Source of the DNA: Oscillatoriales cyanobacterium
GTDB lineage: Bacteria; Cyanobacteriota; Cyanobacteriia; Cyanobacteriales; Microcoleaceae
Direction of reading: 5' to 3'
Length of the DNA stretch: 64,000 nucleotides
NCBI GenBank assembly: GCA_004293365.1
Contig: RDYN01000018.1
Coordinates: forward strand, 1 to 64,000
This document shows positions 1 to 64,000 of this stretch, in pieces. The notes beneath the pieces were generated by a model. That model did no database searches and was not told the origin of the DNA. It saw only the letters and a list, made by a program, of their open reading frames with translations. The translations under genes and the position numbers were made by a program. Positions within the stretch are counted from its first letter, which is position 1. Each line of letters starts with the position of its first letter.

Positions 1-37
1 TCATCGCGACTTATGTTATTCAGCCCTAATTTCCACA

Positions 38-85
38 GTCGTCTTAAGACGACTTCAGCTATGAGCCAGGGAATTAATTCCCTGG
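38..85. repeat. two adjacent perfect palindromes
   Basis: A 16-bp perfect palindrome lies at 38-53 (GTCGTC core around TTAA) and a 20-bp perfect palindrome at 66-85 (CCAGGG arms around AATTAATT). They sit just downstream of the stop of the minus-strand DUF427 gene. Each could fold as a hairpin in RNA. They may be a terminator or copies of a dispersed repeat; no U-tract is visible. Confidence 0.6.
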
Positions 86-131
86 CGGCCTGTCGGAATC
101 GCCAGCTAACAAACCCGCCGACAAAACAAAG

Positions 132-416
132 TTAAGCCTCTACCTTAACTCCTTTCCAAAAAGCAACATATCCTGCAATATTTTTAGCAGCATCTTTCGG
201 AGTAGGATAGTACCAAGCAGCATCCTTATTAACCTGTCCGCCGACTTCAACACTGTAGTAACTAGCAACACCTTTCCAACCGCAAGTAGTGTGAGTGCTG
301 CTATCCTTGAAATACTCGCGGTTGATGGCATCCGCCGGGAAATAATAGTTATTATCTACCATTTCGCACTTATCGCTCTCGGCCAAAACGGCACCATTCC
401 AAATTGCTTTCGGCAT
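132..416 (-). CDS. DUF427 domain-containing protein
   Basis: This 94-residue protein matches the single-domain DUF427 family in full length. It starts MPKAIWNGAVLAES and carries the family core around NNYYFPADAI, followed by TTCGWKGVASYYSV and a C-terminal AWYYPTPKDAAKNIAGYVAFWKG stretch split here by family-typical aromatic residues. The ATG is at 414-416. The biochemical role of the family is not established; it is small and soluble, with no signal peptide. It is divergent from the RecQ gene, about 100 bp away, so the two probably have separate promoters in that gap. Confidence 0.85.
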   Translation of the reverse strand: MPKAIWNGAVLAESDKCEMVDNNYYFPADAINREYFKDSSTHTTCGWKGVASYYSVEVGGQVNKDAAWYYPTPKDAAKNIAGYVAFWKGVKVEA

Positions 417-513
417 CGGTTTATCTGCTTAAATTGAGATTCTCAAATATTGTAACTGTATTTGTGCTCAAAAGACCTAGAATAAGGTAGAAGTCAACAA
501 CCAATTACTGCAA

Positions 514-2709
514 ATGTCAGGGTCGAATCCGCCAACATCTCTCGCGCCCTCATCCCTCGAACAATCCCTCAAACATTCCTTTGGCTACGACTCTTTCCGC
601 CCCGGGCAGCGGGAAATTGTCGAAGCTGCTCTCCAACAACGCGATATGATGATTGTCATGCCGACTGGCGGTGGCAAATCTTTGTGCTTTCAATTACCGG
701 CTTTGTTGAAACCGGGATTGACGGTGGTTGTTTCGCCGCTGATTGCCCTGATGCAAGACCAGGTGGAAGCTTTGCAGGATAATGGGATTGGGGCGACTTT
801 TCTCAACAGCACTTTGAGCGCTATGGAAACCCGATCGCGCTCCACAGCAATTCTCGAAGGTAAAATTAAACTGCTGTACGTTGCGCCCGAACGCTTGCTG
901 GGCGAGAGATTTTTACCGTTTTTAGATATAGTAGCTTCTAAGTTAGGAATTTCGGCATTTGCGATCGACGAAGCCCACTGCGTTTCGGAATGGGGACACG
1001 ACTTTCGACCAGAATACAGACAAATGGAGCGAGTGCGCGATCGCTACCCAGACATCCCCATTATGGCACTAACCGCCACAGCCACCGAGCGCGTCCGCCA
1101 AGACATAATCCAGCAGCTAAACCTGCGAAATCCCTACATCCACGTCGCCAGCTTCAACCGTCCCAATTTATACTACGAAGTCCGCCAAAAAACCAAGCAC
1201 AGTTTTGCCGAAGTCTTGCAAATCATCCAAAAAAAAGGCGGTTCAGGAATCATCTACTGCCTCAGCCGCAAAAAAGTTGACGAAGTTGCCTACAAATTGC
1301 AGCAAAACGGCATTCAAGCCTTACCATACCACGCCGGCATGAGCGATAGCGATCGCGCCACCAACCAAACCCGCTTCATCCGCGACGACGTACAAGTAAT
1401 GGTAGCCACAGTCGCCTTCGGGATGGGAATCAACAAACCCGACGTAAGGTTTGTAATTCACCACGACTTACCCAAAAACCTAGAAGGATACTATCAAGAA
1501 TCAGGCCGCGCAGGCAGAGACAACGAACCATCCCACTGCACCTTATTCTTCGGATTCGGCGATGTCAAAACCATCGAATACATCATCGAACAAAAACCAG
1601 ACGAACAAGAACAAAGAATAGCCCGCCAACAGTTAAGGCGAGTAATCAACTATGCAGAATCCAGCGATTGCCGCCGCACAGTCCAATTAAGTTATTTCGG
1701 CGATTCATTTCCCGGCGATTGCGGCAACTGCGACAACTGTTGCAACAAAAAACCCGTAGAAGACTGGACGATTGAGGCCATGAAATTTCTTTCCTGCATC
1801 GCCCGATGCCAAGAGAAATTCGGCATGAATCACATTATAGACGTGCTGCGCGGCTCAAAAAATCAAAAAATATTGCAATACCAGCACAACCAACTTTCCA
1901 CCTACGGCATTGGCAAAGATAGAAGTGCCGACGAGTGGAAAAAGTTAAGTCGTTCGCTGATAAACCAAGGTTTCTTAGACGAAAAAACAGACGGCTTTCC
2001 AGTTTTGAAACTCAACGAAAAAAGTTGGGAAATCATGAAACGCCAGCGCACAGTAGAAATCGCCATCGAAGCGCCGCGAGAAGTACAGGGAAGAGTGCGG
2101 TCTTTAGCCGTAGAAGTAGAAGGCTTATTTTCCATATTGCGAAGTCTCCGCAAACAAATTGCCGACGAACAATTCGTACCGCCTTACGTAGTGTTTGCTG
2201 ATAGAAGCTTGCGAGACATGGCAGAAAAACGCCCGCAAACTCTCACAGAATTTGAGGAAGTTTACGGCGTCGGCAGTAACAAGCGAGATAAGTACGGCAA
2301 AGTTTTCTTAGAAGCAATTCACACTTTTTGCAAAGAACAAGGATTGCCAACAAGTGCAGCATCTTCTGCCGCCGCCAATCTTCCCACTCTTGCTAACGTT
2401 CCGTCTTATTCGCAGATGCAAACCTGGGAATTGTACCGCCAAGGTTTGACAGTTCAAGGCATAGCCAACGCGCGGGGCATGAGTCCGACTACTATTGCGG
2501 GACATCTGGTAGAATTAATTGATATGGGCAAGGAAGTTGATATAAATTTGTTGGTGGAATCGGAACGCCAGCAGGCTATTGTACAAGCAATTGAAGTTAT
2601 TGGAGATGAAAGATTGAGAGCAATTTATGAGTATTTGCAAGAAGGTTATACGTTTGAGGAGATTAAGTTTGTGCGCGCTTGGTGGCGGCAAAATTATGTC
2701 AGTTTTTAA
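514..2709 (+). CDS. recQ: ATP-dependent DNA helicase RecQ
   Basis: This 731-residue superfamily-2 3'-5' DNA helicase acts in recombination and fork repair. Walker A is MPTGGGKS at about residues 49-56, and the DEAH box is at about 152-155 followed by the RecQ aromatic loop. The helicase C domain contains the QESGRAGRDNEPS motif VI. The RQC zinc cluster (one Cys, then CGNCDNCC) is at about 386-411, an HRDC domain at about 541-612, and a C-terminal helix-turn-helix of the helicase-associated type at about 630-730. Length and domain order are typical for the longer bacterial RecQ proteins. The downstream AAA/TOPRIM pair begins 60 bp later but is much more AT-rich, so a shared operon is uncertain. 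Confidence 0.95.
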   Translation: MSGSNPPTSLAPSSLEQSLKHSFGYDSFRPGQREIVEAALQQRDMMIVMPTGGGKSLCFQLPALLKPGLTVVVSPLIALMQDQVEALQDNGIGATFLNSTLSAMETRSRSTAILEGKIKLLYVAPERLLGERFLPFLDIVASKLGISAFAIDEAHCVSEWGHDFRPEYRQMERVRDRYPDIPIMALTATATERVRQDIIQQLNLRNPYIHVASFNRPNLYYEVRQKTKHSFAEVLQIIQKKGGSGIIYCLSRKKVDEVAYKLQQNGIQALPYHAGMSDSDRATNQTRFIRDDVQVMVATVAFGMGINKPDVRFVIHHDLPKNLEGYYQESGRAGRDNEPSHCTLFFGFGDVKTIEYIIEQKPDEQEQRIARQQLRRVINYAESSDCRRTVQLSYFGDSFPGDCGNCDNCCNKKPVEDWTIEAMKFLSCIARCQEKFGMNHIIDVLRGSKNQKILQYQHNQLSTYGIGKDRSADEWKKLSRSLINQGFLDEKTDGFPVLKLNEKSWEIMKRQRTVEIAIEAPREVQGRVRSLAVEVEGLFSILRSLRKQIADEQFVPPYVVFADRSLRDMAEKRPQTLTEFEEVYGVGSNKRDKYGKVFLEAIHTFCKEQGLPTSAASSAAANLPTLANVPSYSQMQTWELYRQGLTVQGIANARGMSPTTIAGHLVELIDMGKEVDINLLVESERQQAIVQAIEVIGDERLRAIYEYLQEGYTFEEIKFVRAWWRQNYVSF

Positions 2710-2769
2710 CCGCAGATGTCGGCGGATTAGCGCGCTATGGACGCAGATGATTAATGGATAGGAGGGGAA

Positions 2770-3897
2770 ATGAGAATTAAAAAAGTAGCTTTTTGGGATA
2801 ATGAATTAGAGTGGCGTTTTGAACCAATCTATTTTTCCAATCTTGCCTTGCTAGTTGGAGTATCGGGCGTTGGCAAAACTCAAATACTTAAAGGAATTTT
2901 GGGGCTAAAAGAGATAGCGAATGGTGCTTCGTTAAACGGCTTAGCGTGGGATATTACATTTTCGACAGTAAAAAATGTCGAGTATCGCTGGCAAGGCGAA
3001 TTTGAAACTAAAAAAAACTTTTCCATGATTTCTAATGAGATTGAAGAGGAAATTAATAAATTTAGAATTGTTCGAGAACATCTATTTAAAGAAGAAAATG
3101 TTATTATAGAAAGAACACCTAACGATATTATATTTAAAGGAAATAAAACACCCAAGTTATCGCCGTTTCAAAGTGTAGTTGAAATTTTAAACCAAGAAGA
3201 AGATATTTCACCTGTTCAGCAAGGGTTTAATAAAATTATTTACAGCGATAATTCGAGATCGTCTAATGGGATTTACGCTATACCAATAAGGGTACTATCG
3301 ATAATCAAGGACAATATTGCCCTGGAAGATATTCAAGCGAGTAATATACCAATTCTTCTTAAGTTGGCTTTGATTGCTCGGCATTATCCAGATGTTTTCA
3401 ATAAGATAAAATCAAAGTTTATCGAAATTTTTCATCAAGTGGAAGATGTTAAAATAGAAGCAATTGAAAATAATGAAAATCCATCATTTCCCAATTTTCC
3501 TGTTCAGATAAAAGAGACAGGTATCAATGATTGGATTTTTCAAAATAACATTTCTTCTGGAATGCTGAAAACGCTAATTCTTATTAGCGAACTGTATTTG
3601 TCGCCAGAAGGAACTTTAATTCTGATCGATGAATTTGAAAACAGCTTGGGAGTTAACTGTATAGATGTTGTAACTGATTTACTTTGGCAAAACCGAAATA
3701 TTCAAATTATCCTCACCAGTCATCATCCGTACATTATCAACAATATCAGCATGGAATACTGGAAAATAGTAACTCGCAAAGGAGGTGTAGTAACGGTAAC
3801 TGATGCGAAAGATTTGAACCTGGGAAAATCTAGACATCAGGCTTTTACGCAATTGATTAATCTAGAAGAATATAGCGAAGGAATTAAAGTTGAATGA
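2770..3897 (+). CDS. AAA family ATPase (ABC/OLD-type), defence-like
   Basis: This 375-residue ATPase belongs to the AAA_15/AAA_21 (SMC/ABC-like) group. Walker A is GVSGVGKT at residues 30-37. An ABC signature-like SSGMLKT is near 262, Walker B LILIDEFEN near 288-296, and the switch histidines TSHHPYIIN near 316. No DNA-binding or transporter domain is fused. The stop codon overlaps the start of the next gene by four bases (ATGA), which indicates translational coupling. A GGAGG ribosome-binding site precedes the ATG. Base composition is clearly more AT-rich than recQ, suggesting horizontal transfer. Such ATPases paired with TOPRIM proteins occur in anti-phage systems (OLD/Gabija-like, PARIS, Rlo-type). 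The exact family is not identified. Confidence 0.8.
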   Translation: MRIKKVAFWDNELEWRFEPIYFSNLALLVGVSGVGKTQILKGILGLKEIANGASLNGLAWDITFSTVKNVEYRWQGEFETKKNFSMISNEIEEEINKFRIVREHLFKEENVIIERTPNDIIFKGNKTPKLSPFQSVVEILNQEEDISPVQQGFNKIIYSDNSRSSNGIYAIPIRVLSIIKDNIALEDIQASNIPILLKLALIARHYPDVFNKIKSKFIEIFHQVEDVKIEAIENNENPSFPNFPVQIKETGINDWIFQNNISSGMLKTLILISELYLSPEGTLILIDEFENSLGVNCIDVVTDLLWQNRNIQIILTSHHPYIINNISMEYWKIVTRKGGVVTVTDAKDLNLGKSRHQAFTQLINLEEYSEGIKVE

Positions 3898-4598
3898 ATT
3901 TGTATTTTTTAGTCGAAGGGATGCAATCGGAGAGAAAAGTTTATCCAGCTTGGCTAAGTCATTTATTACCTGAATTAACACGAGTTCAGAGTTACGATGA
4001 GGTGAAGGACAAAAATTATTACTTGATTAGTGGGGAAGGATATCCTTCATTATATGATTTTATTCCTCCTTCGATTGAGGAAATTAACTTAAGCGGAAAA
4101 TACAACTATTTTGTAGTGTGTTTTGATGCGGAGGAAAATACTGTTGCTGAAAGGCACGCAGAAATTTATGATTTTTTTGATCGGGAAAAGCTAGTATTAA
4201 AAAATACAGAACTTGTGCTAATTGTTCAAAATCGCTGTTTGGAAACTTGGCTGCTGGGAAATCGTAATATTTATGCAACACATTCTCAAAAATTAATACA
4301 TCCTAAGAATCAATTTTTATTAGATTATACTAAGTATTATAATGTTTCAGTTGACTGTCCTGAAAAAATGGGAAAATATCTAGATTTTAATACTCACGCT
4401 CAGTTTCACGGAGCTTATTTGAAAGTGTTATTTGAAGCTAAAAATGCTACATATTCTAAAACAAGGCCCGGAGATGTACTCAAGCCCTTTTATTTGGAAC
4501 AGCTATTGAAAAGAATTGAAGAGAAGCCAGGGCAACTGAATACTTTTCGTCATTTTGTCGATTTTTGTAAGATAGTTAAATCTAAATTGCAGTATTAA
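3894..4598 (+). CDS. TOPRIM-like partner of the AAA ATPase (RloB/DUF4276-like)
   Basis: This 234-residue protein is translated with a 4-bp overlap with the ATPase gene. Three TOPRIM-like elements are visible. The acidic FLVEG motif near the N-terminus has Glu8. A hydrophobic strand ends in CFDAEEN near residue 82. A later VQNRCLETWLLGN block resembles the conserved E-x-W segment of RloB/DUF4276/DUF4435 proteins. In known systems such proteins are nucleases or toxins controlled by the ATPase. The assignment rests on motifs and gene pairing rather than full-length similarity, so activity is inferred. Codon use is AT-rich like its partner. Confidence 0.6.
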   Translation: MNLYFLVEGMQSERKVYPAWLSHLLPELTRVQSYDEVKDKNYYLISGEGYPSLYDFIPPSIEEINLSGKYNYFVVCFDAEENTVAERHAEIYDFFDREKLVLKNTELVLIVQNRCLETWLLGNRNIYATHSQKLIHPKNQFLLDYTKYYNVSVDCPEKMGKYLDFNTHAQFHGAYLKVLFEAKNATYSKTRPGDVLKPFYLEQLLKRIEEKPGQLNTFRHFVDFCKIVKSKLQY

Positions 4599-4635
4599 AC
4601 GGCAATAATTATAGAAATTACGCAGAACCTCTATA

Positions 4636-4736
4636 TAGCCTTTCTCAAAAAGATGACCTATGACTGATAGCTTATATAACCACTAAACTCAGAGGGCCCA
4701 AGCCCAACTACGTACCTCAATTTCTGAGAAGCTCTA
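4636..4736 (-). mobile_element. 101-bp MITE, TAGCCTTTCTCA-type ends
   Basis: The element begins TAGCCTTTCTCA and ends with a degenerate inverted copy (TGAGAAGCTCTA), flanked by TA on each side. Its core GGGCCCAAGCCCAACTACGT also occurs, inverted, in the element at 22411-22513. Both lie in intergenic DNA. The TA flanks suggest an IS630/Tc1-mariner-type source. Confidence 0.65.
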
Positions 4737-4800
4737 TATGGTAGGACTCAATGCCCTAACCTGAGAATGATAAATTATGACTCTGTGCTCCGCGTGCACC

Positions 4801-5541
4801 CTATACTTTACAATTGTACAATAAATAGTTGACTTCATTAGCCAGCCATTCGTTAAACAGATTGTGCAATATTTCTTGATAGCGTTCAGGGGTTAATTCC
4901 GCTGGAATAAACTTTTCAACCATGAACAAGTGATATCCTCGCTCTGTTTCAATTGGACGAATCACTTCCCCGGGTTTAGCGCTAAATATGGCAACGGCTA
5001 TGTCTGGTTTTAAACTCCACCGATAAACATTGCCTTCGCAACCGCATAAATGTCGGCGATTTTCATCAATGTCGTAAAGGTGGGCTGCATCAAAAAAGCT
5101 GATTTCTCCTTCTTGAATTTCATAAAATATTTCTCGGGCAAGTTGTACGTTCGCAACAATTATTTGATAAAGAATTATTTGATCGAATTGCAATTTGCTT
5201 TGCACGAAAATCTTTTCTACGTCTTTGGCAAATAAGTGTTCTGCTAATTTTTGGGAGAGGATTCGATCGCAAATTCCGGCCTCTAAGTCTTCTACCGAAA
5301 TCATCTGCTCCGCCAGCCACGCAATCGTATCCGCCGCTTTCTCCAGACGCTTCTCGCGCCGCAGCTTGTCGCCGGCAACTTGAATTTCTTCGGGAGTCAC
5401 AGTTAACCCCCGTTCCTCGGCTGCTTTGTCAATAACTTTTTTCTGCAAAACTTGTTGACAAAATGGCTTTAATTGCCGCTCTTTTCTGAGTAGTTTGATG
5501 ATTTCACTGGATTCTATCAATGGCTGGTAAAAGTCTTTCAT
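4801..5541 (-). CDS. PpiC/parvulin-type peptidylprolyl isomerase (SurA-like)
   Basis: This 246-residue protein has an N-terminal SurA-like helical part and a C-terminal parvulin domain (about residues 120-215). The latter contains the typical ETERGYHLFMVEK segment and an FSAKPGEV motif. No signal peptide is evident. Parvulins of this type accompany HlyD and C39-ABC exporter genes in cyanobacteria, and this one is the last minus-strand gene of such a locus. The likely role is folding or release of exported substrates such as the RTX protein and small peptides upstream of it. A GAGAGAG ribosome-binding site precedes the ATG at 5539-5541. Confidence 0.8.
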   Translation of the reverse strand: MKDFYQPLIESSEIIKLLRKERQLKPFCQQVLQKKVIDKAAEERGLTVTPEEIQVAGDKLRREKRLEKAADTIAWLAEQMISVEDLEAGICDRILSQKLAEHLFAKDVEKIFVQSKLQFDQIILYQIIVANVQLAREIFYEIQEGEISFFDAAHLYDIDENRRHLCGCEGNVYRWSLKPDIAVAIFSAKPGEVIRPIETERGYHLFMVEKFIPAELTPERYQEILHNLFNEWLANEVNYLLYNCKV

Positions 5542-5630
5542 ATTTCTCTCTCAAGCTATAGAAGTTGATTGAGCTCATCCCCACGAGGCTTCCTGCGGGG
5601 GAGTTCGTGTTAACGGTTAGCTACAAGGTT

Positions 5631-7349
5631 TTATGCAAGCAAACTGATAAAATCACCATTGGTTAAAGTTGTTGTACCTGCTGCGTTTACTGTCCCCAAA
5701 ACAACGGCTAAAATTCGATCGCCATTATTGGAACTAAACTTGACCAAAGTTGCGTCTGCGGTACCGTTACCGTCAGTATCAAACGCCACCAGCGCAATAT
5801 CTGCGGCAGAAAGTCCGCCTGTCAGGCCGATTTTATCACCTTCAGCGGCATTGAAATCAACCAGTATATCGGCTAAAAATAGATTAGCCACAGAACTCGT
5901 TGTTTCAGGTCTAAATACAAACGTATCAGCGCCGGCACCTCCAATCAACGTATCGATACCGAAGTCGCCGCACAGAAAATCGTCGCCGTTGCCGCCAATC
6001 AGCAAATCTTGACCTCTTCCTCCCCGCAAAGTGTCATTTCCATCCCCTCCTTCGATCGCATCGTTACCTCTGTTACCTTTGACAAAATCGTCGCCGCCTC
6101 CAGCAAAAACGCGATCGAACCCGCTACCGCAAGCAATCACATCAATGTCGCTGCTTCCCTGCCAATATCCGCCGCCGTTGCTGTCGTAGGTGACAGTTAA
6201 TTCCGCAGGATTTTCTGGGGGGGTGATTTCTGGCGCTGGGGTTGTATCGGCATTGCTGTTGTTGCTACTGTTAGCGGGAAGTGCGATCGACAAATTGCTG
6301 CTACTGTTATCTGTTGGCTCAGCAACGATCGTACTCTCGCCACCACCACCGGTACTTTCTGGAGACAAATTAGAAAGACTTGAATTGCTAGAAGTTCCGC
6401 CAGTCACCGCAGCAAGCGGCGCACCGTCATTATTATTTGACGGTGTTGGAGTTGGAGTTGGTGCTGGTGTTGGAGTTGAAGCAGGTGTTAGCCGTATTGG
6501 TATTGGTATTGGCGCTGGTGTTGGTGTTGGCGTTGGCGTTGGTGTTGGCGCTGGTGTTGGCGCTGTGATATTAATTGCCGGTGCAGAGTCTGTAGCAGCC
6601 GCCGCTGGAGTCGGCGCTGGAGTCGGCGCTGGAGTCGGTGCTGGAGTTGGTGCTGGAGTTGGCGCTGGAGTCGGTGCTGGAGTCGGTGCTGGAGTCGGGG
6701 CTGGTGTTGGCGCTGGTATTGGCGCTGGTATTGGCGCTGGAGTCGGCGCTGGAGTCGGCGCTGGAGTTGAAGCAGTGGCGCTCGTAGCCGGCGGAGTCTC
6801 TAAACCGCTGCTAGCTGAGGCGATCGCGCTACTAGAAGTACCACCGGGATCCCATGCTGTCTGAGTGCTGGTGCTGCTCCCAGTCGGAGAAGTCGCTGTC
6901 GCGCTGCTGGTGCTGCTCGCACCGCTGCTGTCTCCTAAGGGCGCAGGTGTTGGTGCGGGCGCTGGCGCAGGTGTTGGTATTGGTATTGGCGCAGGTGTTG
7001 GTATTGGTATTGGCGCAGGCGCAGGTGTTGCTGCTGGCGCCGAAGCAGTGGCGCTAGTAGTTGGGGGCGCGACTGTAGAAGCACTCGCTGCCGCGCTGCC
7101 GCTGCTAGATGTAGCCCCCGCAGCGTAAGCAGTCTTACTACTGCTACTGCTTCCGATCGGCGAAGTGGCTGTCGCACTGCTGGTACTGCCCGCACCGCTG
7201 CTATTTACAAAGGAACTAGACTTGCTGGAAGAGCTGGTGCTGCCCGTACCAGAGTTATTCGCCGCCTGCGAATTCAAGGTGTTTAAACTATTGCTGTTTC
7301 CAACAATATTATTTAAGGGCTCAGGAGCTAATGAATCTAAAGAAGGCAT
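5631..7349 (-). CDS. RTX calcium-binding protein with Pro/Thr-Ala repeat tracts
   Basis: This is a 572-residue, probably secreted protein. Residues 1-105 are Ser/Gly/Asn-rich. Roughly 105-290 is dominated by APTPAP and PIPIPTPAP dipeptide-type repeats. Around 400-480 are hemolysin-type nonapeptide repeats of the GGxGxD form (GGDGND, GGNGDD, GGAGAD). A C-terminal segment follows that is common in type I secreted RTX proteins and ends in FISLLA. There is no Sec signal, which fits export by an HlyD/ABC system. The gene lies between small peptide genes and the parvulin on the same strand. GGAGAT precedes the ATG at 7347-7349. The Pro-rich tract is encoded by short tandem DNA repeats and may vary in length between strains. 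Confidence 0.8.
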
Positions 7350-7618
7350 CGCGATTTATCTCCTTTTATCTGTATGGCTGTCCCGCTGATTATTTATTAA
7401 ATTTGATTTAGCCATTATTATCAAAACGCCTTTTAAAATTTGAAATTCACCTGACACTCGTCGGCACAGCAGTAAGTTGTTCTGCATTTAAATTGCATAT
7501 CAAAAAAAATCAGACTATTGTGGGGTGGGCGTCCCGCCCGCCCTGAATATACAATTTAAACGTGCGACAGCTTGGAATTACTATTTCTGATGAAACTGCC
7601 AACCGCGATCGCAAATCA

Positions 7619-7933
7619 TTAGGGCTGACCGCTAGAGATGAACAAAGATCTGCTATCGTTCAAGGAGACAGAATAACTGTTGCCAGTGCGAGCGTAAGAG
7701 TTAGCTGTAGCTGAGGCTTCAGTAAAAGCCATATAAGGGCTAACATACACCTTTGTGTAAGTGTTAGCATCAGTCGAGGTATTTTGGCCAATAGCAAAAG
7801 CATTAGCATCAGCACTGCCAAATCCATAGGTAGCAAAAGTCTGAGCGCTACCAGCAGCGCGCGTATAACCAGCACCTACAAGTTTGCTCGCTCCTAAAAC
7901 TGCCTCTACATAATCTAAATCATCAATAATCAT
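7619..7933 (-). CDS. small secreted peptide with Gly-Gly-type leader (divergent)
   Basis: This 104-residue product starts MIIDDLDYVEAVLGAS followed by KLVGAG. The pattern matches the leaders of the two downstream-numbered peptides (MIISDLNHVE...VVGG) but with GA instead of GG at the presumed cleavage site. The mature part is rich in Ala, Ser, Thr and Tyr and has no membrane segment. It is on the same strand as, and presumably a cargo of, the C39-peptidase exporter at 12478-15654. Function (bacteriocin, signal or structural peptide) is unknown. Confidence 0.65.
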   Translation of the reverse strand: MIIDDLDYVEAVLGASKLVGAGYTRAAGSAQTFATYGFGSADANAFAIGQNTSTDANTYTKVYVSPYMAFTEASATANSYARTGNSYSVSLNDSRSLFISSGQP

Positions 7934-8136
7934 GTTTTTTCACCGCAACAATTTTTAGTGGCTGCTTAACTGATGTGAGAAAGCAAGCCAGCCAACGCCA
8001 TTAAGTATGTTGGCACAGTTCAAAACAGCTATGTAAAGTTTGGCAAGCATTTGTGACTTACTTATCTAGAGTTCGCTCCCGCATTTTTTGCATTGCTTTA
8101 CATAGCTGGGTTTCTGACTGCTTGTCTGCGCTGTGG

Positions 8137-8439
8137 TTAGTAGCAGTAGCAGCTAAAACCAGAAGTAGCTGCGATCGAAGCACCGCTAGAGGAAGAGCTG
8201 TAAGGTGTGGTAACAGCGTTGTTGAAGGTCTGAGTCATAGTGCCCGGGCCTACGGCGGACGCTTTAGATTCAGCAGTGGCTGCATGACCGTAAACAAACA
8301 CGTTCGAGCTGATGTATTTATTCAGCTTGAAATTTTCGTAAAACTGCACGTTCGAGTAGTCATTTTCTAAGTCAAAACCGCCGACTACGCTGGTGGATTC
8401 AGAAACGCTTTCGACATGGTTCAGGTCAGAAATAATCAT
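8137..8439 (-). CDS. small Gly-Gly-leader peptide, copy A
   Basis: This 100-residue peptide starts MIISDLNHVESVSEST and reaches a VVGG motif at residues 18-21, a double-glycine leader suited to C39 peptidase processing. The mature region contains YSNVQFYENFKLNKYISS and a Ser-rich stretch, then ends in CYCY. It is a tandem near-copy of the gene at 8617-8916, differing mainly in the leader, around residues 25-27 and at the C-terminal tip. Cyanobacterial peptide families with such leaders are grouped as bacteriocin-like, but no activity can be inferred here. Confidence 0.75.
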   Translation of the reverse strand: MIISDLNHVESVSESTSVVGGFDLENDYSNVQFYENFKLNKYISSNVFVYGHAATAESKASAVGPGTMTQTFNNAVTTPYSSSSSGASIAATSGFSCYCY

Positions 8440-8493
8440 GGTTTTTCTCCGCGATATTCAGTGTATTTTGTGTAAAAATTGCAAAATTTTGTC

Positions 8494-8584
8494 GGGAGTT
8501 TAAACTGTAGTTACCGTGAGGGTTTTACTGACTTTTTGACGGTCAAACTGCTGCGGCGATGCGATGGATTGAGTTTAAACTCCC
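8494..8584. repeat. 13-bp inverted repeat between tandem peptide genes
   Basis: GGGAGTTTAAACT at 8494-8506 is perfectly complementary to AGTTTAAACTCCC at 8572-8584. It lies between the two near-identical peptide genes, in the leader region of copy A. It could be a hairpin that reduces read-through or a small inserted element. A shorter TTTGAC/GTCAAA-type pairing lies inside. Confidence 0.55.
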
Positions 8585-8616
8585 AGATGATAGAGAGTCT
8601 GGCTTCAATGTGGTGA

Positions 8617-8916
8617 TTACCAGCGGTAGTAGAAACCAGAAGTAGCTGCGATCGAAGCACCGCTAGAGGAAGAGCTGTAAGGTGTGGTCTCTGCGTTGTT
8701 GAAGGTCTGAGTCATAGTGCCCGGGCCGTAGGCGGATGCTTTAGATTCAGCAGTGGCTGCATGACCGTAAACAAACACCTTCGAGCTGATGTATTTATTC
8801 AGGTTGAAATTTTCGTAAAACTGCACGTTCGAGTAGTCATAGCCTAAGTCAAAACCGCCGACTACGCTGGTGGATACTGCAACTTCTTCGACATGGTTCA
8901 GGTCAGAAATAATCAT
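8617..8916 (-). CDS. small Gly-Gly-leader peptide, copy B
   Basis: This 99-residue paralogue of the 8137-8439 product starts MIISDLNHVEEVAVST with VVGG at residues 18-21. The body is nearly identical to copy A, but the C-terminus reads GFYYRW instead of GFSCYCY, so copy B lacks the two terminal cysteines. Same strand and probably the same transcript. The duplication plus a diverged tip suggests either cargo diversification or decay of one copy. Confidence 0.75.
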   Translation of the reverse strand: MIISDLNHVEEVAVSTSVVGGFDLGYDYSNVQFYENFNLNKYISSKVFVYGHAATAESKASAYGPGTMTQTFNNAETTPYSSSSSGASIAATSGFYYRW

Positions 8917-9475
8917 GGTTTTTGTCCTTTTAATTTAGCGGTTGTTTGAAGCAACCTTGTTTTGTTTCGATGTACCTAATATATCTGGGCTAATTAGAGC
9001 TGTGTTGCCAATTTGGCAGATTTGTTTAAAATGAAAATCTCAATGTAACTTCATGAATATATGTTAACTATTTGCTCCACAACTACAGAAGATATCTCTA
9101 CGAGTCCTGGACGCATCAACTGGGTTTGATGGAGGAAAATACTTGCTTGTAGCCCTCGATCGCTGTTGAAAAACCCGGCTGGTGAGAGTAATGAATGCGT
9201 CCAAGACGGTCTGCATTCAAACACGAAAAACAGCCTCGTTTTATACTTTACGAACGAGACTGGAATTAGATTTTAGTATTTGGCTCGATCGATCGCCCGT
9301 ACAGACAAACCCTGCTCCAGCTCAACAGCATGAATGGCAGCTCGGTTTGTCTTTTTTGAGTCGCAAACACATTATCAGGGACGATCGCACAACCGTGTTG
9401 CCATTTTGGCAGAAAACTGCAAAAACCAGGCTTGTAGCGACTCAACGCTCAAAATCGGGTTGTCGCACCACTAAA
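8917..9475. promoter_or_regulatory. intergenic region with two TGCCA..TGGCA palindromes
   Basis: This stretch holds no convincing gene. TGCCAATTTGGCA at 9006-9018 and TGCCATTTTGGCA at 9399-9411 are both perfect inverted repeats preceded by GTGT. They lie upstream of peptide gene copy B, about 90 and 480 bp away. They could be operators for the peptide genes. That function is inference; only the palindromes are seen. Confidence 0.35.
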
Positions 9476-9931
9476 TTACTTGCCCCCAAAATTAAACCAG
9501 CGCGTCTTAAATCCCGCAAAAAATCCTTGATTTGGAACATCAACCGCCGGCGCCGAGATATTGGAACCTTCGCCGCCGACTTGGGTGACAAAACCTGCGG
9601 TATCTGAGTGCAACTCGCTTACAACCTCAATTGCACAACCACCTCGAACTCCGGCTCGTTTTTCCCTCACGACTTCCACATAATCTAAATCCGCAATTTT
9701 GCCCAGCGCCGGCTGAGTTTCCGATTTCCTCGTTTGGGTATTTTCCTTGAGCAAGCGGTTAGAAGTGCGGTAGGGGATATAGTCGAGAGGGTTGTAACCC
9801 GTGCACCGCAAAAGCAAAAAACAAGCCCAAGAATACTTTCCTGCCAGAATCGCTGAAATTATCTCATCCAATTGTTCGGGTTTGATTCCAACTTGGGAAT
9901 GATTGGCAGAATGGTTAAATTGCGAATTCAT
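9476..9931 (-). CDS. HetP-family protein with leader-like C-terminal motif
   Basis: This 151-residue protein has a HetP-type N-terminal block at about residues 15-64. It reads as [20 protein letters not shown], then [18 protein letters not shown] and NRLLKEN. Residues 78-98 ([10 protein letters not shown]...GVRGG) resemble the double-glycine leaders of the neighbouring peptides, followed by about 50 variable residues. HetP in Nostoc commits cells to heterocyst development and sits beside the exporter gene hetC. Here the protein is likewise next to a HetC-like exporter, in an apparently non-heterocystous organism. AGGA precedes the ATG at 9929-9931. The family assignment is from remembered motif similarity. 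Confidence 0.7.
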
Positions 9932-9973
9932 CGTTTTATCCTATTTTGCGTAAATTAATTGACTGTTGACTGC

Positions 9974-10352
9974 GGTTTGTAGTGAGGACTCCCTTCCGCA
10001 GAAAGAAGGACTAAAGTCGTGACTACAAACCTGACTACAAACTCATGGCTGGGGTTTGTAGTGAGGACTCCCTTCCGCAGAAAAAACGACTAAAGTCGTG
10101 ACTACAAACCTGACTACAAACTCATGGCTGGGGTTTGTAGTGAGGACTTCAGTCCGCAGAAAGAAGGACTAAAGTCCTGACTACAAACCTGACTACAAAC
10201 TCATGGCTGGGGTTTGTAGTGAGGACTTCAGTCCGCAGAAAGAAGGACTAAAGTCCTCACTACAAACCTGTAAATTAATTGACTGTTGACTGCGGTTTGT
10301 AGTGAGGACTCCCTTCCGCAGAAAGAAGGACTAAAGTCCTCACTACAAACCT
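9974..10352. repeat. five tandem palindromic repeats, period about 79-83 bp
   Basis: Five units begin GGTTTGTAGTGAGGACT at about 9974, 10053, 10132, 10211 and 10294. Each unit is an imperfect palindrome ending TCACTACAAACC or GTGACTACAAACC. The block TAAATTAATTGACTG precedes both the first and the fifth unit, so part of the array arose by duplication. It lies between the HetP-like gene and hlyD. Single copies of the same family occur at 16629, 25074, 31239 and 57787. Confidence 0.8.
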
Positions 10353-10354
10353 GA

Positions 10355-12157
10355 CTACAAACTCATGCCGCCTTTTTGTAGTTGCTTGAGCGGATCGAGC
10401 AAAATGTCGGCTATGCTCCGCTGGCGGATGATAATTTCCGCCGTGGCTGTCTGGCCCGCTTTGAGTTTCCAGGTTTGATTGTTGGCTTTCACTGAGTCTC
10501 GATCGATACTCACTTCCACCCGGTAAACAACACCCAATCGCTCGTCGGTTTTGGCATCCGGCGAAATTGAGACAACTTTTCCCGGCATCACGCCGTAATT
10601 TTGATAGGGAAAAGCATCGAATTTGACTTGTACCGGCATTCCGGTTTTGACAAATCCCGCTTCTCGGTTCGGTAAACTCACTTCCAGCACTAGCGGAGCG
10701 TAATTCGGAGTCATTTCTGCAATAGTTTGACCCGGTTGCACGACTTCGCCGGTGTTGTGAATGTTGAGCGCGGAAATTACTCCGCTGACTGGTGCGTAGA
10801 GAAATCTTTGTTTGAGCTTGTTTTTGGCTTGAGCTAGCAGGGTTTGGGTTTCGGCAATTTTGGATTTGACTTGGTTTAATTCCATTTCCAACTGCTGAAC
10901 TTTTTGCTGTTTTTCTAACTGCATTTGGCGCGCTGCTGCTTGTTTGCTGGCGGCTTCGGCTTGCAGCCGATCGACTTCTGCGAGTTGTTCGGTTAATTGG
11001 CCTTGCATTTTGCCGATCGAACTGGTGCGATCGCGCAAACCTTGCTCGACTTCAAACAGCCTTTCCTTAACCTGAGTCGCCTCAGACAGTTGACTCCTGA
11101 TCGCAGCACTTTGTCTGTCGCGCACGGTTTGCTCGACCTCAAAAACTCGATCGTCAGCCTGAGTTTTCTCCCCCAACTGGCTTCTAATGACCGCATTTTC
11201 GCTTTCCCGCAGAGCATCTTCAGCTTGAAACAATACATCTTTAGACAGCGCTCCCTCATCTACCAAAGGTTTGAGCCGCCCGATCCGCTCTTTGTGGGCC
11301 GCCACTTTTGCTCGCAATTGTGCTAGCAAGTCTTGACTCTTATTTTGCAGCGGTTTCACGCGATCGCGCCTCGTCTGTTGAGAAGTGATATCTGTTTTCA
11401 ATTGCGACAACAGATTTTGTGCGTGCTTTTCCAGAGGTTCGATCTGCTCCTGCCGCGCTTTCTGAGACACCACATCTGCGTGCAATTGCTCGATTTGAGA
11501 CTGCGTGGTGGCTGCTGAAGCGCGAGATCTGTCGATCGCAGCTTGAGCCCCCCGCTTGTCCGCAGCAGCAATGGCGAGGCTCGCCTGAGCCTCCAGTCGA
11601 GTTCTCTCGATCGAACTAATTTGCTGCACCAATTGAATCTGATAAGCGTCCAGAATTTTATCGAGACGCTCCACCTCGCTCGAAGCATTTTCCGGGTCTA
11701 ATTCCGCTAATAACTGTCCAGCTTTGATTTTTTGACCTTCTTTAATCGCGAGGTTAATAATTTTTCCCGGCTCCGTCGGATGAATTTTGTAAACATCACC
11801 TTTGGGAACTAATTTACCCTGAGCGTGGCCGACTTGATCTATTTTTCCCAAAGTTGCCCACGCTGCAAAAGCTACGGCAAACACCAGTCCTCCTAATATC
11901 AACCGCTGGGGAAAAGATACTGGCGGTTGGTCTAGTACCGAGTGCAAAGAAGTAGACCAATTATCAGCCTGAGGCTGCCGGAATTGAGCCGGATAGATAT
12001 AGTCATTAGTTTTAGAAGAGCGATTTTTAGATTCAACTACTTCTAAAGTTCGGTCTGTTTTTCTGGCTTCGTTTTCTTGCCTTAAAGCTACGCCCCCATA
12101 GACTTCAGCTATCTCGTCAGGACTCGTGCTTAATTCTTTGCCATCTTGTGAAACCAT
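10355..12157 (-). CDS. HlyD-family membrane fusion protein (periplasmic adaptor)
   Basis: This 600-residue adaptor links an inner-membrane ABC exporter to the outer membrane. It has one N-terminal membrane segment (about residues 80-105, around LILGGLVFAVAFAAW), a biotinyl-lipoyl-like strand pair, and a long coiled coil (about 170-470) rich in Gln/Glu/Arg. The closing HlyD C-terminal domain contains YAPVSGVISALNI and AGQTATAEI. The start is the ATG at 12155-12157, preceded by GGAG; an upstream in-frame extension of 33 residues would be encoded only by short intergenic repeats and is rejected. It partners the ABC exporter immediately upstream. Confidence 0.9.
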   Translation of the reverse strand: MVSQDGKELSTSPDEIAEVYGGVALRQENEARKTDRTLEVVESKNRSSKTNDYIYPAQFRQPQADNWSTSLHSVLDQPPVSFPQRLILGGLVFAVAFAAWATLGKIDQVGHAQGKLVPKGDVYKIHPTEPGKIINLAIKEGQKIKAGQLLAELDPENASSEVERLDKILDAYQIQLVQQISSIERTRLEAQASLAIAAADKRGAQAAIDRSRASAATTQSQIEQLHADVVSQKARQEQIEPLEKHAQNLLSQLKTDITSQQTRRDRVKPLQNKSQDLLAQLRAKVAAHKERIGRLKPLVDEGALSKDVLFQAEDALRESENAVIRSQLGEKTQADDRVFEVEQTVRDRQSAAIRSQLSEATQVKERLFEVEQGLRDRTSSIGKMQGQLTEQLAEVDRLQAEAASKQAAARQMQLEKQQKVQQLEMELNQVKSKIAETQTLLAQAKNKLKQRFLYAPVSGVISALNIHNTGEVVQPGQTIAEMTPNYAPLVLEVSLPNREAGFVKTGMPVQVKFDAFPYQNYGVMPGKVVSISPDAKTDERLGVVYRVEVSIDRDSVKANNQTWKLKAGQTATAEIIIRQRSIADILLDPLKQLQKGGMSL

Positions 12158-12177
12158 GATATTTACTCCAAATAGGG

Positions 12178-12477
12178 ACTTGGGAATTGGGCATTGGGCA
12201 TTGGGAATTGGGCATTGGTAATTGGGAATTGGTAATTGGGAATTGGTAGGGAGCATCTCAGTTTTGCATTTACAGTGATGCCCCGCTCAAAAAAGGAACG
12301 CACGTGCGGACTGAAGTCCGTTCTTTAAAAAATGCTTCTTGCAAAACTGAGATGCTCCCAATTGGTAATTGGTAATTGAAAATCATCTTTAGTCTTGTGT
12401 TGGTTGCTAATGACTAATGACCAATGACTAATGACTAATGACTAATGACTAATGACCAATGACCAATGACTAATGAC
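12178..12477. repeat. short tandem repeats flanking a MITE
   Basis: The spacer between hlyD and the exporter gene is built of short tandem units such as GGGAATT(G)GGCATT and, at 12403-12480, AATGACT/AATGACCA repeats, typical of cyanobacterial short tandemly repeated sequences. The MITE at 12249-12359 is inserted within them. No gene is visible. Confidence 0.7.
12249..12359. mobile_element. 111-bp MITE with 20-bp perfect terminal inverted repeats
   Basis: The element has 20-bp perfect terminal inverted repeats, starting GGGAGCATCTCAG and ending CTGAGATGCTCCC. It interrupts a run of AATTGGTA short repeats. It carries no coding potential and holds a small GGACTGAAGTCC palindrome inside. The parent transposon is not identified. 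Confidence 0.75.
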
Positions 12478-15400
12478 TTAAAGATCCAGTTGTTGCTGAG
12501 CTAGGTGATAGTAAAGCCCGCGTTGGGCCATTAATTCGTCGTGGTTGCCTTGTTCGGCTAAAATGCCTTTGTCTAAAACCAAAATGCGATCGGCATTCCG
12601 CACCGTAGACAATCGGTGAGCGATGACAAAGACAGTGCGATCGCGACTGATGCGAGCCAGATTTTGCTGGAACCTGCGCTCAGACTCGGTATCCAGCGAA
12701 GAAGTTGCTTCGTCCAAAATCAAAACTCGGGGATCGCCCAACAAAGCGCGGGCGATCGCAATTCGCTGGCGCTGGCCCCCAGACAAACTCGTACCCCTCT
12801 CCCCCACAGGAGTTTGATAACCCAGCGGCATATCTTGAATAAAAGCGTGAGCTTCTGCTAGCTTCGCCACTTCGATCGCCTCTTCCAAGCTTGCAGAATC
12901 ACCAAATGTTCCTTCTTCGCCATGACTGGCGGGGTTTTCCAAATTTTTGTACAGCGTAATATTTTCCAAAATCGTTCCCGAAAACAAGAAACAATCTTGA
13001 GGGACAACACCCAACTGCACTCGCAGCGACTGCAACGAAATGTGGCGAATATCGTGGCCGTCAACAGTCAGCCGCCCTTTTTCTGGATAATAGAAACCTT
13101 GCAGCAGCTTCACCAAAGTGCTCTTACCGGAACCGCTGCGGCCGACTATTGCCACAGTTTCTCCAGCTTGCACCTCAAAGCAAAGATTTTGCAGCGTATT
13201 GCGTTCCTCATCCTGAGCATAGCGGAAAGAAACATTGTCAAACTTGATGCTTCCGTGAATGCGAGGCAGTACCAGCATTGGTTTGTAAGGGCTTTCTTCA
13301 GGTTCTGCCGAAAATACGTCATCCAAACGCTCGATCGACACCAACACTTCCTGAAACTCATCCCAAAGTCCCACCACCGAAAGCACAGGAGAAATCACGC
13401 TCCCGATCATCATATTAAAAGCCACAAATTGACCGATCGTCAATTCGTCTTGAATCACCAGCATTGCCCCGTACCACAGCAACGCCGTACTGCCCAAAGT
13501 ATTAATCCCACCCCCAACTACCTGCAAAGAGTTCGCCAACTTCTGCCCCCGAAATTTAGCATTAATCATGCAGGTTAATTGGTCTTCCCAGCGCCAGCGC
13601 ATTTCTCGATCGGCAGCAGTTGCCTTAATCGTCGCCACCCCACCGATCATTTCCACCAAAGATGAATTTTGCTTGGCACCTTCGTTAAAAATCTCCCGCG
13701 ATACTTGGCGCAGAAACGGAGTTGCCACCAAAGTCAAAATTACGATCGGCGGAATCAAAGCCAGCACCAACAAAGCCAGACGCCAGTTATAGTAAACCAT
13801 CAGTGCGATGTAAACCACAGCCATCAAAGCATCCAACCAAGCCGTAATCGCTTGGCGAGTCAAAAACGACTGAATTTTTTGATTTTCCTGAACCCGCGTC
13901 AAGATGTCGCCCACCTGACGAGATTCAAAAAATTTTATCGGCAAACTGAGAGTGTGACTGATAAACCCGCTAATTAAAGTCAGATCGATGCGGTTGGACA
14001 AGTAATCCAGCAAATACTGTCTCGTTGCCCCCAAGAGCGATCGCCAAACACTAAACAGCAGCAGTCCGATCGCAAAAACGTGCAAAGTAACAATGCTTTT
14101 GCTGACAACTACTTGGTCGAGAATTACCTGAGTAAACAGGGGAGTAACGATCCCAAACATTTGGATCAACAAAGAGATTGCCAAAATTTGGGCGATCGTA
14201 GCGCGGTAGGGCCAGATTATGCCCAGAAAATTCTTAACTTTGATGCCTTTATGTTCGGCACTGTGGTTGCGGTATAGCTGCGCTGTCGGGTCTAAAATCA
14301 GGGCGTACCCAGTCCAACTGTCAGTAAAATCTTTAATGCTCATCCACCGCTTGCCCGCCGCCGGATCGGCAACTAAAACCTGTTGATTTTTAAAGCGGTA
14401 AACTGCAACGTAGTGATTGCCTTGCCAGTGAGCTATCCAGGGATTTTGATTGCGGAGCGGAGTCAAAGAAGCTCGCACCGGACGGGTTTGAAACCCCATC
14501 CTTTCCGCTGCTTTTGCCAAACTTTTTAGCGAGGCGCCGCTGCGGCCGATTTCTGCCAATTCGCGCAAGTAATTCAGGCTGAATTTCTTACCCCAATATT
14601 CGCTAATCATGGCCAAGCAGGTAGCTCCGCAATCTGCCGTACTCTGTTGTTGAATGAAAGGGTGTCCGCTGCTCAACCATCGGCGCCGCTTGGGCTTTGG
14701 GAAGCTGATGATTCCGGATGCCGATTTGGGAGACTCGACTGCGGTTAATTTTGACGGCTCAGTTTTTGAGGTAGAGGAGGCATCTTTTGGCGCAGTTACT
14801 AAAGTTAAACTCGGAGGTTTGCGGATAATTTTGGGGCGGGTATTGCTGTCGGAAGCAATTGTGGCTTTTGCCATTTCCCACTGTTTTGAGCTAAGTTGGT
14901 AAATTAGCAGGTCTGTTGCCGCTTTCCAGTCGCTCGGCACGTCTGAATATCTCCAGTCACTCCCGATACTTGGCGGTGCTTGACCTTGAATTTTACCACT
15001 GCCAAGCCAAAAATGATTGGTGGTTTTTTGGCAGTGTTCAGCAATGGAAACTCCGGCGGAAATTGGGGTTTCTTCTAGATAAGGAAGTAAGTGCGGCCAC
15101 AGAAGCTGTTGTTGGTGGGCAGGAAGCGATCGCAAATCTGTTTGCGTTTTGAAAAAAATTAATCGCTGTATCTGTTGGAATTGTTGCTGCAAGTGCTGTT
15201 GCAGTTGGGGAAATTCTTTTAAAACTAGCTGCAATTTGGCGCAGTTAATTCGAGCGAGTTGGCAGCTTCCGGCTGCAATTGCCCTGTAAGGCAGTCCGCT
15301 GGCAATAAATACGTCGTCTGTCCCAAATACTGCTCCGAGTTCCAGTACCGTCACCGAAACTTCTTGCTGTTGAGAGGCTTCTACCGCTAGCAGCCTGACT

Positions 15401-15654
15401 CTTCCCTGACAAACTAAATAAAAATTGCGATCGCTCTGTGCTTGTTCAACTAAATTGTTGGTATTATCCGGTGTTTGATATTGGGTGATTTCATCTCCGA
15501 GTTGAAACTCGCAAATTTCACAGGCTGTATTTAATTTGGCAATTAATGTCGGTTCGGGACTGATTTCCTCCAAGAGTTTCTCAAAAGCTGGAACAGTTGG
15601 CAATGAGGCTGGGGAGCGCTCGCAGTAATTTTGTACCCCTGAACTTGTTTTCAT
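12478..15654 (-). CDS. HetC-like ABC exporter with cNMP-binding and C39 peptidase domains
   Basis: This 1058-residue peptide exporter has an N-terminal cyclic-nucleotide-binding-like region (about residues 20-170), a C39 peptidase domain (about 335-470), an ABC transmembrane domain with six predicted helices (about 480-770) and an ATPase domain. The C39 domain shows the catalytic Cys in QQSTADCGATC, His in GNHYVAVY and Asp in VADPAAGKRW. Walker A GRSGSGKST is near 840, the signature LSGGQRQR near 955 and Walker B VLILDEAT near 978. This architecture and length match HetC. It should remove Gly-Gly leaders and export the small peptides downstream. AGGGAAAG precedes the ATG. Confidence 0.9.
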   Translation of the reverse strand: MKTSSGVQNYCERSPASLPTVPAFEKLLEEISPEPTLIAKLNTACEICEFQLGDEITQYQTPDNTNNLVEQAQSDRNFYLVCQGRVRLLAVEASQQQEVSVTVLELGAVFGTDDVFIASGLPYRAIAAGSCQLARINCAKLQLVLKEFPQLQQHLQQQFQQIQRLIFFKTQTDLRSLPAHQQQLLWPHLLPYLEETPISAGVSIAEHCQKTTNHFWLGSGKIQGQAPPSIGSDWRYSDVPSDWKAATDLLIYQLSSKQWEMAKATIASDSNTRPKIIRKPPSLTLVTAPKDASSTSKTEPSKLTAVESPKSASGIISFPKPKRRRWLSSGHPFIQQQSTADCGATCLAMISEYWGKKFSLNYLRELAEIGRSGASLKSLAKAAERMGFQTRPVRASLTPLRNQNPWIAHWQGNHYVAVYRFKNQQVLVADPAAGKRWMSIKDFTDSWTGYALILDPTAQLYRNHSAEHKGIKVKNFLGIIWPYRATIAQILAISLLIQMFGIVTPLFTQVILDQVVVSKSIVTLHVFAIGLLLFSVWRSLLGATRQYLLDYLSNRIDLTLISGFISHTLSLPIKFFESRQVGDILTRVQENQKIQSFLTRQAITAWLDALMAVVYIALMVYYNWRLALLVLALIPPIVILTLVATPFLRQVSREIFNEGAKQNSSLVEMIGGVATIKATAADREMRWRWEDQLTCMINAKFRGQKLANSLQVVGGGINTLGSTALLWYGAMLVIQDELTIGQFVAFNMMIGSVISPVLSVVGLWDEFQEVLVSIERLDDVFSAEPEESPYKPMLVLPRIHGSIKFDNVSFRYAQDEERNTLQNLCFEVQAGETVAIVGRSGSGKSTLVKLLQGFYYPEKGRLTVDGHDIRHISLQSLRVQLGVVPQDCFLFSGTILENITLYKNLENPASHGEEGTFGDSASLEEAIEVAKLAEAHAFIQDMPLGYQTPVGERGTSLSGGQRQRIAIARALLGDPRVLILDEATSSLDTESERRFQQNLARISRDRTVFVIAHRLSTVRNADRILVLDKGILAEQGNHDELMAQRGLYYHLAQQQLDL

Positions 15655-16474
15655 AGCTTTCCCTGTTGAATTTTTCTGTTAATTTTATTGACTGATAATT
15701 AACCAGACTGGGCTAATATTTTATTTTTTAGGGCCACCTAGCCGGCTGAAAAATGCTTCTTGAGTTTTGCTGCGAAAACCTCATATCCCAACATTTTTGA
15801 CAACTTTTGAGATGTCGGAATTCGGTTTTTTCTAATAAAGTGCGGTGATTGCGTAAGTAGTGTTTTCGCTGGTTCCAATCATAACTTACAAAATGGCTCC
15901 TATGGCTACAGTTACAGGGTCATCTTTACACAATCTTTATAAATTATCCGTATAGTCGCGTAAAATTGTGAAGATTGTGTGAAGAAAAGCCCCGCAGGCT
16001 TCCGCCATGCATCCGTAAATACACGTAGATAGGTTAATTAAATATTAAAAGATTTCAATTCTCTATAAGTTGTGCATTCCAGAACGATTGATGTAAAGAA
16101 ATGTTGCTAATTTGTAGCAGGAATTCCTGGAATTAATTGAGCGTTGAGTGGGGGTATTTAACGGGATTCAAGCAAAGAATTTGGAGTTTCCTTTTGGTGG
16201 GAAACCCATCGCTGGCGGACGTATCAACTTTGCAATGGACAAGCTCGGTTTTTTACTAAAATCTCACGCGAGTGGGCGATCGCACATAAACGCGGTGGTA
16301 GTCTATCAAGCGATCGCTCTTTCTTGAGCTTAAAACAATATATCTAAATAAACTTGACAATTTTTATTAAATGTGTATTTAAATTTCCCGATTCTTTAAA
16401 ACTAGCTATTTGCCCGATCGCCATTAAATCGCATACAGTCATATAATTCAGACTAGAATATCAACTTGATATAA
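15655..16474. promoter_or_regulatory. upstream region of the exporter locus, with long inverted repeat
   Basis: About 820 bp without a convincing gene. TTTACACAATCTTT at about 15928-15941 is complementary to AAGATTGTGTGAA at about 15970-15982, with a loop near 30 nt. It is expected to contain the promoter for the HetC-like operon. No clear promoter boxes were assigned. Confidence 0.4.
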
Positions 16475-16669
16475 ATGCTTGAATTATCAGCGCTGGGGCT
16501 GCTGCAACGGCAACCCCTGGACGGCTATCGACTAAAACAACAACTGGAGCTGTTTATGAACAGTTGTATCAGCGTTAACTGCGGTTTGAGAAGTGATATT
16601 TTGTCCAGTCGATCGACCGCGATAAGAAAAGTTTGTAGTGAGGACTTTAGTCCTCAGAAGAAGGACTAA
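16475..16669 (+). pseudogene. PadR-family regulator, N-terminal remnant
   Basis: The first 36 residues (MLELSALGLLQRQPLDGYRL, then KQQLELFMNSCISVN) match the start of cyanobacterial PadR transcriptional regulators. The similarity then stops and the frame runs into a GTTTGTAGTGAGGACTTTAG-type palindromic repeat, ending at 16669. The rest of the winged-helix domain is absent. This is a truncated, probably dead gene. Confidence 0.65.
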
Positions 16670-16687
16670 AGTCCTCACTACGAACCG
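16629..16687. repeat. palindromic GTTTGTAGTGAGGACTTTAG repeat
   Basis: A near-perfect 59-bp palindrome of the family seen at 9974-10352, 25074, 31239 and 57787. It lies at the point where the PadR remnant loses its similarity. Confidence 0.8.
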
Positions 16688-16863
16688 TTTTTATTATTGG
16701 TAATCGATCGGACACGATCTGAATGGATCGGGCAGCAAACAAACGCTACATTTATTTTCACACTTGGCAAGATTTGGCAGATTTAGCTAATAATTGCGCT
16801 ATGGTAGGATTGCTAAATTGTGAAACTTAAAGATAAACTAGAAATTAAAAAGTACCTTAAATC

Positions 16864-16968
16864 ATGCAAATTACGATCGACCTTTCCGACAATCTCCCCC
16901 CGACAGAAGCCGATGTGCGGATAGAATGGGCGATCGTACTTTATCAGCACCACAGCTATCGCGACTGA
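16864..16968 (+). pseudogene. UPF0175-like antitoxin, N-terminal remnant
   Basis: A 34-codon frame from ATG 16864 to TGA 16966-16968 encodes MQITIDLSDNLPPTEADVRI and then EWAIVLYQHHSYRD. The first part resembles UPF0175 antitoxins, which are usually about 80-90 residues. The rest of the domain is missing, and no toxin gene follows. It is probably a relic of a toxin-antitoxin locus. Confidence 0.5.
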
Positions 16969-17003
16969 AATATTGAAGTGCGATCGGGTATCATTTTCAA
17001 GTT

Positions 17004-17855
17004 TTATGGTTTAGGTTGTGGTTCCCAGTCACAGATAGACTCTGGCTTGACTGGACAAGTCTTGAGTGCGATCGGATTTCCGAGCAGTTCGAGAAATCTT
17101 AGTTTAGTCAAGGATGCTAGTGGTTTGATATCCCTGATTTTATTGTTTCCGAGGTCTATAATTATCAATTTAGTTAAAGATGCTAGCGGTTTGACATCGA
17201 TGATTTTATTTTTGGCGAGGATGAGAGAAGTAAGCTTAGTCAAGGATGCTAGCGGTTTGATGTCACTGATTTTATTGTTTTTGAGGGTGAGAGAAGTAAG
17301 TTTAGTTAAGGCTGCTAGCGGTTGAATGTCGCTGATTTTATTGTTATCGAGGTTGAGAAATTCTAGTTTAGTCAAGGATGCTAGTGGTTTGATGTCGCTG
17401 ATTTGATTGTCGCTAAGAATGAGCGAAGTCACCTTAGTCAAGGATGCTAGCGGTTGAAGATCGCTAATTTTATTGTTGTCGAGGTCGAGAACTTTTAGTT
17501 TAGTCAAGGATGCTAGTGGTTTGATGTCGCTGATTTGATTGTCGCTAAGAATGAGCACAGTCACTTTAGTCAAGGATGCTAGGGGTTTGATGTCGCTGAT
17601 TTGATTGTTGATGAGAAAGAGTTCCGTGAGACTCGAAAGTTTCCGATCGCCCGCATCACAGTCAGTAGTCCCCGCTTTCTCCAACAACACATCAACTGTA
17701 TGTTTAGTTTCAGGACTCAAAGTATCTTTTTCGCGACACCAATCAGCAAATGTTTTGTTTGCCGATCGCACTTCTGCGGCCTTCACAGACAGTGCACTTC
17801 CAGATAATGCTACGATCGCACTTAAAGCAACTATTATCAACTTTCGTAAATTCAT
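17004..17855 (-). CDS. secreted leucine-rich repeat protein (internalin-like)
   Basis: This 283-residue protein has a Sec signal peptide (MNLRKLIIVALSAIVALSGS, cleavage expected after VKAAE or nearby). A short Cys-containing cap with FADWCREKD and TTDCDAGD follows. About nine 22-residue leucine-rich repeats (residues 75-265) carry the pattern LxxLxxNxISDIKPLASLTK. The C-terminus (TCPVKPESICDWEPQPKP) holds another Cys pair. LRR proteins of this type act in protein binding; the ligand is unknown. The near-identical repeats suggest recent expansion by unequal recombination. Confidence 0.85.
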   Translation of the reverse strand: MNLRKLIIVALSAIVALSGSALSVKAAEVRSANKTFADWCREKDTLSPETKHTVDVLLEKAGTTDCDAGDRKLSSLTELFLINNQISDIKPLASLTKVTVLILSDNQISDIKPLASLTKLKVLDLDNNKISDLQPLASLTKVTSLILSDNQISDIKPLASLTKLEFLNLDNNKISDIQPLAALTKLTSLTLKNNKISDIKPLASLTKLTSLILAKNKIIDVKPLASLTKLIIIDLGNNKIRDIKPLASLTKLRFLELLGNPIALKTCPVKPESICDWEPQPKP

Positions 17856-17906
17856 GTGTTTCTGTTTAACTTTGTTTGCTAAATGGAGAATTGCGTATCA
17901 AATACC

Positions 17907-17974
17907 AAAGAAACCGGGTTTTTCATCGATATTAAAGGTGGCGATCGAAGATTTTTGCAAAAAACCCGGTTTCT
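17907..17974. repeat. AAACCGGGTTTTT inverted repeat
   Basis: AGAAACCGGGTTTTT and its complement AAAAAACCCGGTTTCT are separated by about 35 bp that include CGATATTAAAG. Related copies lie at 55252-55321 and inside the element at 57450-57557. Confidence 0.7.
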
Positions 17975-18140
17975 GCCTCAGCCCGATCGATGAAAAGATA
18001 ACAACAACTAACAAAACATAGCCTCTCCCAGGTACAGACAGGTAGGGAAACTGTCCCGGTTCGATCGCGCCCCTTCACATATAAATTAATAATAGATTCA
18101 GAAACAACGCTTTAAACTCACACAAATCCCAAAAACAGCT

Positions 18141-20078
18141 ATGAACAACACATCCTATCAAATGAGCGACATTGAACGCGCCAACCTCAGCCGGACGATC
18201 GACTATAGCGGCATTCGATCGATACCGGAAATCTGGGCGATCGTCAAACAGCGATTTCCCCAAACCGTCGCCCTCCACGATCCCCACAGCAACCCAGAAA
18301 TCAAGTTTACCTACAGCGACCTCTACCAACAAATTCAACAATTCGCCAGCGGCTTACAAGCCCTCGGCATCAACGCAAATTCAGAAGAAGCAGTCCCTCC
18401 CCGCGTCGCCCTCTTCGCCGACAACAGCCCCCGCTGGCTGATAGCCGACCAAGGCATCATGACCGCCGGGGCCGCCAACGCCGTTAGAGGTGCCACCGCT
18501 GACCCCGAAGAACTCCTCTACATCATCCAAGACAGCGGCAGTACGGCCTTAGTAGTCGAAAACCTGGCTTTACTCAAAAAACTGCAAGCCCGCCTCCCCG
18601 ATTTGCCGATCGAACTCATCGTCCTTCTCTCCGACGAGGAACCAGAAACCAGCCCCACCCTAACCACAGTCAAATTTTCCCAAGTCATGGCCACCGGCGC
18701 CAACCGCCCCTTCAAACCTGCGAACCACAGTCCGCACACCCTTGCAACCCTCCTCTACACCAGCGGCACCACCGGCAAACCCAAAGGCGTCATGCTGACT
18801 CACGGGAACCTGCTGCACCAACTCACCACCTTCGGCACAATTTTGCAACCCGAACCGGGCGAATCAGCCCTCAGCATCCTCCCCAGTTGGCACGCCTACG
18901 AACGCACAGTCGAATACTTCTTGCTTTCCCAAGGATGCACCCAAATTTACACCAGCATTCGCTATTTCAAACAAGACTTTAAAACCTGCAAACCCCAGTA
19001 CATGGTCAGCGTTCCGCGCATCTGGGAATCGATTTACGAGGCAGTACAAAAGCAATTTAGAGAACAGCCACCCAACAAACAAAAATTGGTGAATTTTCTG
19101 CTATCTGCCAGCCAGCAATACATTGAAGCCCGCCGCATTTTCCAAGGTTTAACTCTCAGTTTAAAACCTGCTTCTGATTCCGAAAAACTCATTGCCCGCA
19201 TTAAAAGCATTCTGTTGTCTCCCGTACACGCGATCGCCGAAAAACTCGTTTACCAAAAAGTCCGGGAAGCTACGGGAGGACGTTTTAAGTGGGCGATTAG
19301 TGGCGGAGGTTCCTTAGCCGCGCATTTAGACAATTTCTTTGAAATCGCAAATATCGGTTTGTTAGTGGGATACGGTTTAACTGAAACATCTCCGGTTTTG
19401 ACAGTCCGCCGCCCTTGGCACAATCTTAAAGGTTCGGCCGGACAGCCGATCGCCGGTACCGAGATTAAAATAGTTGACCCGGAAACGAAACAGCAACTGC
19501 CAACAGGCCAGCGCGGTTTAGTTTTGGGACGCGGGCCGCAAATCATGCAGGGATATTATCTCAATCCGCAAGCTACGGCCAAAGCCATTGACTCAAACGG
19601 CTGGTTCGACACCGGCGATTTGGGCTGGCTGACACCGGGAAATGACTTAATTTTGACTGGGCGGGCCAAAGATACGATCGTCCTCAGCAACGGCGAAAAT
19701 ATCGAACCGCAGCCCATCGAAGACGCCTGTGTCCGCAGCCCCTACATCGACCAAATTATGGTAGTAGGTCAAGACCAAAAATCGATCGGCGCGGTAATTG
19801 TCCCCAATCAAGAAGCCGTCCAGAAATGGGCCGAAACTCAGAATCCTCCCATACACGAAATTGACTGGAATAGCAAGGCAATTCAAGACTTATTCCGCAA
19901 AGAATTAAACCGGGAGGTGCAAAATCGCCCCGGATACCGCGCGGACGATCGCATCGGCCCGTTCCGGCTGATTCAGGAGCCGTTTTCGATGGAAAATGGA
20001 ATGTTGACCCAGACCCTGAAAATTAAGCGTCCGGTTGTGACGGAACACTACCGCGATATGATTGACGGGATGTTTTGA
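18141..20078 (+). CDS. aas: long-chain acyl-ACP synthetase / AMP-dependent ligase
   Basis: This 645-residue ANL-superfamily enzyme activates free fatty acids as acyl-adenylates and transfers them to ACP (or CoA). The P-loop LLYTSGTTGKPKGVMLTHGN is near residue 206. The adenylate motif GYGLTETSP is near 410, the GWFDTGDLGWL hinge motif near 492, and GRAKDTIVLSNGENIEP near 512. The C-terminal catalytic Lys region is LTQTLKIKRPVV. Length and sequence fit the single cyanobacterial Aas, which recycles fatty acids released from membranes. Distinguishing ACP from CoA preference is not possible from sequence alone. A spacer with a MITE separates it from the next gene. Confidence 0.85.
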   Translation: MNNTSYQMSDIERANLSRTIDYSGIRSIPEIWAIVKQRFPQTVALHDPHSNPEIKFTYSDLYQQIQQFASGLQALGINANSEEAVPPRVALFADNSPRWLIADQGIMTAGAANAVRGATADPEELLYIIQDSGSTALVVENLALLKKLQARLPDLPIELIVLLSDEEPETSPTLTTVKFSQVMATGANRPFKPANHSPHTLATLLYTSGTTGKPKGVMLTHGNLLHQLTTFGTILQPEPGESALSILPSWHAYERTVEYFLLSQGCTQIYTSIRYFKQDFKTCKPQYMVSVPRIWESIYEAVQKQFREQPPNKQKLVNFLLSASQQYIEARRIFQGLTLSLKPASDSEKLIARIKSILLSPVHAIAEKLVYQKVREATGGRFKWAISGGGSLAAHLDNFFEIANIGLLVGYGLTETSPVLTVRRPWHNLKGSAGQPIAGTEIKIVDPETKQQLPTGQRGLVLGRGPQIMQGYYLNPQATAKAIDSNGWFDTGDLGWLTPGNDLILTGRAKDTIVLSNGENIEPQPIEDACVRSPYIDQIMVVGQDQKSIGAVIVPNQEAVQKWAETQNPPIHEIDWNSKAIQDLFRKELNREVQNRPGYRADDRIGPFRLIQEPFSMENGMLTQTLKIKRPVVTEHYRDMIDGMF

Positions 20079-20139
20079 AATATTCGCTGGACTTGGGGAA
20101 TGGAAAAGCAAAAATTATCCCAACACCCGAGTCCCCACT

Positions 20140-20331
20140 GGTGTCAACAAACAGCCTGAAAACCTTTGTATCTCTCGTTTATAGCAGAGGCAAGCTCCCC
20201 CTAAATCCCCCGTATAGTCGGGGGACGAAAGAGAAGATTCTTATCCCCCCCTTAAGAAGGGGGGCTAGGGGGGATCTGGCCTGAATCGCCAGACAGAAGA
20301 CTGATAATAGGTTTGACCTTAAGTTGACACC
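20140..20331. mobile_element. 192-bp MITE with GGTGTCAA/TTGACACC ends
   Basis: Ends are GGTGTCAA at 20140 and TTGACACC at 20331. Inside are G/C-run inverted repeats (CCCCC...GGGGG around TTAAGAA). A related, longer element lies at 28182-28500 with the same left-end context (CTTTGTATCTCTCGTTT). Direct repeats of AACACCCGAGTCCC flank this copy. Confidence 0.65.
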
Positions 20332-20446
20332 AACACCCGAGTCCCGAGTCCGAGTCCTCAGTCCTCAGTCAGACGGAAATATTTGCGAACTAATGACTGT
20401 TGACTAATGACTAATTCCTAATTCCCAATTGACAAGCAACAAATTT

Positions 20447-20887
20447 ATGGAACCACAATTACTCTTGAAGCGATCGATTAACGTTAAAGTCGTCGTTACT
20501 CCCCGCTGGAAAGAAGAAGCTCAACAGCAACTCCAAGCCCAAATCAATCAAATAGATTCTCAGCTACAACAACTAGAAATGCAAGGGCAGCGGATGGTTT
20601 CAGAAATCCAAAAGTCAAGCCTGCAACCCCCCGGCCCGCAAGTAATGCAGCAAATAGAAAACATTCAAGTGCAGGTGAATCAAAGAAAAAGCGAACTGCT
20701 AGAACAGAAAAACCAAAACCTGCAACAGCTTCAGCAAGTGCAGGTGCTAGACCTCGAACAAGAAGTGAGTCAAGGTCAAATTGACGGCACGTTCACCGTC
20801 GGGCTGGGAGAAAACTTGATTCAAAAAATGCAAGTAGAAGTTCTCCTCCGCGACGGCATTGTCGAAGAAATTCGAGGTGATATTTAG
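20447..20887 (+). CDS. YlqD family protein
   Basis: This 146-residue protein is of the YlqD family, found in cyanobacteria and Firmicutes; its role is unknown. It begins MEPQLLLKRSINVKVVVTPR and has a central Gln-rich coiled coil (about residues 20-100). A C-terminal beta-rich part follows (FTVGLGENLIQKMQVEVLLR and GIVEEIRGD). The ATG at 20447 was chosen over an upstream TTG at 20429 because family members begin close to the LLLKRSI motif. It is followed after about 180 bp by the PDH E2 gene on the same strand. Confidence 0.8.
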   Translation: MEPQLLLKRSINVKVVVTPRWKEEAQQQLQAQINQIDSQLQQLEMQGQRMVSEIQKSSLQPPGPQVMQQIENIQVQVNQRKSELLEQKNQNLQQLQQVQVLDLEQEVSQGQIDGTFTVGLGENLIQKMQVEVLLRDGIVEEIRGDI

Positions 20888-21066
20888 AAATTAGAAATTG
20901 GTAATTGGTAATTGATAATTGGTAATTGGTAGGTAATTTTGAGTTGATAGCCGCACATCTTCGGACTAGAGGCTGGCATAATAATAATTATTGCCGATTG
21001 CCGATCGCCAATTATCAATCGCCAAATACCGATCGCCAATTACCAACTCACAAGGACTTTTTACAG

Positions 21067-22353
21067 ATGATTCGCGAAGTTTTCATGCCAGCCCTGAGCT
21101 CTACCATGACAGAGGGCAAAATTGTTTCCTGGGTCAAATCCGCCGGAGACAAAGTAGAAAAAGGCGAAACGGTAGTCGTAGTTGAATCCGACAAAGCCGA
21201 CATGGATGTCGAGTCTTTCTACGAAGGCTATCTAGCAATAATTATTGTACCAGCCGGCGAAGTTGCCCCAGTGGGAGCTGCGATCGCCCTAGTAGCAGAA
21301 ACAGAAGCCGAAATCGCAGAAGCCCAGAAACAAGGAGCAGGCGCCCCAGCAGCCTCCGCCCCAGCAGCCTCCGCCCCAGCGCCTGTCGCAGCTACAGCAT
21401 CAGCGGGTTTGCAGCAAAACGTCAGCCGCCAAAACGGGCGCAGCGTCGTTTCTCCCCGCGCTCGCAAATTAGCCAAAGAGTTTAAAGTAGATTTAAATTC
21501 AATCAAAGGCAGCGGCCCCAACGGTCGCATTGTTGCAGAAGATGTGGAAGCAGCAGCCGGGAAAGCCCAACCAGCCCCGGTTCAGCAACCGGTAACAGTC
21601 CCCGCAGCACCCGCACCCGCAGCACCCGCACCCGCAGCAGCCAAACCCGCACCCGCACCAATTCCAGCGGTAGCGCTTTCCGGTAACAGAGTACCGATGA
21701 ATGCGCTGCAAAATGCGGTTGTCCGCAATATGGAAGCAAGTTTGAGCGTGCCCTGTTTCCGCGTCGGCTATACAATTACTACTGACAATCTCGACAAACT
21801 CTACAAACAAATTAAGTCCAAAGGCGTCACGATGACGGCTTTACTGGCAAAAGCAGTAGCAGTAACTTTACAAAAACATCCTCTGCTAAATGCTTGTTAT
21901 GTGGAGTCGGGAATTCAACACCGCGCTGATATTAATGTGGCGGTAGCGGTGGCGATGGATGGCGGCGGTTTGATTACGCCGGTGTTGCAAAATGCCGATC
22001 GCCTGGACATCTATTCTCTCTCCCGCAGTTGGAAAGATTTAGTCGATCGCGCCCGCGCCAAGCAGCTAAAACCTGACGAATACAGCACGGGAACTTTTAC
22101 TCTTTCCAATTTGGGAATGTATGGAGTAGATAAGTTTGACGCGATTTTGCCCCCGAATCAAGGCTCGATTTTGGCGATCGGCTCTTCGCGCCCCCAAGTC
22201 GTAGCTAATGAAGAAGGTTTGATGGGAGTCAAGCGGCAAATGCAAGTTAATATTACTTGCGATCACCGGATTATTTACGGTGCTGACGCCGCATCTTTCT
22301 TGCAGGATTTGGCGAAATTGATTGAGACAAATCCTCAGTCTTTGACACTTTAA
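21067..22353 (+). CDS. pdhC: pyruvate dehydrogenase E2 (dihydrolipoamide acetyltransferase)
   Basis: This 428-residue E2 core transfers acetyl groups from lipoamide to CoA. The lipoyl domain covers residues 1-78 with the lipoylated Lys43 in VESDKADMD. An Ala/Pro linker follows, then a peripheral subunit-binding domain (VSPRARKLAKEF...GPNGRIVAEDV, about 127-165), a second Ala/Pro linker, and the catalytic domain. The catalytic motif reads DHRIIYGADAA, with Tyr where most E2 enzymes have Asp; this is usual in cyanobacterial and plastid E2. The start at 21067 has AAGGA upstream; an upstream extension is encoded by repetitive spacer DNA. Confidence 0.92.
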   Translation: MIREVFMPALSSTMTEGKIVSWVKSAGDKVEKGETVVVVESDKADMDVESFYEGYLAIIIVPAGEVAPVGAAIALVAETEAEIAEAQKQGAGAPAASAPAASAPAPVAATASAGLQQNVSRQNGRSVVSPRARKLAKEFKVDLNSIKGSGPNGRIVAEDVEAAAGKAQPAPVQQPVTVPAAPAPAAPAPAAAKPAPAPIPAVALSGNRVPMNALQNAVVRNMEASLSVPCFRVGYTITTDNLDKLYKQIKSKGVTMTALLAKAVAVTLQKHPLLNACYVESGIQHRADINVAVAVAMDGGGLITPVLQNADRLDIYSLSRSWKDLVDRARAKQLKPDEYSTGTFTLSNLGMYGVDKFDAILPPNQGSILAIGSSRPQVVANEEGLMGVKRQMQVNITCDHRIIYGADAASFLQDLAKLIETNPQSLTL

Positions 22354-22361
22354 TCCGATAC

Positions 22362-22627
22362 TGTAGGGTGTGCAACGCGCACCGTCCGATCGATCGATGT
22401 CGGCATGATATAGCCTTTCTCAGAAAGGTTCGCGGACGTAGTTGGGCTTGGGCCCTATACGTTTAAGAGTTATAGAAGCTTTCAGTCATACCTCATCTCT
22501 TTGAGAAAGGCTATATCTAAGTCAACCGTCCGATCGATCGATGTCGGCATGATATCTAATTCAACCGTCCGATCGATCGATGTCGGCATGATATCTAATT
22601 CAACCCGTGCGCAGTGCACACCCTACA
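22362..22627. repeat. nested repeat: 13-bp inverted repeat enclosing a 3x tandem repeat
   Basis: TGTAGGGTGTGCA at 22362-22374 is the inverse of TGCACACCCTACA at 22615-22627. Between them are three copies of a roughly 38-bp unit containing CCGTCCGATCGATCGATGTC followed by GGCATGATATCTAA. The first copy is split by the MITE at 22411-22513. Confidence 0.8.
22411..22513 (+). mobile_element. 103-bp MITE with TAGCCTTTCTCA ends and TA target duplication
   Basis: The ends TAGCCTTTCTCAGAAAGG and TTTGAGAAAGGCTA are inverted repeats. The flanks are CATGA-TA and TA-TCTAA. The two uninterrupted neighbouring repeat units read CATGATATCTAA, giving an internal empty-site control for a TA duplication. A second copy lies at 4636-4736 in opposite orientation. 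Confidence 0.85.
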
Positions 22628-22629
22628 AA

Positions 22630-24120
22630 CTAATTACTCGATCGCACAGTCAGAACTTGCGGCGGAGTCGCATCCGGCGGATACAAGAAATCCACCTGCA
22701 CCAAACGGCGTTCCCCCGGCTTCATATTCACATTCACCAAAGGTTCCCCCTGCTGTCCCCGCCGCTGCACAATGTGAATGTACCGCGTCAAAGTCTTCCC
22801 CGTATCATCATTAAACATCACCCGCACCGTACCTCGGAAAAATATGCGATTTTCCGGCGGATCGTAAAACATCAATCCCCCCGATTCCTTATTTGCCTTA
22901 ATCGGTGTTTGCATTCTAATGCTCACAGCTTGCGACTCGCGAGACTTGTTATAAAGTGGAAAAGTTAAATTGTATTGAATCCCGTAATTACCGTGAGCAA
23001 AATAAGCAGTATCGGGATAGCGAGCTAACATTTTAGCGCTTTGAATTTGACCCGTCCCAAAAGTACCCGTATCAGTAGTGCTCAAAGCATAGGAAAATGA
23101 CTCGCCGCGCTTGGGAACAGTTAAATAATCGGTTCTCGAATTGTCAGTAATTTTAGCTTTCCACTCGGAACCTTCAGCGACTCCCGCCACGCGCCCGTAA
23201 ATTTTTTGCAGTGGATTTTCGCCTCTAGCAGTGGGAGCCAAATCTCTCGGCCCAGCTAAACCTTTGGTGTTTAAAATATTTTCCCACTGTTCTAAAGTTG
23301 GATATTGCTCGACTCCTTCTTTAGTTTGAGGAGCAAACATCGCCAAACTAGCTACGTAAACCGAATTGCTGCTCGATACTCGCATTAAAGTCGATCGCCC
23401 ATTGGAAGAAGGCGTGACATTCCCCACAGGTATCGGCAAATTCATCACCATTCGGCTTTGATTCGCCGGAATCTCGATCGCAGCAGGCAAAATGGCTTGT
23501 CTGTGCCCCCGCAGCACATCGCTCGTAATGCGGCTGCCAGGCCCCGCAAACACAGTCCCGAATCGATTTTCTAAATACGACGGCAAATCGACAAACAAAG
23601 CATCCGGGCGAGTTAAATAAGTCGCTCCTTGCAGGATATTTAAAGTAACAGGTTCCGAATTGGGATTGTGGACAATTATGCCTTGAAATAAAGTGCGGGT
23701 TTCGGCGCGATTTTTAGCTTTAGCAATGTGGTGGGCGAAGATGTCAAATCGGCCTTTGAAGGCAAAGTTTAAGTGTGCAGAAGGTACTTGTTTTTCTTCT
23801 TGCGGAAATGTGGAGAGCAAAATGCCTTCGGTTTGTACAACTTCCGGGCTGTTGCTGTTGAAAACGGGGATGCTGTCGAGTTTTCCCGGCAAAACGCGCA
23901 CTTGCTGGGGCACTGTCACGGTTTTCAGCGGGCTGCTGCTGGGTTGCGGTGGTGGCAAATCCAGTTCATTTTCCGGTACCGGGACTTCTGGCTGGATGAT
24001 GAGTTCTTGGGCGGGAGGTGTCGGGATTGCTTGAGCTAAGGGTAGAATTGGTAACAAAAACATAGCTGTGAGCGCGTTTAACTGAACTTGCAAATTGCTT
24101 TGACGCAAAGCAATCGACAC
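22630..24120 (-). CDS. DUF3370 domain-containing protein, exported
   Basis: This 496-residue cyanobacterial protein has an N-terminal hydrophobic signal segment (around TAMFLLPILPLAQAIP), a Pro-rich stretch (about 30-75) and a long DUF3370 domain beginning near VRVLPGKLDSIPVFNSNSPE. It is probably secreted or surface-associated; no enzymatic motif is recognised. The listed start is a GTG at 24118-24120. An ATG at 24061-24063 is an alternative that would shorten the signal region by 19 residues. It is divergent from surE across 92 bp. Confidence 0.85.
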   Translation of the reverse strand: MSIALRQSNLQVQLNALTAMFLLPILPLAQAIPTPPAQELIIQPEVPVPENELDLPPPQPSSSPLKTVTVPQQVRVLPGKLDSIPVFNSNSPEVVQTEGILLSTFPQEEKQVPSAHLNFAFKGRFDIFAHHIAKAKNRAETRTLFQGIIVHNPNSEPVTLNILQGATYLTRPDALFVDLPSYLENRFGTVFAGPGSRITSDVLRGHRQAILPAAIEIPANQSRMVMNLPIPVGNVTPSSNGRSTLMRVSSSNSVYVASLAMFAPQTKEGVEQYPTLEQWENILNTKGLAGPRDLAPTARGENPLQKIYGRVAGVAEGSEWKAKITDNSRTDYLTVPKRGESFSYALSTTDTGTFGTGQIQSAKMLARYPDTAYFAHGNYGIQYNLTFPLYNKSRESQAVSIRMQTPIKANKESGGLMFYDPPENRIFFRGTVRVMFNDDTGKTLTRYIHIVQRRGQQGEPLVNVNMKPGERRLVQVDFLYPPDATPPQVLTVRSSN

Positions 24121-24212
24121 AAAACTTTACCACAACTAGGTTGACATTTCCTTGAGTTTTGGGATTTTAGGTCAATTTTGGCGGATATAGTCAAATTTAG
24201 GACAAATTTTCA

Positions 24213-24890
24213 ATGACGATAATTTTAACCAACGACGACGGCATAGACGCTCCAGGGATTCAGGCACTTTTGCAGGCTGTAGATGGCAAGGCAATTATGG
24301 TGGCCCCTCAGGGGCAATTGTCGGGCTGCGGGCATCAGGTGACTGCTCACAGTCCGATTCATGTCGATCGGCGATCGGAATTTGAATATGCTGTAGGGGG
24401 AACACCCGCAGACTGCGTGCGTATCGCTCTCCATCACGTTTGTCCCCAGCCGGATTTAGTGCTTTCGGGAATTAACGCGGGCGGCAATTTGGGCGTTGAC
24501 GTGTATATTTCCGGTACGGTTGCGGCTGTGCGGGAAGCAGCAATGCACGGTATTCCGGGTATCGCGATTTCCCACAGGATTAAAAGGCCGCTGGAAATTG
24601 ACTGGGATGTCGCGACTCGCTGGACATCGCGGGTGTTGGCCGATTTGCTCAACCGGGAATCTAAGTCTGGGTGTTTTTGGAATGTGAATTTTCCGCATTT
24701 AGCGCCGGGAAGTGCGGAACCGGAAATTGTGTTTTGTCAGCCTTCAACTGAGCCGCTACCTGTGGTTTACCGCCAAGAGGGAGAATACTTTTATTATGTG
24801 GGAGAGTATGGAAATCGCGATCGGGCGCCGGGGACTGATGTTGATGTCTGTTTTGGCGGTAATATTGCTGTGACTGAGATATCGCTTTGA
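24213..24890 (+). CDS. surE: 5'/3'-nucleotidase SurE
   Basis: This 225-residue metal-dependent nucleotidase hydrolyses nucleoside monophosphates. The start MTIILTNDDGIDAPG carries the metal-binding Asp8-Asp9. APQGQLSGCG supplies the conserved Ser near residue 37, GGTPADCVRIAL follows, and LSGINAGGNLGVDVYISGTV carries the metal-binding Asn and the family signature. Length is normal for bacterial SurE. Confidence 0.93.
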   Translation: MTIILTNDDGIDAPGIQALLQAVDGKAIMVAPQGQLSGCGHQVTAHSPIHVDRRSEFEYAVGGTPADCVRIALHHVCPQPDLVLSGINAGGNLGVDVYISGTVAAVREAAMHGIPGIAISHRIKRPLEIDWDVATRWTSRVLADLLNRESKSGCFWNVNFPHLAPGSAEPEIVFCQPSTEPLPVVYRQEGEYFYYVGEYGNRDRAPGTDVDVCFGGNIAVTEISL

Positions 24891-25280
24891 TGGGATTTGA
24901 TGCTCTAACTATATGTTTTTATCGATAAATTCTTAACAAATAGCGTTAGGTGCGATCGGCAATGCAATAGTTTGATATTCCTAGCTAAAAACTGATTTGA
25001 ATATACTTTAGGCTGAGTGCAGCAGATACCCTAAATAAAAGAGCGTGTCCTCTCAATTACTCATAATAGACAAGGTTTGTAGTGAGGACTTTAGTCCTCA
25101 TAATCTGAGGACTAAAGTCCTCACTACAAGCCAATCTTATGATTGCGAGCATTCTCGGCGGATACGATCTAATAAACCAGTTTTCGGATGAGCCGAAAAT
25201 GGGATAGTTAAATATGTTGAAAGTTGAGAGCAATGACAATCGCACAAAATTAATCGCCGTCCCGAGAATGGCAGCTATCT
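24891..25280. other. intergenic region
   Basis: Apart from one palindromic repeat (25074-25132) nothing gene-like is visible. Confidence 0.5.
25074..25132. repeat. palindromic GGTTTGTAGTGAGGACTTTAG-type repeat
   Basis: A 59-bp near-perfect palindrome of the same family as at 9974-10352. Arms of about 26 bp surround TAATC. Confidence 0.8.
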
Positions 25281-25397
25281 CTACTTGCGATCGTCCGTGC
25301 TACCATAATTTTTCTTGTCATTCTTCGGCTTAGCAACACCATCAGGTTGTTTCTTGGGCTTTTTGACTTCTTTGTTGCTTTTTCTTTCTTTTGACAT
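25281..25397 (-). CDS. small Lys-rich hypothetical protein (38 aa)
   Basis: A 38-residue frame runs from ATG at 25395-25397 to TAG at 25281-25283. The product starts MSKERKSNKEVKKPKKQ and ends YGSTDDRK, and is highly basic and hydrophilic. GAGGAA lies 6-8 bases upstream of the ATG, a strong ribosome-binding site. The MSKERKSNKE start resembles short basic proteins annotated as hypothetical in other bacteria. No function is known; nucleic-acid or ribosome binding would be a guess from charge alone. Confidence 0.65.
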   Translation of the reverse strand: MSKERKSNKEVKKPKKQPDGVAKPKNDKKNYGSTDDRK

Positions 25398-25887
25398 GAA
25401 GATTCCTCAATTTTTACTCATAATAACATAGATTGAAATATCTGCTTGAGCGCAAGTAAAGCGAGCTGCCTCACACAGATGTTACTCGCTGTTAGTTTAG
25501 TATAATCTTTGGTAAATTATCAGCTAGGTTTTGCACAAATAGCATCTACCGTTAGGCATATCCATCAATCCCTCATCGGTACAAGGTCTGAAATTAATTT
25601 TAACCGGACAGTTTTGAGGTCGCCATCTGAAACCCTTGATTTACCCGAAAGCCTATTGTGTGCCTCCCCAAGCGTTGCCTTCCTACCGATCCCCGTGAAA
25701 CCATTATTTTACGGTTGACAGTCAAAAACAGCCCTCTGTGTTGCAAAAATAACTCAGTATATTGAGAAATATAAAGTTAATTTTCAGCTTTCTTCAAAGT
25801 GCGATCGCCACCGCTCCATTAGATATAAAATTTTTATAAAGAGTGAGTATTTCTAGATAAATTTTCGCTATTAGGAATCAGACCCCT
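25398..25887. other. intergenic region
   Basis: About 490 bp between divergently oriented genes. No convincing coding frame or repeat; presumably promoter DNA for the flanking genes. Confidence 0.4.
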
Positions 25888-26763
25888 ATGGAAGTAACCG
25901 AGCTACTCAAAGACTACGAAAATGGCTGTAGAGATTTTGCTGGCGCCGACCTGGGCGGAGCCAACCTCAGCGGAGCTATCTTGGACGGAGTAAACCTTTC
26001 GCGGGCTAACCTGTCGTCCGCTAACCTCAGTCGAGCGCATCTGGCCAAAGCAGAACTCAACGGCGCAAACCTTTGCAGGGCAAATCTGAGTTTTGCCAAA
26101 ATGGGTCAAGTCAGATTAGCTGACGCAGAGCTTACGAAAGCCAATATCAGCGGAGCTTACCTCGTCAAAGCAAAACTTCCCAGGGCGAAGTTGAGCGGCG
26201 CCCAACTCATCGGTAGCAACCTGCGGGGCGCCATCCTCTGGAACGCTAATTTGTGTGCGGCAGACTTGCAATTCGTCAACCTGCGGGGCGCTAACCTCAC
26301 GGGAGCAAACCTTAACTGGGCTAACTGCACGGGGGCCAAGCTCAGCGGTGCAAAGCTCTTTGCCGCTGAATTAACAGGCATCAATCTCAGGAAAGCTTAC
26401 CTCAACGGCATCGACCTCAGCAGGATAGACCTCAATGGCCTAAACCTCAGCGAAGCCAAACTCAACGGGGTCAACTTGGAAAGCTCGAACTTGGTAGCAG
26501 CCAATCTCAGCGGTGCTCAGTTGCGGGGCGTCAAGTTGACGGGAGCAGATTTAACCAGAGCAAATCTGGTGGGAGTTTCTTTGGTGCAAGCAAACCTCGA
26601 TTGGGCTAGGCTGTGTTATGCCGACTTGAGCGAAGCCGATTTGAGCGGCGCAACTTTCATCGGAGCCAACTTTGAGGGTACTGTGTTAGCCGGCGGATCG
26701 ACAAACGCTGCACCTTTGAAATATGGTGTCTATTTAACTGTGACGGGTTGTGTCGCAGCCTAA
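25888..26763 (+). CDS. pentapeptide repeat protein
   Basis: This 291-residue protein consists almost entirely of A(D/N)LxX pentapeptide repeats from about residue 18 to 275 (for example ANLSGA, ADLGGA, ANLTGA, ADLSEA). They should fold as a right-handed quadrilateral beta-helix. There is no signal peptide or fused domain. A short C-terminal tail (LKYGVYLTVTGCVAA) follows. Such proteins are abundant in cyanobacteria and mostly of unknown function. It has its own spacer upstream and is convergent with the next gene. Confidence 0.88.
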   Translation: MEVTELLKDYENGCRDFAGADLGGANLSGAILDGVNLSRANLSSANLSRAHLAKAELNGANLCRANLSFAKMGQVRLADAELTKANISGAYLVKAKLPRAKLSGAQLIGSNLRGAILWNANLCAADLQFVNLRGANLTGANLNWANCTGAKLSGAKLFAAELTGINLRKAYLNGIDLSRIDLNGLNLSEAKLNGVNLESSNLVAANLSGAQLRGVKLTGADLTRANLVGVSLVQANLDWARLCYADLSEADLSGATFIGANFEGTVLAGGSTNAAPLKYGVYLTVTGCVAA

Positions 26764-26890
26764 GCATTCAGCAAAAATCTACTCTCGCAGTGGTTTAACT
26801 TTTGATGCAGAGATGATTACTTTTGTGAGGGTGCTCCAGCCACCAGAAATTTACCGCTATTTTCCCGAGTTTGTCGCCTCACTATTGAGC

Positions 26891-28105
26891 TTACCCGATT
26901 AATTTCGCGACTCGCAAAGCAGAGGTAATCGCTCCTTCGTGCAAGCCATTCCCCAAATAAGCTCCCGCATGATAAGTGTTGTTCTCGCCGTTAGTCTCGA
27001 TAACTTCGTCTCGGTATCGAAAAGACTCGACAGTATACAGCGGCGTGTGATGTTTTTGAATGTGAATAATGTGCTGTTTGTCGATCGCCTCCTCCAACTT
27101 AAACGCTAAACTGTACTCTCGCGGCGATGTGATGCCGCAAAGCTGATTCAAGCTCGCATTGTAGCCCCAGCCCTTGTCCGTCTCGAAAAAATCGAATTCC
27201 GATAACTTGCGAATACCGTAGCGATCGTACATCGAAGTATCCGAATGCAGCACAGTCGTGGCATAATTGGGTTTCCACGCCGCAAACCGCTTCGTTTCCG
27301 CCTCCGTCGGGTCAGCCAACAGCCTCATCACTTGGTCTGGCGGCATCGCAAAAACCACCTTATCAAACTCCTGAATTTCCCCATTAGCCAGCACAATTTT
27401 TACAGCATCAGCACTTCTAAAAATCTTGGCAATCTCCACATTCAGCAGTATATGGCCCTTAAACCGCTCCAGAATCTTTTCAATGTAAGAATAAACTCCG
27501 CCTTTAATCCTCACCCAATTTACCGAAGCATATTCCCGCAGCACAGGCATCGCCAATTGGGCTGGAAAATCGTCCAGCAATTCAAACGGTATAGAATAGC
27601 TGTACATCGTCAGCAACTTCAGCCAATCATTGCGGACGCACGACCTTTTCAAAGTCTGAGAAAGCGGCATATTGTAGAAATCGTGCTGTTTGGCAAACCG
27701 CATTTTCAAAATAAATCCAGCCGAACGAGCGTAGAGACTGTCGAGTTGCAAATACTCAATCAAGCGTTGCATTCCCGTAAAATTTTTTTGAATAGCAACC
27801 GCTGACAAAAAGTGACCGCCATCTTTAAAAAATAGCGATGAACCAATCTGCACGGGTTCTAATTCAACGCCTAGCTCCTGCATTAAAGCCGCGAAATTGT
27901 AAAACACAGTGGGAAATTCTAGCACCCCATTTTCTAATATTTCATTGCACTCAGATTGATTCGGCAAAACATTTTTATTCAGCGTGCGAATGTGTCCGCC
28001 TAAAATCGGCTGACTTTCCAACACAGTGACGTGGTGTCCCTGTTTGTTGAGCCAGTAGGCTGTAGCCATACCGCTAGCTCCGCCCCCAACAATTGCAATT
28101 CTCAT
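26891..28105 (-). CDS. FAD-dependent oxidoreductase (amine oxidase-like)
   Basis: This 404-residue flavoprotein has the N-terminal Rossmann dinucleotide motif IVGGGASGMATAYWL and the glutamate-ended second strand VTVLESQPILGGH. The C-terminal part contains YHAGAYLGNGLHEGAITSAL, the usual FAD-closing motif of amine-oxidase/phytoene-desaturase-like enzymes. The substrate is unknown. AGGAGA precedes the ATG at 28103-28105. A second flavoprotein gene lies upstream on the same strand beyond a MITE, so they may be functionally related but are unlikely to be cotranscribed directly. Confidence 0.82.
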   Translation of the reverse strand: MRIAIVGGGASGMATAYWLNKQGHHVTVLESQPILGGHIRTLNKNVLPNQSECNEILENGVLEFPTVFYNFAALMQELGVELEPVQIGSSLFFKDGGHFLSAVAIQKNFTGMQRLIEYLQLDSLYARSAGFILKMRFAKQHDFYNMPLSQTLKRSCVRNDWLKLLTMYSYSIPFELLDDFPAQLAMPVLREYASVNWVRIKGGVYSYIEKILERFKGHILLNVEIAKIFRSADAVKIVLANGEIQEFDKVVFAMPPDQVMRLLADPTEAETKRFAAWKPNYATTVLHSDTSMYDRYGIRKLSEFDFFETDKGWGYNASLNQLCGITSPREYSLAFKLEEAIDKQHIIHIQKHHTPLYTVESFRYRDEVIETNGENNTYHAGAYLGNGLHEGAITSALRVAKLIG

Positions 28106-28181
28106 GGTTCTCTCCTAAATTGATGTGGGATTGTTATTAATTGAATGCTTGTATTCCCCGCAGGACACGGCAATGTTCCGA

Positions 28182-28500
28182 GGTGTCAATTTAACCCGAA
28201 AAAACTTTGTATCTCTCGTTTGTAGCGGAGTCTCGATCCCCCTCTAAATCCCCCTTCTTAAGGGGGACAAAACGAAAAATTTTTGTATTTCTCGTCGCTC
28301 GCCGAGACCAGATCCCCCTAAATCCCCCTTAAGAAGGGGGACTTTGATAACTTCTTGTCCCCCCCTTCTTAAGGGGGGCGCCGGGAGAATCGGGAAGACT
28401 TTAAAGCTCTTGTCCCCCCCTTCTTAAGGGGGGTTAGGGGGGATCGGGGCCTCAGCATCAAACAGTAGATCCATGCTAGATTTGATGCTAAGCTGACACC
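28182..28500. mobile_element. 319-bp MITE with GGTGTCAA/CTGACACC ends
   Basis: The element starts GGTGTCAA and ends CTGACACC. It contains several CCCCCTTCTTAAGGGGG-type palindromes and shares the CTTTGTATCTCTCGTTT segment with the element at 20140-20331. It appears to be a longer, internally reiterated relative. No coding potential. Confidence 0.65.
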
Positions 28501-28598
28501 AATAGGCACAGCCATCTCCTCATAGATATCAGCCAATTTTCGATCGCCCAAACCTCAACCCAAGCCACCAAATATCGCAGTTATTTAACTGTGATTCC

Positions 28599-30131
28599 TC
28601 ACCCTAAAATCGCATCGCCGGACAAACGTTGATAAAGCAGCGCCCCCGTCCAAAATGTCGGCGCAAAGCCTGGATAGCCCGAGGAAGCGTTGCAAAAATA
28701 GAAATTGTTGAGGGATGTTTCGTGATTTAGCCGATCGACCCCCATGTTTTTCGGAGTCAGGGTAGAACCGTAGGAATTGCCGTTAGGACACCAGCAGAAG
28801 CGCTCGTTAGTCGTAGGACTTCCGGTAATATGAAACACCATGTGTTTGCGGAAATCTGGAACATAGTGTTTTTCAACTACGTCTAAAATCGAGTCTAAAA
28901 TCTCTTGTTTCTTCTGCCTGTAAGCTTTGCGATCGGTCTCCCAAAGCTGTTTAAAATAACTGTAATTAGCAACAGTTAGAAATTCCACAATTTGACAATC
29001 TTCGGGACAATCCCGCCGCGCTTCCGTTAGTAAAGTCGGCGTGGTAATTGCAAAACTCGGACGAGAAAAATCATTTTTGTCATACATTTGAGCAAAAGCT
29101 TCATTCAGATCCAAGTGTTCCGAATGAAACGTATTCCACTTGCCAAATCCGTAGTCTCGCAGGTCGATATCTTTGACAACGCAGTACACCATGTAATTGG
29201 ATGCAGAATACTCGTAGTCGAGTTTCCGCCGCACTGTTTTAGAGAACAGTTCCTCACCAATCATCTTGGCTGCTCTTTTGGGGTCGAGGTTGCAAATCAC
29301 GGTTTCGCCCGTGAATTCATGGGTTTGATGGGTAGTCAAATCCATCGCTTCAACTCCCGTAACAGTTCTATCTTTCACCCTAAAATTCGTGACTTCATGG
29401 TTGAGCAGAACTTTCCCGCCGTTGGATTCAATGACTTTAACTAAAGAATTGATAACATCTTCAAAATGCTGCGTCGGGTAAAATGCACCTTCTTGATAGC
29501 CTCGAAACAAAGCAATCCAAGCATAGAAAGACAACTGGTTAGGAGGTAGCAAAAAGTCCGGCCATTGCAGGGCTAATAAAGTTTGGGCGGCTTGCGGGAG
29601 TTGGAATTTATCGAAAACGTCTTGCAGTGTGCTGTTGAGGTGTTGGACAGCGCAGAATACGTCACCGAAATTTTTGATTAATTCAATTGGTTTGACGGGA
29701 GGAGCGAGTTTTCTGAGTCCTTCGCCGGTTTTTTCGACTTCGTTGACGAATTTGCGAATTCTCTCGCTTGCTTCGGGAAACAGCGCCGACAATCGCCGGA
29801 TCAATTCCTCTGCTTCCGAGGGAATATCGAGGGCGTACCCAGGCATTCTCATGCGATCGAAGCCATTCGGATCGTAGCGCTCAAAGGTGACATCGCGATC
29901 GAGATTGAGTTTTTTGAGGACTCGATCGACTGTATGTCCTTCGCCGCAGTCCCAAACGTAGTGAAATTGGGCATTAAACGTGTATTTTTTGGCCATGGTA
30001 AAGGTGTGGCCAAAGCCTCCGGGATGCTCGTGAGCTTCCAGGATGTACACGATGAGGCCGGAGTTTGCCATCAAGGCTCCGAAAACCAGTGCTGATAAAC
30101 CACTACCGACGATGAGGTAATCTGTTTTCAT
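28599..30131 (-). CDS. phytoene dehydrogenase/carotene isomerase-like flavoprotein
   Basis: This 510-residue NAD(P)/FAD-dependent oxidoreductase belongs to the CrtI/CrtISO/retinol-saturase superfamily. The N-terminus MKTDYLIVGSGLSALVFGAL and VYILEAHEHPGGFGHTF give the FAD-binding motif. The C-terminus contains NFYFCNASSGYPGFAPTFWT before a final helix. The substrate cannot be told from sequence; carotenoid isomerisation or saturation is possible. The start is the ATG at 30129-30131, preceded by GAGGAA, rather than an in-frame start 41 codons upstream, which lies in repetitive spacer DNA. Confidence 0.82.
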   Translation of the reverse strand: MKTDYLIVGSGLSALVFGALMANSGLIVYILEAHEHPGGFGHTFTMAKKYTFNAQFHYVWDCGEGHTVDRVLKKLNLDRDVTFERYDPNGFDRMRMPGYALDIPSEAEELIRRLSALFPEASERIRKFVNEVEKTGEGLRKLAPPVKPIELIKNFGDVFCAVQHLNSTLQDVFDKFQLPQAAQTLLALQWPDFLLPPNQLSFYAWIALFRGYQEGAFYPTQHFEDVINSLVKVIESNGGKVLLNHEVTNFRVKDRTVTGVEAMDLTTHQTHEFTGETVICNLDPKRAAKMIGEELFSKTVRRKLDYEYSASNYMVYCVVKDIDLRDYGFGKWNTFHSEHLDLNEAFAQMYDKNDFSRPSFAITTPTLLTEARRDCPEDCQIVEFLTVANYSYFKQLWETDRKAYRQKKQEILDSILDVVEKHYVPDFRKHMVFHITGSPTTNERFCWCPNGNSYGSTLTPKNMGVDRLNHETSLNNFYFCNASSGYPGFAPTFWTGALLYQRLSGDAILG

Positions 30132-30481
30132 GGGATATTTCCTCGATCGATTGAATCGGGCGATCGTTGTAGAAGGAAGAAGGAAGAAGTTCGGCAGCGG
30201 ATTTTGTAGCGGATTTAACGGATGTAACGGATAGAATTCCCGATTACCCATCATGGATTACCGATTACCCATCAGTTCTGTCGTCATTAGGAAGAAGTAA
30301 TCGACCGCATCGGTTTCAGCAACTAAGAACTTTCTCACCTACTTATATCTATCTAAACTAACTCTAAATTTTCAGAAAAGTGTAAAGTCAACCAATAGGA
30401 TTGCTACGCGAGCTAGTTAAAGTATTGTATTTAAGCCGTTTTGCGGTTTCTGTTAAGATTTATTAAGATAACACGGCGGTT

Positions 30482-30612
30482 AAAACCGCGTCTATACAAA
30501 CAAAGTCGGCCTGCGCCGACTGAAAAAAATTATGTAAAACGTAATTTTTACTACTTGTTCTTCAACCCGCGTCGCCCGGTTTTGTTTGTATAGGTTTCAA
30601 CAGCGCGGTTTT
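30482..30612. mobile_element. inverted-repeat element, 131 bp
   Basis: AAAACCGCG...CTATACAAACAAA at the left is matched by TTTGTTTGTATAG...GCGCGGTTTT at the right. Inside is a perfect AGTCGGC/GCCGACT hairpin at about 30503-30521. It lies in the 560-bp spacer upstream of the flavoprotein gene, which otherwise shows nothing gene-like. Confidence 0.5.
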
Positions 30613-30695
30613 CTGGGTTTCTACCTTTTTGCGTCAGTCTTAAGGTATAGAGTCATCTCCCCAATTAGGATGATGTTAATGAGAGGCGCGAGGTT

Positions 30696-31181
30696 TTATT
30701 TGTGCGGAACTATCACATCAAAAAAAGTATCATCCAAATCGTAACCAAACATCTGCGACATCGCCATCAACTTCGATTTACTCTTGATTCCCTGCTGGTT
30801 CAACCAATCAGTCAACACAAAAATTTTGCTCATCAAAAACATTTCTAAAGCTTCGGGATTGTATTGAATGCCTTGGGTGCGGTGGAACTGGTGCGGCACC
30901 AACATCGCGGCATAGCGGGCCAATTCTCCGGCTTTCCAATCGAGCAAAAACGGCAGCCAAGGATAACAAGCATCCAAGCGAATAAACCACAGCCGCACTT
31001 CGGGAAGTTCCGAGATTTCTCGGGGATCTAATTCTTCGCGCGGATACTCTATTTCAAATTGTACCTGCTGTTCGTTTTGGGCGATCGCCCCTTCGGCGAG
31101 CCACTGTTCAATAACAGTCCGCACCGGAGACAAATCTAAGCTGTTTATGCGATCGGCATCAATCGCTATCATAATACTCAT
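30696..31181 (-). CDS. crr6: CRR6 family protein, NdhI maturation factor
   Basis: This 161-residue soluble protein matches the CRR6 (DUF1817) family. In plants and cyanobacteria CRR6 is needed for maturation of the NdhI iron-sulphur subunit during assembly of NDH-1. Diagnostic stretches include EYPREELDPREISELPEVRL, WFIRLDACYPWLPFLLDW and QGIQYNPEALEMF. Length is normal. The start MSIMIAIDADRINSLDLSPV is typical. A block of palindromic repeats separates it from the gene on its 5' side. Confidence 0.85.
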   Translation of the reverse strand: MSIMIAIDADRINSLDLSPVRTVIEQWLAEGAIAQNEQQVQFEIEYPREELDPREISELPEVRLWFIRLDACYPWLPFLLDWKAGELARYAAMLVPHQFHRTQGIQYNPEALEMFLMSKIFVLTDWLNQQGIKSKSKLMAMSQMFGYDLDDTFFDVIVPHK

Positions 31182-31238
31182 AAAAAGTCAACCTTATAGC
31201 ATTAAGTAAGTCCTTATCTATAATACCACCAATTAGCA

Positions 31239-31547
31239 GGTTTGTAGTGAGGACTTTAGTCCTTCTTCTTGAGGACTGAAGTCAGGTTTGTAGTGAGGAC
31301 TTTAGTCCTTCTTCTTGAGGACTGAAGTCAGGTTTGTAGTGAGGACTTTAGTCCTTCATGAATGCGGACTGAAGTCCTCACTACGAACCTTGTAGTGAGG
31401 ACTTTAGTCTTTCTTCTTGAGGACTGAAGTCAGGTTTGTAGTGAAGACTTTAGTCCTTCTTCTTGAGGACTGAAGTCCTCACTACGAACCTTGTAGTGAG
31501 GACTTTAGTCCTTCATGAATGCGGACTGAAGTCCTCACTACGAACCT
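31239..31547. repeat. cluster of palindromic GTAGTGAGGACTTTAGTCC repeats
   Basis: At least five reiterated units of the GGTTTGTAGTGAGGACTTTAG family in tandem, alternating CTTCTTGAGGACTGAAGTC and CATGAATGCGGACTGAAGTC cores. They fill the spacer between the DUF3685 gene and the CRR6 gene. No coding potential. Confidence 0.8.
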
Positions 31548-31574
31548 TGTAATCGTTAATTTTTCCGCAGAATA

Positions 31575-33530
31575 TCACCCATTTTTTCCAAACTTGCTAT
31601 CCTGCAAAGAATTCCCAATTCCCTGGATAATTCCCCGCCCGATCAAACCAATTCCCCGCCCTATAACCTGCGTCAAAACGTAAACAACAGCCCTACCCAA
31701 CAGCGAAATAACCGCGCGAACCCTAGGTGCGATCGCATCCCGAGTTTCCAGCACCAAAGTTAAAGCCAACTGCAACCCAGACAACTGTGCTAACTCCTGA
31801 TTTCTGGGAGCATAAATAGAAATTCTCTTAATTCCTGAATCGCCCAAAACAAACAGCCAAAACCTGCTTTCAAAAATAGCTTTCGGTTCCACAAAATAGC
31901 TATCCCAGCGGTATCTCCACGATAAATCATTCCGAAACCGCTCAATTTCTCGTGTGGAAATTAACTTGCCATCGTAAAAAGTTTGCTTGATTTCCTCAAT
32001 ATCCGCAAAATTATTCAGCAGAGGCTGCACTACTGAGCTAGCAACTTGAATTACCAAATTTTCCAATAAAGCTTCAGCTCGCTGCATCGCTTGCGGGCTG
32101 CCAGCAATACAAGAAATATTGTCAACTGTTAGCGGAATTTCAAATAGCAAATGTGCAAATAAATCAACTGTCATCGGAATTTTGTCAAGGATTTCCGTGG
32201 CAACTGCTTTTTCATCTGCGAGCAGCACCGGCACCACTTCTATGCCGCTGCCTCCCCATAAATTAGCAGCGATTCCCCCTTGACTTTCTGGCAGTAGTTT
32301 TAAGCTTGTTTGACTGCTGTCAACAACCAGATTTTCTGCCGTTTGCAGCGTATAGTACCTGCCAAAAAAATCTATGATTGTCGATTCCCACAAATCCCGC
32401 AAAATAGCAGGCATTTTTTCCGACAATTGAGTTTGCTGCACTTGCCCCAAGAGCAATTCCTCCAGCAACTCGCGTAACTTCCGCAGGATGGAATTCATCA
32501 ATTCGCGCTGTTTTGTCGATCGCAAAATATCGATTTCCAAAGGCACGCCAGTCAAATTGATCAAATTAAACTGCAATTTAGCAGCCACCGAGTCAAACAA
32601 GCTGCCTTGCCAATTATTTGCCAGCACCAAAGATTCACCCGAACCTCGGGAATTCGTGACTTGCAACTGAGAATTATTCCACAAACTCTCTGGTATTCCT
32701 TCTCCCCTCGCACTTCTCCCGTATTCCTCTACCTTCTCCCCTCTTCCTTCTTCCTTCTTCCTTCTTCCCTCGGACTTCTCTCCTTTTTCTTCCAATAACT
32801 GACTGACAATCCAACGAGCAGCCAGCAATTCTCGGCGGCGCCCGCTGACTACAAGCCTATCTAAAATAGTGACTAAATCTGTCGAATCTGTCACTGTAAT
32901 CTGTTCTAAATCAGCTTTGACAATTGCCAAAGCTGCATCTATTTCTCGCAATCCAGACACACAAAAATAAGCCAGAATTTTTTTGTGTACGGGCGTATCA
33001 ATTGTCAGACTCTCAGCATTTTCTTCTGGATTGGCTGCGGAATTTTCTATTGTTTTAACCGTCGGTGAATTTAGCTCTATTTGAGAGTTAGCTGGCGTAT
33101 CTGTCGGCCAATAAGTGCCGCCAGATGCTACGGCGCGAATAGCTTCTATTGTCTCGGAAATATCTCTATCTTTAGGACAATAGCCCTTCGCGCCCGCAGC
33201 TTGTAACTGCCCCAACTGCTCCGGTGTCAGCGGCCCGCCTAGGAGCAACAGCGGTAGGTTGGGGTACAAGCTTTTGAGTTCGCCACAAACTGCCAGCGTC
33301 TGTATTAGACCCGATCGCAAACTTAACCTCTCAACAGCCAAAATTACCAAATCAACGGGCTTCTTGGCCCCGAGAGAGGCGATCGATCGAGCTTCCAGAA
33401 CCCCCAAAGCCTCGGTTCCCGTATCCACATCTGCGACAACTTCCAAGTCTGGATACTGCTCGCAGGCGACTCTGAGCCCCAGTCGGAAAATGGGGTCGGG
33501 ATCGATCGACAGCAGTTGCAAATTACTCAC
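31575..33530 (-). CDS. degenerate receiver domain plus DUF3685 protein
   Basis: This 651-residue cyanobacterial protein has an N-terminal response-regulator-like domain (about 1-145). It keeps the acidic SIDPDP start and the Lys in GYCPKDRD but has LVILAVERL where the phosphoacceptor Asp is expected, so it is probably not phosphorylated. The remainder matches DUF3685. Residues about 250-285 (KGEKSEGRRKKEEGRGEK and neighbours) are encoded by a purine-rich short tandem repeat at 32700-32800 and look like an in-frame insertion of spacer-type DNA. The C-terminus is hydrophobic and Gly-rich. Function unknown. Confidence 0.8.
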   Translation of the reverse strand: MSNLQLLSIDPDPIFRLGLRVACEQYPDLEVVADVDTGTEALGVLEARSIASLGAKKPVDLVILAVERLSLRSGLIQTLAVCGELKSLYPNLPLLLLGGPLTPEQLGQLQAAGAKGYCPKDRDISETIEAIRAVASGGTYWPTDTPANSQIELNSPTVKTIENSAANPEENAESLTIDTPVHKKILAYFCVSGLREIDAALAIVKADLEQITVTDSTDLVTILDRLVVSGRRRELLAARWIVSQLLEEKGEKSEGRRKKEEGRGEKVEEYGRSARGEGIPESLWNNSQLQVTNSRGSGESLVLANNWQGSLFDSVAAKLQFNLINLTGVPLEIDILRSTKQRELMNSILRKLRELLEELLLGQVQQTQLSEKMPAILRDLWESTIIDFFGRYYTLQTAENLVVDSSQTSLKLLPESQGGIAANLWGGSGIEVVPVLLADEKAVATEILDKIPMTVDLFAHLLFEIPLTVDNISCIAGSPQAMQRAEALLENLVIQVASSVVQPLLNNFADIEEIKQTFYDGKLISTREIERFRNDLSWRYRWDSYFVEPKAIFESRFWLFVLGDSGIKRISIYAPRNQELAQLSGLQLALTLVLETRDAIAPRVRAVISLLGRAVVYVLTQVIGRGIGLIGRGIIQGIGNSLQDSKFGKNG

Positions 33531-33577
33531 TCGATTTTAAATTTGAGATTAAAGAGGTCGATCGTGCCAAAACCCAA

Positions 33578-35836
33578 TTACTCCGGAATCAAATTAGCAT
33601 CAGGAGGTCCAGCCGGCTGAGGAATCGAAGGCGGCGGTTCCGGAGCCGGAGCCGGAGGAGGAGCAGGTTCCGGAGCCGGAGCCGGGGCCTCCTGTCTGGC
33701 GGGCGGATAGTAAGGTTCCGGCTCCCGAGCCGGCGGATAGTAAGGTTCCGGCTCCCTCGCGGGCGGATAGTAAGGTTCCGGAGCCGGAGCTGGAGCCTCT
33801 TCTCTGGCGGGCGGATAGTAAGGTTCTGGAGCCGGAGCCGGAGCCTCTTGTCTGGCGGGCGGATAGTAAGGCTCCGGAGCCGGCGCGTACTCTTCCTGTC
33901 GCGGAGCCGGCGCGTACTCTTCCTGTTGCGGAGCCGGCGCGTACTCTTCCTGTTGCGGAGCCGGCGCGTACTCGCGAGCGGGCTCCGGCGGCGGCGCAGT
34001 GTTGGCTCTGAGTTCGGCGCTCCAGCGCCCGATCGCACCTGCTGCCTCTGAGTGCAGCGCCCTACCGTAACCGACTTGGGAAGCCATATTAATCGCCGCC
34101 GACAGACTACCTTGAGATGCTAATTCCGCAGCTCGATCGAGAATCGGACGATCTTGAGCAACTTGCAGTTCGCTCACCCACTGATAGACATTATCCTGAG
34201 CTTTAGCGTAAAGAGTCCTACCGCTCTTAATTTCCGAAGCTTTGTCAATAGCCGCGGTCAGTTTTCCTTGCTTGGCCAGGGCGATCGCCTCATCTAAAAA
34301 AGGCTGATCTTGAATAACTTCTATGCGTTTCGTCCACTGAGCCAGGAGAGTTTGCGCCTCTACTCTGCGGGGACGGTTTTGAGAGATCAGAAGTACCTGA
34401 GCAATGCCGCCCTTAAGTCCTTCAACCGTTCCCGGTGCTACCAACTGCTTCGCCAGGTTCACAAAAGCTTGGTCTTCGATCCGCTGAATTTCGCGGCGCC
34501 AAGTAGCCACCAAAGTTTGAGCGTGAACCCGCCGCGGCTGACGAGGCCCGATGGTTTGCGCTTGCTCGATCGCCATCTGAAGCGCCCCGATTTGACCGAA
34601 ACTCGCGATCGTGCTTGCCACTTGCAGCCGCAGTAAATCTTGAAACTGCACCTGTAAACTTTCAACTTGAACTTGAGCCTGCTTGTACAGAGGTCGGCCC
34701 GGAGCAATTTGGCTAGCAGCCCCCTGCCCTTCGAGCAAAGTAAAAATATGTTGTGCCAGTGGCGTCGATACCGACTGGTTCCACATCACCGCCTGAGCCC
34801 TACCCAACTGCATCAAATCTTGAGCTTCCGCAAACAGCGGCGAATCTTGGGGCACCACAGAAGCAGCCTCGATCGCCCCCGGAAGGTCCTTCCCCTTCAA
34901 CCGCTTAGTCGCCATTGCCAGCAAAGTCCGGCTCCAGCCCTCAATTTCCTTTTCTGCTTTACCGCGGGCAAAAAGCTGCGGGTCTATTTTGCGAGCCAGG
35001 ACGATCGCCTCAGCGAACTTTTGCGGAGTTCCCTCCTGCGCCAAATTTCTAGCCTCTTGCAAGCGCTGCCAGCCGTTTCTTTCCAGAGAAATTTGCTGAA
35101 TCAGCTCGTTGTAGCGCTTCTGACTCCAGAAAATATTTTCCAGCTTAAACAGAGCTTGAGCGTAATCCCATGCCTTCCTCAAATCCTCACTTTTCAAAGC
35201 TGCTAGCGCTGTATCGTAGAGTTTTTGCCCCTCCTGCCAATTTTTTTCCCAAGCAGTCACAGCATCCTGTACCTCTGGGTAAGACGGACTGGTTTTCGGA
35301 ATTTTCGCCACAATCGCCAGAGCGCCCTTCAAATCGCCCAGCTCAATTTTTGCCCTGGCAAATGCGAGCATGGCTTTCGACCATTCCCCGATCAAATGTT
35401 GGCCCTGCGAGTATAGCGGGTGTTCTTTCGGCCAAGCCTGCACCAGTCCTATTGCCGATTCTAGCTGTTCTAGCTTGCCCGATTTAGCAGCTTGCTGAGC
35501 GCAGTAAAGTCGCTCTCCGTCCGCCGCCAATGGCGACAGTTGCTGGCAATTCGGTGGCGGCGGCATCGTCAGCAACCACAGAAATGCAGCAGCACCCGTT
35601 ACTCCAAATCCCACCAGGAGACTCAGCCAGATCAGTTGCCACTGCCAAAAAGTTCTTTTCCCCTCTCCCGGCGACGCCTCGTTAGAAAAACTCGCATCGC
35701 CTGTCGCCTCTGCACTCAACTGTGCCGTCGGTTTGGAAGATGGGTTGTATTTGGGTGGTGTGTGGAATTGGTCAGATTGTCGTCTCGCCATTACTTCAGC
35801 TTGTCCTGTAATGCGCTCTCTGCGTGACACTCCCAC
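33578..35836 (-). CDS. membrane-anchored helical-repeat protein with Pro-rich tail
   Basis: This 752-residue protein has a cytoplasmic N-terminus, one transmembrane segment near residues 68-90 (LIWLSLLVGFGVTGAAAFLW), and about 500 residues of degenerate helical repeats. These follow the pattern AxxLAxxGxLxxAIxxAxxI, with an internal periodicity near 45-65 residues. The C-terminal 120 residues are tandem EEYAPAPQQ and EPYYPPARE repeats. Similar cyanobacterial proteins are often annotated loosely as chromosome segregation ATPases, but no Walker motif is visible here. A tetratricopeptide-like scaffold is more plausible. Confidence 0.7.
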   Translation of the reverse strand: MGVSRRERITGQAEVMARRQSDQFHTPPKYNPSSKPTAQLSAEATGDASFSNEASPGEGKRTFWQWQLIWLSLLVGFGVTGAAAFLWLLTMPPPPNCQQLSPLAADGERLYCAQQAAKSGKLEQLESAIGLVQAWPKEHPLYSQGQHLIGEWSKAMLAFARAKIELGDLKGALAIVAKIPKTSPSYPEVQDAVTAWEKNWQEGQKLYDTALAALKSEDLRKAWDYAQALFKLENIFWSQKRYNELIQQISLERNGWQRLQEARNLAQEGTPQKFAEAIVLARKIDPQLFARGKAEKEIEGWSRTLLAMATKRLKGKDLPGAIEAASVVPQDSPLFAEAQDLMQLGRAQAVMWNQSVSTPLAQHIFTLLEGQGAASQIAPGRPLYKQAQVQVESLQVQFQDLLRLQVASTIASFGQIGALQMAIEQAQTIGPRQPRRVHAQTLVATWRREIQRIEDQAFVNLAKQLVAPGTVEGLKGGIAQVLLISQNRPRRVEAQTLLAQWTKRIEVIQDQPFLDEAIALAKQGKLTAAIDKASEIKSGRTLYAKAQDNVYQWVSELQVAQDRPILDRAAELASQGSLSAAINMASQVGYGRALHSEAAGAIGRWSAELRANTAPPPEPAREYAPAPQQEEYAPAPQQEEYAPAPRQEEYAPAPEPYYPPARQEAPAPAPEPYYPPAREEAPAPAPEPYYPPAREPEPYYPPAREPEPYYPPARQEAPAPAPEPAPPPAPAPEPPPSIPQPAGPPDANLIPE

Positions 35837-36452
35837 ATCAAATCATCGATTGCGATGTGAGCTTCTGAACTCCTGTTAAGGAGATCGAGAACTTCCTTCA
35901 AGGTACTGGCAATCTTTCCCTCTACGGCGTTTTATAGTGAGGTTCGTGTCGCGCCCCACTGGTTGCTTCCGAGCATTTTCGGCTCAAGAAGCACGTAAAT
36001 CATACCAGTTATCCAACAATTATTCACTGCTTCCCGGTGCAGTTTAGCTGAAAAAACAGTAGAAAGCCCCGTCAGTCTAGCGATTTTCGATTTTCGATCT
36101 TCGATTTTCGATTTGACTCCACAGATAAATTTGGCAGGGTTCTGAAAATGTTGCTACACAAAATTTCCTTCGATTCGGGCCGACTAAAAAATCAAGCGGG
36201 TACTAAACCCGGATTTTGTCTCAACTTGGTACGTGTAGCGGGTCGAACTATTTTTTTTGCTTATTGCTAAATTTTATTTCCCGATCGGCCAAAAGGCCCA
36301 TCGAGTTTCATTTTTCGCGTACTGTGGCGAATTCCGGCGCGCGATGGCTATCTGTGCCCGATCGAGCGCTTCTCAATACTTAAATCATTTTATACCTGCA
36401 ACAGCCATAGCAAGAATATCCCTTTTGCTTCTAACAGAGGCTGTCTCATCGG
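35837..36452. other. intergenic region
   Basis: About 615 bp upstream of the membrane-anchored protein gene and downstream of the Fur-family gene. A short tandem tract of CGATTTT units lies near 36079-36115. No convincing gene is visible. Confidence 0.4.
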
Positions 36453-36917
36453 TTACGAAGCTTGTGGCGTATCGCTAGCAGTTGATGCTTCCGTAGCTGG
36501 CAGGGCCGATCTATATCCGTAGAAATCTATCCGGTAGTCTACAATTTTGACACCTGTTTGCTGTTGGATTTGTTCGATCAAGTCGATCGGCAATTCCACA
36601 TGAACGTCGAGAATCTGAGCCGTATCCAAACAATTGACATGAGAGTGAGAGTCGCTGACATTCCCGTACAAGCGTCCCTCCGAGCGTTCGATGCACTCAA
36701 TAATCCCGGCTCTCGACAAAGCTTCCAGATTTTGATAAACAGAAGTATGACCGATTCCCTTTGCTTGTTGGTTCAGGCGATCGTAAATTTCGCGAGCCGA
36801 GAGGTGTTCTTTTGCATCCCACAAAAGCTCTAGAATAAATCGACGCTGGCGGCTCAAGCGCATTCCCATCGCCTGACAGCGGTTTAAAGCATCTTCTAAT
36901 GAACGAATTGGTTTCAC
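36453..36917 (-). CDS. furC: Fur-family regulator, FurC/PerR-like
   Basis: This 154-residue winged-helix repressor contains RSLEDALNRCQAMGMRLSRQ, HLSAREIYDRLNQQ and GHTSVYQNLEALSRAG, a pattern I recognise from cyanobacterial FurC (PerR). The metal region reads DSHSHVNCLDT: the His-rich site is kept, but the second Cys of the usual CxxC zinc site is absent and no C-terminal CxxC is seen. FurC/PerR proteins regulate peroxide defence. The window also holds sulfiredoxin and Dps genes 6 kb away, plausible targets but not shown. The C-terminal tail after FYGYRS is variable. Confidence 0.8.
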   Translation of the reverse strand: MKPIRSLEDALNRCQAMGMRLSRQRRFILELLWDAKEHLSAREIYDRLNQQAKGIGHTSVYQNLEALSRAGIIECIERSEGRLYGNVSDSHSHVNCLDTAQILDVHVELPIDLIEQIQQQTGVKIVDYRIDFYGYRSALPATEASTASDTPQAS

Positions 36918-37140
36918 AGCTACCGCCTTCTAAAGCCCGATCGATTTTTTATTCGGGTACAATACATTGCACGCCGATCTATATATACCTTAATTCTAAC
37001 GCAGGGTTTCCCAACACTAGAAGCTAGAGGGCAAAAATCTCGAAGATAGTGAATTTTTTATCGTTGCCGGATTAGCCCGCTGCCAGCACGCATCAGAAAA
37101 TTCTACTTCTCAAAAATATTGCCTTAACTCTATCTTCTAC

Positions 37141-37267
37141 TAGACCTCTTGCAAAAATAGCTAGGACGGGCCAAGAGGGCCCATCCCACAAAAAGTTTTT
37201 TTTCTTGTGGAATGGGCAGGAGAGCCCGTTCCAAAATTTGATTAAAAGGGCTTTTGCAAGAGGTCTA
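37141..37267. mobile_element. 127-bp MITE with TAGACCTCTTGCAAAA ends
   Basis: Sixteen-base perfect terminal inverted repeats, TAGACCTCTTGCAAAA and its complement, enclose CCCATCCCACAAAAAG and its imperfect inverse. It is non-coding. It lies between the Fur-family gene and the 3' end of the Hpt gene. Confidence 0.75.
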
Positions 37268-37279
37268 CTGCAACAACTC

Positions 37280-38251
37280 CTAGTTCGAGGATTTGATGGC
37301 GTGAACCAGTAACTTGGCGATTTCCGAGAGTTGCTTTTTGTTGAAAGTTTTGAGCAAAAGCTTGACTACCGCCTTCGGTTCGGCCGGAAGAGCTACTTGC
37401 TTCGACGCTGCTGCTGGGGCTGCGGTTGCGCTTACCTCTGCTGCTTTTGGGCTTGCTGCAAAAAGTAGCAAATTTTTACTCGGAGCGATCGTCTTGACTT
37501 TCCCAGTTTGCACCAAATCTCCCGCATCCTTGAGCTCTTTGATAATCAGCGGAGCTAAGACTTTATAAGAGTTTTTGGGATTAACGATCGCCCCTCTAGC
37601 AGTTTTAACTAAATTTTGCCAAGGCTCAATTTTACCTCCCAACTTATAGAGGCGAACGCAGACACCAGCCAACTCCTCGCGACTAGCAGCAGATTCTTTC
37701 TGCTTGAACACCTGCAACATCTCTTTAAGCAAAACCATCACTTCAACAGCAAAATTTGCCGGCGCGGCGCCCGCTGTTGGAGCCGCCCCGGGTGCACGAG
37801 TTCCAGCAGTAGCAACCGCCGCAACTTTGCCCGCCGCCAAGTTGTTGAGATGAGTTTCCAGTTGAGCAAAAACTGGCATCACCTGCTGGACGAGTTTTTC
37901 TCCCTCTTCATTCCTCAAGCCAAAAGGCCCTTCCAGTCGCGCCAGCAAGTCTTTAAGCGTATCAACTCCCTTTAAAAATAGAGATTCTGCCGTTTGGTCA
38001 ACCTGCTTGACGGGCCCGTCCTTGAGTACCTTAAAACAATCTTCCAAGCGGTGAGCGGTTGTTTTAATACTATCCAAGCTGAGCATAGCCGCCCCTCCTT
38101 TCACGGAGTGGGCGGCTCGAAACATCTCCTGGACGCTTTCGGGGTCTTTCATCGTGGACTTCAAATCCACCAAACCATTTTCTAGAGTATCGAGGTGCTC
38201 CTTAGCCTCCTCTATAAACAAACGCATTATTCGGTCTTGCTGATCTGACAC
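37280..38251 (-). CDS. Hpt (histidine phosphotransfer) domain protein
   Basis: This 323-residue protein has an N-terminal Hpt domain. The phosphoacceptor is His48 in FRAAHSVKGGAAML, followed by TTAHRLEDCFKVL. The rest is an Ala-rich linker (about 150-185) and a helical C-terminal region without a kinase domain. It may relay phosphate in a pilus-type chemotaxis system, by analogy with other cyanobacterial Hpt proteins. The start is the GTG at 38249-38251, preceded by a perfect AGGAGG six bases upstream. A 30-residue longer in-frame version from 38341 lacks such a site. Confidence 0.8.
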   Translation of the reverse strand: MSDQQDRIMRLFIEEAKEHLDTLENGLVDLKSTMKDPESVQEMFRAAHSVKGGAAMLSLDSIKTTAHRLEDCFKVLKDGPVKQVDQTAESLFLKGVDTLKDLLARLEGPFGLRNEEGEKLVQQVMPVFAQLETHLNNLAAGKVAAVATAGTRAPGAAPTAGAAPANFAVEVMVLLKEMLQVFKQKESAASREELAGVCVRLYKLGGKIEPWQNLVKTARGAIVNPKNSYKVLAPLIIKELKDAGDLVQTGKVKTIAPSKNLLLFAASPKAAEVSATAAPAAASKQVALPAEPKAVVKLLLKTFNKKQLSEIAKLLVHAIKSSN

Positions 38252-38435
38252 GACAGTCCTCCTAACAATCTCAGCACCCTCCAGAAAGCACCCTCTTCGC
38301 GGGAGGAAACACGACTCCTGCCAAAAGTCAGAAGCTCCCATGCAAAATATTCTAGCCTGCCTCAGCTAACAGACTGACAATACTCCTGTCTGGGCGGTTT
38401 TAACTCTCTTTCCTGGTGTGCTGGAGATCGCGATC

Positions 38436-38690
38436 CTAGAGTTCTGAGGGAGTGTCTGGAGCGATTTCGATGCCCATTCCTTGTTGCATCATCTGCTGAT
38501 CCGTAATCAAGTCGTTCAATTCCTTGACTTCGACGCCGATGTTTTGGCAAGCCTCTTTGAGTTCCCGCTCAAAGGTGTTGAGGTCGCTTCCGTAGCCGCA
38601 TAGCTCGGCGGCTGTGGTGATTCCTTGTTGGGCGTTGGCTTTGGCGCAGTCGATCAATTCAATGCCTTTGAGGGGTTGGGAGGATGCCAT
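38436..38690 (-). CDS. conserved hypothetical protein (84 aa)
   Basis: This 84-residue acidic protein begins MASSQPLKGIELIDCAKANA and includes LCGYGSDLNTFERELKEACQ and IGVEVKELNDLI. The family is not recognised by name. It is predicted helical with no signal peptide or membrane segment. The ATG at 38688-38690 is preferred; an in-frame TTG five codons upstream is possible. It sits about 185 bp from the start of the upstream Hpt gene on the same strand. Confidence 0.6.
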   Translation of the reverse strand: MASSQPLKGIELIDCAKANAQQGITTAAELCGYGSDLNTFERELKEACQNIGVEVKELNDLITDQQMMQQGMGIEIAPDTPSEL

Positions 38691-38883
38691 AGTATCAAAC
38701 CACAATTTATCTTTTGTCCCACTGTACCTAGAACGTTGAGGTCGATCGATCTATCGAAAGGCATGAAAAATCTCACCTGTATTGCGTGCTACCAATTCAT
38801 CGCTATTTTTTGGGATTTCTGGGCAAAATAACAGTAGTTAGGATTTTCTAACCCTTACTGTGCCTAACTTAGGCTAGATTACT

Positions 38884-39571
38884 GTGAGAAATGTTTCCAA
38901 ATCTCAAATGCACTGGGTGTGGAGCGTCCGGCACCGCCTGTTTGCGTCTGTTCTGTTCGCCATAGCAGCCGCTGTTTTCCTGCCGCCTCACTATTTCCTG
39001 CTGACTCGGATGCTGTGCATTTGGAACGCGGGCGCTGTGAGTTTCCTGCTTTTGACTTGGATGCTGATGCTGCAAGGCACTCCCGAACTGATGCGCCACC
39101 ACGCTCAGCAGTTGGACGCTGGCCGTTTGACAATCTTAAGTACGATCGTGGCCGCCGCTTGTGCTAGCTTATTGGCGATCGTCTTCTTGCTGCGCGATAC
39201 CAAAGGCCTGCCCCCAAATTTGCTCTTGCTGCACTTGGGGCTTTCTGTGCTGACAATTGTTGGCTCTTGGATGCAGGTGCACACTATCTTCACGATGCAC
39301 TACGCCCACGGCTACTACGGAAACCGCAGCAAGCAGCACGGCAGCTACTCGCAGGCGGGGGGTTTGGATTTTCCGGGCGACGACGAACCAGACTACAAAG
39401 ATTTTTTATATTTTTCCTTTGGGATTGGGATGACTTGCTTTCGTTGCAGACGTGCAGACTACTTCTCGTTCCATGAGATTTCTGGTGCTTTTTCACAGCG
39501 TGCTCTCGTTCTTTTTCAACACCGCTATTTTGGCTATGAGTGTCAATATTATTGCGGGATTGAATGGATAG
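38884..39571 (+). pseudogene. DUF1345 membrane protein, frameshifted
   Basis: Codons from GTG 38884 encode a DUF1345-like integral membrane protein with four clear hydrophobic helices and the signature PDYKDFLYFSFGIGMT. The reading frame then breaks. One surplus T at about 39434-39436 shifts the frame. In the +1 frame the sequence continues with ADVQTTSRSMRFLVLFHSVL, then SFFFNTAILAMSVNIIAG, to a TAG at 39569-39571, the usual DUF1345 ending. The restored product would be about 229 residues. Either a recent pseudogene or a sequencing error. Confidence 0.8.
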
Positions 39572-39796
39572 GATTTAGTAGCAGATGCTGCATTTTTTTG
39601 TAGATTCGCGATCGATCTTGTTTTAGGGCGCTGCTTATTGCCAGAATTCCTGAGTTGGAGGCAGGAAAGTCAGGCTAATCACCAAATTTGCAGAAGTCAA
39701 TAAAAAATGTTACTATGATAACCAGTTATAGGGAAACTAGCCGCCTCTCACATAATTTGTGGTATAAACGAAAAAAATCAATACAATAAGATAAAA

Positions 39797-41323
39797 ATGA
39801 ACCTATCTCAAAAATCATTTAAGTTAATATTGGCAGGGAACACAAATGTACCTGCAATGATCAATGCCATTATCGCAGCTACCCTTCGGGCTCGAATAGA
39901 TACAGAAAACCCCGATTTAACTTTTCGTCAAGTACATATCTTTCATACAGAACAATCATTGAAAGCTCTGACAGCTTCAACATCTTGGCAAAATGCTTTG
40001 AGCTACCATGAGATTTCCTCGACGAGTTTAGTACATCATGTCGCTAAAATAGAAGACTCTAATGATGAAAAATTTAGAGATCTTGTAGAGCAATTACGGA
40101 CGATCGTTAATCCGATTGACAACGCACATAGTTACATTGATTTAACAAATGGTATTTCATCTCTCAAATCTATCCTTGCGGTTTTTGCTTATGTACTTGA
40201 TATAAAAAATATTTATTCACTGGAAATCGATTTTTCTAAGGATGATCCGACCAGAAAAAAGCAAGCTGGTCTTTTTTATCATGAACTTGAGAAAGAAGGT
40301 GTCAAGATACAATATCGCAACTTTCCGCCGATACGGGAGTTTGATACTTTTGGCAAGCTAAATTACACAGAAGTTCTACGCCACCGTTCAATTATTGATG
40401 AACTCGTAAGTAGTTTGACAAATTTATTACCATCTGGGCTTGACCTTGAGCATTTGCGAGAGTCACTGCTATCTGGGGTTCATTCTCGTTTGTTGGGTGA
40501 GGTAACTGAAGAATCATATAGCCACCGCCATTCCGTTTTTGCATCCTCTGCTAGCATTGAAGAGGTTGCAAATATTATTCTTACCATTGTTAAAACAGCA
40601 GAGTTGGAAAATAAAACACTTGGTGTAAAACTAGAAGAAGTTAGAGATATTTTTGCCAAAAACCCCAAATATTTTGTTAACTTAAAAACGCTAGAGCATC
40701 TCACAAAGCTAATTACTTCGGTGCGTAATGATATAGCTCATCCCTCTCAAAAAAATGGATATTCAAAAGAAATAACAGCTATTCAATCTCGTTTATCCTC
40801 TCAGTTAGCATTTGCCTTTTTGCAATTTACGACTAAATCATTAGGTGCTTTTCTCGATCAAAATGGTCAACTCGTAAATATCCAAACTCTTGAAATAACT
40901 GTCGAAGAAGATGAGACAATTTTTTATTTTGGGTTTGATGGTGATTCTACTGGTGACTATTTGGATATGGCATTTGGGAAATCAAGCGAGGATGAAGTTA
41001 GGACACGGAGTAAGACCGTAAAAGGAGCAATTGATGCGTTGAAGAACTTGATACGCAAAGAGACGAAGGATAACAACAGTGTAATTTTTGCCGAGGGTGA
41101 CAACCTCCTCTTCAAATCGCGTTATAAAGTGAGCTTACTCAATGAATTAAAAAGAATTTACAAAGATAAGACCGGATTAACTGGAAGCATAGGATATGGC
41201 AAAACTTTGCCAGAGGTTGCATTGGCAATGCGTTTATCTAAGGCAAAAGGTGGAGACAGCATTATGGGTATAGGTTTACGAGACTCTCAAGAAGCAAGTA
41301 ACGCAGAGTTAACCGCAGACTAA
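39797..41323 (+). CDS. CARF-HEPN-mCpol (minimal CRISPR polymerase) fusion protein
   Basis: This is a 508-residue protein with three apparent modules. Residues 1-185 look like a Rossmann CARF-type sensor, with the CARF-like loop YIDLTNGISSLKSILAVFAY at about 113-132. Residues 190-350 are helical and contain R310-NDIA-H315 (SVRNDIAHPS), the Rx4H motif of HEPN ribonucleases. Residues 370-490 resemble the Cas10/GGDEF palm of mCpol. They include YFGFDGDSTGDYLD (acidic D381/D383), FAEGDNLLF with D435 in place of GGDD, and GSIGYGKTLPEVALAMRLSK. mCpol proteins make cyclic oligonucleotides in conflict systems. There is no signal peptide. No cas gene or CRISPR array is nearby. Composition is AT-rich relative to its neighbours, suggesting transfer. 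Confidence 0.7.
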   Translation: MNLSQKSFKLILAGNTNVPAMINAIIAATLRARIDTENPDLTFRQVHIFHTEQSLKALTASTSWQNALSYHEISSTSLVHHVAKIEDSNDEKFRDLVEQLRTIVNPIDNAHSYIDLTNGISSLKSILAVFAYVLDIKNIYSLEIDFSKDDPTRKKQAGLFYHELEKEGVKIQYRNFPPIREFDTFGKLNYTEVLRHRSIIDELVSSLTNLLPSGLDLEHLRESLLSGVHSRLLGEVTEESYSHRHSVFASSASIEEVANIILTIVKTAELENKTLGVKLEEVRDIFAKNPKYFVNLKTLEHLTKLITSVRNDIAHPSQKNGYSKEITAIQSRLSSQLAFAFLQFTTKSLGAFLDQNGQLVNIQTLEITVEEDETIFYFGFDGDSTGDYLDMAFGKSSEDEVRTRSKTVKGAIDALKNLIRKETKDNNSVIFAEGDNLLFKSRYKVSLLNELKRIYKDKTGLTGSIGYGKTLPEVALAMRLSKAKGGDSIMGIGLRDSQEASNAELTAD

Positions 41324-41497
41324 CTGGGTTGGTGCGGATGTGGTAGTCCTGCTTTCTTCCATGATGCAATTCCATGCAACTCTTTCTGCATAATAATTGA
41401 TCGTGCGAAAGTCCGGCGTTTCTGCACCACTACCGTAAGTAGGCTGGAGCAACAACATCCACTACCCAATTTGTTTCAACTAAAACTGCCTTGGGCT

Positions 41498-41968
41498 TCA
41501 CTTGGCAACCTTACTCCATCTAGGCCCACCAGCCCTCACTTCGCCAATTTGGAGAAGGGTAATTATTGATTCGCCTAGTAGGTTTCTTAAGTCATTTGGG
41601 AAGTTGTCCATACTAGCAGTCAGCTTCAGTTTCTCAAGCCATCGCTGAACTCGCGATTCAAACTCAATAGCAGGGTTGCCTTTCCATTGCTCATCTGCAG
41701 GTGGTAGCAAATAATCGGGAAGTTTCGCTTCACCAACTACATCAATTGACTCACCATTGTACTTCTCTAAGGAGTCGCGGAGGAGAATCACACGATCGCC
41801 AGCTACGACAAGTCCAACTGAACAACCAATGGATGCCATAGTGCGTTTAAGCTGTTCAATAGCGTTTCGATCGCCCATACCTATGTCTTTGAGCTTTACC
41901 TCAACGATTATCAGATATTCCCCCTCTTGGCTTGTCACAATAATATCTGGTTGGGATGTTTTCATCAT
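41498..41968 (-). CDS. predicted PD-(D/E)XK nuclease-like protein
   Basis: This 156-residue protein has the core P7-D8 followed by a hydrophobic strand and E23-V-K25 (QPDIIV...YLIIVEVKLKD), matching PD-(D/E)XK. A second strand VGLVVAGDRVILLRD follows, and the C-terminal half is helical. Proteins like this are common but unnamed in filamentous cyanobacteria. It is convergent with the CARF-HEPN-mCpol gene, 174 bp away, so a functional link is not established. Activity is inferred from the motif only. Confidence 0.55.
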   Translation of the reverse strand: MMKTSQPDIIVTSQEGEYLIIVEVKLKDIGMGDRNAIEQLKRTMASIGCSVGLVVAGDRVILLRDSLEKYNGESIDVVGEAKLPDYLLPPADEQWKGNPAIEFESRVQRWLEKLKLTASMDNFPNDLRNLLGESIITLLQIGEVRAGGPRWSKVAK

Positions 41969-42089
41969 GGCATTCGATCGCAGCGAATTTATTGGGTATG
42001 CAGTAAATTACTTTTATAGACAAGCGATCGACAAATGTGCGATCGCAGCTAAGCCCTTAATATCACCTAGCAGCCCTAATATAGCGAAT

Positions 42090-42180
42090 TGTCAATTGTC
42101 CGTGACTCGAATTCGCATTCCTCGAATGCAGGGACGACCGCCACACTGACCCGCGGTTTGGGTAATGCGGGTTAACCAGC
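42090..42180 (-). pseudogene. DUF433 antitoxin-like remnant
   Basis: On the minus strand a short frame reads LTRITQTAGQCGGRPCIRGM and then RIRVTDN before a stop. This is the N-terminal signature of DUF433 proteins, often antitoxin partners of DUF5615 toxins. The rest of the roughly 75-residue domain is missing. The region 41969-42343 holds no other gene. Confidence 0.6.
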
Positions 42181-42343
42181 AAGTCGTTGAGCTCCTGACG
42201 GGGTTGCCTGCAAGTTGCTTGGTTTGTTTCCATTTTACCGAGTAATCATGTCCAAACCTTATTTTTGCGTAATTCCTGATTTTGCTTGCCAAGTCGAAGT
42301 CATAACGAGTATGATTTAACAAGAAGCAAAAAAGACAGCCGCC

Positions 42344-42604
42344 ATGAGGATAGAAGAAATACCCCTCAACCAGATTCGCCGCCCCCTGCCCCGAGTCAAC
42401 GACCAAACTAAAGTAGCCACCCTCATGGATTCCATCCGCGAGGTAGGTTTAAACGAACCCATCGACGTGCTAGAAGTAGATGGCCAGTATTACGGATTTT
42501 CTGGCTGCCACCGGTACGAAGCTTGCCAGCGTCTCGGTTTAGAAACCATTCGCTGCAAAGTCCGCCGAGCTCCCCGTGCTGTGTTGCAAATGCACCTAGC
42601 CTGA
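42344..42604 (+). CDS. srx: sulfiredoxin
   Basis: This 86-residue enzyme repairs over-oxidised (sulfinic) 2-Cys peroxiredoxins using ATP. It contains the ParB/Srx fold with the catalytic FSGCHRYEA motif (Cys55) and the LPRVNDQTKVATLMDSI substrate loop. Length is typical of cyanobacterial sulfiredoxin. The dps gene follows after 92 bp on the same strand, so both oxidative-stress genes may be coexpressed. Confidence 0.92.
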   Translation: MRIEEIPLNQIRRPLPRVNDQTKVATLMDSIREVGLNEPIDVLEVDGQYYGFSGCHRYEACQRLGLETIRCKVRRAPRAVLQMHLA

Positions 42605-42696
42605 GCATTCACGACAGGCAAATATTCGATCGCCCAAAACTGTCAAAACAGTCTCAGATGTTCGATCGACAATCACCACTAACAACCTCAAAAACT

Positions 42697-43248
42697 ATGA
42701 CTGCCAACAACCACAAACAACACCTTTACCCGACGCGCATTGATATGTCAGCCGGCACCCGCTCGAACATAGTCGGGCTGCTCAACGCCACGCTAGCAAC
42801 CACTCTGGACTTAAAAACTCAAGTCAAGCAAGCCCACTGGAACGTCAAAGGCATGGACTTCTATCAGTTGCACTTGCTGTTTGACGAAATGGCCGGGGAA
42901 CTCGAAGAATACGTCGATACGGTTGCCGAACGGATCACAGCTTTAGGCGGTTTAGCTGTCGGAACAGCCCGCACAGCAGCCGCAGATTCGATCCTGCCAG
43001 AATTTCCTTTCGACATCCTAGACGGCAAAGAATACGTCACTGCTTTGGCCGATCGCTACGCACCCTACGCCCAACACCTGCGAGTGGCGATCGACAAAGC
43101 ATCAGAACTCGGCGACGCTGACACCGCCGACTTGTACACCGAAATTTCGCGGGCAATTGACAAGCGTTTGTGGTTCCTAGAAGCGCATTTGCAAGCTTCT
43201 GCGGCAACTGCAACAGCCGCCGCTCGCGAACAAGTTGCCGTCAAATAG
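42697..43248 (+). CDS. dps: Dps family ferritin-like DNA-protection protein
   Basis: This 183-residue dodecameric ferritin family member stores iron and detoxifies peroxide. The ferroxidase signature is visible in KQAHWNVKGMDFYQLHLLFD followed by EMAGELEEYVDTVAERI, with the conserved His, His, Asp and Glu. The C-terminus is Ala-rich (ASAATATAAAREQ). The start is the ATG at 42697; an upstream in-frame extension of 58 residues overlaps sulfiredoxin and is rejected. It lies 92 bp downstream of srx on the same strand. Confidence 0.9.
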   Translation: MTANNHKQHLYPTRIDMSAGTRSNIVGLLNATLATTLDLKTQVKQAHWNVKGMDFYQLHLLFDEMAGELEEYVDTVAERITALGGLAVGTARTAAADSILPEFPFDILDGKEYVTALADRYAPYAQHLRVAIDKASELGDADTADLYTEISRAIDKRLWFLEAHLQASAATATAAAREQVAVK

Positions 43249-43254
43249 CCACTT

Positions 43255-43435
43255 CTGTTGTGGGGTGGGCATCTTGCCCGCCACAGGCAAGATGCCTGTA
43301 CCACTTTCTGTTGTGGGGTGGGCATCTTGCCCGCCACAGGCAAGATGCCTGTGCCACTTTCTGTTGTGGGGTGGGCATCTTGCCCGCCACAGGCAAGATG
43401 CCTGTGCCACTTCTTTTGTGGGGCGTTGCTCCTAG
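43255..43435. repeat. three tandem copies of a GGCATCTTGCC palindrome, period about 55 bp
   Basis: The unit TTGTGGGGTGGGCATCTTGC followed by CCGCCACAGGCAAGATGCCTGTG(/A)CCAC is present three times. A fourth degenerate copy begins at 43418. Each unit forms a GGCATCTTGCC/GGCAAGATGCC hairpin. It lies between dps and the HTH/GrpE-like gene. Not a CRISPR array, because the units are contiguous and self-complementary. Confidence 0.8.
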
Positions 43436-43519
43436 TCCGCCCCAAAGATGTATTTCCTTAAGGCTCGTGACAGTTTACGATCGAGAATATGTCCATTTAT
43501 TAATTTGGATGAATTTTTC

Positions 43520-44152
43520 GTGGCAGCTAATATTCCCGATTATGCTCTTCAACTGCAACGGCTGATGCAACAGGCCGGGATTTCGAGCGATCGAGAACTC
43601 AGCCAAAAAGCAGGAGTTCCCGAAATTCAGGTCATCCGCCTGCGTCGCGGCTTAGCTTTGAAAACCCGAGCCGACATCCTGCTCAAAATCAGTCAAGCTT
43701 TGCAAATTTCCTTAAATGAACTGCTCGCAACCTTGGCGCCAGACTTTGTAGAGTTAGAAAAGGCACCACCGACAGCCTTAGAACAAGAATATCAGCGCCT
43801 CCAAGCTGCGATCGCACAGCAGCGAGAATCTTTGATGCAGGAATTCCAGCTCGCTAGCGTGCAAATTTTAGAATCTTGGATGTTGCAGTGGCCGACTGCT
43901 GCGAGCAAAGCTCAGGAAAATCATAACTTGCGGGCCCAGAAGCTGCTGCCGTTGCTGCGGCCAGTCGAGCAGTTATTGGAGCATTGGGGCATAGAGTCGA
44001 TCGCCCCAGTCGGAGCAGAGATTCCCTACAACCCGCAACAGCACCAGCTCATCGAAGGAACAGCCCAGCTTGGAGAACCCGTCAAAGTCCGCTATACAGG
44101 CTATACACAAGGCGATAAACTCCTCTACCGCGCCAAAGTTAGCTTAGTTTGA
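43520..44152 (+). CDS. HTH domain fused to GrpE-like domain
   Basis: This 210-residue protein (from the GTG at 43520) has an Xre-like helix-turn-helix at about residues 8-70 (SDRELSQKAGVPEIQVIRLR). A Gln/Glu-rich coiled coil follows at about 85-125. The C-terminal part, LEHWGIESIAPVGAEIPYNP with HQLIEGTA and GYTQGDKLLYRAKVSLV, closely resembles the beta-domain of the nucleotide exchange factor GrpE. It could couple DNA binding to a DnaK partner, but this is inference. The 24 codons before 43520 are mainly encoded by repeat-flanking DNA, so the longer start at 43448 is less likely. Confidence 0.7.
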   Translation: MAANIPDYALQLQRLMQQAGISSDRELSQKAGVPEIQVIRLRRGLALKTRADILLKISQALQISLNELLATLAPDFVELEKAPPTALEQEYQRLQAAIAQQRESLMQEFQLASVQILESWMLQWPTAASKAQENHNLRAQKLLPLLRPVEQLLEHWGIESIAPVGAEIPYNPQQHQLIEGTAQLGEPVKVRYTGYTQGDKLLYRAKVSLV

Positions 44153-44383
44153 TGCCATTCTGCATTCAGCAAAACAAAAATTGTCCCCCTCTCAAAATTC
44201 ACTCGCGGTGGCGAAGCGCTGGGAGTATCATCAGCGTTCCCATCCGCAAAGAGCGCCATCTCTTGCACTCAAAAATATTCTCCCGTTCTCTTATTTTCCC
44301 TTTTTCTTATTTGGATCGGAGTCCATCTCGCAGCTATACTTAGCCTAGTCTGGCTAGAAATTCTGACATTCCCACCGCAAAAT

Positions 44384-44665
44384 ATGAGTCCTGTAGTTAA
44401 AATTATTCAGCCCTCTGGCATTTTAGACGGCACCACGGGAGCCGATGTGGTATTGATAGACTTCACTGATGTGACTTTTATGGATAGTTCTGGTTTGGGC
44501 GCTTTAGTCTTGGCGCTCAAAACAGTCCGGGCCGCTGGGAGTCAATTAGTCGTCTGTTCTATCAACGAGCAAATCCGCATTTTATTTGAACTCACCAGCA
44601 TGGATCGAGTTTTCGAGATCTTTCCGACCCGGGATGCTTTTAATAGCAAAATTCTTTCAACTTAG
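44384..44665 (+). CDS. STAS-domain anti-sigma factor antagonist, apparently shortened
   Basis: This 93-residue STAS protein has the phosphorylation-site motif TFMDSSGLGALVLALK and the C-terminal SINEQIRILFELTSMDRVFE typical of cyanobacterial RsbV-like proteins. The N-terminal strand QPSGILDGT runs directly into GADVVLIDF. Family members usually have about 17-20 more residues (helix 1 and following turn) at this point. The reading frame is kept, so this is an internal in-frame deletion. It belongs to a partner-switching set with the PP2C phosphatase at 44725 and the kinase at 47903. Confidence 0.8.
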   Translation: MSPVVKIIQPSGILDGTTGADVVLIDFTDVTFMDSSGLGALVLALKTVRAAGSQLVVCSINEQIRILFELTSMDRVFEIFPTRDAFNSKILST

Positions 44666-44724
44666 TAATTTTTTTGGCTGCTGCCTTCTTGCTATTTGGT
44701 CGTCAATGTGGTGCAAGAGGTCAG

Positions 44725-45861
44725 CTAGCCAAAGTTGATCCTGAGTAAAGACCAATCATCATCAAAAACTGCTTTAGCGTTCAACTTTTGAGTGTATCTC
44801 AAAACCAGCTCTAACTGGTCGGCAGTTCCACCGTTGTAAGATGCGAGCAGATCGATGAAAGGGTCTAGCCCCCAGATATTGCCGTCAGGTTGGTGAATCT
44901 CGTATACTCCGTCGCTAAAGATGTAGAGAGTGCTTAAATCCTCGACATCGCAGCAATTATCGACATAGGGGGCGTCGGGGAACATCCCGACTGGCATTCC
45001 GGGGGTTTTTAATTGCTTGATTTTAGCAGTGCTCGCAGGGGACTGGGAAATCAACACGGCCGGGGGATGGCCGGCGCTGGCATAAGTTAGCTGTCGAGTA
45101 ATGCGGTTGTAAACGCCGTACCAGATGGTGAAATATTTGTCATTTTGGTAGCTCATCTGGAAGGTGGTGTTGAGGGCCCGCAAAACATCGCTGGGTTTGT
45201 AGTAGTCAATGTTGGGCAGTGCGCGCGATCGCAACAAATTCAGCACGGCCACCGAAGGCAGGGCCGCCCGCAAACCGTGACCGGCTACGTCGAGCAAGTA
45301 AATCGCCAAATAATCGGCATCCAACCAGTTGTAGTCGAAACAATCTCCGCCTAACTGCCGGGAAGGAATGAATTTTGCCTCGATGCTGACAGGTTCCGTC
45401 ATCGGATCTGGCAGCAGCGATTGCACGTACTCGGCTGCTTCGGCTAACTCTGCTTCCAGGCTTTGCTTGGCAATTTTCAAATCTCGGCTGAGTTGGTGCA
45501 GCCGCAATCCGGCGCGTACTCTCGCCTGCAATTCGTTGAGTTCTATCGGCTTGGAGATAAAATCGTCGGCACCGGCGTCAAGCCCTTTGACTCGATCGGC
45601 GATCGAACCCAAAGAAGTCAACAAAAAGAATTGTGTAGTTGACAGTTCCGGATCTGCCTTAACTCGACGGCAAACATCAATGCCGGTCAAGCGCGGCATG
45701 ATCCAATCGCAAATTATCAGCGCCGGACGCATTTTTTGCGCCTGGGCTACGCCGTCTTCGCCATTGCTTGCTACTGTCACTTCGTAACCCTGTTTTTTCA
45801 GGGTTCTTCTCAGCAGTTCTTGAACAGCCGTATCATCGTCAATAACCAGAATTTGAAACAT
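44725..45861 (-). CDS. response-regulator PP2C phosphatase (RsbU/SpoIIE-like)
   Basis: This 378-residue protein has a receiver domain at residues 1-120, with the acidic pair D8-D9, phosphoacceptor D52 in LIICDWIMP and the switch Lys in FISKPIE. A short coiled linker leads to a SpoIIE-type PP2C phosphatase domain (about 165-378) with metal-binding Asp residues in GGDCFDY, LLDVAGHGLRAALPS and FSDGVYE. It should dephosphorylate a STAS antagonist such as the neighbouring 44384-44665 product in response to a histidine-kinase signal. Confidence 0.9.
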   Translation of the reverse strand: MFQILVIDDDTAVQELLRRTLKKQGYEVTVASNGEDGVAQAQKMRPALIICDWIMPRLTGIDVCRRVKADPELSTTQFFLLTSLGSIADRVKGLDAGADDFISKPIELNELQARVRAGLRLHQLSRDLKIAKQSLEAELAEAAEYVQSLLPDPMTEPVSIEAKFIPSRQLGGDCFDYNWLDADYLAIYLLDVAGHGLRAALPSVAVLNLLRSRALPNIDYYKPSDVLRALNTTFQMSYQNDKYFTIWYGVYNRITRQLTYASAGHPPAVLISQSPASTAKIKQLKTPGMPVGMFPDAPYVDNCCDVEDLSTLYIFSDGVYEIHQPDGNIWGLDPFIDLLASYNGGTADQLELVLRYTQKLNAKAVFDDDWSLLRINFG

Positions 45862-46540
45862 GGCACTCTGGTACTACAAGTCTTTCAAAGGTCTGGGGGT
45901 CATTTAAAATATATCCTGTGAGGGCGACTGTCTGAGATTGAGTATAGTCTATTGACACTCTCAGCGCTGAAGCGACTGAGATTCTTGGATCTGCGAACGA
46001 CTTTAAAACCCACTATCCTGACGGCAATGCTTAAACCAATTACCCGCGCTACAGCGCCAACTAACGAGCCTAACTTAGTGAATCCTTTCTTAGTCTATCT
46101 CCTCAAGCGTACTAGGGTACGAGCCTAGCGTTCGGGTGTGCCCCGCCCTACGTTTCCGGTCAAGCATTGTTTGTTTCTCTGTGGGTGGGATTTTCTGTTG
46201 GATATCCCTAGCTGTTTTGAGAGTTTTCGCCGCTCTTTGCCCAGTTCTTTACGCCTAAAAGTGTGTCTTGCAACCGTTTCACTATGGCGAGGGAGTCTAA
46301 CCCCGACAGTTCGATTATACCAAAACCTACGCACTTTAGACCAAATATCGCGGGGACTCGCATTCCCCCGGGTCGCTTGTATCGAGCGGGCTAAAGCCAC
46401 TGAGTTTTACGCTTACCGAGTGTTTCTATAACATCGCTTTTCAGGTAAATGCTTTTGCCGGCCAGCCATCAAGTTCAATTTACCTTTAAATTTGATGCAA
46501 ATTTTTGTTGGGTCGAACTTCACCCAGTTTATCAAGAACT
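45862..46540. other. spacer upstream of PP2C gene, partly unexplained
   Basis: About 680 bp between the PP2C gene and the TnpB element. A CGTACTAGGGTACG palindrome lies near 46106-46119. A minus-strand frame at 46125-46400 (91 codons, Arg-rich) matches no family I know and may be a decayed transposon part. No other gene is visible. Confidence 0.35.
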
Positions 46541-46547
46541 TGGGTTT

Positions 46548-47880
46548 AACACCCCGTCCTTCTAGGACGGCTTTAATTGTAACTTTTCATTACACGCTTA
46601 CCTGTTTTGTGCTGACTGCGGTAGCATAAGATTGGAGGTAAGAGCAATGCTAGTTTTTGAGTTCAAAGTTTACGGAAAATCAAGTCAGTTCCAAGCGGTA
46701 GGTGAAGCAATTCGTACCAGCCAGTTTGTCCGCAATAGCTGCTTGCGCTATTGGATGGACAATCCTAAAAAGAACAAGTACGACTTGAACAAATACTGTG
46801 CTGTATTAGCAGCAACTTTTCCGTTTACAGACGAACTCAACTCTCAGGCAAGGCAGGCAAGTGCAGAACGTGCTTGGGCAGCTATCTCCCGGTTCTACGA
46901 AAACAGCAAGAAAAAGATTCCTAGCAAAAAAGGATATCCACAATTCCAGAAAGACTGTCGTTCTGTTGAATACAAATCGACTGGGTGGAAACTTGCTTCG
47001 GACAGAAAGTCGATAACTTTTACCGACAAAAAAGGAATCGGCAAACTCAAACTCAAGGGTACTCGCGATTTGCATTTTTACTCCTTCAGCCAGATTAAAC
47101 GGGTTCGACTGGTAAAACGCGCTGACGGTATCTACGTTCAATTTTGTATTGATGTTAATCGAAAGGAAAATACAGAGCCAACAGGTAAGACGATTGGATT
47201 AGATGTTGGATTGAAGGAGTATTATACCGATTCAAACGGAGTCACCGTTGAAAACCCTAGATTCCTGAAAAAAGGTGAACGTGTTCTCAAACGCAGTCAG
47301 CGTCGAGTATCTAGAAAGGTTAAAGGTTCAAAAAACAGAGGTAAAGCCCGACAGATTTTAGGTAAGCGCCATCTCAAAATAAGCAGGCAGCGTAAAGACC
47401 ATGCTGTGAAACTGGCAAGGTGCGTAGTTCAGTCAAACGACTTGATAGCCTACGAAGATTTGAGAATTAAAAACATGGTGCAGAATCATTGTCTAGCCAA
47501 GTCTATTAACGACGCATCTTGGTATCAGTTCCGCGTCTGGCTTGAATATTTTGGAAAAGTATTTGATCGCGTAACTGTTGCGGTGAATCCGCAATATACC
47601 AGTCAAGAATGCTCCCTTTGTGGTGAAGTTGTCAAAAAAACGCTATCCACCAGGACTCACGCTTGTAAATGTGGGTGTTTGATGGATAGAGATGAAAACG
47701 CCGCTAGAAATATCCTAAGTCGGGGGTTGGGTACGGTAGGGCATACCGGAACCTTTGCAGTAGAGGCAAGTAACGCTTTGGAAGAATCGACCTCTACTTT
47801 GGTTGGAGAGATCCAATTAGAGCAAGTCGGCTCGTAGATCAAAGAATCCCCACGCCTCGATAGCTGGGGAGTGTCAAGGA
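46548..47880 (+). mobile_element. IS200/IS605-type element carrying tnpB only
   Basis: A hairpin CCGTCCT-TCT-AGGACGG at 46554-46570 marks the left end, and a TCCCCA/TGGGGA hairpin at 47847-47870 followed by GTGTCAAGG marks the right end. Between them is a single tnpB gene; no Y1 transposase (tnpA) is present. The segment just 3' of tnpB is the expected location of the guide (omega) RNA. Exact ends are approximate. The element sits between two genes of a partner-switching set. Confidence 0.7.
46647..47837 (+). CDS. tnpB: TnpB-family RNA-guided nuclease (IS200/IS605 OrfB)
   Basis: This 396-residue protein has a RuvC-like nuclease split into three motifs. The first Asp is in GLDVGLKEYYTDS, the Glu in LIAYEDLRIKNM, and the final Asp in CLMDRDENAARNIL. 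A zinc ribbon CSLCGEVV...HACKCGC lies between the last two. TnpB nucleases act with an RNA made from the element's right end and favour retention of the element. All catalytic acids are present, so the protein appears intact. The ATG at 46647 has a perfect GGAGG upstream; an in-frame TTG at 46632 overlaps that site and is rejected. Confidence 0.9.
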   Translation: MLVFEFKVYGKSSQFQAVGEAIRTSQFVRNSCLRYWMDNPKKNKYDLNKYCAVLAATFPFTDELNSQARQASAERAWAAISRFYENSKKKIPSKKGYPQFQKDCRSVEYKSTGWKLASDRKSITFTDKKGIGKLKLKGTRDLHFYSFSQIKRVRLVKRADGIYVQFCIDVNRKENTEPTGKTIGLDVGLKEYYTDSNGVTVENPRFLKKGERVLKRSQRRVSRKVKGSKNRGKARQILGKRHLKISRQRKDHAVKLARCVVQSNDLIAYEDLRIKNMVQNHCLAKSINDASWYQFRVWLEYFGKVFDRVTVAVNPQYTSQECSLCGEVVKKTLSTRTHACKCGCLMDRDENAARNILSRGLGTVGHTGTFAVEASNALEESTSTLVGEIQLEQVGS

Positions 47881-47902
47881 ACTATAATTTTAGTGACAGA
47901 CC

Positions 47903-48412
47903 GTGATTGAATTACAAGGTTCCGAAAAATTGCAACCCCTAAAGAAAGCGGCTCTTCAAGTCAATACTGGTCAGAGTGCTTTAGAGCCAGTTTTGTCCTG
48001 GTTTGCTCAGTTGTACGAGCAGCGAATTCCTACAAGTGTGTGGATACGCTGTCAGTTGGCTTTGGCTGAGGGCTTTACAAATGCGGTGCGTCACGCCCAC
48101 GAGGGCCAACGGCCGGATTTGCCGGTGGAGATTGACGTATTGGTGTCTGCTGAATCTGTAGAAATTAAAATTTGGGATTCTGGCCCTCCCTTTGATTTAG
48201 ACCAAAAAATTCAAGATATGTCGAAAACGATCGATCCTGAAGCTTCCGGCGGGCGGGGCCTCAAGTTGATGAAAGACATCGCAGACAGTCTCAGTTATAC
48301 GAGAACGGCTGATGGTCGTAACTGTCTGTCGATCGTCAAAAATTATACTCCTATCCCCGATCCGGCGGACGAAGATGATATTTTGCAATTGCCGGACGAA
48401 CTTTTGGGTTAA
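47903..48412 (+). CDS. RsbW-like anti-sigma serine kinase (HATPase)
   Basis: This 169-residue GHKL-fold ATP-binding protein has the N-box LALAEGFTNAVRHAH and the G-boxes WDSGPPFDL and ASGGRGLKLMKDIAD. In partner switching such kinases phosphorylate STAS antagonists and bind a sigma factor or other target. The start is a GTG at 47903. It probably forms a module with the STAS protein (44384) and PP2C phosphatase (44725), now separated from them by the TnpB element. Confidence 0.85.
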   Translation: MIELQGSEKLQPLKKAALQVNTGQSALEPVLSWFAQLYEQRIPTSVWIRCQLALAEGFTNAVRHAHEGQRPDLPVEIDVLVSAESVEIKIWDSGPPFDLDQKIQDMSKTIDPEASGGRGLKLMKDIADSLSYTRTADGRNCLSIVKNYTPIPDPADEDDILQLPDELLG

Positions 48413-48427
48413 TCGGCTCATCCGCTT

Positions 48428-49201
48428 TTAAACGCGGGATAAAGGGTTCAGCCAAAGCAGAATTGTCCGTTTTAATTGATTTAATTCTCGATACACTTCT
48501 TGTTTTACCCATTGGCCAAGAGCGTCGAAGGGTGTAAAAATTTGACCGACAGGCCAGCTAACATCTTGACCTAAGGGCGTTTGATGGTTGCCCGCCAGAG
48601 TCTGGAATGTAATCATGTCGGGAAATCTCTGTTTGAGCAAACCTGTTAACAGCAGGGTTTGGTCGATGTTGTCGCCGTTAAATTTGACTAACAGATTGCG
48701 CCGGATTTGATACCTATCTTGCACGAGGCGGTTGGTGTCTTGCGGGGAAGGGGTAAACTCTACGTTAAAGACGGGGGAAATTTGCTCGACGATCGGGATT
48801 GCTTCGGATGCCGCATAATTGTTGAAGGAGATCAGAATATTGCCGGCTCTTTCTACGTCAAACACCGAACCGATCAGCAAGTGCAGTTTGCATCCCATGC
48901 TGTGCCCCATGCCGTAGACGGGGAGATAGGAAGATTTGAGCAATTTGGTGGCGCGCAACCTGTCGAGGGCATTTTCAAATTTGTTGAGGACATCGCGGGC
49001 GATCGCAATATGATCCAAGGTATTGACAAACGGCGTTGCTACTACCACATATCCTTGATTCCCCAAAGCCTCTAACAGCCACCGATAGGTGAGTTGCGGT
49101 GCAGTAGCTACAAATGCGCCGCCGAGAAAATGTACGATCGCGATCGGTTTTGAGTTTGAGGGAATTAATACCCAGTTGCCAGAAATTTCTTGCCAGTCCA
49201 T
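48428..49201 (-). CDS. DUF1350 family protein (alpha/beta hydrolase fold)
   Basis: This 257-residue protein matches DUF1350 of cyanobacteria and plastids. It begins MDWQEISGNWVLIPSNSKP and contains VHFLGGAFVATAPQLTYRWL, an oxyanion-like region, and YGMGHSMGCKLHLLI, which has the GxSxG nucleophile-elbow pattern. The substrate is unknown. It is convergent with the RsbW-like gene (15 bp gap), so the two probably share bidirectional termination. Confidence 0.82.
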   Translation of the reverse strand: MDWQEISGNWVLIPSNSKPIAIVHFLGGAFVATAPQLTYRWLLEALGNQGYVVVATPFVNTLDHIAIARDVLNKFENALDRLRATKLLKSSYLPVYGMGHSMGCKLHLLIGSVFDVERAGNILISFNNYAASEAIPIVEQISPVFNVEFTPSPQDTNRLVQDRYQIRRNLLVKFNGDNIDQTLLLTGLLKQRFPDMITFQTLAGNHQTPLGQDVSWPVGQIFTPFDALGQWVKQEVYRELNQLKRTILLWLNPLSRV

Positions 49202-49599
49202 AAATTCAATTTAGTTAAAAGTAAAAAGGCGATCGTTCTCTGAAGGTATCAGGTAGAAGGTACAAAGCATAATTTTTGTTAACTTTTTGCTTTTACTTTC
49301 TGCCTAACAAATAGGTTTGCTACCCATTTTAAAATTCAAAAAACTTGGCTTTTTACTTACACCTTATTTATTCTAAGTGTTTTGGCAGCAAATAGCACGG
49401 CGGGTACACCCTGCTATTTCCCGATCGCTCGGGCTGAGGCTGGCGGCTTAATATAACACTATACGCGATGGTTAACGCTTTGTTGCGATCGCTCTGGCGT
49501 CGCGCGATCGAGCGTATCTATTTTTCAGAGGCTTTTATCTCCAAGACGGTTCAGATCGAACCGTCTTAGATCAAAACCTGCATACAAATACAAGAGCCT
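49202..49599. other. intergenic region
   Basis: About 400 bp with no convincing gene; it holds the hairpin at 49543-49567. Confidence 0.4.
49543..49567 (-). terminator. 10-bp stem hairpin downstream of glycosyltransferase gene
   Basis: AAGACGGTTC and GAACCGTCTT form a perfect 10-bp stem with a 5-nt loop, 33 bp beyond the stop of the minus-strand gene at 49600-50685. No strong U-run follows, so it may act weakly as a terminator or as an mRNA 3'-end stabiliser. Confidence 0.5.
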
Positions 49600-50685
49600 T
49601 TAGGAAAAACCGCTGACTTCCGACGATCGCTGGGGATTAAATTCTGCTGCATGACGGGTGCTTTCTGTCGTTTGACGGCTCAACTTCTCGTGAGATTTCA
49701 TCCATTTCCACTTGTTCAGAGTAGCTTGAGGATTGAGGGCTGTGGTAGCGATGCCATAAATCAGAGTCAGTACAATCTCCCGATTCAACCAACTTTGTCC
49801 CACCTTTCTCATGTAGTGCAGTGCCAAAACTTCTCGGAATTTGTTGAGCCTTGGCAAAAAGGGCAAATTGTTAAAGCACAACTGTTCGTACTCGTTGAGC
49901 GATAACTCTTTTTCTCCCCGCAAGCGCCGCAGTTGGTTTTCCTTGACACACTCAGAAGCTATGCGCTTTTTCAGCCAGTGCTTATCGGTGAGAGAGTTTC
50001 CTCTAATTCGATAATTTCCCAAAGGTGCTGTCGCCGCTAGCAAGCCGTGCTTTTGAGCAATTTTGGTAAATAACTCTGTATCTTCTCCTACCTGCCAATC
50101 TTCTGCAAAGCCGCCTTCTTTGAGCAGAATGAAGCGATCGACTACCACAGAAGACGGGAAAACCCAAGGACTTTCGCCTGTCTGCTTAATCGCCTGCATT
50201 TCTGCTTTAGTTGTAGGATAGGTAGGAACGTAACTCAACTTGTTGCCATGCTTGTCTAAATACCGCAAAGCGTGAGCAACTGCTTTGACTTCGGGATTGT
50301 CTGCGAGCATCTTCAAACAAACTTCTAGCTTGTTGGGTTCCCAGGTATCGTCGCTGTCTAGAAACGCTACATACTTGCCGGTTGCCCGCTTGATCATTAA
50401 ATTTCTTGACTTGGAAACCCCATAATTGTGGGGATTTCTATAGAACTTAATTCTCGAATCTTGCTTGGCCAGCCTAGCACCAACTTTGCTAGTATTGTCC
50501 GTCGAGCAGTCATCAACAATTAAAATTTCTAGATGCTTGTGGCTGCCATTAACTACGGAGGCAACGGCCTCGGCCAGGGTTTCGGCTGCATTGAATGCAG
50601 GAATGATTACACTGACTTTTGGGCTGTTCATAACTTGAATTAGTTGTGGTTTGGTAGTTGTTCGCTGAAGTATCGTCTTCGCCAC
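49600..50685 (-). CDS. family 2 glycosyltransferase
   Basis: This 361-residue GT-A enzyme has the N-terminal VSIIIPAFNA-type strand (VSVIIPAFNAAETLAEAV), the nucleotide-sugar site LEILIVDDCSTDNT, and the DxD-type metal site FLDSDDTWEP. The C-terminus is basic, with no clear membrane helix. Donor and acceptor are unknown; surface polysaccharide assembly is likely for the family. The start is a GTG at 50683-50685 with AGGGG upstream; an ATG 18 codons later is an alternative. It is a close paralogue of the frameshifted gene at 51789-52936. Confidence 0.85.
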   Translation of the reverse strand: MAKTILQRTTTKPQLIQVMNSPKVSVIIPAFNAAETLAEAVASVVNGSHKHLEILIVDDCSTDNTSKVGARLAKQDSRIKFYRNPHNYGVSKSRNLMIKRATGKYVAFLDSDDTWEPNKLEVCLKMLADNPEVKAVAHALRYLDKHGNKLSYVPTYPTTKAEMQAIKQTGESPWVFPSSVVVDRFILLKEGGFAEDWQVGEDTELFTKIAQKHGLLAATAPLGNYRIRGNSLTDKHWLKKRIASECVKENQLRRLRGEKELSLNEYEQLCFNNLPFLPRLNKFREVLALHYMRKVGQSWLNREIVLTLIYGIATTALNPQATLNKWKWMKSHEKLSRQTTESTRHAAEFNPQRSSEVSGFS

Positions 50686-51788
50686 ATATGACCCCTGAAA
50701 TTAGAATACGAAGCAAGTAAGGATTTTCCGCTGAAACTGAAAATTGCTGGCTGCCAAACGCACTGACTGGGATCTAGTGCGATGAAAGCTCGCGTTTTAG
50801 CAGTTAAGTTGCAAAGCATAATGTCCCGCGCTAGATGATTCCAGCTTCCACCCCCTGGCGTGTATGCCAGCAAGGGCAAAAATAGGATGCTGTTTCCCAT
50901 CGTTCGTCTATCTACATAGAATCAACAGTGCTTTCCGCAAAGGATTATACAGCTTTATTAAGTTTTATGACAGGAAATTTAAAAAATTAACTTCCTATAT
51001 CAAACTTCCTGCCTTGGGGGAAACAAGAGGTTAACTTACAGGGCGAAATAGTTATCTAAACTTAGTCAAAACTTGCTGGAAAAGATAAGTCTAGAAAGGC
51101 TATAATATCTGCCATGCCGAAAACCAAGGCTCAATTATCCGGTTTGTAAACCGCAGTTCTGTCTGTACTAGCCAGCCTGTTAAGGTCGAGAAGGAAGTCC
51201 ACAACTCGTTAAATTGGCTGAAAATAGTGGGTGACTCATGGCTAAAAGCGACCGCTAGGCAGACCCTTCAAGAGCAATCTTGATTGAATAGTGAGACTTG
51301 AGAAAGTTTAGCTAAGTTTTGTGTAGCAGAAACAGAGTTGGCTAGGGAATAGTGCGAAAATTTGGATTTTAGCCGTGTTTTCCGCTACTTAGTAGCTAGG
51401 CTGTTGATTTATACAGCCGTACTGCGCTTATTTACCTATAGCCAATATAACAGGCTGGAAGCCTGAGTGGGATCAGCCTAGCGGGGGGAAAACCCTCAAT
51501 ATGGGTATCGCAACCGATTTGACAGCTAATTTTTTTGGCGAATTCCCCTCTGTTCAATCCTTTGAGGGCTTTTGCCAGGGCGATCGCATTTTAGAGGGCC
51601 TGTGCAAAGAACCAATTTTTATTAACAACTCGACTGATGCAGAGATTGTCCACCAGTCGAGTTGTCAACAAACAGGCGGGTATTACCTACCCTAGAAGTC
51701 GAATCTCTAGCTGAGTCCAGTTAACTGTTCAGCTACTGCTAGAAAGTGGCAGAGTTCGGTAGGCTAGATGTAGCAGCCCAATAGCTAA
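50686..51788. other. 1.1-kb spacer, possibly transcribed structured RNA
   Basis: No convincing protein gene. A plus-strand TATAAT at 51101-51106 could be a -10 box. Downstream to about 51700 are many short inverted repeats. The best is ACAACTCGACTG (51625-51636) pairing with CAGTCGAGTTGT (51654-51665), a perfect 12-bp stem. A 64-codon frame at 51501-51695 contains this hairpin and is judged non-coding. RNase P, tmRNA and group I/II intron hallmarks were looked for and not seen. Confidence 0.35.
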
Positions 51789-52936
51789 TTAGTGAAATTC
51801 TTGATTTAATCGCTTCTGATATTTCATCCACTGAATTTTGTGTACAGTGGCTTGAGGGTTCAGCACTGTTGTGGCAATTCCGTAAATTAGAGCAGGCAAA
51901 ATCTCACGATTTAACCAGCTTTCTCCGGCTTTTCTCATGAAGCGAGTTGCCACAATCTCTCTGAACTTATTGAGTTTTTTCAACGGCGACAGATTTTGGA
52001 AAAAGATTTCTTGGTATTGCTTCAATGTTAACTCTGATTCACCGCGAATTCTGCGCTGCTGGTTTTTTTTAACGCAGTCTATCGCTAGACGCTTGTTCAA
52101 CCAATATTTATCGGTTAACGAATTGCCCAAAACTCGGTAGTTTCCTAAGGGCATCTTTGTGCTTAGCATCCCGTGCTTTTGAGCTAGTCTGGCCATCAGT
52201 TCGGTATCTGCACCTACTTTCCAGTTGTCTAAAAATCCTCCGATTTCTAGGATAGCTTCTCGTTCTACTACTAAAGCTGTGGGAAAAACCCAAGGAAGCG
52301 CGCCGTTTTGTTGAACATCCTGCAATTCTTCCCGACTTGTAGGATATGTGGGAATGTAGCTGACTTTCTCGCCGTCCTTGTTGAGATAGCGGAGGGCGTG
52401 ACCGACTGATTTAACTTCTGGGTGTTTGTATAGGAGATTCAAACATTCTTCTAGTTTGTTTTGTTCCCTGGTGTCGTCACTGTCTAAAAATGCGATAAAT
52501 TTTCCGGTTGCTGCTTCGAGCATTAAATTTCTAGATTGTAAGCTCCTAGGTTTTTCGGATTTTTGTAATACTTAATTGGCAGATCTTGCCCCGCCATGTC
52601 GGTGACTATTTTGTCGGTGCCGTCGGTGGAACCGTCGTCAATCACTAGGATTTCTATATTCCGGTGAGTCCCCTGGAGTGCGGAGGCGATCGCTTCGCCT
52701 ATGGTGTCTTTGGCGTTGAATGCCGGCATGATGATGCTAACTTTTTCGCGGGAAAAATTTGTGCTAATGGCAGGTGCTGCTGCTTTTTTGACAATCCTGG
52801 GTGCGAGAATAGTGGGCGAAGCAGTTTTGAATTTTTCTGTGTTTAACTTGTTGTCGATTGCACCTGCAATATCTCTATTCTTGATGTTTTTGAGGTTGAA
52901 TCTGGGGATGAATGCGCCGATATTTTCTGCATTCAT
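51789..52936 (-). pseudogene. family 2 glycosyltransferase, frameshifted
   Basis: Two abutting minus-strand frames together make one GT2 enzyme. The 5' part (52936 to about 52540) has VSIIMPAFNAKDTIGEAI and ILVIDDGSTDGTD and stops after NPKNLGAYNLEI. The 3' part (to 51789) resumes with SRNLMLEAATGKFIAFLDSD. One base is missing at about 52536-52537: restoring it gives AYxSRNLM, matching the intact paralogue at 49600-50685 (VSKSRNLM). The joined protein would be about 380 residues. Either a recent pseudogene or a sequence error. Confidence 0.85.
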
Positions 52937-53440
52937 AAAGCTTGATGGAGATGTTTATTTGAGATGATTGTTTGCTTCAATAGATTCCGATTAACCAACA
53001 CTCCGGACAGTTGGGTGAACAGTTCACTAACGCTTTTTTGGGCTTTAAGTTCAAGGATTGCGGTTTTTGGGAAAGTTAGCTCCACGCCCTGACTTGAACA
53101 AAAGCTCCAGCCTATGAGTGGATAGGGCTTTGCTCCTTAAAATCAGCGCAAATTTTGATCGGAGTATTCATTAATAAAAATTTAATAATTAATCCAGCCA
53201 TACTAGCAATCTTCCCGCTCGGCTGCAACACTTTTGGCTATAAGTTTTTTTGATAATGCTTAAAATTGCTGACAATTTAAATTAGAATGTAGTGTATTTA
53301 ACAATTACCCTACTGAACATATTTGAGTTTGAGTAAACTTGTGGCTGTTAATGATTCCGATCTGAAGTTAAATTAAATCTATGTCTTTAGGATGAGGTCA
53401 TTTAATTGTCACTGTAATATTAACTGACAGAGGGGGGGAA
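52937..53440. other. intergenic region
   Basis: About 500 bp between divergent genes; AT-rich, without repeats or convincing frames. Presumably promoters of both neighbours. Confidence 0.4.
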
Positions 53441-55168
53441 ATGTTTTCAAAGTTAAGCGATAAAGTGCGAATTTATACTTTTTTCCTGGCAGTAATACTG
53501 TTAGGTGGGTGCCAGCAGCAGCTACAGCCAAACTTGCAGCAGCAGCGCAGCAAACAGGTGATGGCAGTTTCGGCTCACCCCTTGGCGAGCGCGGTGGGGC
53601 TGAGCGTGCTGCAACAGGGAGGCAATGCGGTGGATGCGGCGGCTGCTACGGCTTTGGCGATTTCGGTGGTGGAGCCTTTTTCGGCGGGTATCGGCGGTGG
53701 GGGTTTTTTGCTGCTGCGGCGGGCAGAAACGGGGACTGTGCAAGCGCTGGATTTCCGGGAACGATCGCCCAAAGGAGCAACGCGAGATATGTATTTGGAC
53801 AAGCAAGGAAAGGTGCGGGCAAGGGCAAGTCGGGACGGGCATTTGGCGGCGGGCATTCCGGGTACTGTGGCTGGACTTTATACGGTGCACCGCGAGTACG
53901 GTAAGTTGCCTTGGGCCCAGGTGGTGGCTCCGGCGATCGCCCTTGCCCAAAAGGGTTTTCCAGTAAGTTCCCGCTTCACAAAGGCTACTCTCCAACACAA
54001 GGATGCGATTAACAAGAATCGGGCGGCACGGGATATTTTCACTCGTAGTGACGTTTTATACCAACCGGGGGAGGTTTTGGTACAGCGAGATTTGGCGCGG
54101 ACATTGCGACAAATTGCACAAAATCCCCAAAGTTTTTATCGCGGAGATATTGCGCGGGCGATCGCCGCAGACATGGCTAAAAATGGTGGCATCATCACTC
54201 TCGAAGACCTCAAAAACTATACGCCGATTTGGCGAAATCCGATTTGTGGCAAGTTTCGCACTTACGAACTTTGCGCGATGTCGCCTCCTTCTTCCGGCGG
54301 CGTTCATCTGTTGCAAATCCTCAATATTCTGGGCGATACCGATCTCAAGAGTTTGGGCAGGCAAAGCCCAGATACGCTACATTTGCTGGCGGAATCGATG
54401 AGGATTGTCTATGCTGACAGGGCCGAATATTTGGGCGATCCAGATTTTGTCAGCGTACCTGTCAAAGCTCTGACTAGCAGGAATTATGGCAAATTTCGCC
54501 GATCGCAAATCCAAATGTCCAAAGCCAAACCTTCGAGGGAGGTAAAAGCTGTTGACGCTCAAACTTTGAGCCGCTTTGCCTACGAGTCGCCGGAAACTAC
54601 GCACCTAACGGTAGTTGACAAAGAGCGCAATGTTGTGAGTTTGACGTTTACGGTGAATGGCCGTTTTGGTGCTGGGGTTGTGGCGGCGGGTACGGGAATT
54701 TTGCTCAACAATGAGATGGATGATTTTGCTGCTGCGCCGGGAGTGCCGAATTTGTTTGGTTTGGTGGGCGGTGAGGCAAATGCGATCGCCCCTCTTAAAA
54801 CTCCTTTATCCAGCATGACGCCCATTATCGTGACGCAAAATGGCAAATTTCGCCTCGCTGCGGGGGCTCCTGGAGGCAGTACGATTATTACCACGGTGCT
54901 GCAAATTGTCCTCAACGTGTTGGTTTACGAGATGAATGTCGGCGATGCTGTGTCTGCACCCCGGATTCACCATCAGTGGCAGCCCGATCGCCTGATGGTG
55001 GAACGCGGAGGTTTTGAGGCTGGGACGCTTGAGGAGTTACGCAGGCGGGGACATCAGATTTTTGAACGCGACGGCTGGGGAAATGCCAATGCGATCGTCC
55101 TGACTGGTGACGGTTGGTTGGAAGGGGCGGCCGATCCGCGCGGGGAAGGAGAAGCAAAGGGGTTTTAG
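53441..55168 (+). CDS. ggt: gamma-glutamyltransferase (lipoprotein form)
   Basis: This 575-residue periplasmic Ntn-hydrolase cleaves gamma-glutamyl bonds, for example in glutathione. The N-terminus carries a signal peptide with a lipobox (VILLGGC), predicting a lipoprotein. The enzyme begins near KQVMAVSAHPLASAVG with GGNAVDAAAATALAISVVEP and GIGGGGFLLL. Autoprocessing is expected at Thr387 in PETTHLTVVD, which becomes the catalytic N-terminus of the small subunit. Downstream LLNNEMDDFA, PLSSMTPIIV and GSTIITTVLQ are also typical. A GAGGGGGGGAA run precedes the ATG. Confidence 0.93.
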   Translation: MFSKLSDKVRIYTFFLAVILLGGCQQQLQPNLQQQRSKQVMAVSAHPLASAVGLSVLQQGGNAVDAAAATALAISVVEPFSAGIGGGGFLLLRRAETGTVQALDFRERSPKGATRDMYLDKQGKVRARASRDGHLAAGIPGTVAGLYTVHREYGKLPWAQVVAPAIALAQKGFPVSSRFTKATLQHKDAINKNRAARDIFTRSDVLYQPGEVLVQRDLARTLRQIAQNPQSFYRGDIARAIAADMAKNGGIITLEDLKNYTPIWRNPICGKFRTYELCAMSPPSSGGVHLLQILNILGDTDLKSLGRQSPDTLHLLAESMRIVYADRAEYLGDPDFVSVPVKALTSRNYGKFRRSQIQMSKAKPSREVKAVDAQTLSRFAYESPETTHLTVVDKERNVVSLTFTVNGRFGAGVVAAGTGILLNNEMDDFAAAPGVPNLFGLVGGEANAIAPLKTPLSSMTPIIVTQNGKFRLAAGAPGGSTIITTVLQIVLNVLVYEMNVGDAVSAPRIHHQWQPDRLMVERGGFEAGTLEELRRRGHQIFERDGWGNANAIVLTGDGWLEGAADPRGEGEAKGF

Positions 55169-55251
55169 CGATCGGTGATTAGTGATTAGTCATTAGTTGT
55201 GATATCGAGTGAGGTCGATCGACCCCACTTGATGTCAATGGCGGATTTACC

Positions 55252-55321
55252 CAAAAACCGGGTTTTTTGGGCAAAATCTTTTGTCAAGGGCGATCGCAAA
55301 CCACATAAAAACCCGGTTTCT
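55252..55321. repeat. AAACCGGGTTTTTT inverted repeat
   Basis: AAAAACCGGGTTTTTT and AAAAACCCGGTTTC flank about 40 bp. It is related to the repeats at 17907-17974 and 57450-57557. The remaining spacer to 55561 shows nothing else. Confidence 0.65.
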
Positions 55322-55561
55322 TTAATATCCTGTGCGTACTTCCTAAAATTATTAGTCTGTGTACGTATATTTTGGGATTTGTATTTTTCCCCTGAAATTT
55401 ATAGATTGAATAACTGCTAATAAACAGCTAAAATCATTAACCCCCCAAGCCGTAAAATTACGTAGATGTAAAGTCATTGTAAAGGCACTAGACATTGATG
55501 CTTATCTAATGTGAAAATGAAGTTATACCTTAAATAATCTTAGTTTTTTAACCCAAAAAAT

Positions 55562-56491
55562 ATGATAACTTCTCACAAAAGTTCTGCCTTAACTGCTACC
55601 TTGACTGCTGCTCTGAGCTTTTTGGCATCACCAGCAATGGCATTTTCGGTAGGCGCGACTAATAACACTGAGATCTTGAAAAAAAATTTATTAGGAAAGA
55701 ATACAGCGGGCTTGAGTGATTTCTCTGTTTTAATTACCGGAAATCAGGCTGCTTTTGGTACTTTTACTAATGACCCTTTTGGTTTGCAGTCAGGCGTTGT
55801 TCTCAGCACTGGCAAAGTCACCGATATACCGGGTCAGAATCGGAAAGATAACCTAATGACCAACGGCAGTGATTTAAACACGGACTTTGGAGTAAAGGGC
55901 GAAGCTGGGGATTTAACTCAGCTAGACCTCAGATTTTTTGCTGACGACACTGCTGAAAAGTTGTTCTTTGAGTATGTATTTGGTTCAGAGGAGTTTCCTG
56001 AGTTCGGCGGTTCTGAATATAATGACGATTTTGAACTGTTGCTGAATGGTCGTAACTTAGCAAAATTGAGCGACGGCAAAACAGTTACAATTAATAATCT
56101 CGTTCCCGATCCAAATAATCGCTCTACAGATCACTCAGACTATATTAACAACCCAAGTTTGAAAGGTATTGCGGCTAACATCATTAAGCTAGACGGTTTT
56201 ACTAAAGTTTTAGGGTTTGAGGGTTTGCTCAAGCAAAATCAGACAAATGTTCTCAGCATTCGCATGAAAGATGTGGGCGACGGTAATTTTGATTCGGCTG
56301 TATTTATTAAAGGCGGTTCTGTGGGAACCATAAAAGCTGATACAGTTCCCGAATCGGTGGCTGTATTGGTTAAAAGCAGTTCTGTGGAGACGGTAGAAGC
56401 TGAACCGGTTCCAGAACCGATGACTGTCGGAGGTTTGATGGCGGGAGGTGCTATGCTGGCTGCTGGGCGAAAGCTGCGCCGCCGGAAGTAA
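55562..56491 (+). CDS. choice-of-anchor L / PEP-CTERM surface protein
   Basis: This 309-residue exported protein has an N-terminal signal peptide (ALTATLTAALSFLASPAMAF) and a choice-of-anchor L domain at about 30-250. That domain includes SGVVLSTGKVTDIPG and FEYVFGSEEFPEFGGSEYND. The C-terminus is a PEP-CTERM sorting signal: VPEPMTVGGLMAGGAM followed by AGRKLRRRK. It should be processed by an exosortase and released or attached to extracellular polymer. Two Val/Glu-rich near-repeats (VPESVAVLVKSSSVETVEAE) precede the anchor. Confidence 0.88.
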   Translation: MITSHKSSALTATLTAALSFLASPAMAFSVGATNNTEILKKNLLGKNTAGLSDFSVLITGNQAAFGTFTNDPFGLQSGVVLSTGKVTDIPGQNRKDNLMTNGSDLNTDFGVKGEAGDLTQLDLRFFADDTAEKLFFEYVFGSEEFPEFGGSEYNDDFELLLNGRNLAKLSDGKTVTINNLVPDPNNRSTDHSDYINNPSLKGIAANIIKLDGFTKVLGFEGLLKQNQTNVLSIRMKDVGDGNFDSAVFIKGGSVGTIKADTVPESVAVLVKSSSVETVEAEPVPEPMTVGGLMAGGAMLAAGRKLRRRK

Positions 56492-56984
56492 TTGGTAGTG
56501 CACTCAAGGAAAGGATGCAGTAAGCTACTCTTAGAGAGAATAGTTTGCTATTGGTGATATGACAGTAGAAATTCCTCAATTTTAGATTTGAGACTCAAGT
56601 TCAAGCTCCCAAATTTAATACTGGAAGTAATACCATTTTTCTAAAATCGTGCAACACTCTTCGACCCCCCCTAGCCCCCCGCTGTATTGCGGGGGGGGGG
56701 ACAAGAATACTGTTGCATTATTTTTTTAAATTGGTATAAATCTAAAATATAAAATACCAATACTTCGGACAGTTTTTTAAAGCCTCTGTAAGCTTTACAG
56801 CGCAAGCCTTTGCATTTTTAATTTTTTTTTTAACTGAAGGCTAAACTCAAAGGAAAGAAAAAATAGTTCACACTATAGCCAGTAAGGGTTTTAGATATTC
56901 GATTCTGCCTAAAACTGTCCGAGTATTGAAATATAAAATATAAAATATAAAATCGACTGACATATACAGTACAGGAAAAAAACA
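56492..56984. other. intergenic region with MITE and short repeats
   Basis: Besides the element at 56630-56737 there are tandem AAATATA units at about 56928-56951 just upstream of panD. No gene is visible. Confidence 0.45.
56630..56737. mobile_element. 108-bp MITE with ATACCA.TTT ends
   Basis: ATACCATTTTTCTAAAATCG with TGCAACA at the left is mirrored by TGTTGCA...TTAAATTGGTAT at the right. The centre is a CCCCCCGC/GCGGGGGG hairpin. Non-coding. Confidence 0.6.
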
Positions 56985-57428
56985 ATGGCTAGAATTAGAC
57001 TGATGCACGCTAAGCTACATGGAGTGCGCGTAACGGATGCAAATGTTAATTATGTAGGTAGCGTCACCATTGACAATGAATTGATCGATAAGGTGGGAAT
57101 TCTGCCTTTACAGGAGGTGGAAATTTGGAATGTTAGTAATGGGAACCGCTTGTCAACCTATGTGTTGCCAGGAGAGCCGGGAAGTGGTGTCATTTGTCTC
57201 AACGGTGCAGCATCTCATTTGTGCGATCCTGGAGATTTTGTGATTATTGCTGCCTATGAAGAATGCGATCGCGCTGAGGTATTTCGCACCGGACACGAGG
57301 CGCGAGTAGTAATTGCCGATGAACACAATCGCTGTAAAAAGTTTTTCTACCAGACTTTAGTTCCCTGCGAGGGCAAACTCCTGTTTCAATCTGAGACAAC
57401 CGAATTAGCAGCAACAACGAATTCCTAA
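56985..57428 (+). CDS. panD: aspartate 1-decarboxylase PanD
   Basis: This 147-residue pyruvoyl enzyme makes beta-alanine from aspartate for pantothenate and CoA synthesis. The self-processing site Gly25-Ser26 is in NYVGSVTID; Ser26 becomes the pyruvoyl group. LMHAKLHGVRVTDANVNY and the C-terminal FVIIAAYEECD and ARVVIADEHNRC segments are typical. The protein is somewhat longer at its C-terminus than the Escherichia coli enzyme, usual for cyanobacteria. Confidence 0.93.
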   Translation: MARIRLMHAKLHGVRVTDANVNYVGSVTIDNELIDKVGILPLQEVEIWNVSNGNRLSTYVLPGEPGSGVICLNGAASHLCDPGDFVIIAAYEECDRAEVFRTGHEARVVIADEHNRCKKFFYQTLVPCEGKLLFQSETTELAATTNS

Positions 57429-57449
57429 GATTTTATCACAAAAAAAATA

Positions 57450-57557
57450 GGACTTACGCATGGGGGCCCAGAAACCGGGTTTTTTACCGATATTAAAGAC
57501 TCCCAGCGAATATTTTCGTGAAAAAACCCGGTTTGTTCCATCGGAGTGCGTAAGTCC
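57450..57557. mobile_element. 108-bp MITE with GGACTTACGCA ends
   Basis: GGACTTACGCA at the left and TGCGTAAGTCC at the right are perfect inverted repeats. An inner pair AAACCGGGTTTTTT/AAAAAACCCGGTTT matches the repeats at 17907 and 55252. Non-coding; it begins 21 bp after panD. Confidence 0.75.
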
Positions 57558-57786
57558 CGAAGAGGATTTTTGGCATAGGCTATGAAATTTATCGATCGAA
57601 ACAACGAAATGCTGTTATTTAAAGTTTTGAACCCATTTCCTTTAATGAGTTTTATCGGTTGGTATTACCTGTCTGCGAGCAAGCAGCAGATGAAGAAATC
57701 GGGATAAAATTCAAACACAAAGGTAATACTAAAGTGTGCAAGTTAAATGTGGAACAGCTTATAATTTGACATAACTTAACGGCTAT

Positions 57787-57850
57787 AGGTTCGTAGTGAG
57801 GACTTTAGTCCTCTTCTAATTGAGAGGACTAAAGTCCTCACTACGAACCT
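57787..57850. repeat. palindromic GTAGTGAGGACTTTAGTCC repeat
   Basis: A 64-bp near-perfect palindrome of the family at 9974-10352. The spacer 57558-57949 around it holds no gene. Confidence 0.8.
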
Positions 57851-57949
57851 ATTTTATGGGGGTTGTTCTAGAGATCGTGATAAAAGTTGGGAGTAACAAT
57901 TTGCCGAAACTAGATTTTTGGCTTGAGAAGTGAGGAAAAACTCAATCCT

Positions 57950-59002
57950 TTAACTGTGTACCGTACCGTCGGGTAAGATTGTACCTGTTAATCTAGCTCC
58001 GGTGAGTTTTACCATAACGCGATCGCCATAACCGATTTTAGCACCCGTCAAATCCGCACCGCTCAAGTCTGCACCGCTCAAATCCGCTCCGATTAAATTG
58101 GTTTCTCTCAAGTTGGCATTAATCAAACAAGCTCCTAACAGGTTAGCCCTAAACAAGTTAGCTTTTTGTAAATTCGCACTTGTGAGGTTGACATTGTGCA
58201 GAAAAGTATCGCTTAAGTCGGCTTCACTCAAATTTGCATTGCTCAAGTTTCTCCCTGAAAAATCCTTTTCTTTTAAGGAAGCTCCTTTGAAGTTGGAACC
58301 GCTCAAATCGGGAGCTTGCGGTGCTGCTTGTCGGTAAGACTGAGATGGGTGCGGTTGCTGCGATTGGTAGCGCGACGCATCTGAATAGGGCCCGGTGGGA
58401 TTTGCAGTATAGTTTCCACCATAGTTTCCCGCATAATTGCCAGCAGGTTTTCCTGAATAGGGCTCGGAATAGTAGCGCGGTTCTTTTGGCGTTGCTGGTG
58501 GTGGCTGGGTGTTTTGGTGCTGGGTGTTTTGGTGCTGGGTGTTTCTATATTGAGTGTTTTGTTGCTGGGTGTTTTGTTGCTGGGTATTTCTGTGCTGAGT
58601 GTTTTGTTGCTGAGTGTTTTGTTGCTGGGTGTTTTGATACTGAGTATTTTGATACTGAGTATTTTGATACTGAGTATTTCTGTACTGGGTGTTTTGTTGC
58701 TGAGTATTTCTGTGCTGGGTGTTTTGTTGCTGGGTGTTTTGTTGCTGGGTATTTCTGTGCTGAGTGTTTTTGTGCTGAGTGTTCTGATTTTGACCTCTTG
58801 GCTGAATCGATCGCAATTGTTCGCGAGCTTGATTAATTTCCTTAATCTTTTCTTCAGCTTTTTGGAGTAGTCTAGGATTATCTTTAGGGATGCGATCGGG
58901 GTGCCAAATGAACGCTAAATCCTTGTAGGCTTGAGTAATTTCTTCTCGGGAAGCTCCCGGCAAGAGTCCCAGCACTTTATAGTATTGGTCGAGGTCGTTC
59001 AT
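57950..59002 (-). CDS. DnaJ-domain protein with NTQ repeats and pentapeptide repeats
   Basis: This 350-residue protein has an N-terminal J-domain (about 5-65) with the intact HPD motif (FIWHPDRIPKDN), so it can stimulate a DnaK ATPase. Residues about 70-165 are tandem five-residue N-T-Q units (QHRNTQQQNTQYQNTQ and similar), a low-complexity region. After a Pro/Tyr/Ser-rich linker, residues about 238-345 are pentapeptide repeats (ANLSEADLSD, ANLQKANLFR, ADLSGADLSG) forming a beta-helix. The client is unknown. The NTQ tract is encoded by 15-bp tandem DNA repeats, prone to length variation. Confidence 0.88.
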   Translation of the reverse strand: MNDLDQYYKVLGLLPGASREEITQAYKDLAFIWHPDRIPKDNPRLLQKAEEKIKEINQAREQLRSIQPRGQNQNTQHKNTQHRNTQQQNTQQQNTQHRNTQQQNTQYRNTQYQNTQYQNTQYQNTQQQNTQQQNTQHRNTQQQNTQQQNTQYRNTQHQNTQHQNTQPPPATPKEPRYYSEPYSGKPAGNYAGNYGGNYTANPTGPYSDASRYQSQQPHPSQSYRQAAPQAPDLSGSNFKGASLKEKDFSGRNLSNANLSEADLSDTFLHNVNLTSANLQKANLFRANLLGACLINANLRETNLIGADLSGADLSGADLTGAKIGYGDRVMVKLTGARLTGTILPDGTVHS

Positions 59003-59091
59003 GATACCACCTTTCGCTTTAAGAAATTAGGAATTAAAAATTAAGATCGGAGCAAAAGCTGCTGTAAAAGCTTGCTTCCCCGATCGTACAT

Positions 59092-59460
59092 TACTTGACA
59101 TCCTCACGCCCGCTAAAGCAACGGTGATTCCAAGAATCACTTCTTGGTTTTTCTGCTTCATAGCAACTGCCTCCACCCTCAATGGGATTTGGTCTTATGT
59201 TCGCTCCACAGACTAGCCCCGCAAGCCCTGCGGTTTTAAACAAACAGTCAAAAAAAACCAAAAAACTTATGAAAGTTTATGTCTTTCAAGGATGTTTACC
59301 ATTGCCTCTCAAGCTTTTCCCGGTCTACCAACTTTTCCTCGCCGTCGTCTACTTGTGTGGACGAACTTTGGTGTTAGGCTTTATGTCTCCGTTGTCGCGG
59401 GTGGGTCAACGACCACCTCTATTTTAGTAAAAGCCGTCGCAGAACGACGGGGTTTCTACA
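59092..59460 (-). mobile_element. IS200/IS605-like relic without transposase
   Basis: The right border has a CCGTCG/CGACGG hairpin at 59434-59450 followed by GGGGTTTCTAC, resembling in inverted form the left-end hairpin of the 46548-47880 element. The left border reads ACTTGACATCCTCACGCCC, resembling the inverted right end (GGGGAGTGTCAAGG). About 370 bp remain with no intact gene. It appears to be a deletion derivative. Confidence 0.5.
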
Positions 59461-59486
59461 GAATTTTTTGATGAACAACAACTCAG

Positions 59487-60335
59487 CTAAGCCGCTGCTG
59501 GCAAAAAGTCCCGGATTAGCTGCAAATATGTTGCGGCATCCTCCAGCATCGGAAAGTGAGCTGTATTGGGAATTATAACAAATTCTACTTTTTTGCTGAG
59601 AGAGGCTGCTTGCTCTCCCATGACGGCGGGGATAATTCGATCGAACTCTCCGGCCACCAGCAGCGTGGGAACGCTCAACCGTGCGAATTCCTGGGGCATT
59701 TCCTCGGCTGCTCTTTTGCTGACTGCTGTCACCATTGTACCGATCGCAGCTTCCTCGTCGGCCATTAAGAAATCCTTGAGAAATGCTAAACTCACCGCTG
59801 TGGGGAGAGATTGGCGCAAAAACCGGGCCATAAAGATGCGATCGACAAACGGGATAGAAGCCAGCCAAGACGGGCGAAATTTGACTACATAGCCGCCGAA
59901 TTTGTGAAAAGTTGTAAAGGCTTTCTCATCGTATTCAAAAATGCCGCTGCAAGTGAGAATGGCTTTTTCTACTTTTTCGGGGTAAAGGTTGAGAAATAAA
60001 GTAGCAATAGATGCTCCTGTAGAGTGAGCGTTGAGAAAGACGCGGCTTAAATTCAGAGCTTCTAATAATTCGGCTAAGTCGCGGGCGTAGGTTTCAAGTT
60101 CGTAGCTGGACTCAGGAGGTGATGGCGGTAAGGGCGATCGGCCAAAACCTCTCATATCGTACAGCAAACAATCAAAATCATCAGCAATAGCGCGCGCCGT
60201 GCTTTCCCAGTAGCGAGCCGAGCCAGCCCAGCCGTGGAGAAATACCATCACTGGTTTGCTGCTGGGTTGGGCGCTATTGTCTGCTGTTATCCACTCGTAA
60301 TAATGTTCTACACCGCGAACTGAAATGAAAGCCAT
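59487..60335 (-). CDS. alpha/beta hydrolase
   Basis: This 282-residue enzyme has a classic alpha/beta fold. The oxyanion motif is VFLHGWAGSARYW, the nucleophile elbow NAHSTGAS (Ser), the acid in VAGEFDRIIP and the base in NTAHFPMLED. A lid region around 150-190 is typical for esterases and related enzymes. The substrate is not predictable. The ATG at 60333-60335 is preceded by AT-rich short tandem GATTTTAGATTTT repeats. It stands alone between an IS relic and a divergent gene. Confidence 0.88.
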   Translation of the reverse strand: MAFISVRGVEHYYEWITADNSAQPSSKPVMVFLHGWAGSARYWESTARAIADDFDCLLYDMRGFGRSPLPPSPPESSYELETYARDLAELLEALNLSRVFLNAHSTGASIATLFLNLYPEKVEKAILTCSGIFEYDEKAFTTFHKFGGYVVKFRPSWLASIPFVDRIFMARFLRQSLPTAVSLAFLKDFLMADEEAAIGTMVTAVSKRAAEEMPQEFARLSVPTLLVAGEFDRIIPAVMGEQAASLSKKVEFVIIPNTAHFPMLEDAATYLQLIRDFLPAAA

Positions 60336-60478
60336 GATTTAGATTTTAGATTTTGGATTTTAGATTTTAGATTTTAACTCATAATTGTTCAGTAAATCTG
60401 GGTTACTCTGGGGCGATCGCGTCTGGGTTAGCAGGAATCGTATAATGTAAGCATAAAAAGATTCAAAGGAAATTTAGT

Positions 60479-60934
60479 ATGAAAGAATTAAATAAATTAG
60501 AATTGGATGGCATCAAGAATATGGGGGCAGTTAAGACTCAGGTAAAGCTGACAAATGCCATAGATGAAGCTTTAGTTAGCCGTGGGTTGCTCGCGCCTCG
60601 GCTGTTGCGCGAGTGTGAAACAGAAGCTTTAGTAGATACAGGATCGGTTTACCTAGTAATTTCAGGAGAGATGTTACAGCAGCTAGGTTTGCGGATTATA
60701 GGACAGCAAGTTGTTAAGTATGCTGATGGTCGTCAAGAAACCGTAGGAGTAACGGAGGCTATATTAATTGAAATTGATGGACGCAGGACTACGGAGGATG
60801 CTCTGGTGACAGGTGATGAGGTGTTGATTGGTCAGGTGGTTTTGGAGAAGTTAGATTTGCTTGTGGATTGTAAAAATCAGCGGTTAATCGGCAATCCAAC
60901 TAATCCTGGTTATCCTGTGACTTATATCAAGTGA
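60479..60934 (+). CDS. retropepsin-like clan AA aspartic protease
   Basis: This 151-residue protein has the aspartic protease active-site motif ALVDTGSVYLVIS at about residues 52-64, and a downstream hydrophobic strand pair ending in LIGQVVLEKLDLLVDC typical of retropepsin-like bacterial proteins. About 45 extra N-terminal residues precede the domain. Such single-domain proteins dimerise to form the active site. Substrate unknown. AAAGGA lies upstream of the ATG. Confidence 0.8.
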   Translation: MKELNKLELDGIKNMGAVKTQVKLTNAIDEALVSRGLLAPRLLRECETEALVDTGSVYLVISGEMLQQLGLRIIGQQVVKYADGRQETVGVTEAILIEIDGRRTTEDALVTGDEVLIGQVVLEKLDLLVDCKNQRLIGNPTNPGYPVTYIK

Positions 60935-60979
60935 ACATGGGGGATAATAAAAAATAGAATTCCTAACGACAACAAGTAA

Positions 60980-61034
60980 GGTGCGTCAGTTTATAAACCA
61001 AAATTTTTTGTGCTCACCTTCAGACTGACGCACC
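60980..61034. repeat. GGTGCGTCAGT inverted repeat
   Basis: GGTGCGTCAGT at 60980-60990 and ACTGACGCACC at 61024-61034 form an 11-bp perfect inverted repeat, followed by CTACAA. It lies beyond the stops of two convergent genes and may act as a bidirectional terminator. Confidence 0.6.
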
Positions 61035-61128
61035 CTACAACTGAGAAGTGCTAGATAAGCCTCGCCATTTTTGTTAGGTCTCTCTGTGCGCAGTGCGCAC
61101 CCTACAATGTAGATAGACTGTGGCAATT

Positions 61129-61851
61129 TTAAGCGGCAGAAGCAGCCAGCCAAAACAAACCATCCACCAAAAGCGTGCTCAAAACTGCTCCGCTGAAGGC
61201 GCGCCAGTGCAGGCTAGGGCGCAAACTCAGCAAACCGACTGTTAGCAGCACAGCGATTAAAACTAAAGCGCAGCCTATGCCCCAAGGAGTGTCGATTTGC
61301 CCGATCGCACTTTGAAAAATCGGCATCGCGAATTCCGGTTCCGCGTGCATGACTTTGCGCCAGTAGGGCATCAACCCAGTTAAATAAAAATATAAGTCAG
61401 TAATAGCAGTGCCAAATAGCGAACCCAAGTAAAAATACCCGCCAACTTTTCCCCAGGATTTGTTCAAGCACCAAATAGCAAAGGGCAAGCCAATTGATTC
61501 TATAGGTAAGTGCAAAATTGGTTCCCATCTAAACCAGCCCCAATAGATGGAACCTGCCAGCCAACATCCGGCAAAGCCTAATAATAAGTCTCCCCAAACT
61601 TGGGTTTTGGGGCGAAAAATTAGGATTAAACTAAGTACGAACCAGGGGATAGTTGAGAGCAAACTGATGGTTGGATATAAACGCACTAATGGTGCTTGCA
61701 CGAAGACGGGAATTGAGACTAAAAATGCTGAGGCGCTAAATATTAACCACTGTTTGAGGCTGTTTGTTCTACCTGAAGAAAGAGGATTTTCTAAGCGAGA
61801 AACGGTGACAATAGGTGCGATCGCCGATGATACTAAATCTAAATTAAACAA
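61129..61851 (-). CDS. DUF3120 integral membrane protein
   Basis: This 240-residue cyanobacterial membrane protein has about six hydrophobic segments (for example WLIFSASAFLVSIPVFVQAP and ALVLIAVLLTVGLLSLRPSL) and matches DUF3120. No motif suggests an enzymatic activity. Its start overlaps the end of the upstream gene (61844-62431) by 8 bp on the same strand, so they are probably cotranscribed and translationally coupled. Confidence 0.85.
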   Translation of the reverse strand: MFNLDLVSSAIAPIVTVSRLENPLSSGRTNSLKQWLIFSASAFLVSIPVFVQAPLVRLYPTISLLSTIPWFVLSLILIFRPKTQVWGDLLLGFAGCWLAGSIYWGWFRWEPILHLPIESIGLPFAIWCLNKSWGKVGGYFYLGSLFGTAITDLYFYLTGLMPYWRKVMHAEPEFAMPIFQSAIGQIDTPWGIGCALVLIAVLLTVGLLSLRPSLHWRAFSGAVLSTLLVDGLFWLAASAA

Positions 61852-62431
61852 CTGACTGGACTCCGTACTGTTTCAATAGGTGGACTAAAAATTGTGCTGC
61901 GGTTGTCGGTGCGGCTGTCTCGATGCCGGCGGAGGTTTGGCTGATTTGCCAGCCTTTTGCCGTCTGGGGAGATCGCCACAAATCTAAATGTGCGATCGCG
62001 GGATCTGCGTAAAAGCTGTCTCCACCGCAGCCGAGAATTGCCGAGCTCCAGTGCGTGAAGCGATCGTGGCTGATGCGGTGGATGGGAAAATTGCCCCCCA
62101 GGGGTACTCCCCAGCCGTCTAGGGCAAAAAATGCCCCAACTCGGCCGCCGATTTGCTGCCACATCCAAGCCGCCCCGATCGCCCCGGCTACTCCTGCCGA
62201 AAAGCTGACAAATACTAAACTTTCTCCTGCTAAGTCTTGGCTGCACAGAAAGTGCAATATGTCAAGAGCTGAAAAAGGCGGATATTTATGAGCGGGAAAA
62301 ATCTTAACAGAGTAGAATGTCTGGGTATTTTGCCGGGGTTCTAGGTCTCCCCAAACTTCCGAAAGTCCCTCTAGGAAACAATCAGTGAGTTTTGGGTCGT
62401 GGATTCCGGGGCAAATTACCAGTCTCATCAT
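61844..62431 (-). CDS. conserved cyanobacterial protein, hydrolase-like
   Basis: This 195-residue protein begins MMRLVICPGIHDPKLTDCFL and has VFVSFSAGVAGAIGAAWMW, which resembles a nucleophile elbow (SFSAG) of an alpha/beta hydrolase, but the fold appears shortened. Its function is unknown. Its end overlaps the DUF3120 gene by 8 bp, so the two form a likely operon. Confidence 0.75.
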   Translation of the reverse strand: MMRLVICPGIHDPKLTDCFLEGLSEVWGDLEPRQNTQTFYSVKIFPAHKYPPFSALDILHFLCSQDLAGESLVFVSFSAGVAGAIGAAWMWQQIGGRVGAFFALDGWGVPLGGNFPIHRISHDRFTHWSSAILGCGGDSFYADPAIAHLDLWRSPQTAKGWQISQTSAGIETAAPTTAAQFLVHLLKQYGVQSVV

Positions 62432-62699
62432 GCTTCAATAAAATTAATCAAGAGCTTAACATAACTTTACTTTATTGTACACCATAACTAATTATATGCC
62501 ATACGGGGGGATAGGATGTTAAACTCATGATAGCGGAAAGTTTGAAGAATATCCCCCCAAAATAAACGCTGGGAACGCTCCAAACCTGCGGAATCCGAGG
62601 CAAGGCGAGAGAGTCTTAAGAAAACATAAAACTTATCCCCCCTGGCCCCATTCCCTGTCAGGCTTAACAAAGTCTGATTCTAGTTCTAGCCACCCTACG

Positions 62700-63083
62700 A
62701 GTTTCGGGTCGGAACCAAAAAGCCGATTTAGCTTGACCAGCAGAAGCCCCGCACTCTACTCAATCGAGGGTGAGCGACGGGATAAATGCCAGCAAGTTGA
62801 CGATTCCATCCCAAAGTCGAATTCCTCTTCGCCACTGGGAACAGCGTCGGGGTGGATGACGAAACGAGCAAATTTTTTGATGTAGTGAAGCATCTTGACC
62901 ATTACCTCCAATGCAAAAACCAAGCTAAACGGAGCGTGTTGCAAGAAAAAGTATGGGTCTTGGGAACCAGGACTCCTGCCCTTGGAGGCAATGTAAGACC
63001 AAAAAGACTACGGAGTTCGCTTGGCGGTTGTCATTGAATTGGGAAGCCCGTGCTGTACCGTAGGTCAGCGTCGGGTAGTTCAT
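62700..63083. mobile_element. probable IS200/IS605-type end sequences (relic)
   Basis: Two end-like hairpins are visible: CACTCTACTCAATCGAGGGTG near 62750-62770, and CCCGTGCTG...CAGCGTCGGG near 63047-63074 followed by TAGTTCATA. These resemble terminal structures of cyanobacterial IS605-type elements as I recall them. No intact transposase lies between. The whole 62432-63108 spacer shows no convincing gene. Confidence 0.35.
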
Positions 63084-63108
63084 AATAAATAAAATTGAGG
63101 AATACAAA

Positions 63109-64000
63109 GTGGTTGCTTCTCCAGAAAAAATCGAGTTCAAAATATCTGCTGCACCCGCAAGTAATGACCGGGTTGCTGTCTTGCTGATGGGTTACGGCGA
63201 AGTCGAAAGCTACGACGATTTTGCCAACTACAACGAACAAGCTTTAAATTTACTTACGGCAAAGTTTGCCCCGGTACCGACTTGGATTTATCCGCCGCTG
63301 GCCAAGATTTTAGCAATCTTTGACTTGCACGAATGGAGTCACCAGCACGGTCAATTTGTTTCGCCGCACAATGCTATTTTTGAACAGCAGCGGGCGGGGA
63401 TTGAAAAGAATTTGCAGGAAAAATGGGGCGATCGGGTAAAAGTGTTCAAAGCTTTTAACTTTTGCGCGCCGTTTTTGCCGGAACAAGTAATTCCGCAAAT
63501 TAAAGCTGAAGGCTTTGATAAGATTCTGATTTATCCGCTGTTGGTTGTTGATTCTGTTTTCACCAGCGGCATTGCTGTAGAACAGGTGAATAAGGCTTTA
63601 GCTCAAACATTTGATGGTAAGGAACATTGGGTAAAAGGACAGCGCTACATTCCTTCTTTTTACGATGAACCGGCTTACATTCAGCTAATGGCTGATATGG
63701 TTGAAGATGAGATTAAGAATGATTTGGCTGTAGCGCATTTGCCTTCTCAAATTGGGATTGTGTTGATGAATCACGGTTGTCCGCACAAGGCGAAGGGCTT
63801 TACTTCGGGGATTGTGGAAAGTCAAGCTTTGTACGATCGCGTGCGGGAACGTTTGATGTATCGCTATCCTTTGATTTCGGTGGGCTGGCTGAATCACGAC
63901 ACGCCGCTGATTGAATGGACACAGCCGGATGCGACGTTGGCTGCGAAGAATTTGATTGATTTGGGTGCAACTGCGATCGTGTTTATGCCGATCGGATTTG
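63109..64000 (+). CDS. ferrochelatase-family protein (partial, runs off the window)
   Basis: An open frame from GTG 63109 continues past the right edge (297 codons seen). The product starts MVASPEKIEFKISAAPASND and contains VAVLLMGYGEVESYDDFANY, FNFCAPFLPEQVIPQIKAEG, KILIYPLLVVDSVFTSGIAV and GIVLMNHGCPHKAKGFTSGI. This is a divergent cyanobacterial branch of the ferrochelatase family, distinct from canonical HemH. It may chelate a metal or act on a tetrapyrrole; the exact role is unclear. TTGAGG lies 8 bases upstream of the GTG. Confidence 0.8.
   Translation, partial: MVASPEKIEFKISAAPASNDRVAVLLMGYGEVESYDDFANYNEQALNLLTAKFAPVPTWIYPPLAKILAIFDLHEWSHQHGQFVSPHNAIFEQQRAGIEKNLQEKWGDRVKVFKAFNFCAPFLPEQVIPQIKAEGFDKILIYPLLVVDSVFTSGIAVEQVNKALAQTFDGKEHWVKGQRYIPSFYDEPAYIQLMADMVEDEIKNDLAVAHLPSQIGIVLMNHGCPHKAKGFTSGIVESQALYDRVRERLMYRYPLISVGWLNHDTPLIEWTQPDATLAAKNLIDLGATAIVFMPIGF

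Follow-up and report, generated by a model that had tools for sequence, protein, structure and literature searches.

A cyanobacterial CARF-HEPN-mCpol fusion protein as a candidate self-contained cyclic-nucleotide-controlled RNase

One gene in an Oscillatoriales cyanobacterium appeared to join a putative nucleotide sensor, RNase, and cyclase. This raised the question of whether a single polypeptide could make a signal, read it, and act on it and, if so, whether the signal would turn the RNase on or hold it off. The gene lies in a 64,000-nucleotide stretch of contig RDYN01000018.1, the whole of which we call the window. A preliminary description, made from the sequence letters, had proposed a possible defense system. 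We found that its interpretation was right in anatomy; the function is a prediction from sequence.

Three domains in one chain

The fusion gene occupies window positions 39797..41323 (+), with an ATG at 39797 and a stop codon at 41321-41323, and the ORF translation gives 508 uninterrupted codons (508 amino acids plus stop). The CARF domain (39812..40351, +; residues about 6-185) contains the loop D115-x-T117-x-G119-x-S121-x-x-K124 within YIDLTNGISSLKS (residues 113-125). The HEPN domain follows (40352..40864, +; residues 186-356), with six helices and the motif R310-N-D-I-A-H315. The mCpol palm domain (40919..41281, +; residues 375-495) has the motif GFDGDSTGDYLD at residues 379-390, EGDN at 433-436, and the palm-region segment SIGYGKTLPEVALAMRLSKA at 464-483. 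When we counted on the translation, the CARF-like loop, RNDIAH (310-315), and the palm motifs were all at the residues given in the preliminary description.

Profiles and predicted structure agreed on CARF, HEPN, and mCpol in one chain, as that description had claimed. The Pfam mCpol profile (PF18182) matched residues 377-491 at E 1.3e-27 (96.9 bits versus a gathering cutoff of 26.4), and the NCBIfam mCpol profile matched at E 2.7e-15. The full architecture was found by the PADLOC model CARF_HEPN_mCpol (PDLC01967), which covered residues 7-494 at E 2.3e-205 and 681 bits; weaker PADLOC matches were to CARF, Csx1/Csm6, and CARF_HEPN models, the best at 1.6e-4. Given these profile matches, the motif set is confirmed to be more than chance. 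A PDB sequence search with the whole protein returned one unrelated match (E 0.36), and the palm alone returned OptS at E 0.06.

The full-chain AlphaFold2 model (mean pLDDT 77.7, pTM 0.52) resembled Csm6, CARF, and OptS structures, and its top Foldseek matches were the Csm6 enzymes 8pe3, 5fsh, and 6tug. The TM-scores against Csm6 were low (0.20 to 0.25 by query, rmsd 15 to 19, Foldseek ranks 1 to 13), and thus the domains match and their arrangement does not. All three folds were recovered in the models. The CARF region is predicted to have a Rossmann-like CARF fold along with the conserved loop motif, and the palm was identified through its match to OptS. The HEPN region, modeled separately (pLDDT 87.1), showed the helical fold together with the R-x4-6-H motif and was matched by VIA-align to solved HEPN domains; Foldseek with this region alone gave no match at E 0.001 or better.

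The preliminary description had named loss of R310/H315 or of the palm aspartates in homologues as evidence against itself. Both sets of residues were kept in nine of nine open copies in our alignment, as were the palm motifs DGD-x-TG and GD, and R310, N311, and H315 were invariant in 13 of 13 alignment rows. The aspartates D381 and D435 correspond in alignment to D6 and D57 of KpOptS, the putative active-site aspartates of OptS. S405 is nearly invariant and aligns with OptS S30, a residue that shifts product choice according to the accessible part of PMC12657218. The same part of that paper describes OptS N34 as an adenine contact. Because this position is occupied by K409 in the fusion, the cyclase product is not predictable from sequence. 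In the same-genus pair of the window and L002 copies, dN/dS was 0.25 for CARF, 0.17 for HEPN, and 0.11 for mCpol. Among open copies of the subfamily to which both belong (subfamily A, below), every computable dN/dS value lay well under 1 for each of the three domains, many other pairs being saturated.

Distribution, genomic setting, and broken copies

The three-domain fusion recurs, as the survey of homologues suggested in the preliminary description revealed. In the order, 26 of 388 genomes matched; 16 of these had the fusion or its remains (9 open loci and 7 broken), and 10 had the mCpol part only. The 14 control genomes of this survey gave no matches. Across the phylum, 5 of 386 genomes matched, 3 of them with the fusion. 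The family survey yielded no additional fusion among 61 genomes, and a contig scan, with a reach of close relatives only, found three fusion loci, all cyanobacterial. Named carriers include Microcoleus vaginatus HSN003 (G564, a complete genome) and a Prochloraceae MAG (G392), and Coleofasciculus sp. LEGE 07092 (G515) has a broken copy. We also considered carriage by phages or plasmids: there was no match in phages, in viral-contig scans reaching close relatives only, or in plasmids.

Two subfamilies could be told apart. Subfamily A has EGDN (window, L040, L002, L003, L043, and L047), and subfamily B has AGDD (L041, L048, and L044) and is 27 to 28% identical to the window protein. The fusion palms formed one group separate from eight others, with support of 91/98, which is below the tool's own mark, and in 94% of 200 bootstrap trees. 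This grouping is compatible with a single origin of the fusion palms, a reading that is tentative because the branches are long.

The fusion gene sits in a variable segment (39585..41434) whose flanks continue in sister genomes with different content between them. The left edge was set by L061, L064, and L071, and the right edge was set by L061 and L063; the right-hand match begins at 42097 in L064 and at 42279 in L071. As read from ORFs, L061 has a gene resembling pyroglutamyl peptidase and another of 228 codons between the flanks, L071 has a gene for a repeat protein, and L064 has small ORFs. An element of roughly 93 bases (41342-41434) lies directly 3' of the fusion gene, and recurs at other places in the genome as well as in some sister genomes. 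Farther downstream are short repeats readable as repeated peptides in several frames (43240-43430) and an ORF that, judged from its translation, resembles a TnpB/OrfB transposon protein (46632-47837, +).

We compared neighboring ORFs up to about 8 kb on each side of the fusion, less near contig ends. No partner gene recurred beside the fusion except within one group of related genomes, where the recurring neighbors were confined to one orthologous place (L043, L046, L049, L050, and L053). The remaining shared neighbor ORFs were isolated homologues lying at differing distances, and the strongest match was between L002 and L047 (35% over 333 amino acids, E 5e-64, 5.3 and 3.2 kb away). The fusion copy in L003 adjoins DndC and DndD-type genes.

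The broken loci differ in what was lost. In L042 and L046, a single open frame still spans CARF and HEPN, and mCpol ends early, after about residue 448 or 470. HEPN is broken and mCpol open in L051 and L052, the latter also with a CARF frameshift. L049 and L050 have a CARF frameshift, an open HEPN, and an interrupted mCpol, and in L053 HEPN is gone together with most of mCpol. If the ligand represses the RNase, HEPN must be lost before mCpol. On this premise, we observed no bias to HEPN-first loss among the seven broken copies, which gives repression no support; single frameshifts in these copies may be assembly errors, and the copies are partly nonindependent, since L049 and L050 have two lesions in common and L046, L049, and L053 seem to have a similar insert near one place. 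One-base deletions near codons 101 to 103, in CARF, occurred in L049/L050 and in the distant L052, beside A-rich runs (window about 40097-40108). This region is a recurrent break point, perhaps produced by slippage.

Source and sign of the signal

We asked whose signal the CARF domain would read. It might mainly read cyclic oligoadenylates of the host's type III CRISPR, with mCpol merely adding to or tuning that signal. Consistent with this, Cas10-palm2 and RAMP profiles each matched in 12 of 16 fusion genomes, including the window genome. However, a Cas10-palm2 match is common in the absence of the fusion as well (39 of 44 genomes, with mCpol and possibly GGDEF proteins in the count). If the palm of the G076 fusion itself is set aside, eight of the nine open-copy genomes had no Cas10-palm2 or RAMP match on the fusion contig, although some of these contigs are short, down to 6.7 kb. 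The ninth is G392, with matches of this kind about 60 kb from the fusion. Neither profile matched in G564, G608, G595, or G601, where profile misses are possible. Two of these genomes, G564 and G608, carry open fusion copies and gave no SMODS match either. Thus, the fusion persists without detectable type III CRISPR, its independence of type III CRISPR is supported, and a CARF devoted mainly to the host's CRISPR signal is improbable. The seven broken loci and the patchy presence across the phylum would be accounted for if the gene were a lone toxin-like or decaying one, without a current part in defense and with its mCpol or HEPN inactive in many strains. Yet nine loci are open with the R/H pair and palm aspartates kept, dN/dS is low among subfamily A copies, and patchy presence and turnover in variable sites are usual for defense genes. 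We therefore regard decay as unlikely.

The plain reading is a closed loop, because the chain has a likely cyclase, a sensor, and an RNase and no evident partner. Leaving the sign aside, it is likely that the protein's own mCpol makes the ligand read by its own CARF. The proposal of the preliminary description that synthesis, sensing, and killing share one chain without CRISPR guides is plausible in view of the domains, the conserved residues, and the two hosts without a type III match. The activation that it implied is another matter: the direction of control is open because that description leans to activation while measured mCpol systems repress.

With activation, a phage cue or nucleotide change would turn mCpol on, its product would bind CARF, and the HEPN RNase would be turned on, placing the logic of Cas10 and Csm6 in one chain. 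The Csm6 enzymes that head the Foldseek matches are activated by ligand, as far as the accessible sources describe them, and the broken copies L042 and L046 would be harmless in such a scheme. Against it, we saw no infection-sensing domain or recurrent partner gene, and the constitutive activity of measured mCpols would keep the RNase permanently on. Activation is a strong rival, somewhat less probable than repression.

With repression, the fusion would be a self-contained cyclic-nucleotide-controlled RNase acting as an abortive-infection enzyme. CARF, HEPN, and palm domains of known relatives function as dimers, and this chain would dimerize. The mCpol pair would continuously make a small cyclic nucleotide, the composite CARF pocket in that dimer would bind it, and the ligand-bound state would keep the HEPN RNase inactive. 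Sequestration or degradation of cyclic nucleotides by a phage would then strip CARF of its ligand, HEPN would cut RNA, and the infected cell would stop. This explanation is supported by the domain content, the conserved catalytic residues, the low dN/dS in three domains, the hosts without detectable type III genes, and the lack of a recurrent partner; the predicted structure has no extra domain able to switch mCpol on. We rank repression above activation on account of the constitutive activity of measured mCpols and the lack of a visible mCpol switch. By analogy with those systems, a closed loop with repression seems only just short of probable. The cyclase product, the CARF ligand, the RNase activity, and the phage trigger are all inferred, and the sign most of all.

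Repression is challenged chiefly by L042 and L046, which keep CARF-HEPN open with mCpol cut short. A repressed toxin should not survive truncation of its mCpol, unless it is silent or the stump still works. Two further observations count against the model: K409 stands in place of OptS N34, and SMODS matched in 1 of 16 fusion genomes (G070), versus a co-occurrence of 53% reported for mCpol systems in the accessible part of PMC12657218. The same count disfavors a role as a CBASS guard, although this is weak evidence because SMODS does not cover every CD-NTase. To our knowledge, ligand activates and does not repress in the CARF effectors studied so far, and we know of no CARF protein repressed by its ligand. 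A cyclic dinucleotide is also an unusual ligand for CARF. If repression holds, inhibitory nucleotide signaling reaches CARF sensors and RNases.

Comparison with known systems

The CARF-HEPN-mCpol architecture is already catalogued. Residues 7-494 of 508 match positions 1-470 of 471 of PDLC01967, whose name lists the same domains in the same order, and we saw no architectural difference between model and window protein. The model presumably derives from the 2020 CARF classification. Because this named model covers the fusion and an mCpol-HEPN fusion is mentioned in PMC12657218, the architecture is not new. The accessible part of that paper describes coupling or fusion of mCpol genes to HEPN RNases as less frequent, and there the Panoptes authors leave undecided whether regulation of mCpol-HEPN effectors is negative or positive. 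In a limited literature search, mCpol, CARF, and HEPN appeared together only in PMC12657218, within its accessible part, and no published functional study of a CARF-HEPN-mCpol protein was found among the matches listed. The words mCpol and Panoptes are absent from the 2025 CRISPR classification (PMC12669027).

Csm6/Csx1, the type III CRISPR ribonucleases, share the order of CARF then HEPN in one chain with the window protein. The window protein differs in having its own mCpol and in occurring also where type III genes are not detectable, and it does not appear to be an ancillary protein encoded with or dependent on Cas10. The mCpol plus CARF-2TM systems of the same order likewise pair mCpol with a CARF sensor, as two genes in L054 and as one chain in L055 and L056. 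However, they match PADLOC CARF_m9 CARF_TM models instead of HEPN, their domain order differs, and their mCpols fall outside the fusion group (support 91/98, below the tool's own mark). In L055 (4978-6438, -) and L056 (5092-6372, -), mCpol is N-terminal in the same chain as CARF-2TM, which constitutes another type of single-chain mCpol system. In a genome of the window's genus, L057 (2946-6444, +) has a 2TM effector and mCpol of the Panoptes type immediately adjoining a CBASS cyclase and an ORF that we read as patatin-like.

According to the accessible part of PMC12657230, Panoptes has a constitutively active mCpol whose product represses the 2TM-beta effector. Panoptes is a two-gene operon of a stand-alone mCpol (OptS) and a 2TM-beta effector (OptE), whereas the window protein is one chain with mCpol C-terminal to CARF-HEPN. 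Its sensor is CARF rather than a beta-barrel, and its effector is a predicted HEPN RNase rather than a membrane protein. The scarcity of SMODS, at 1 match among the 16 fusion genomes, is a further difference. By analogy, the fusion may still be a Panoptes in one chain, its RNase kept asleep by the cyclic nucleotide of its own C-terminal domain, with a CARF where ligand represses, firing when a phage destroys nucleotide signals; we consider this somewhat short of probable. If true, a self-inhibiting guard would also exist in hosts where there is no detectable type III CRISPR or SMODS-type CBASS for it to guard. Because cyclase, sensor, and toxin share one polypeptide, point mutations in this one gene can reveal the sign of the signal. 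The worth of the fusion thus lies in a one-gene test of the question left open by the Panoptes authors.
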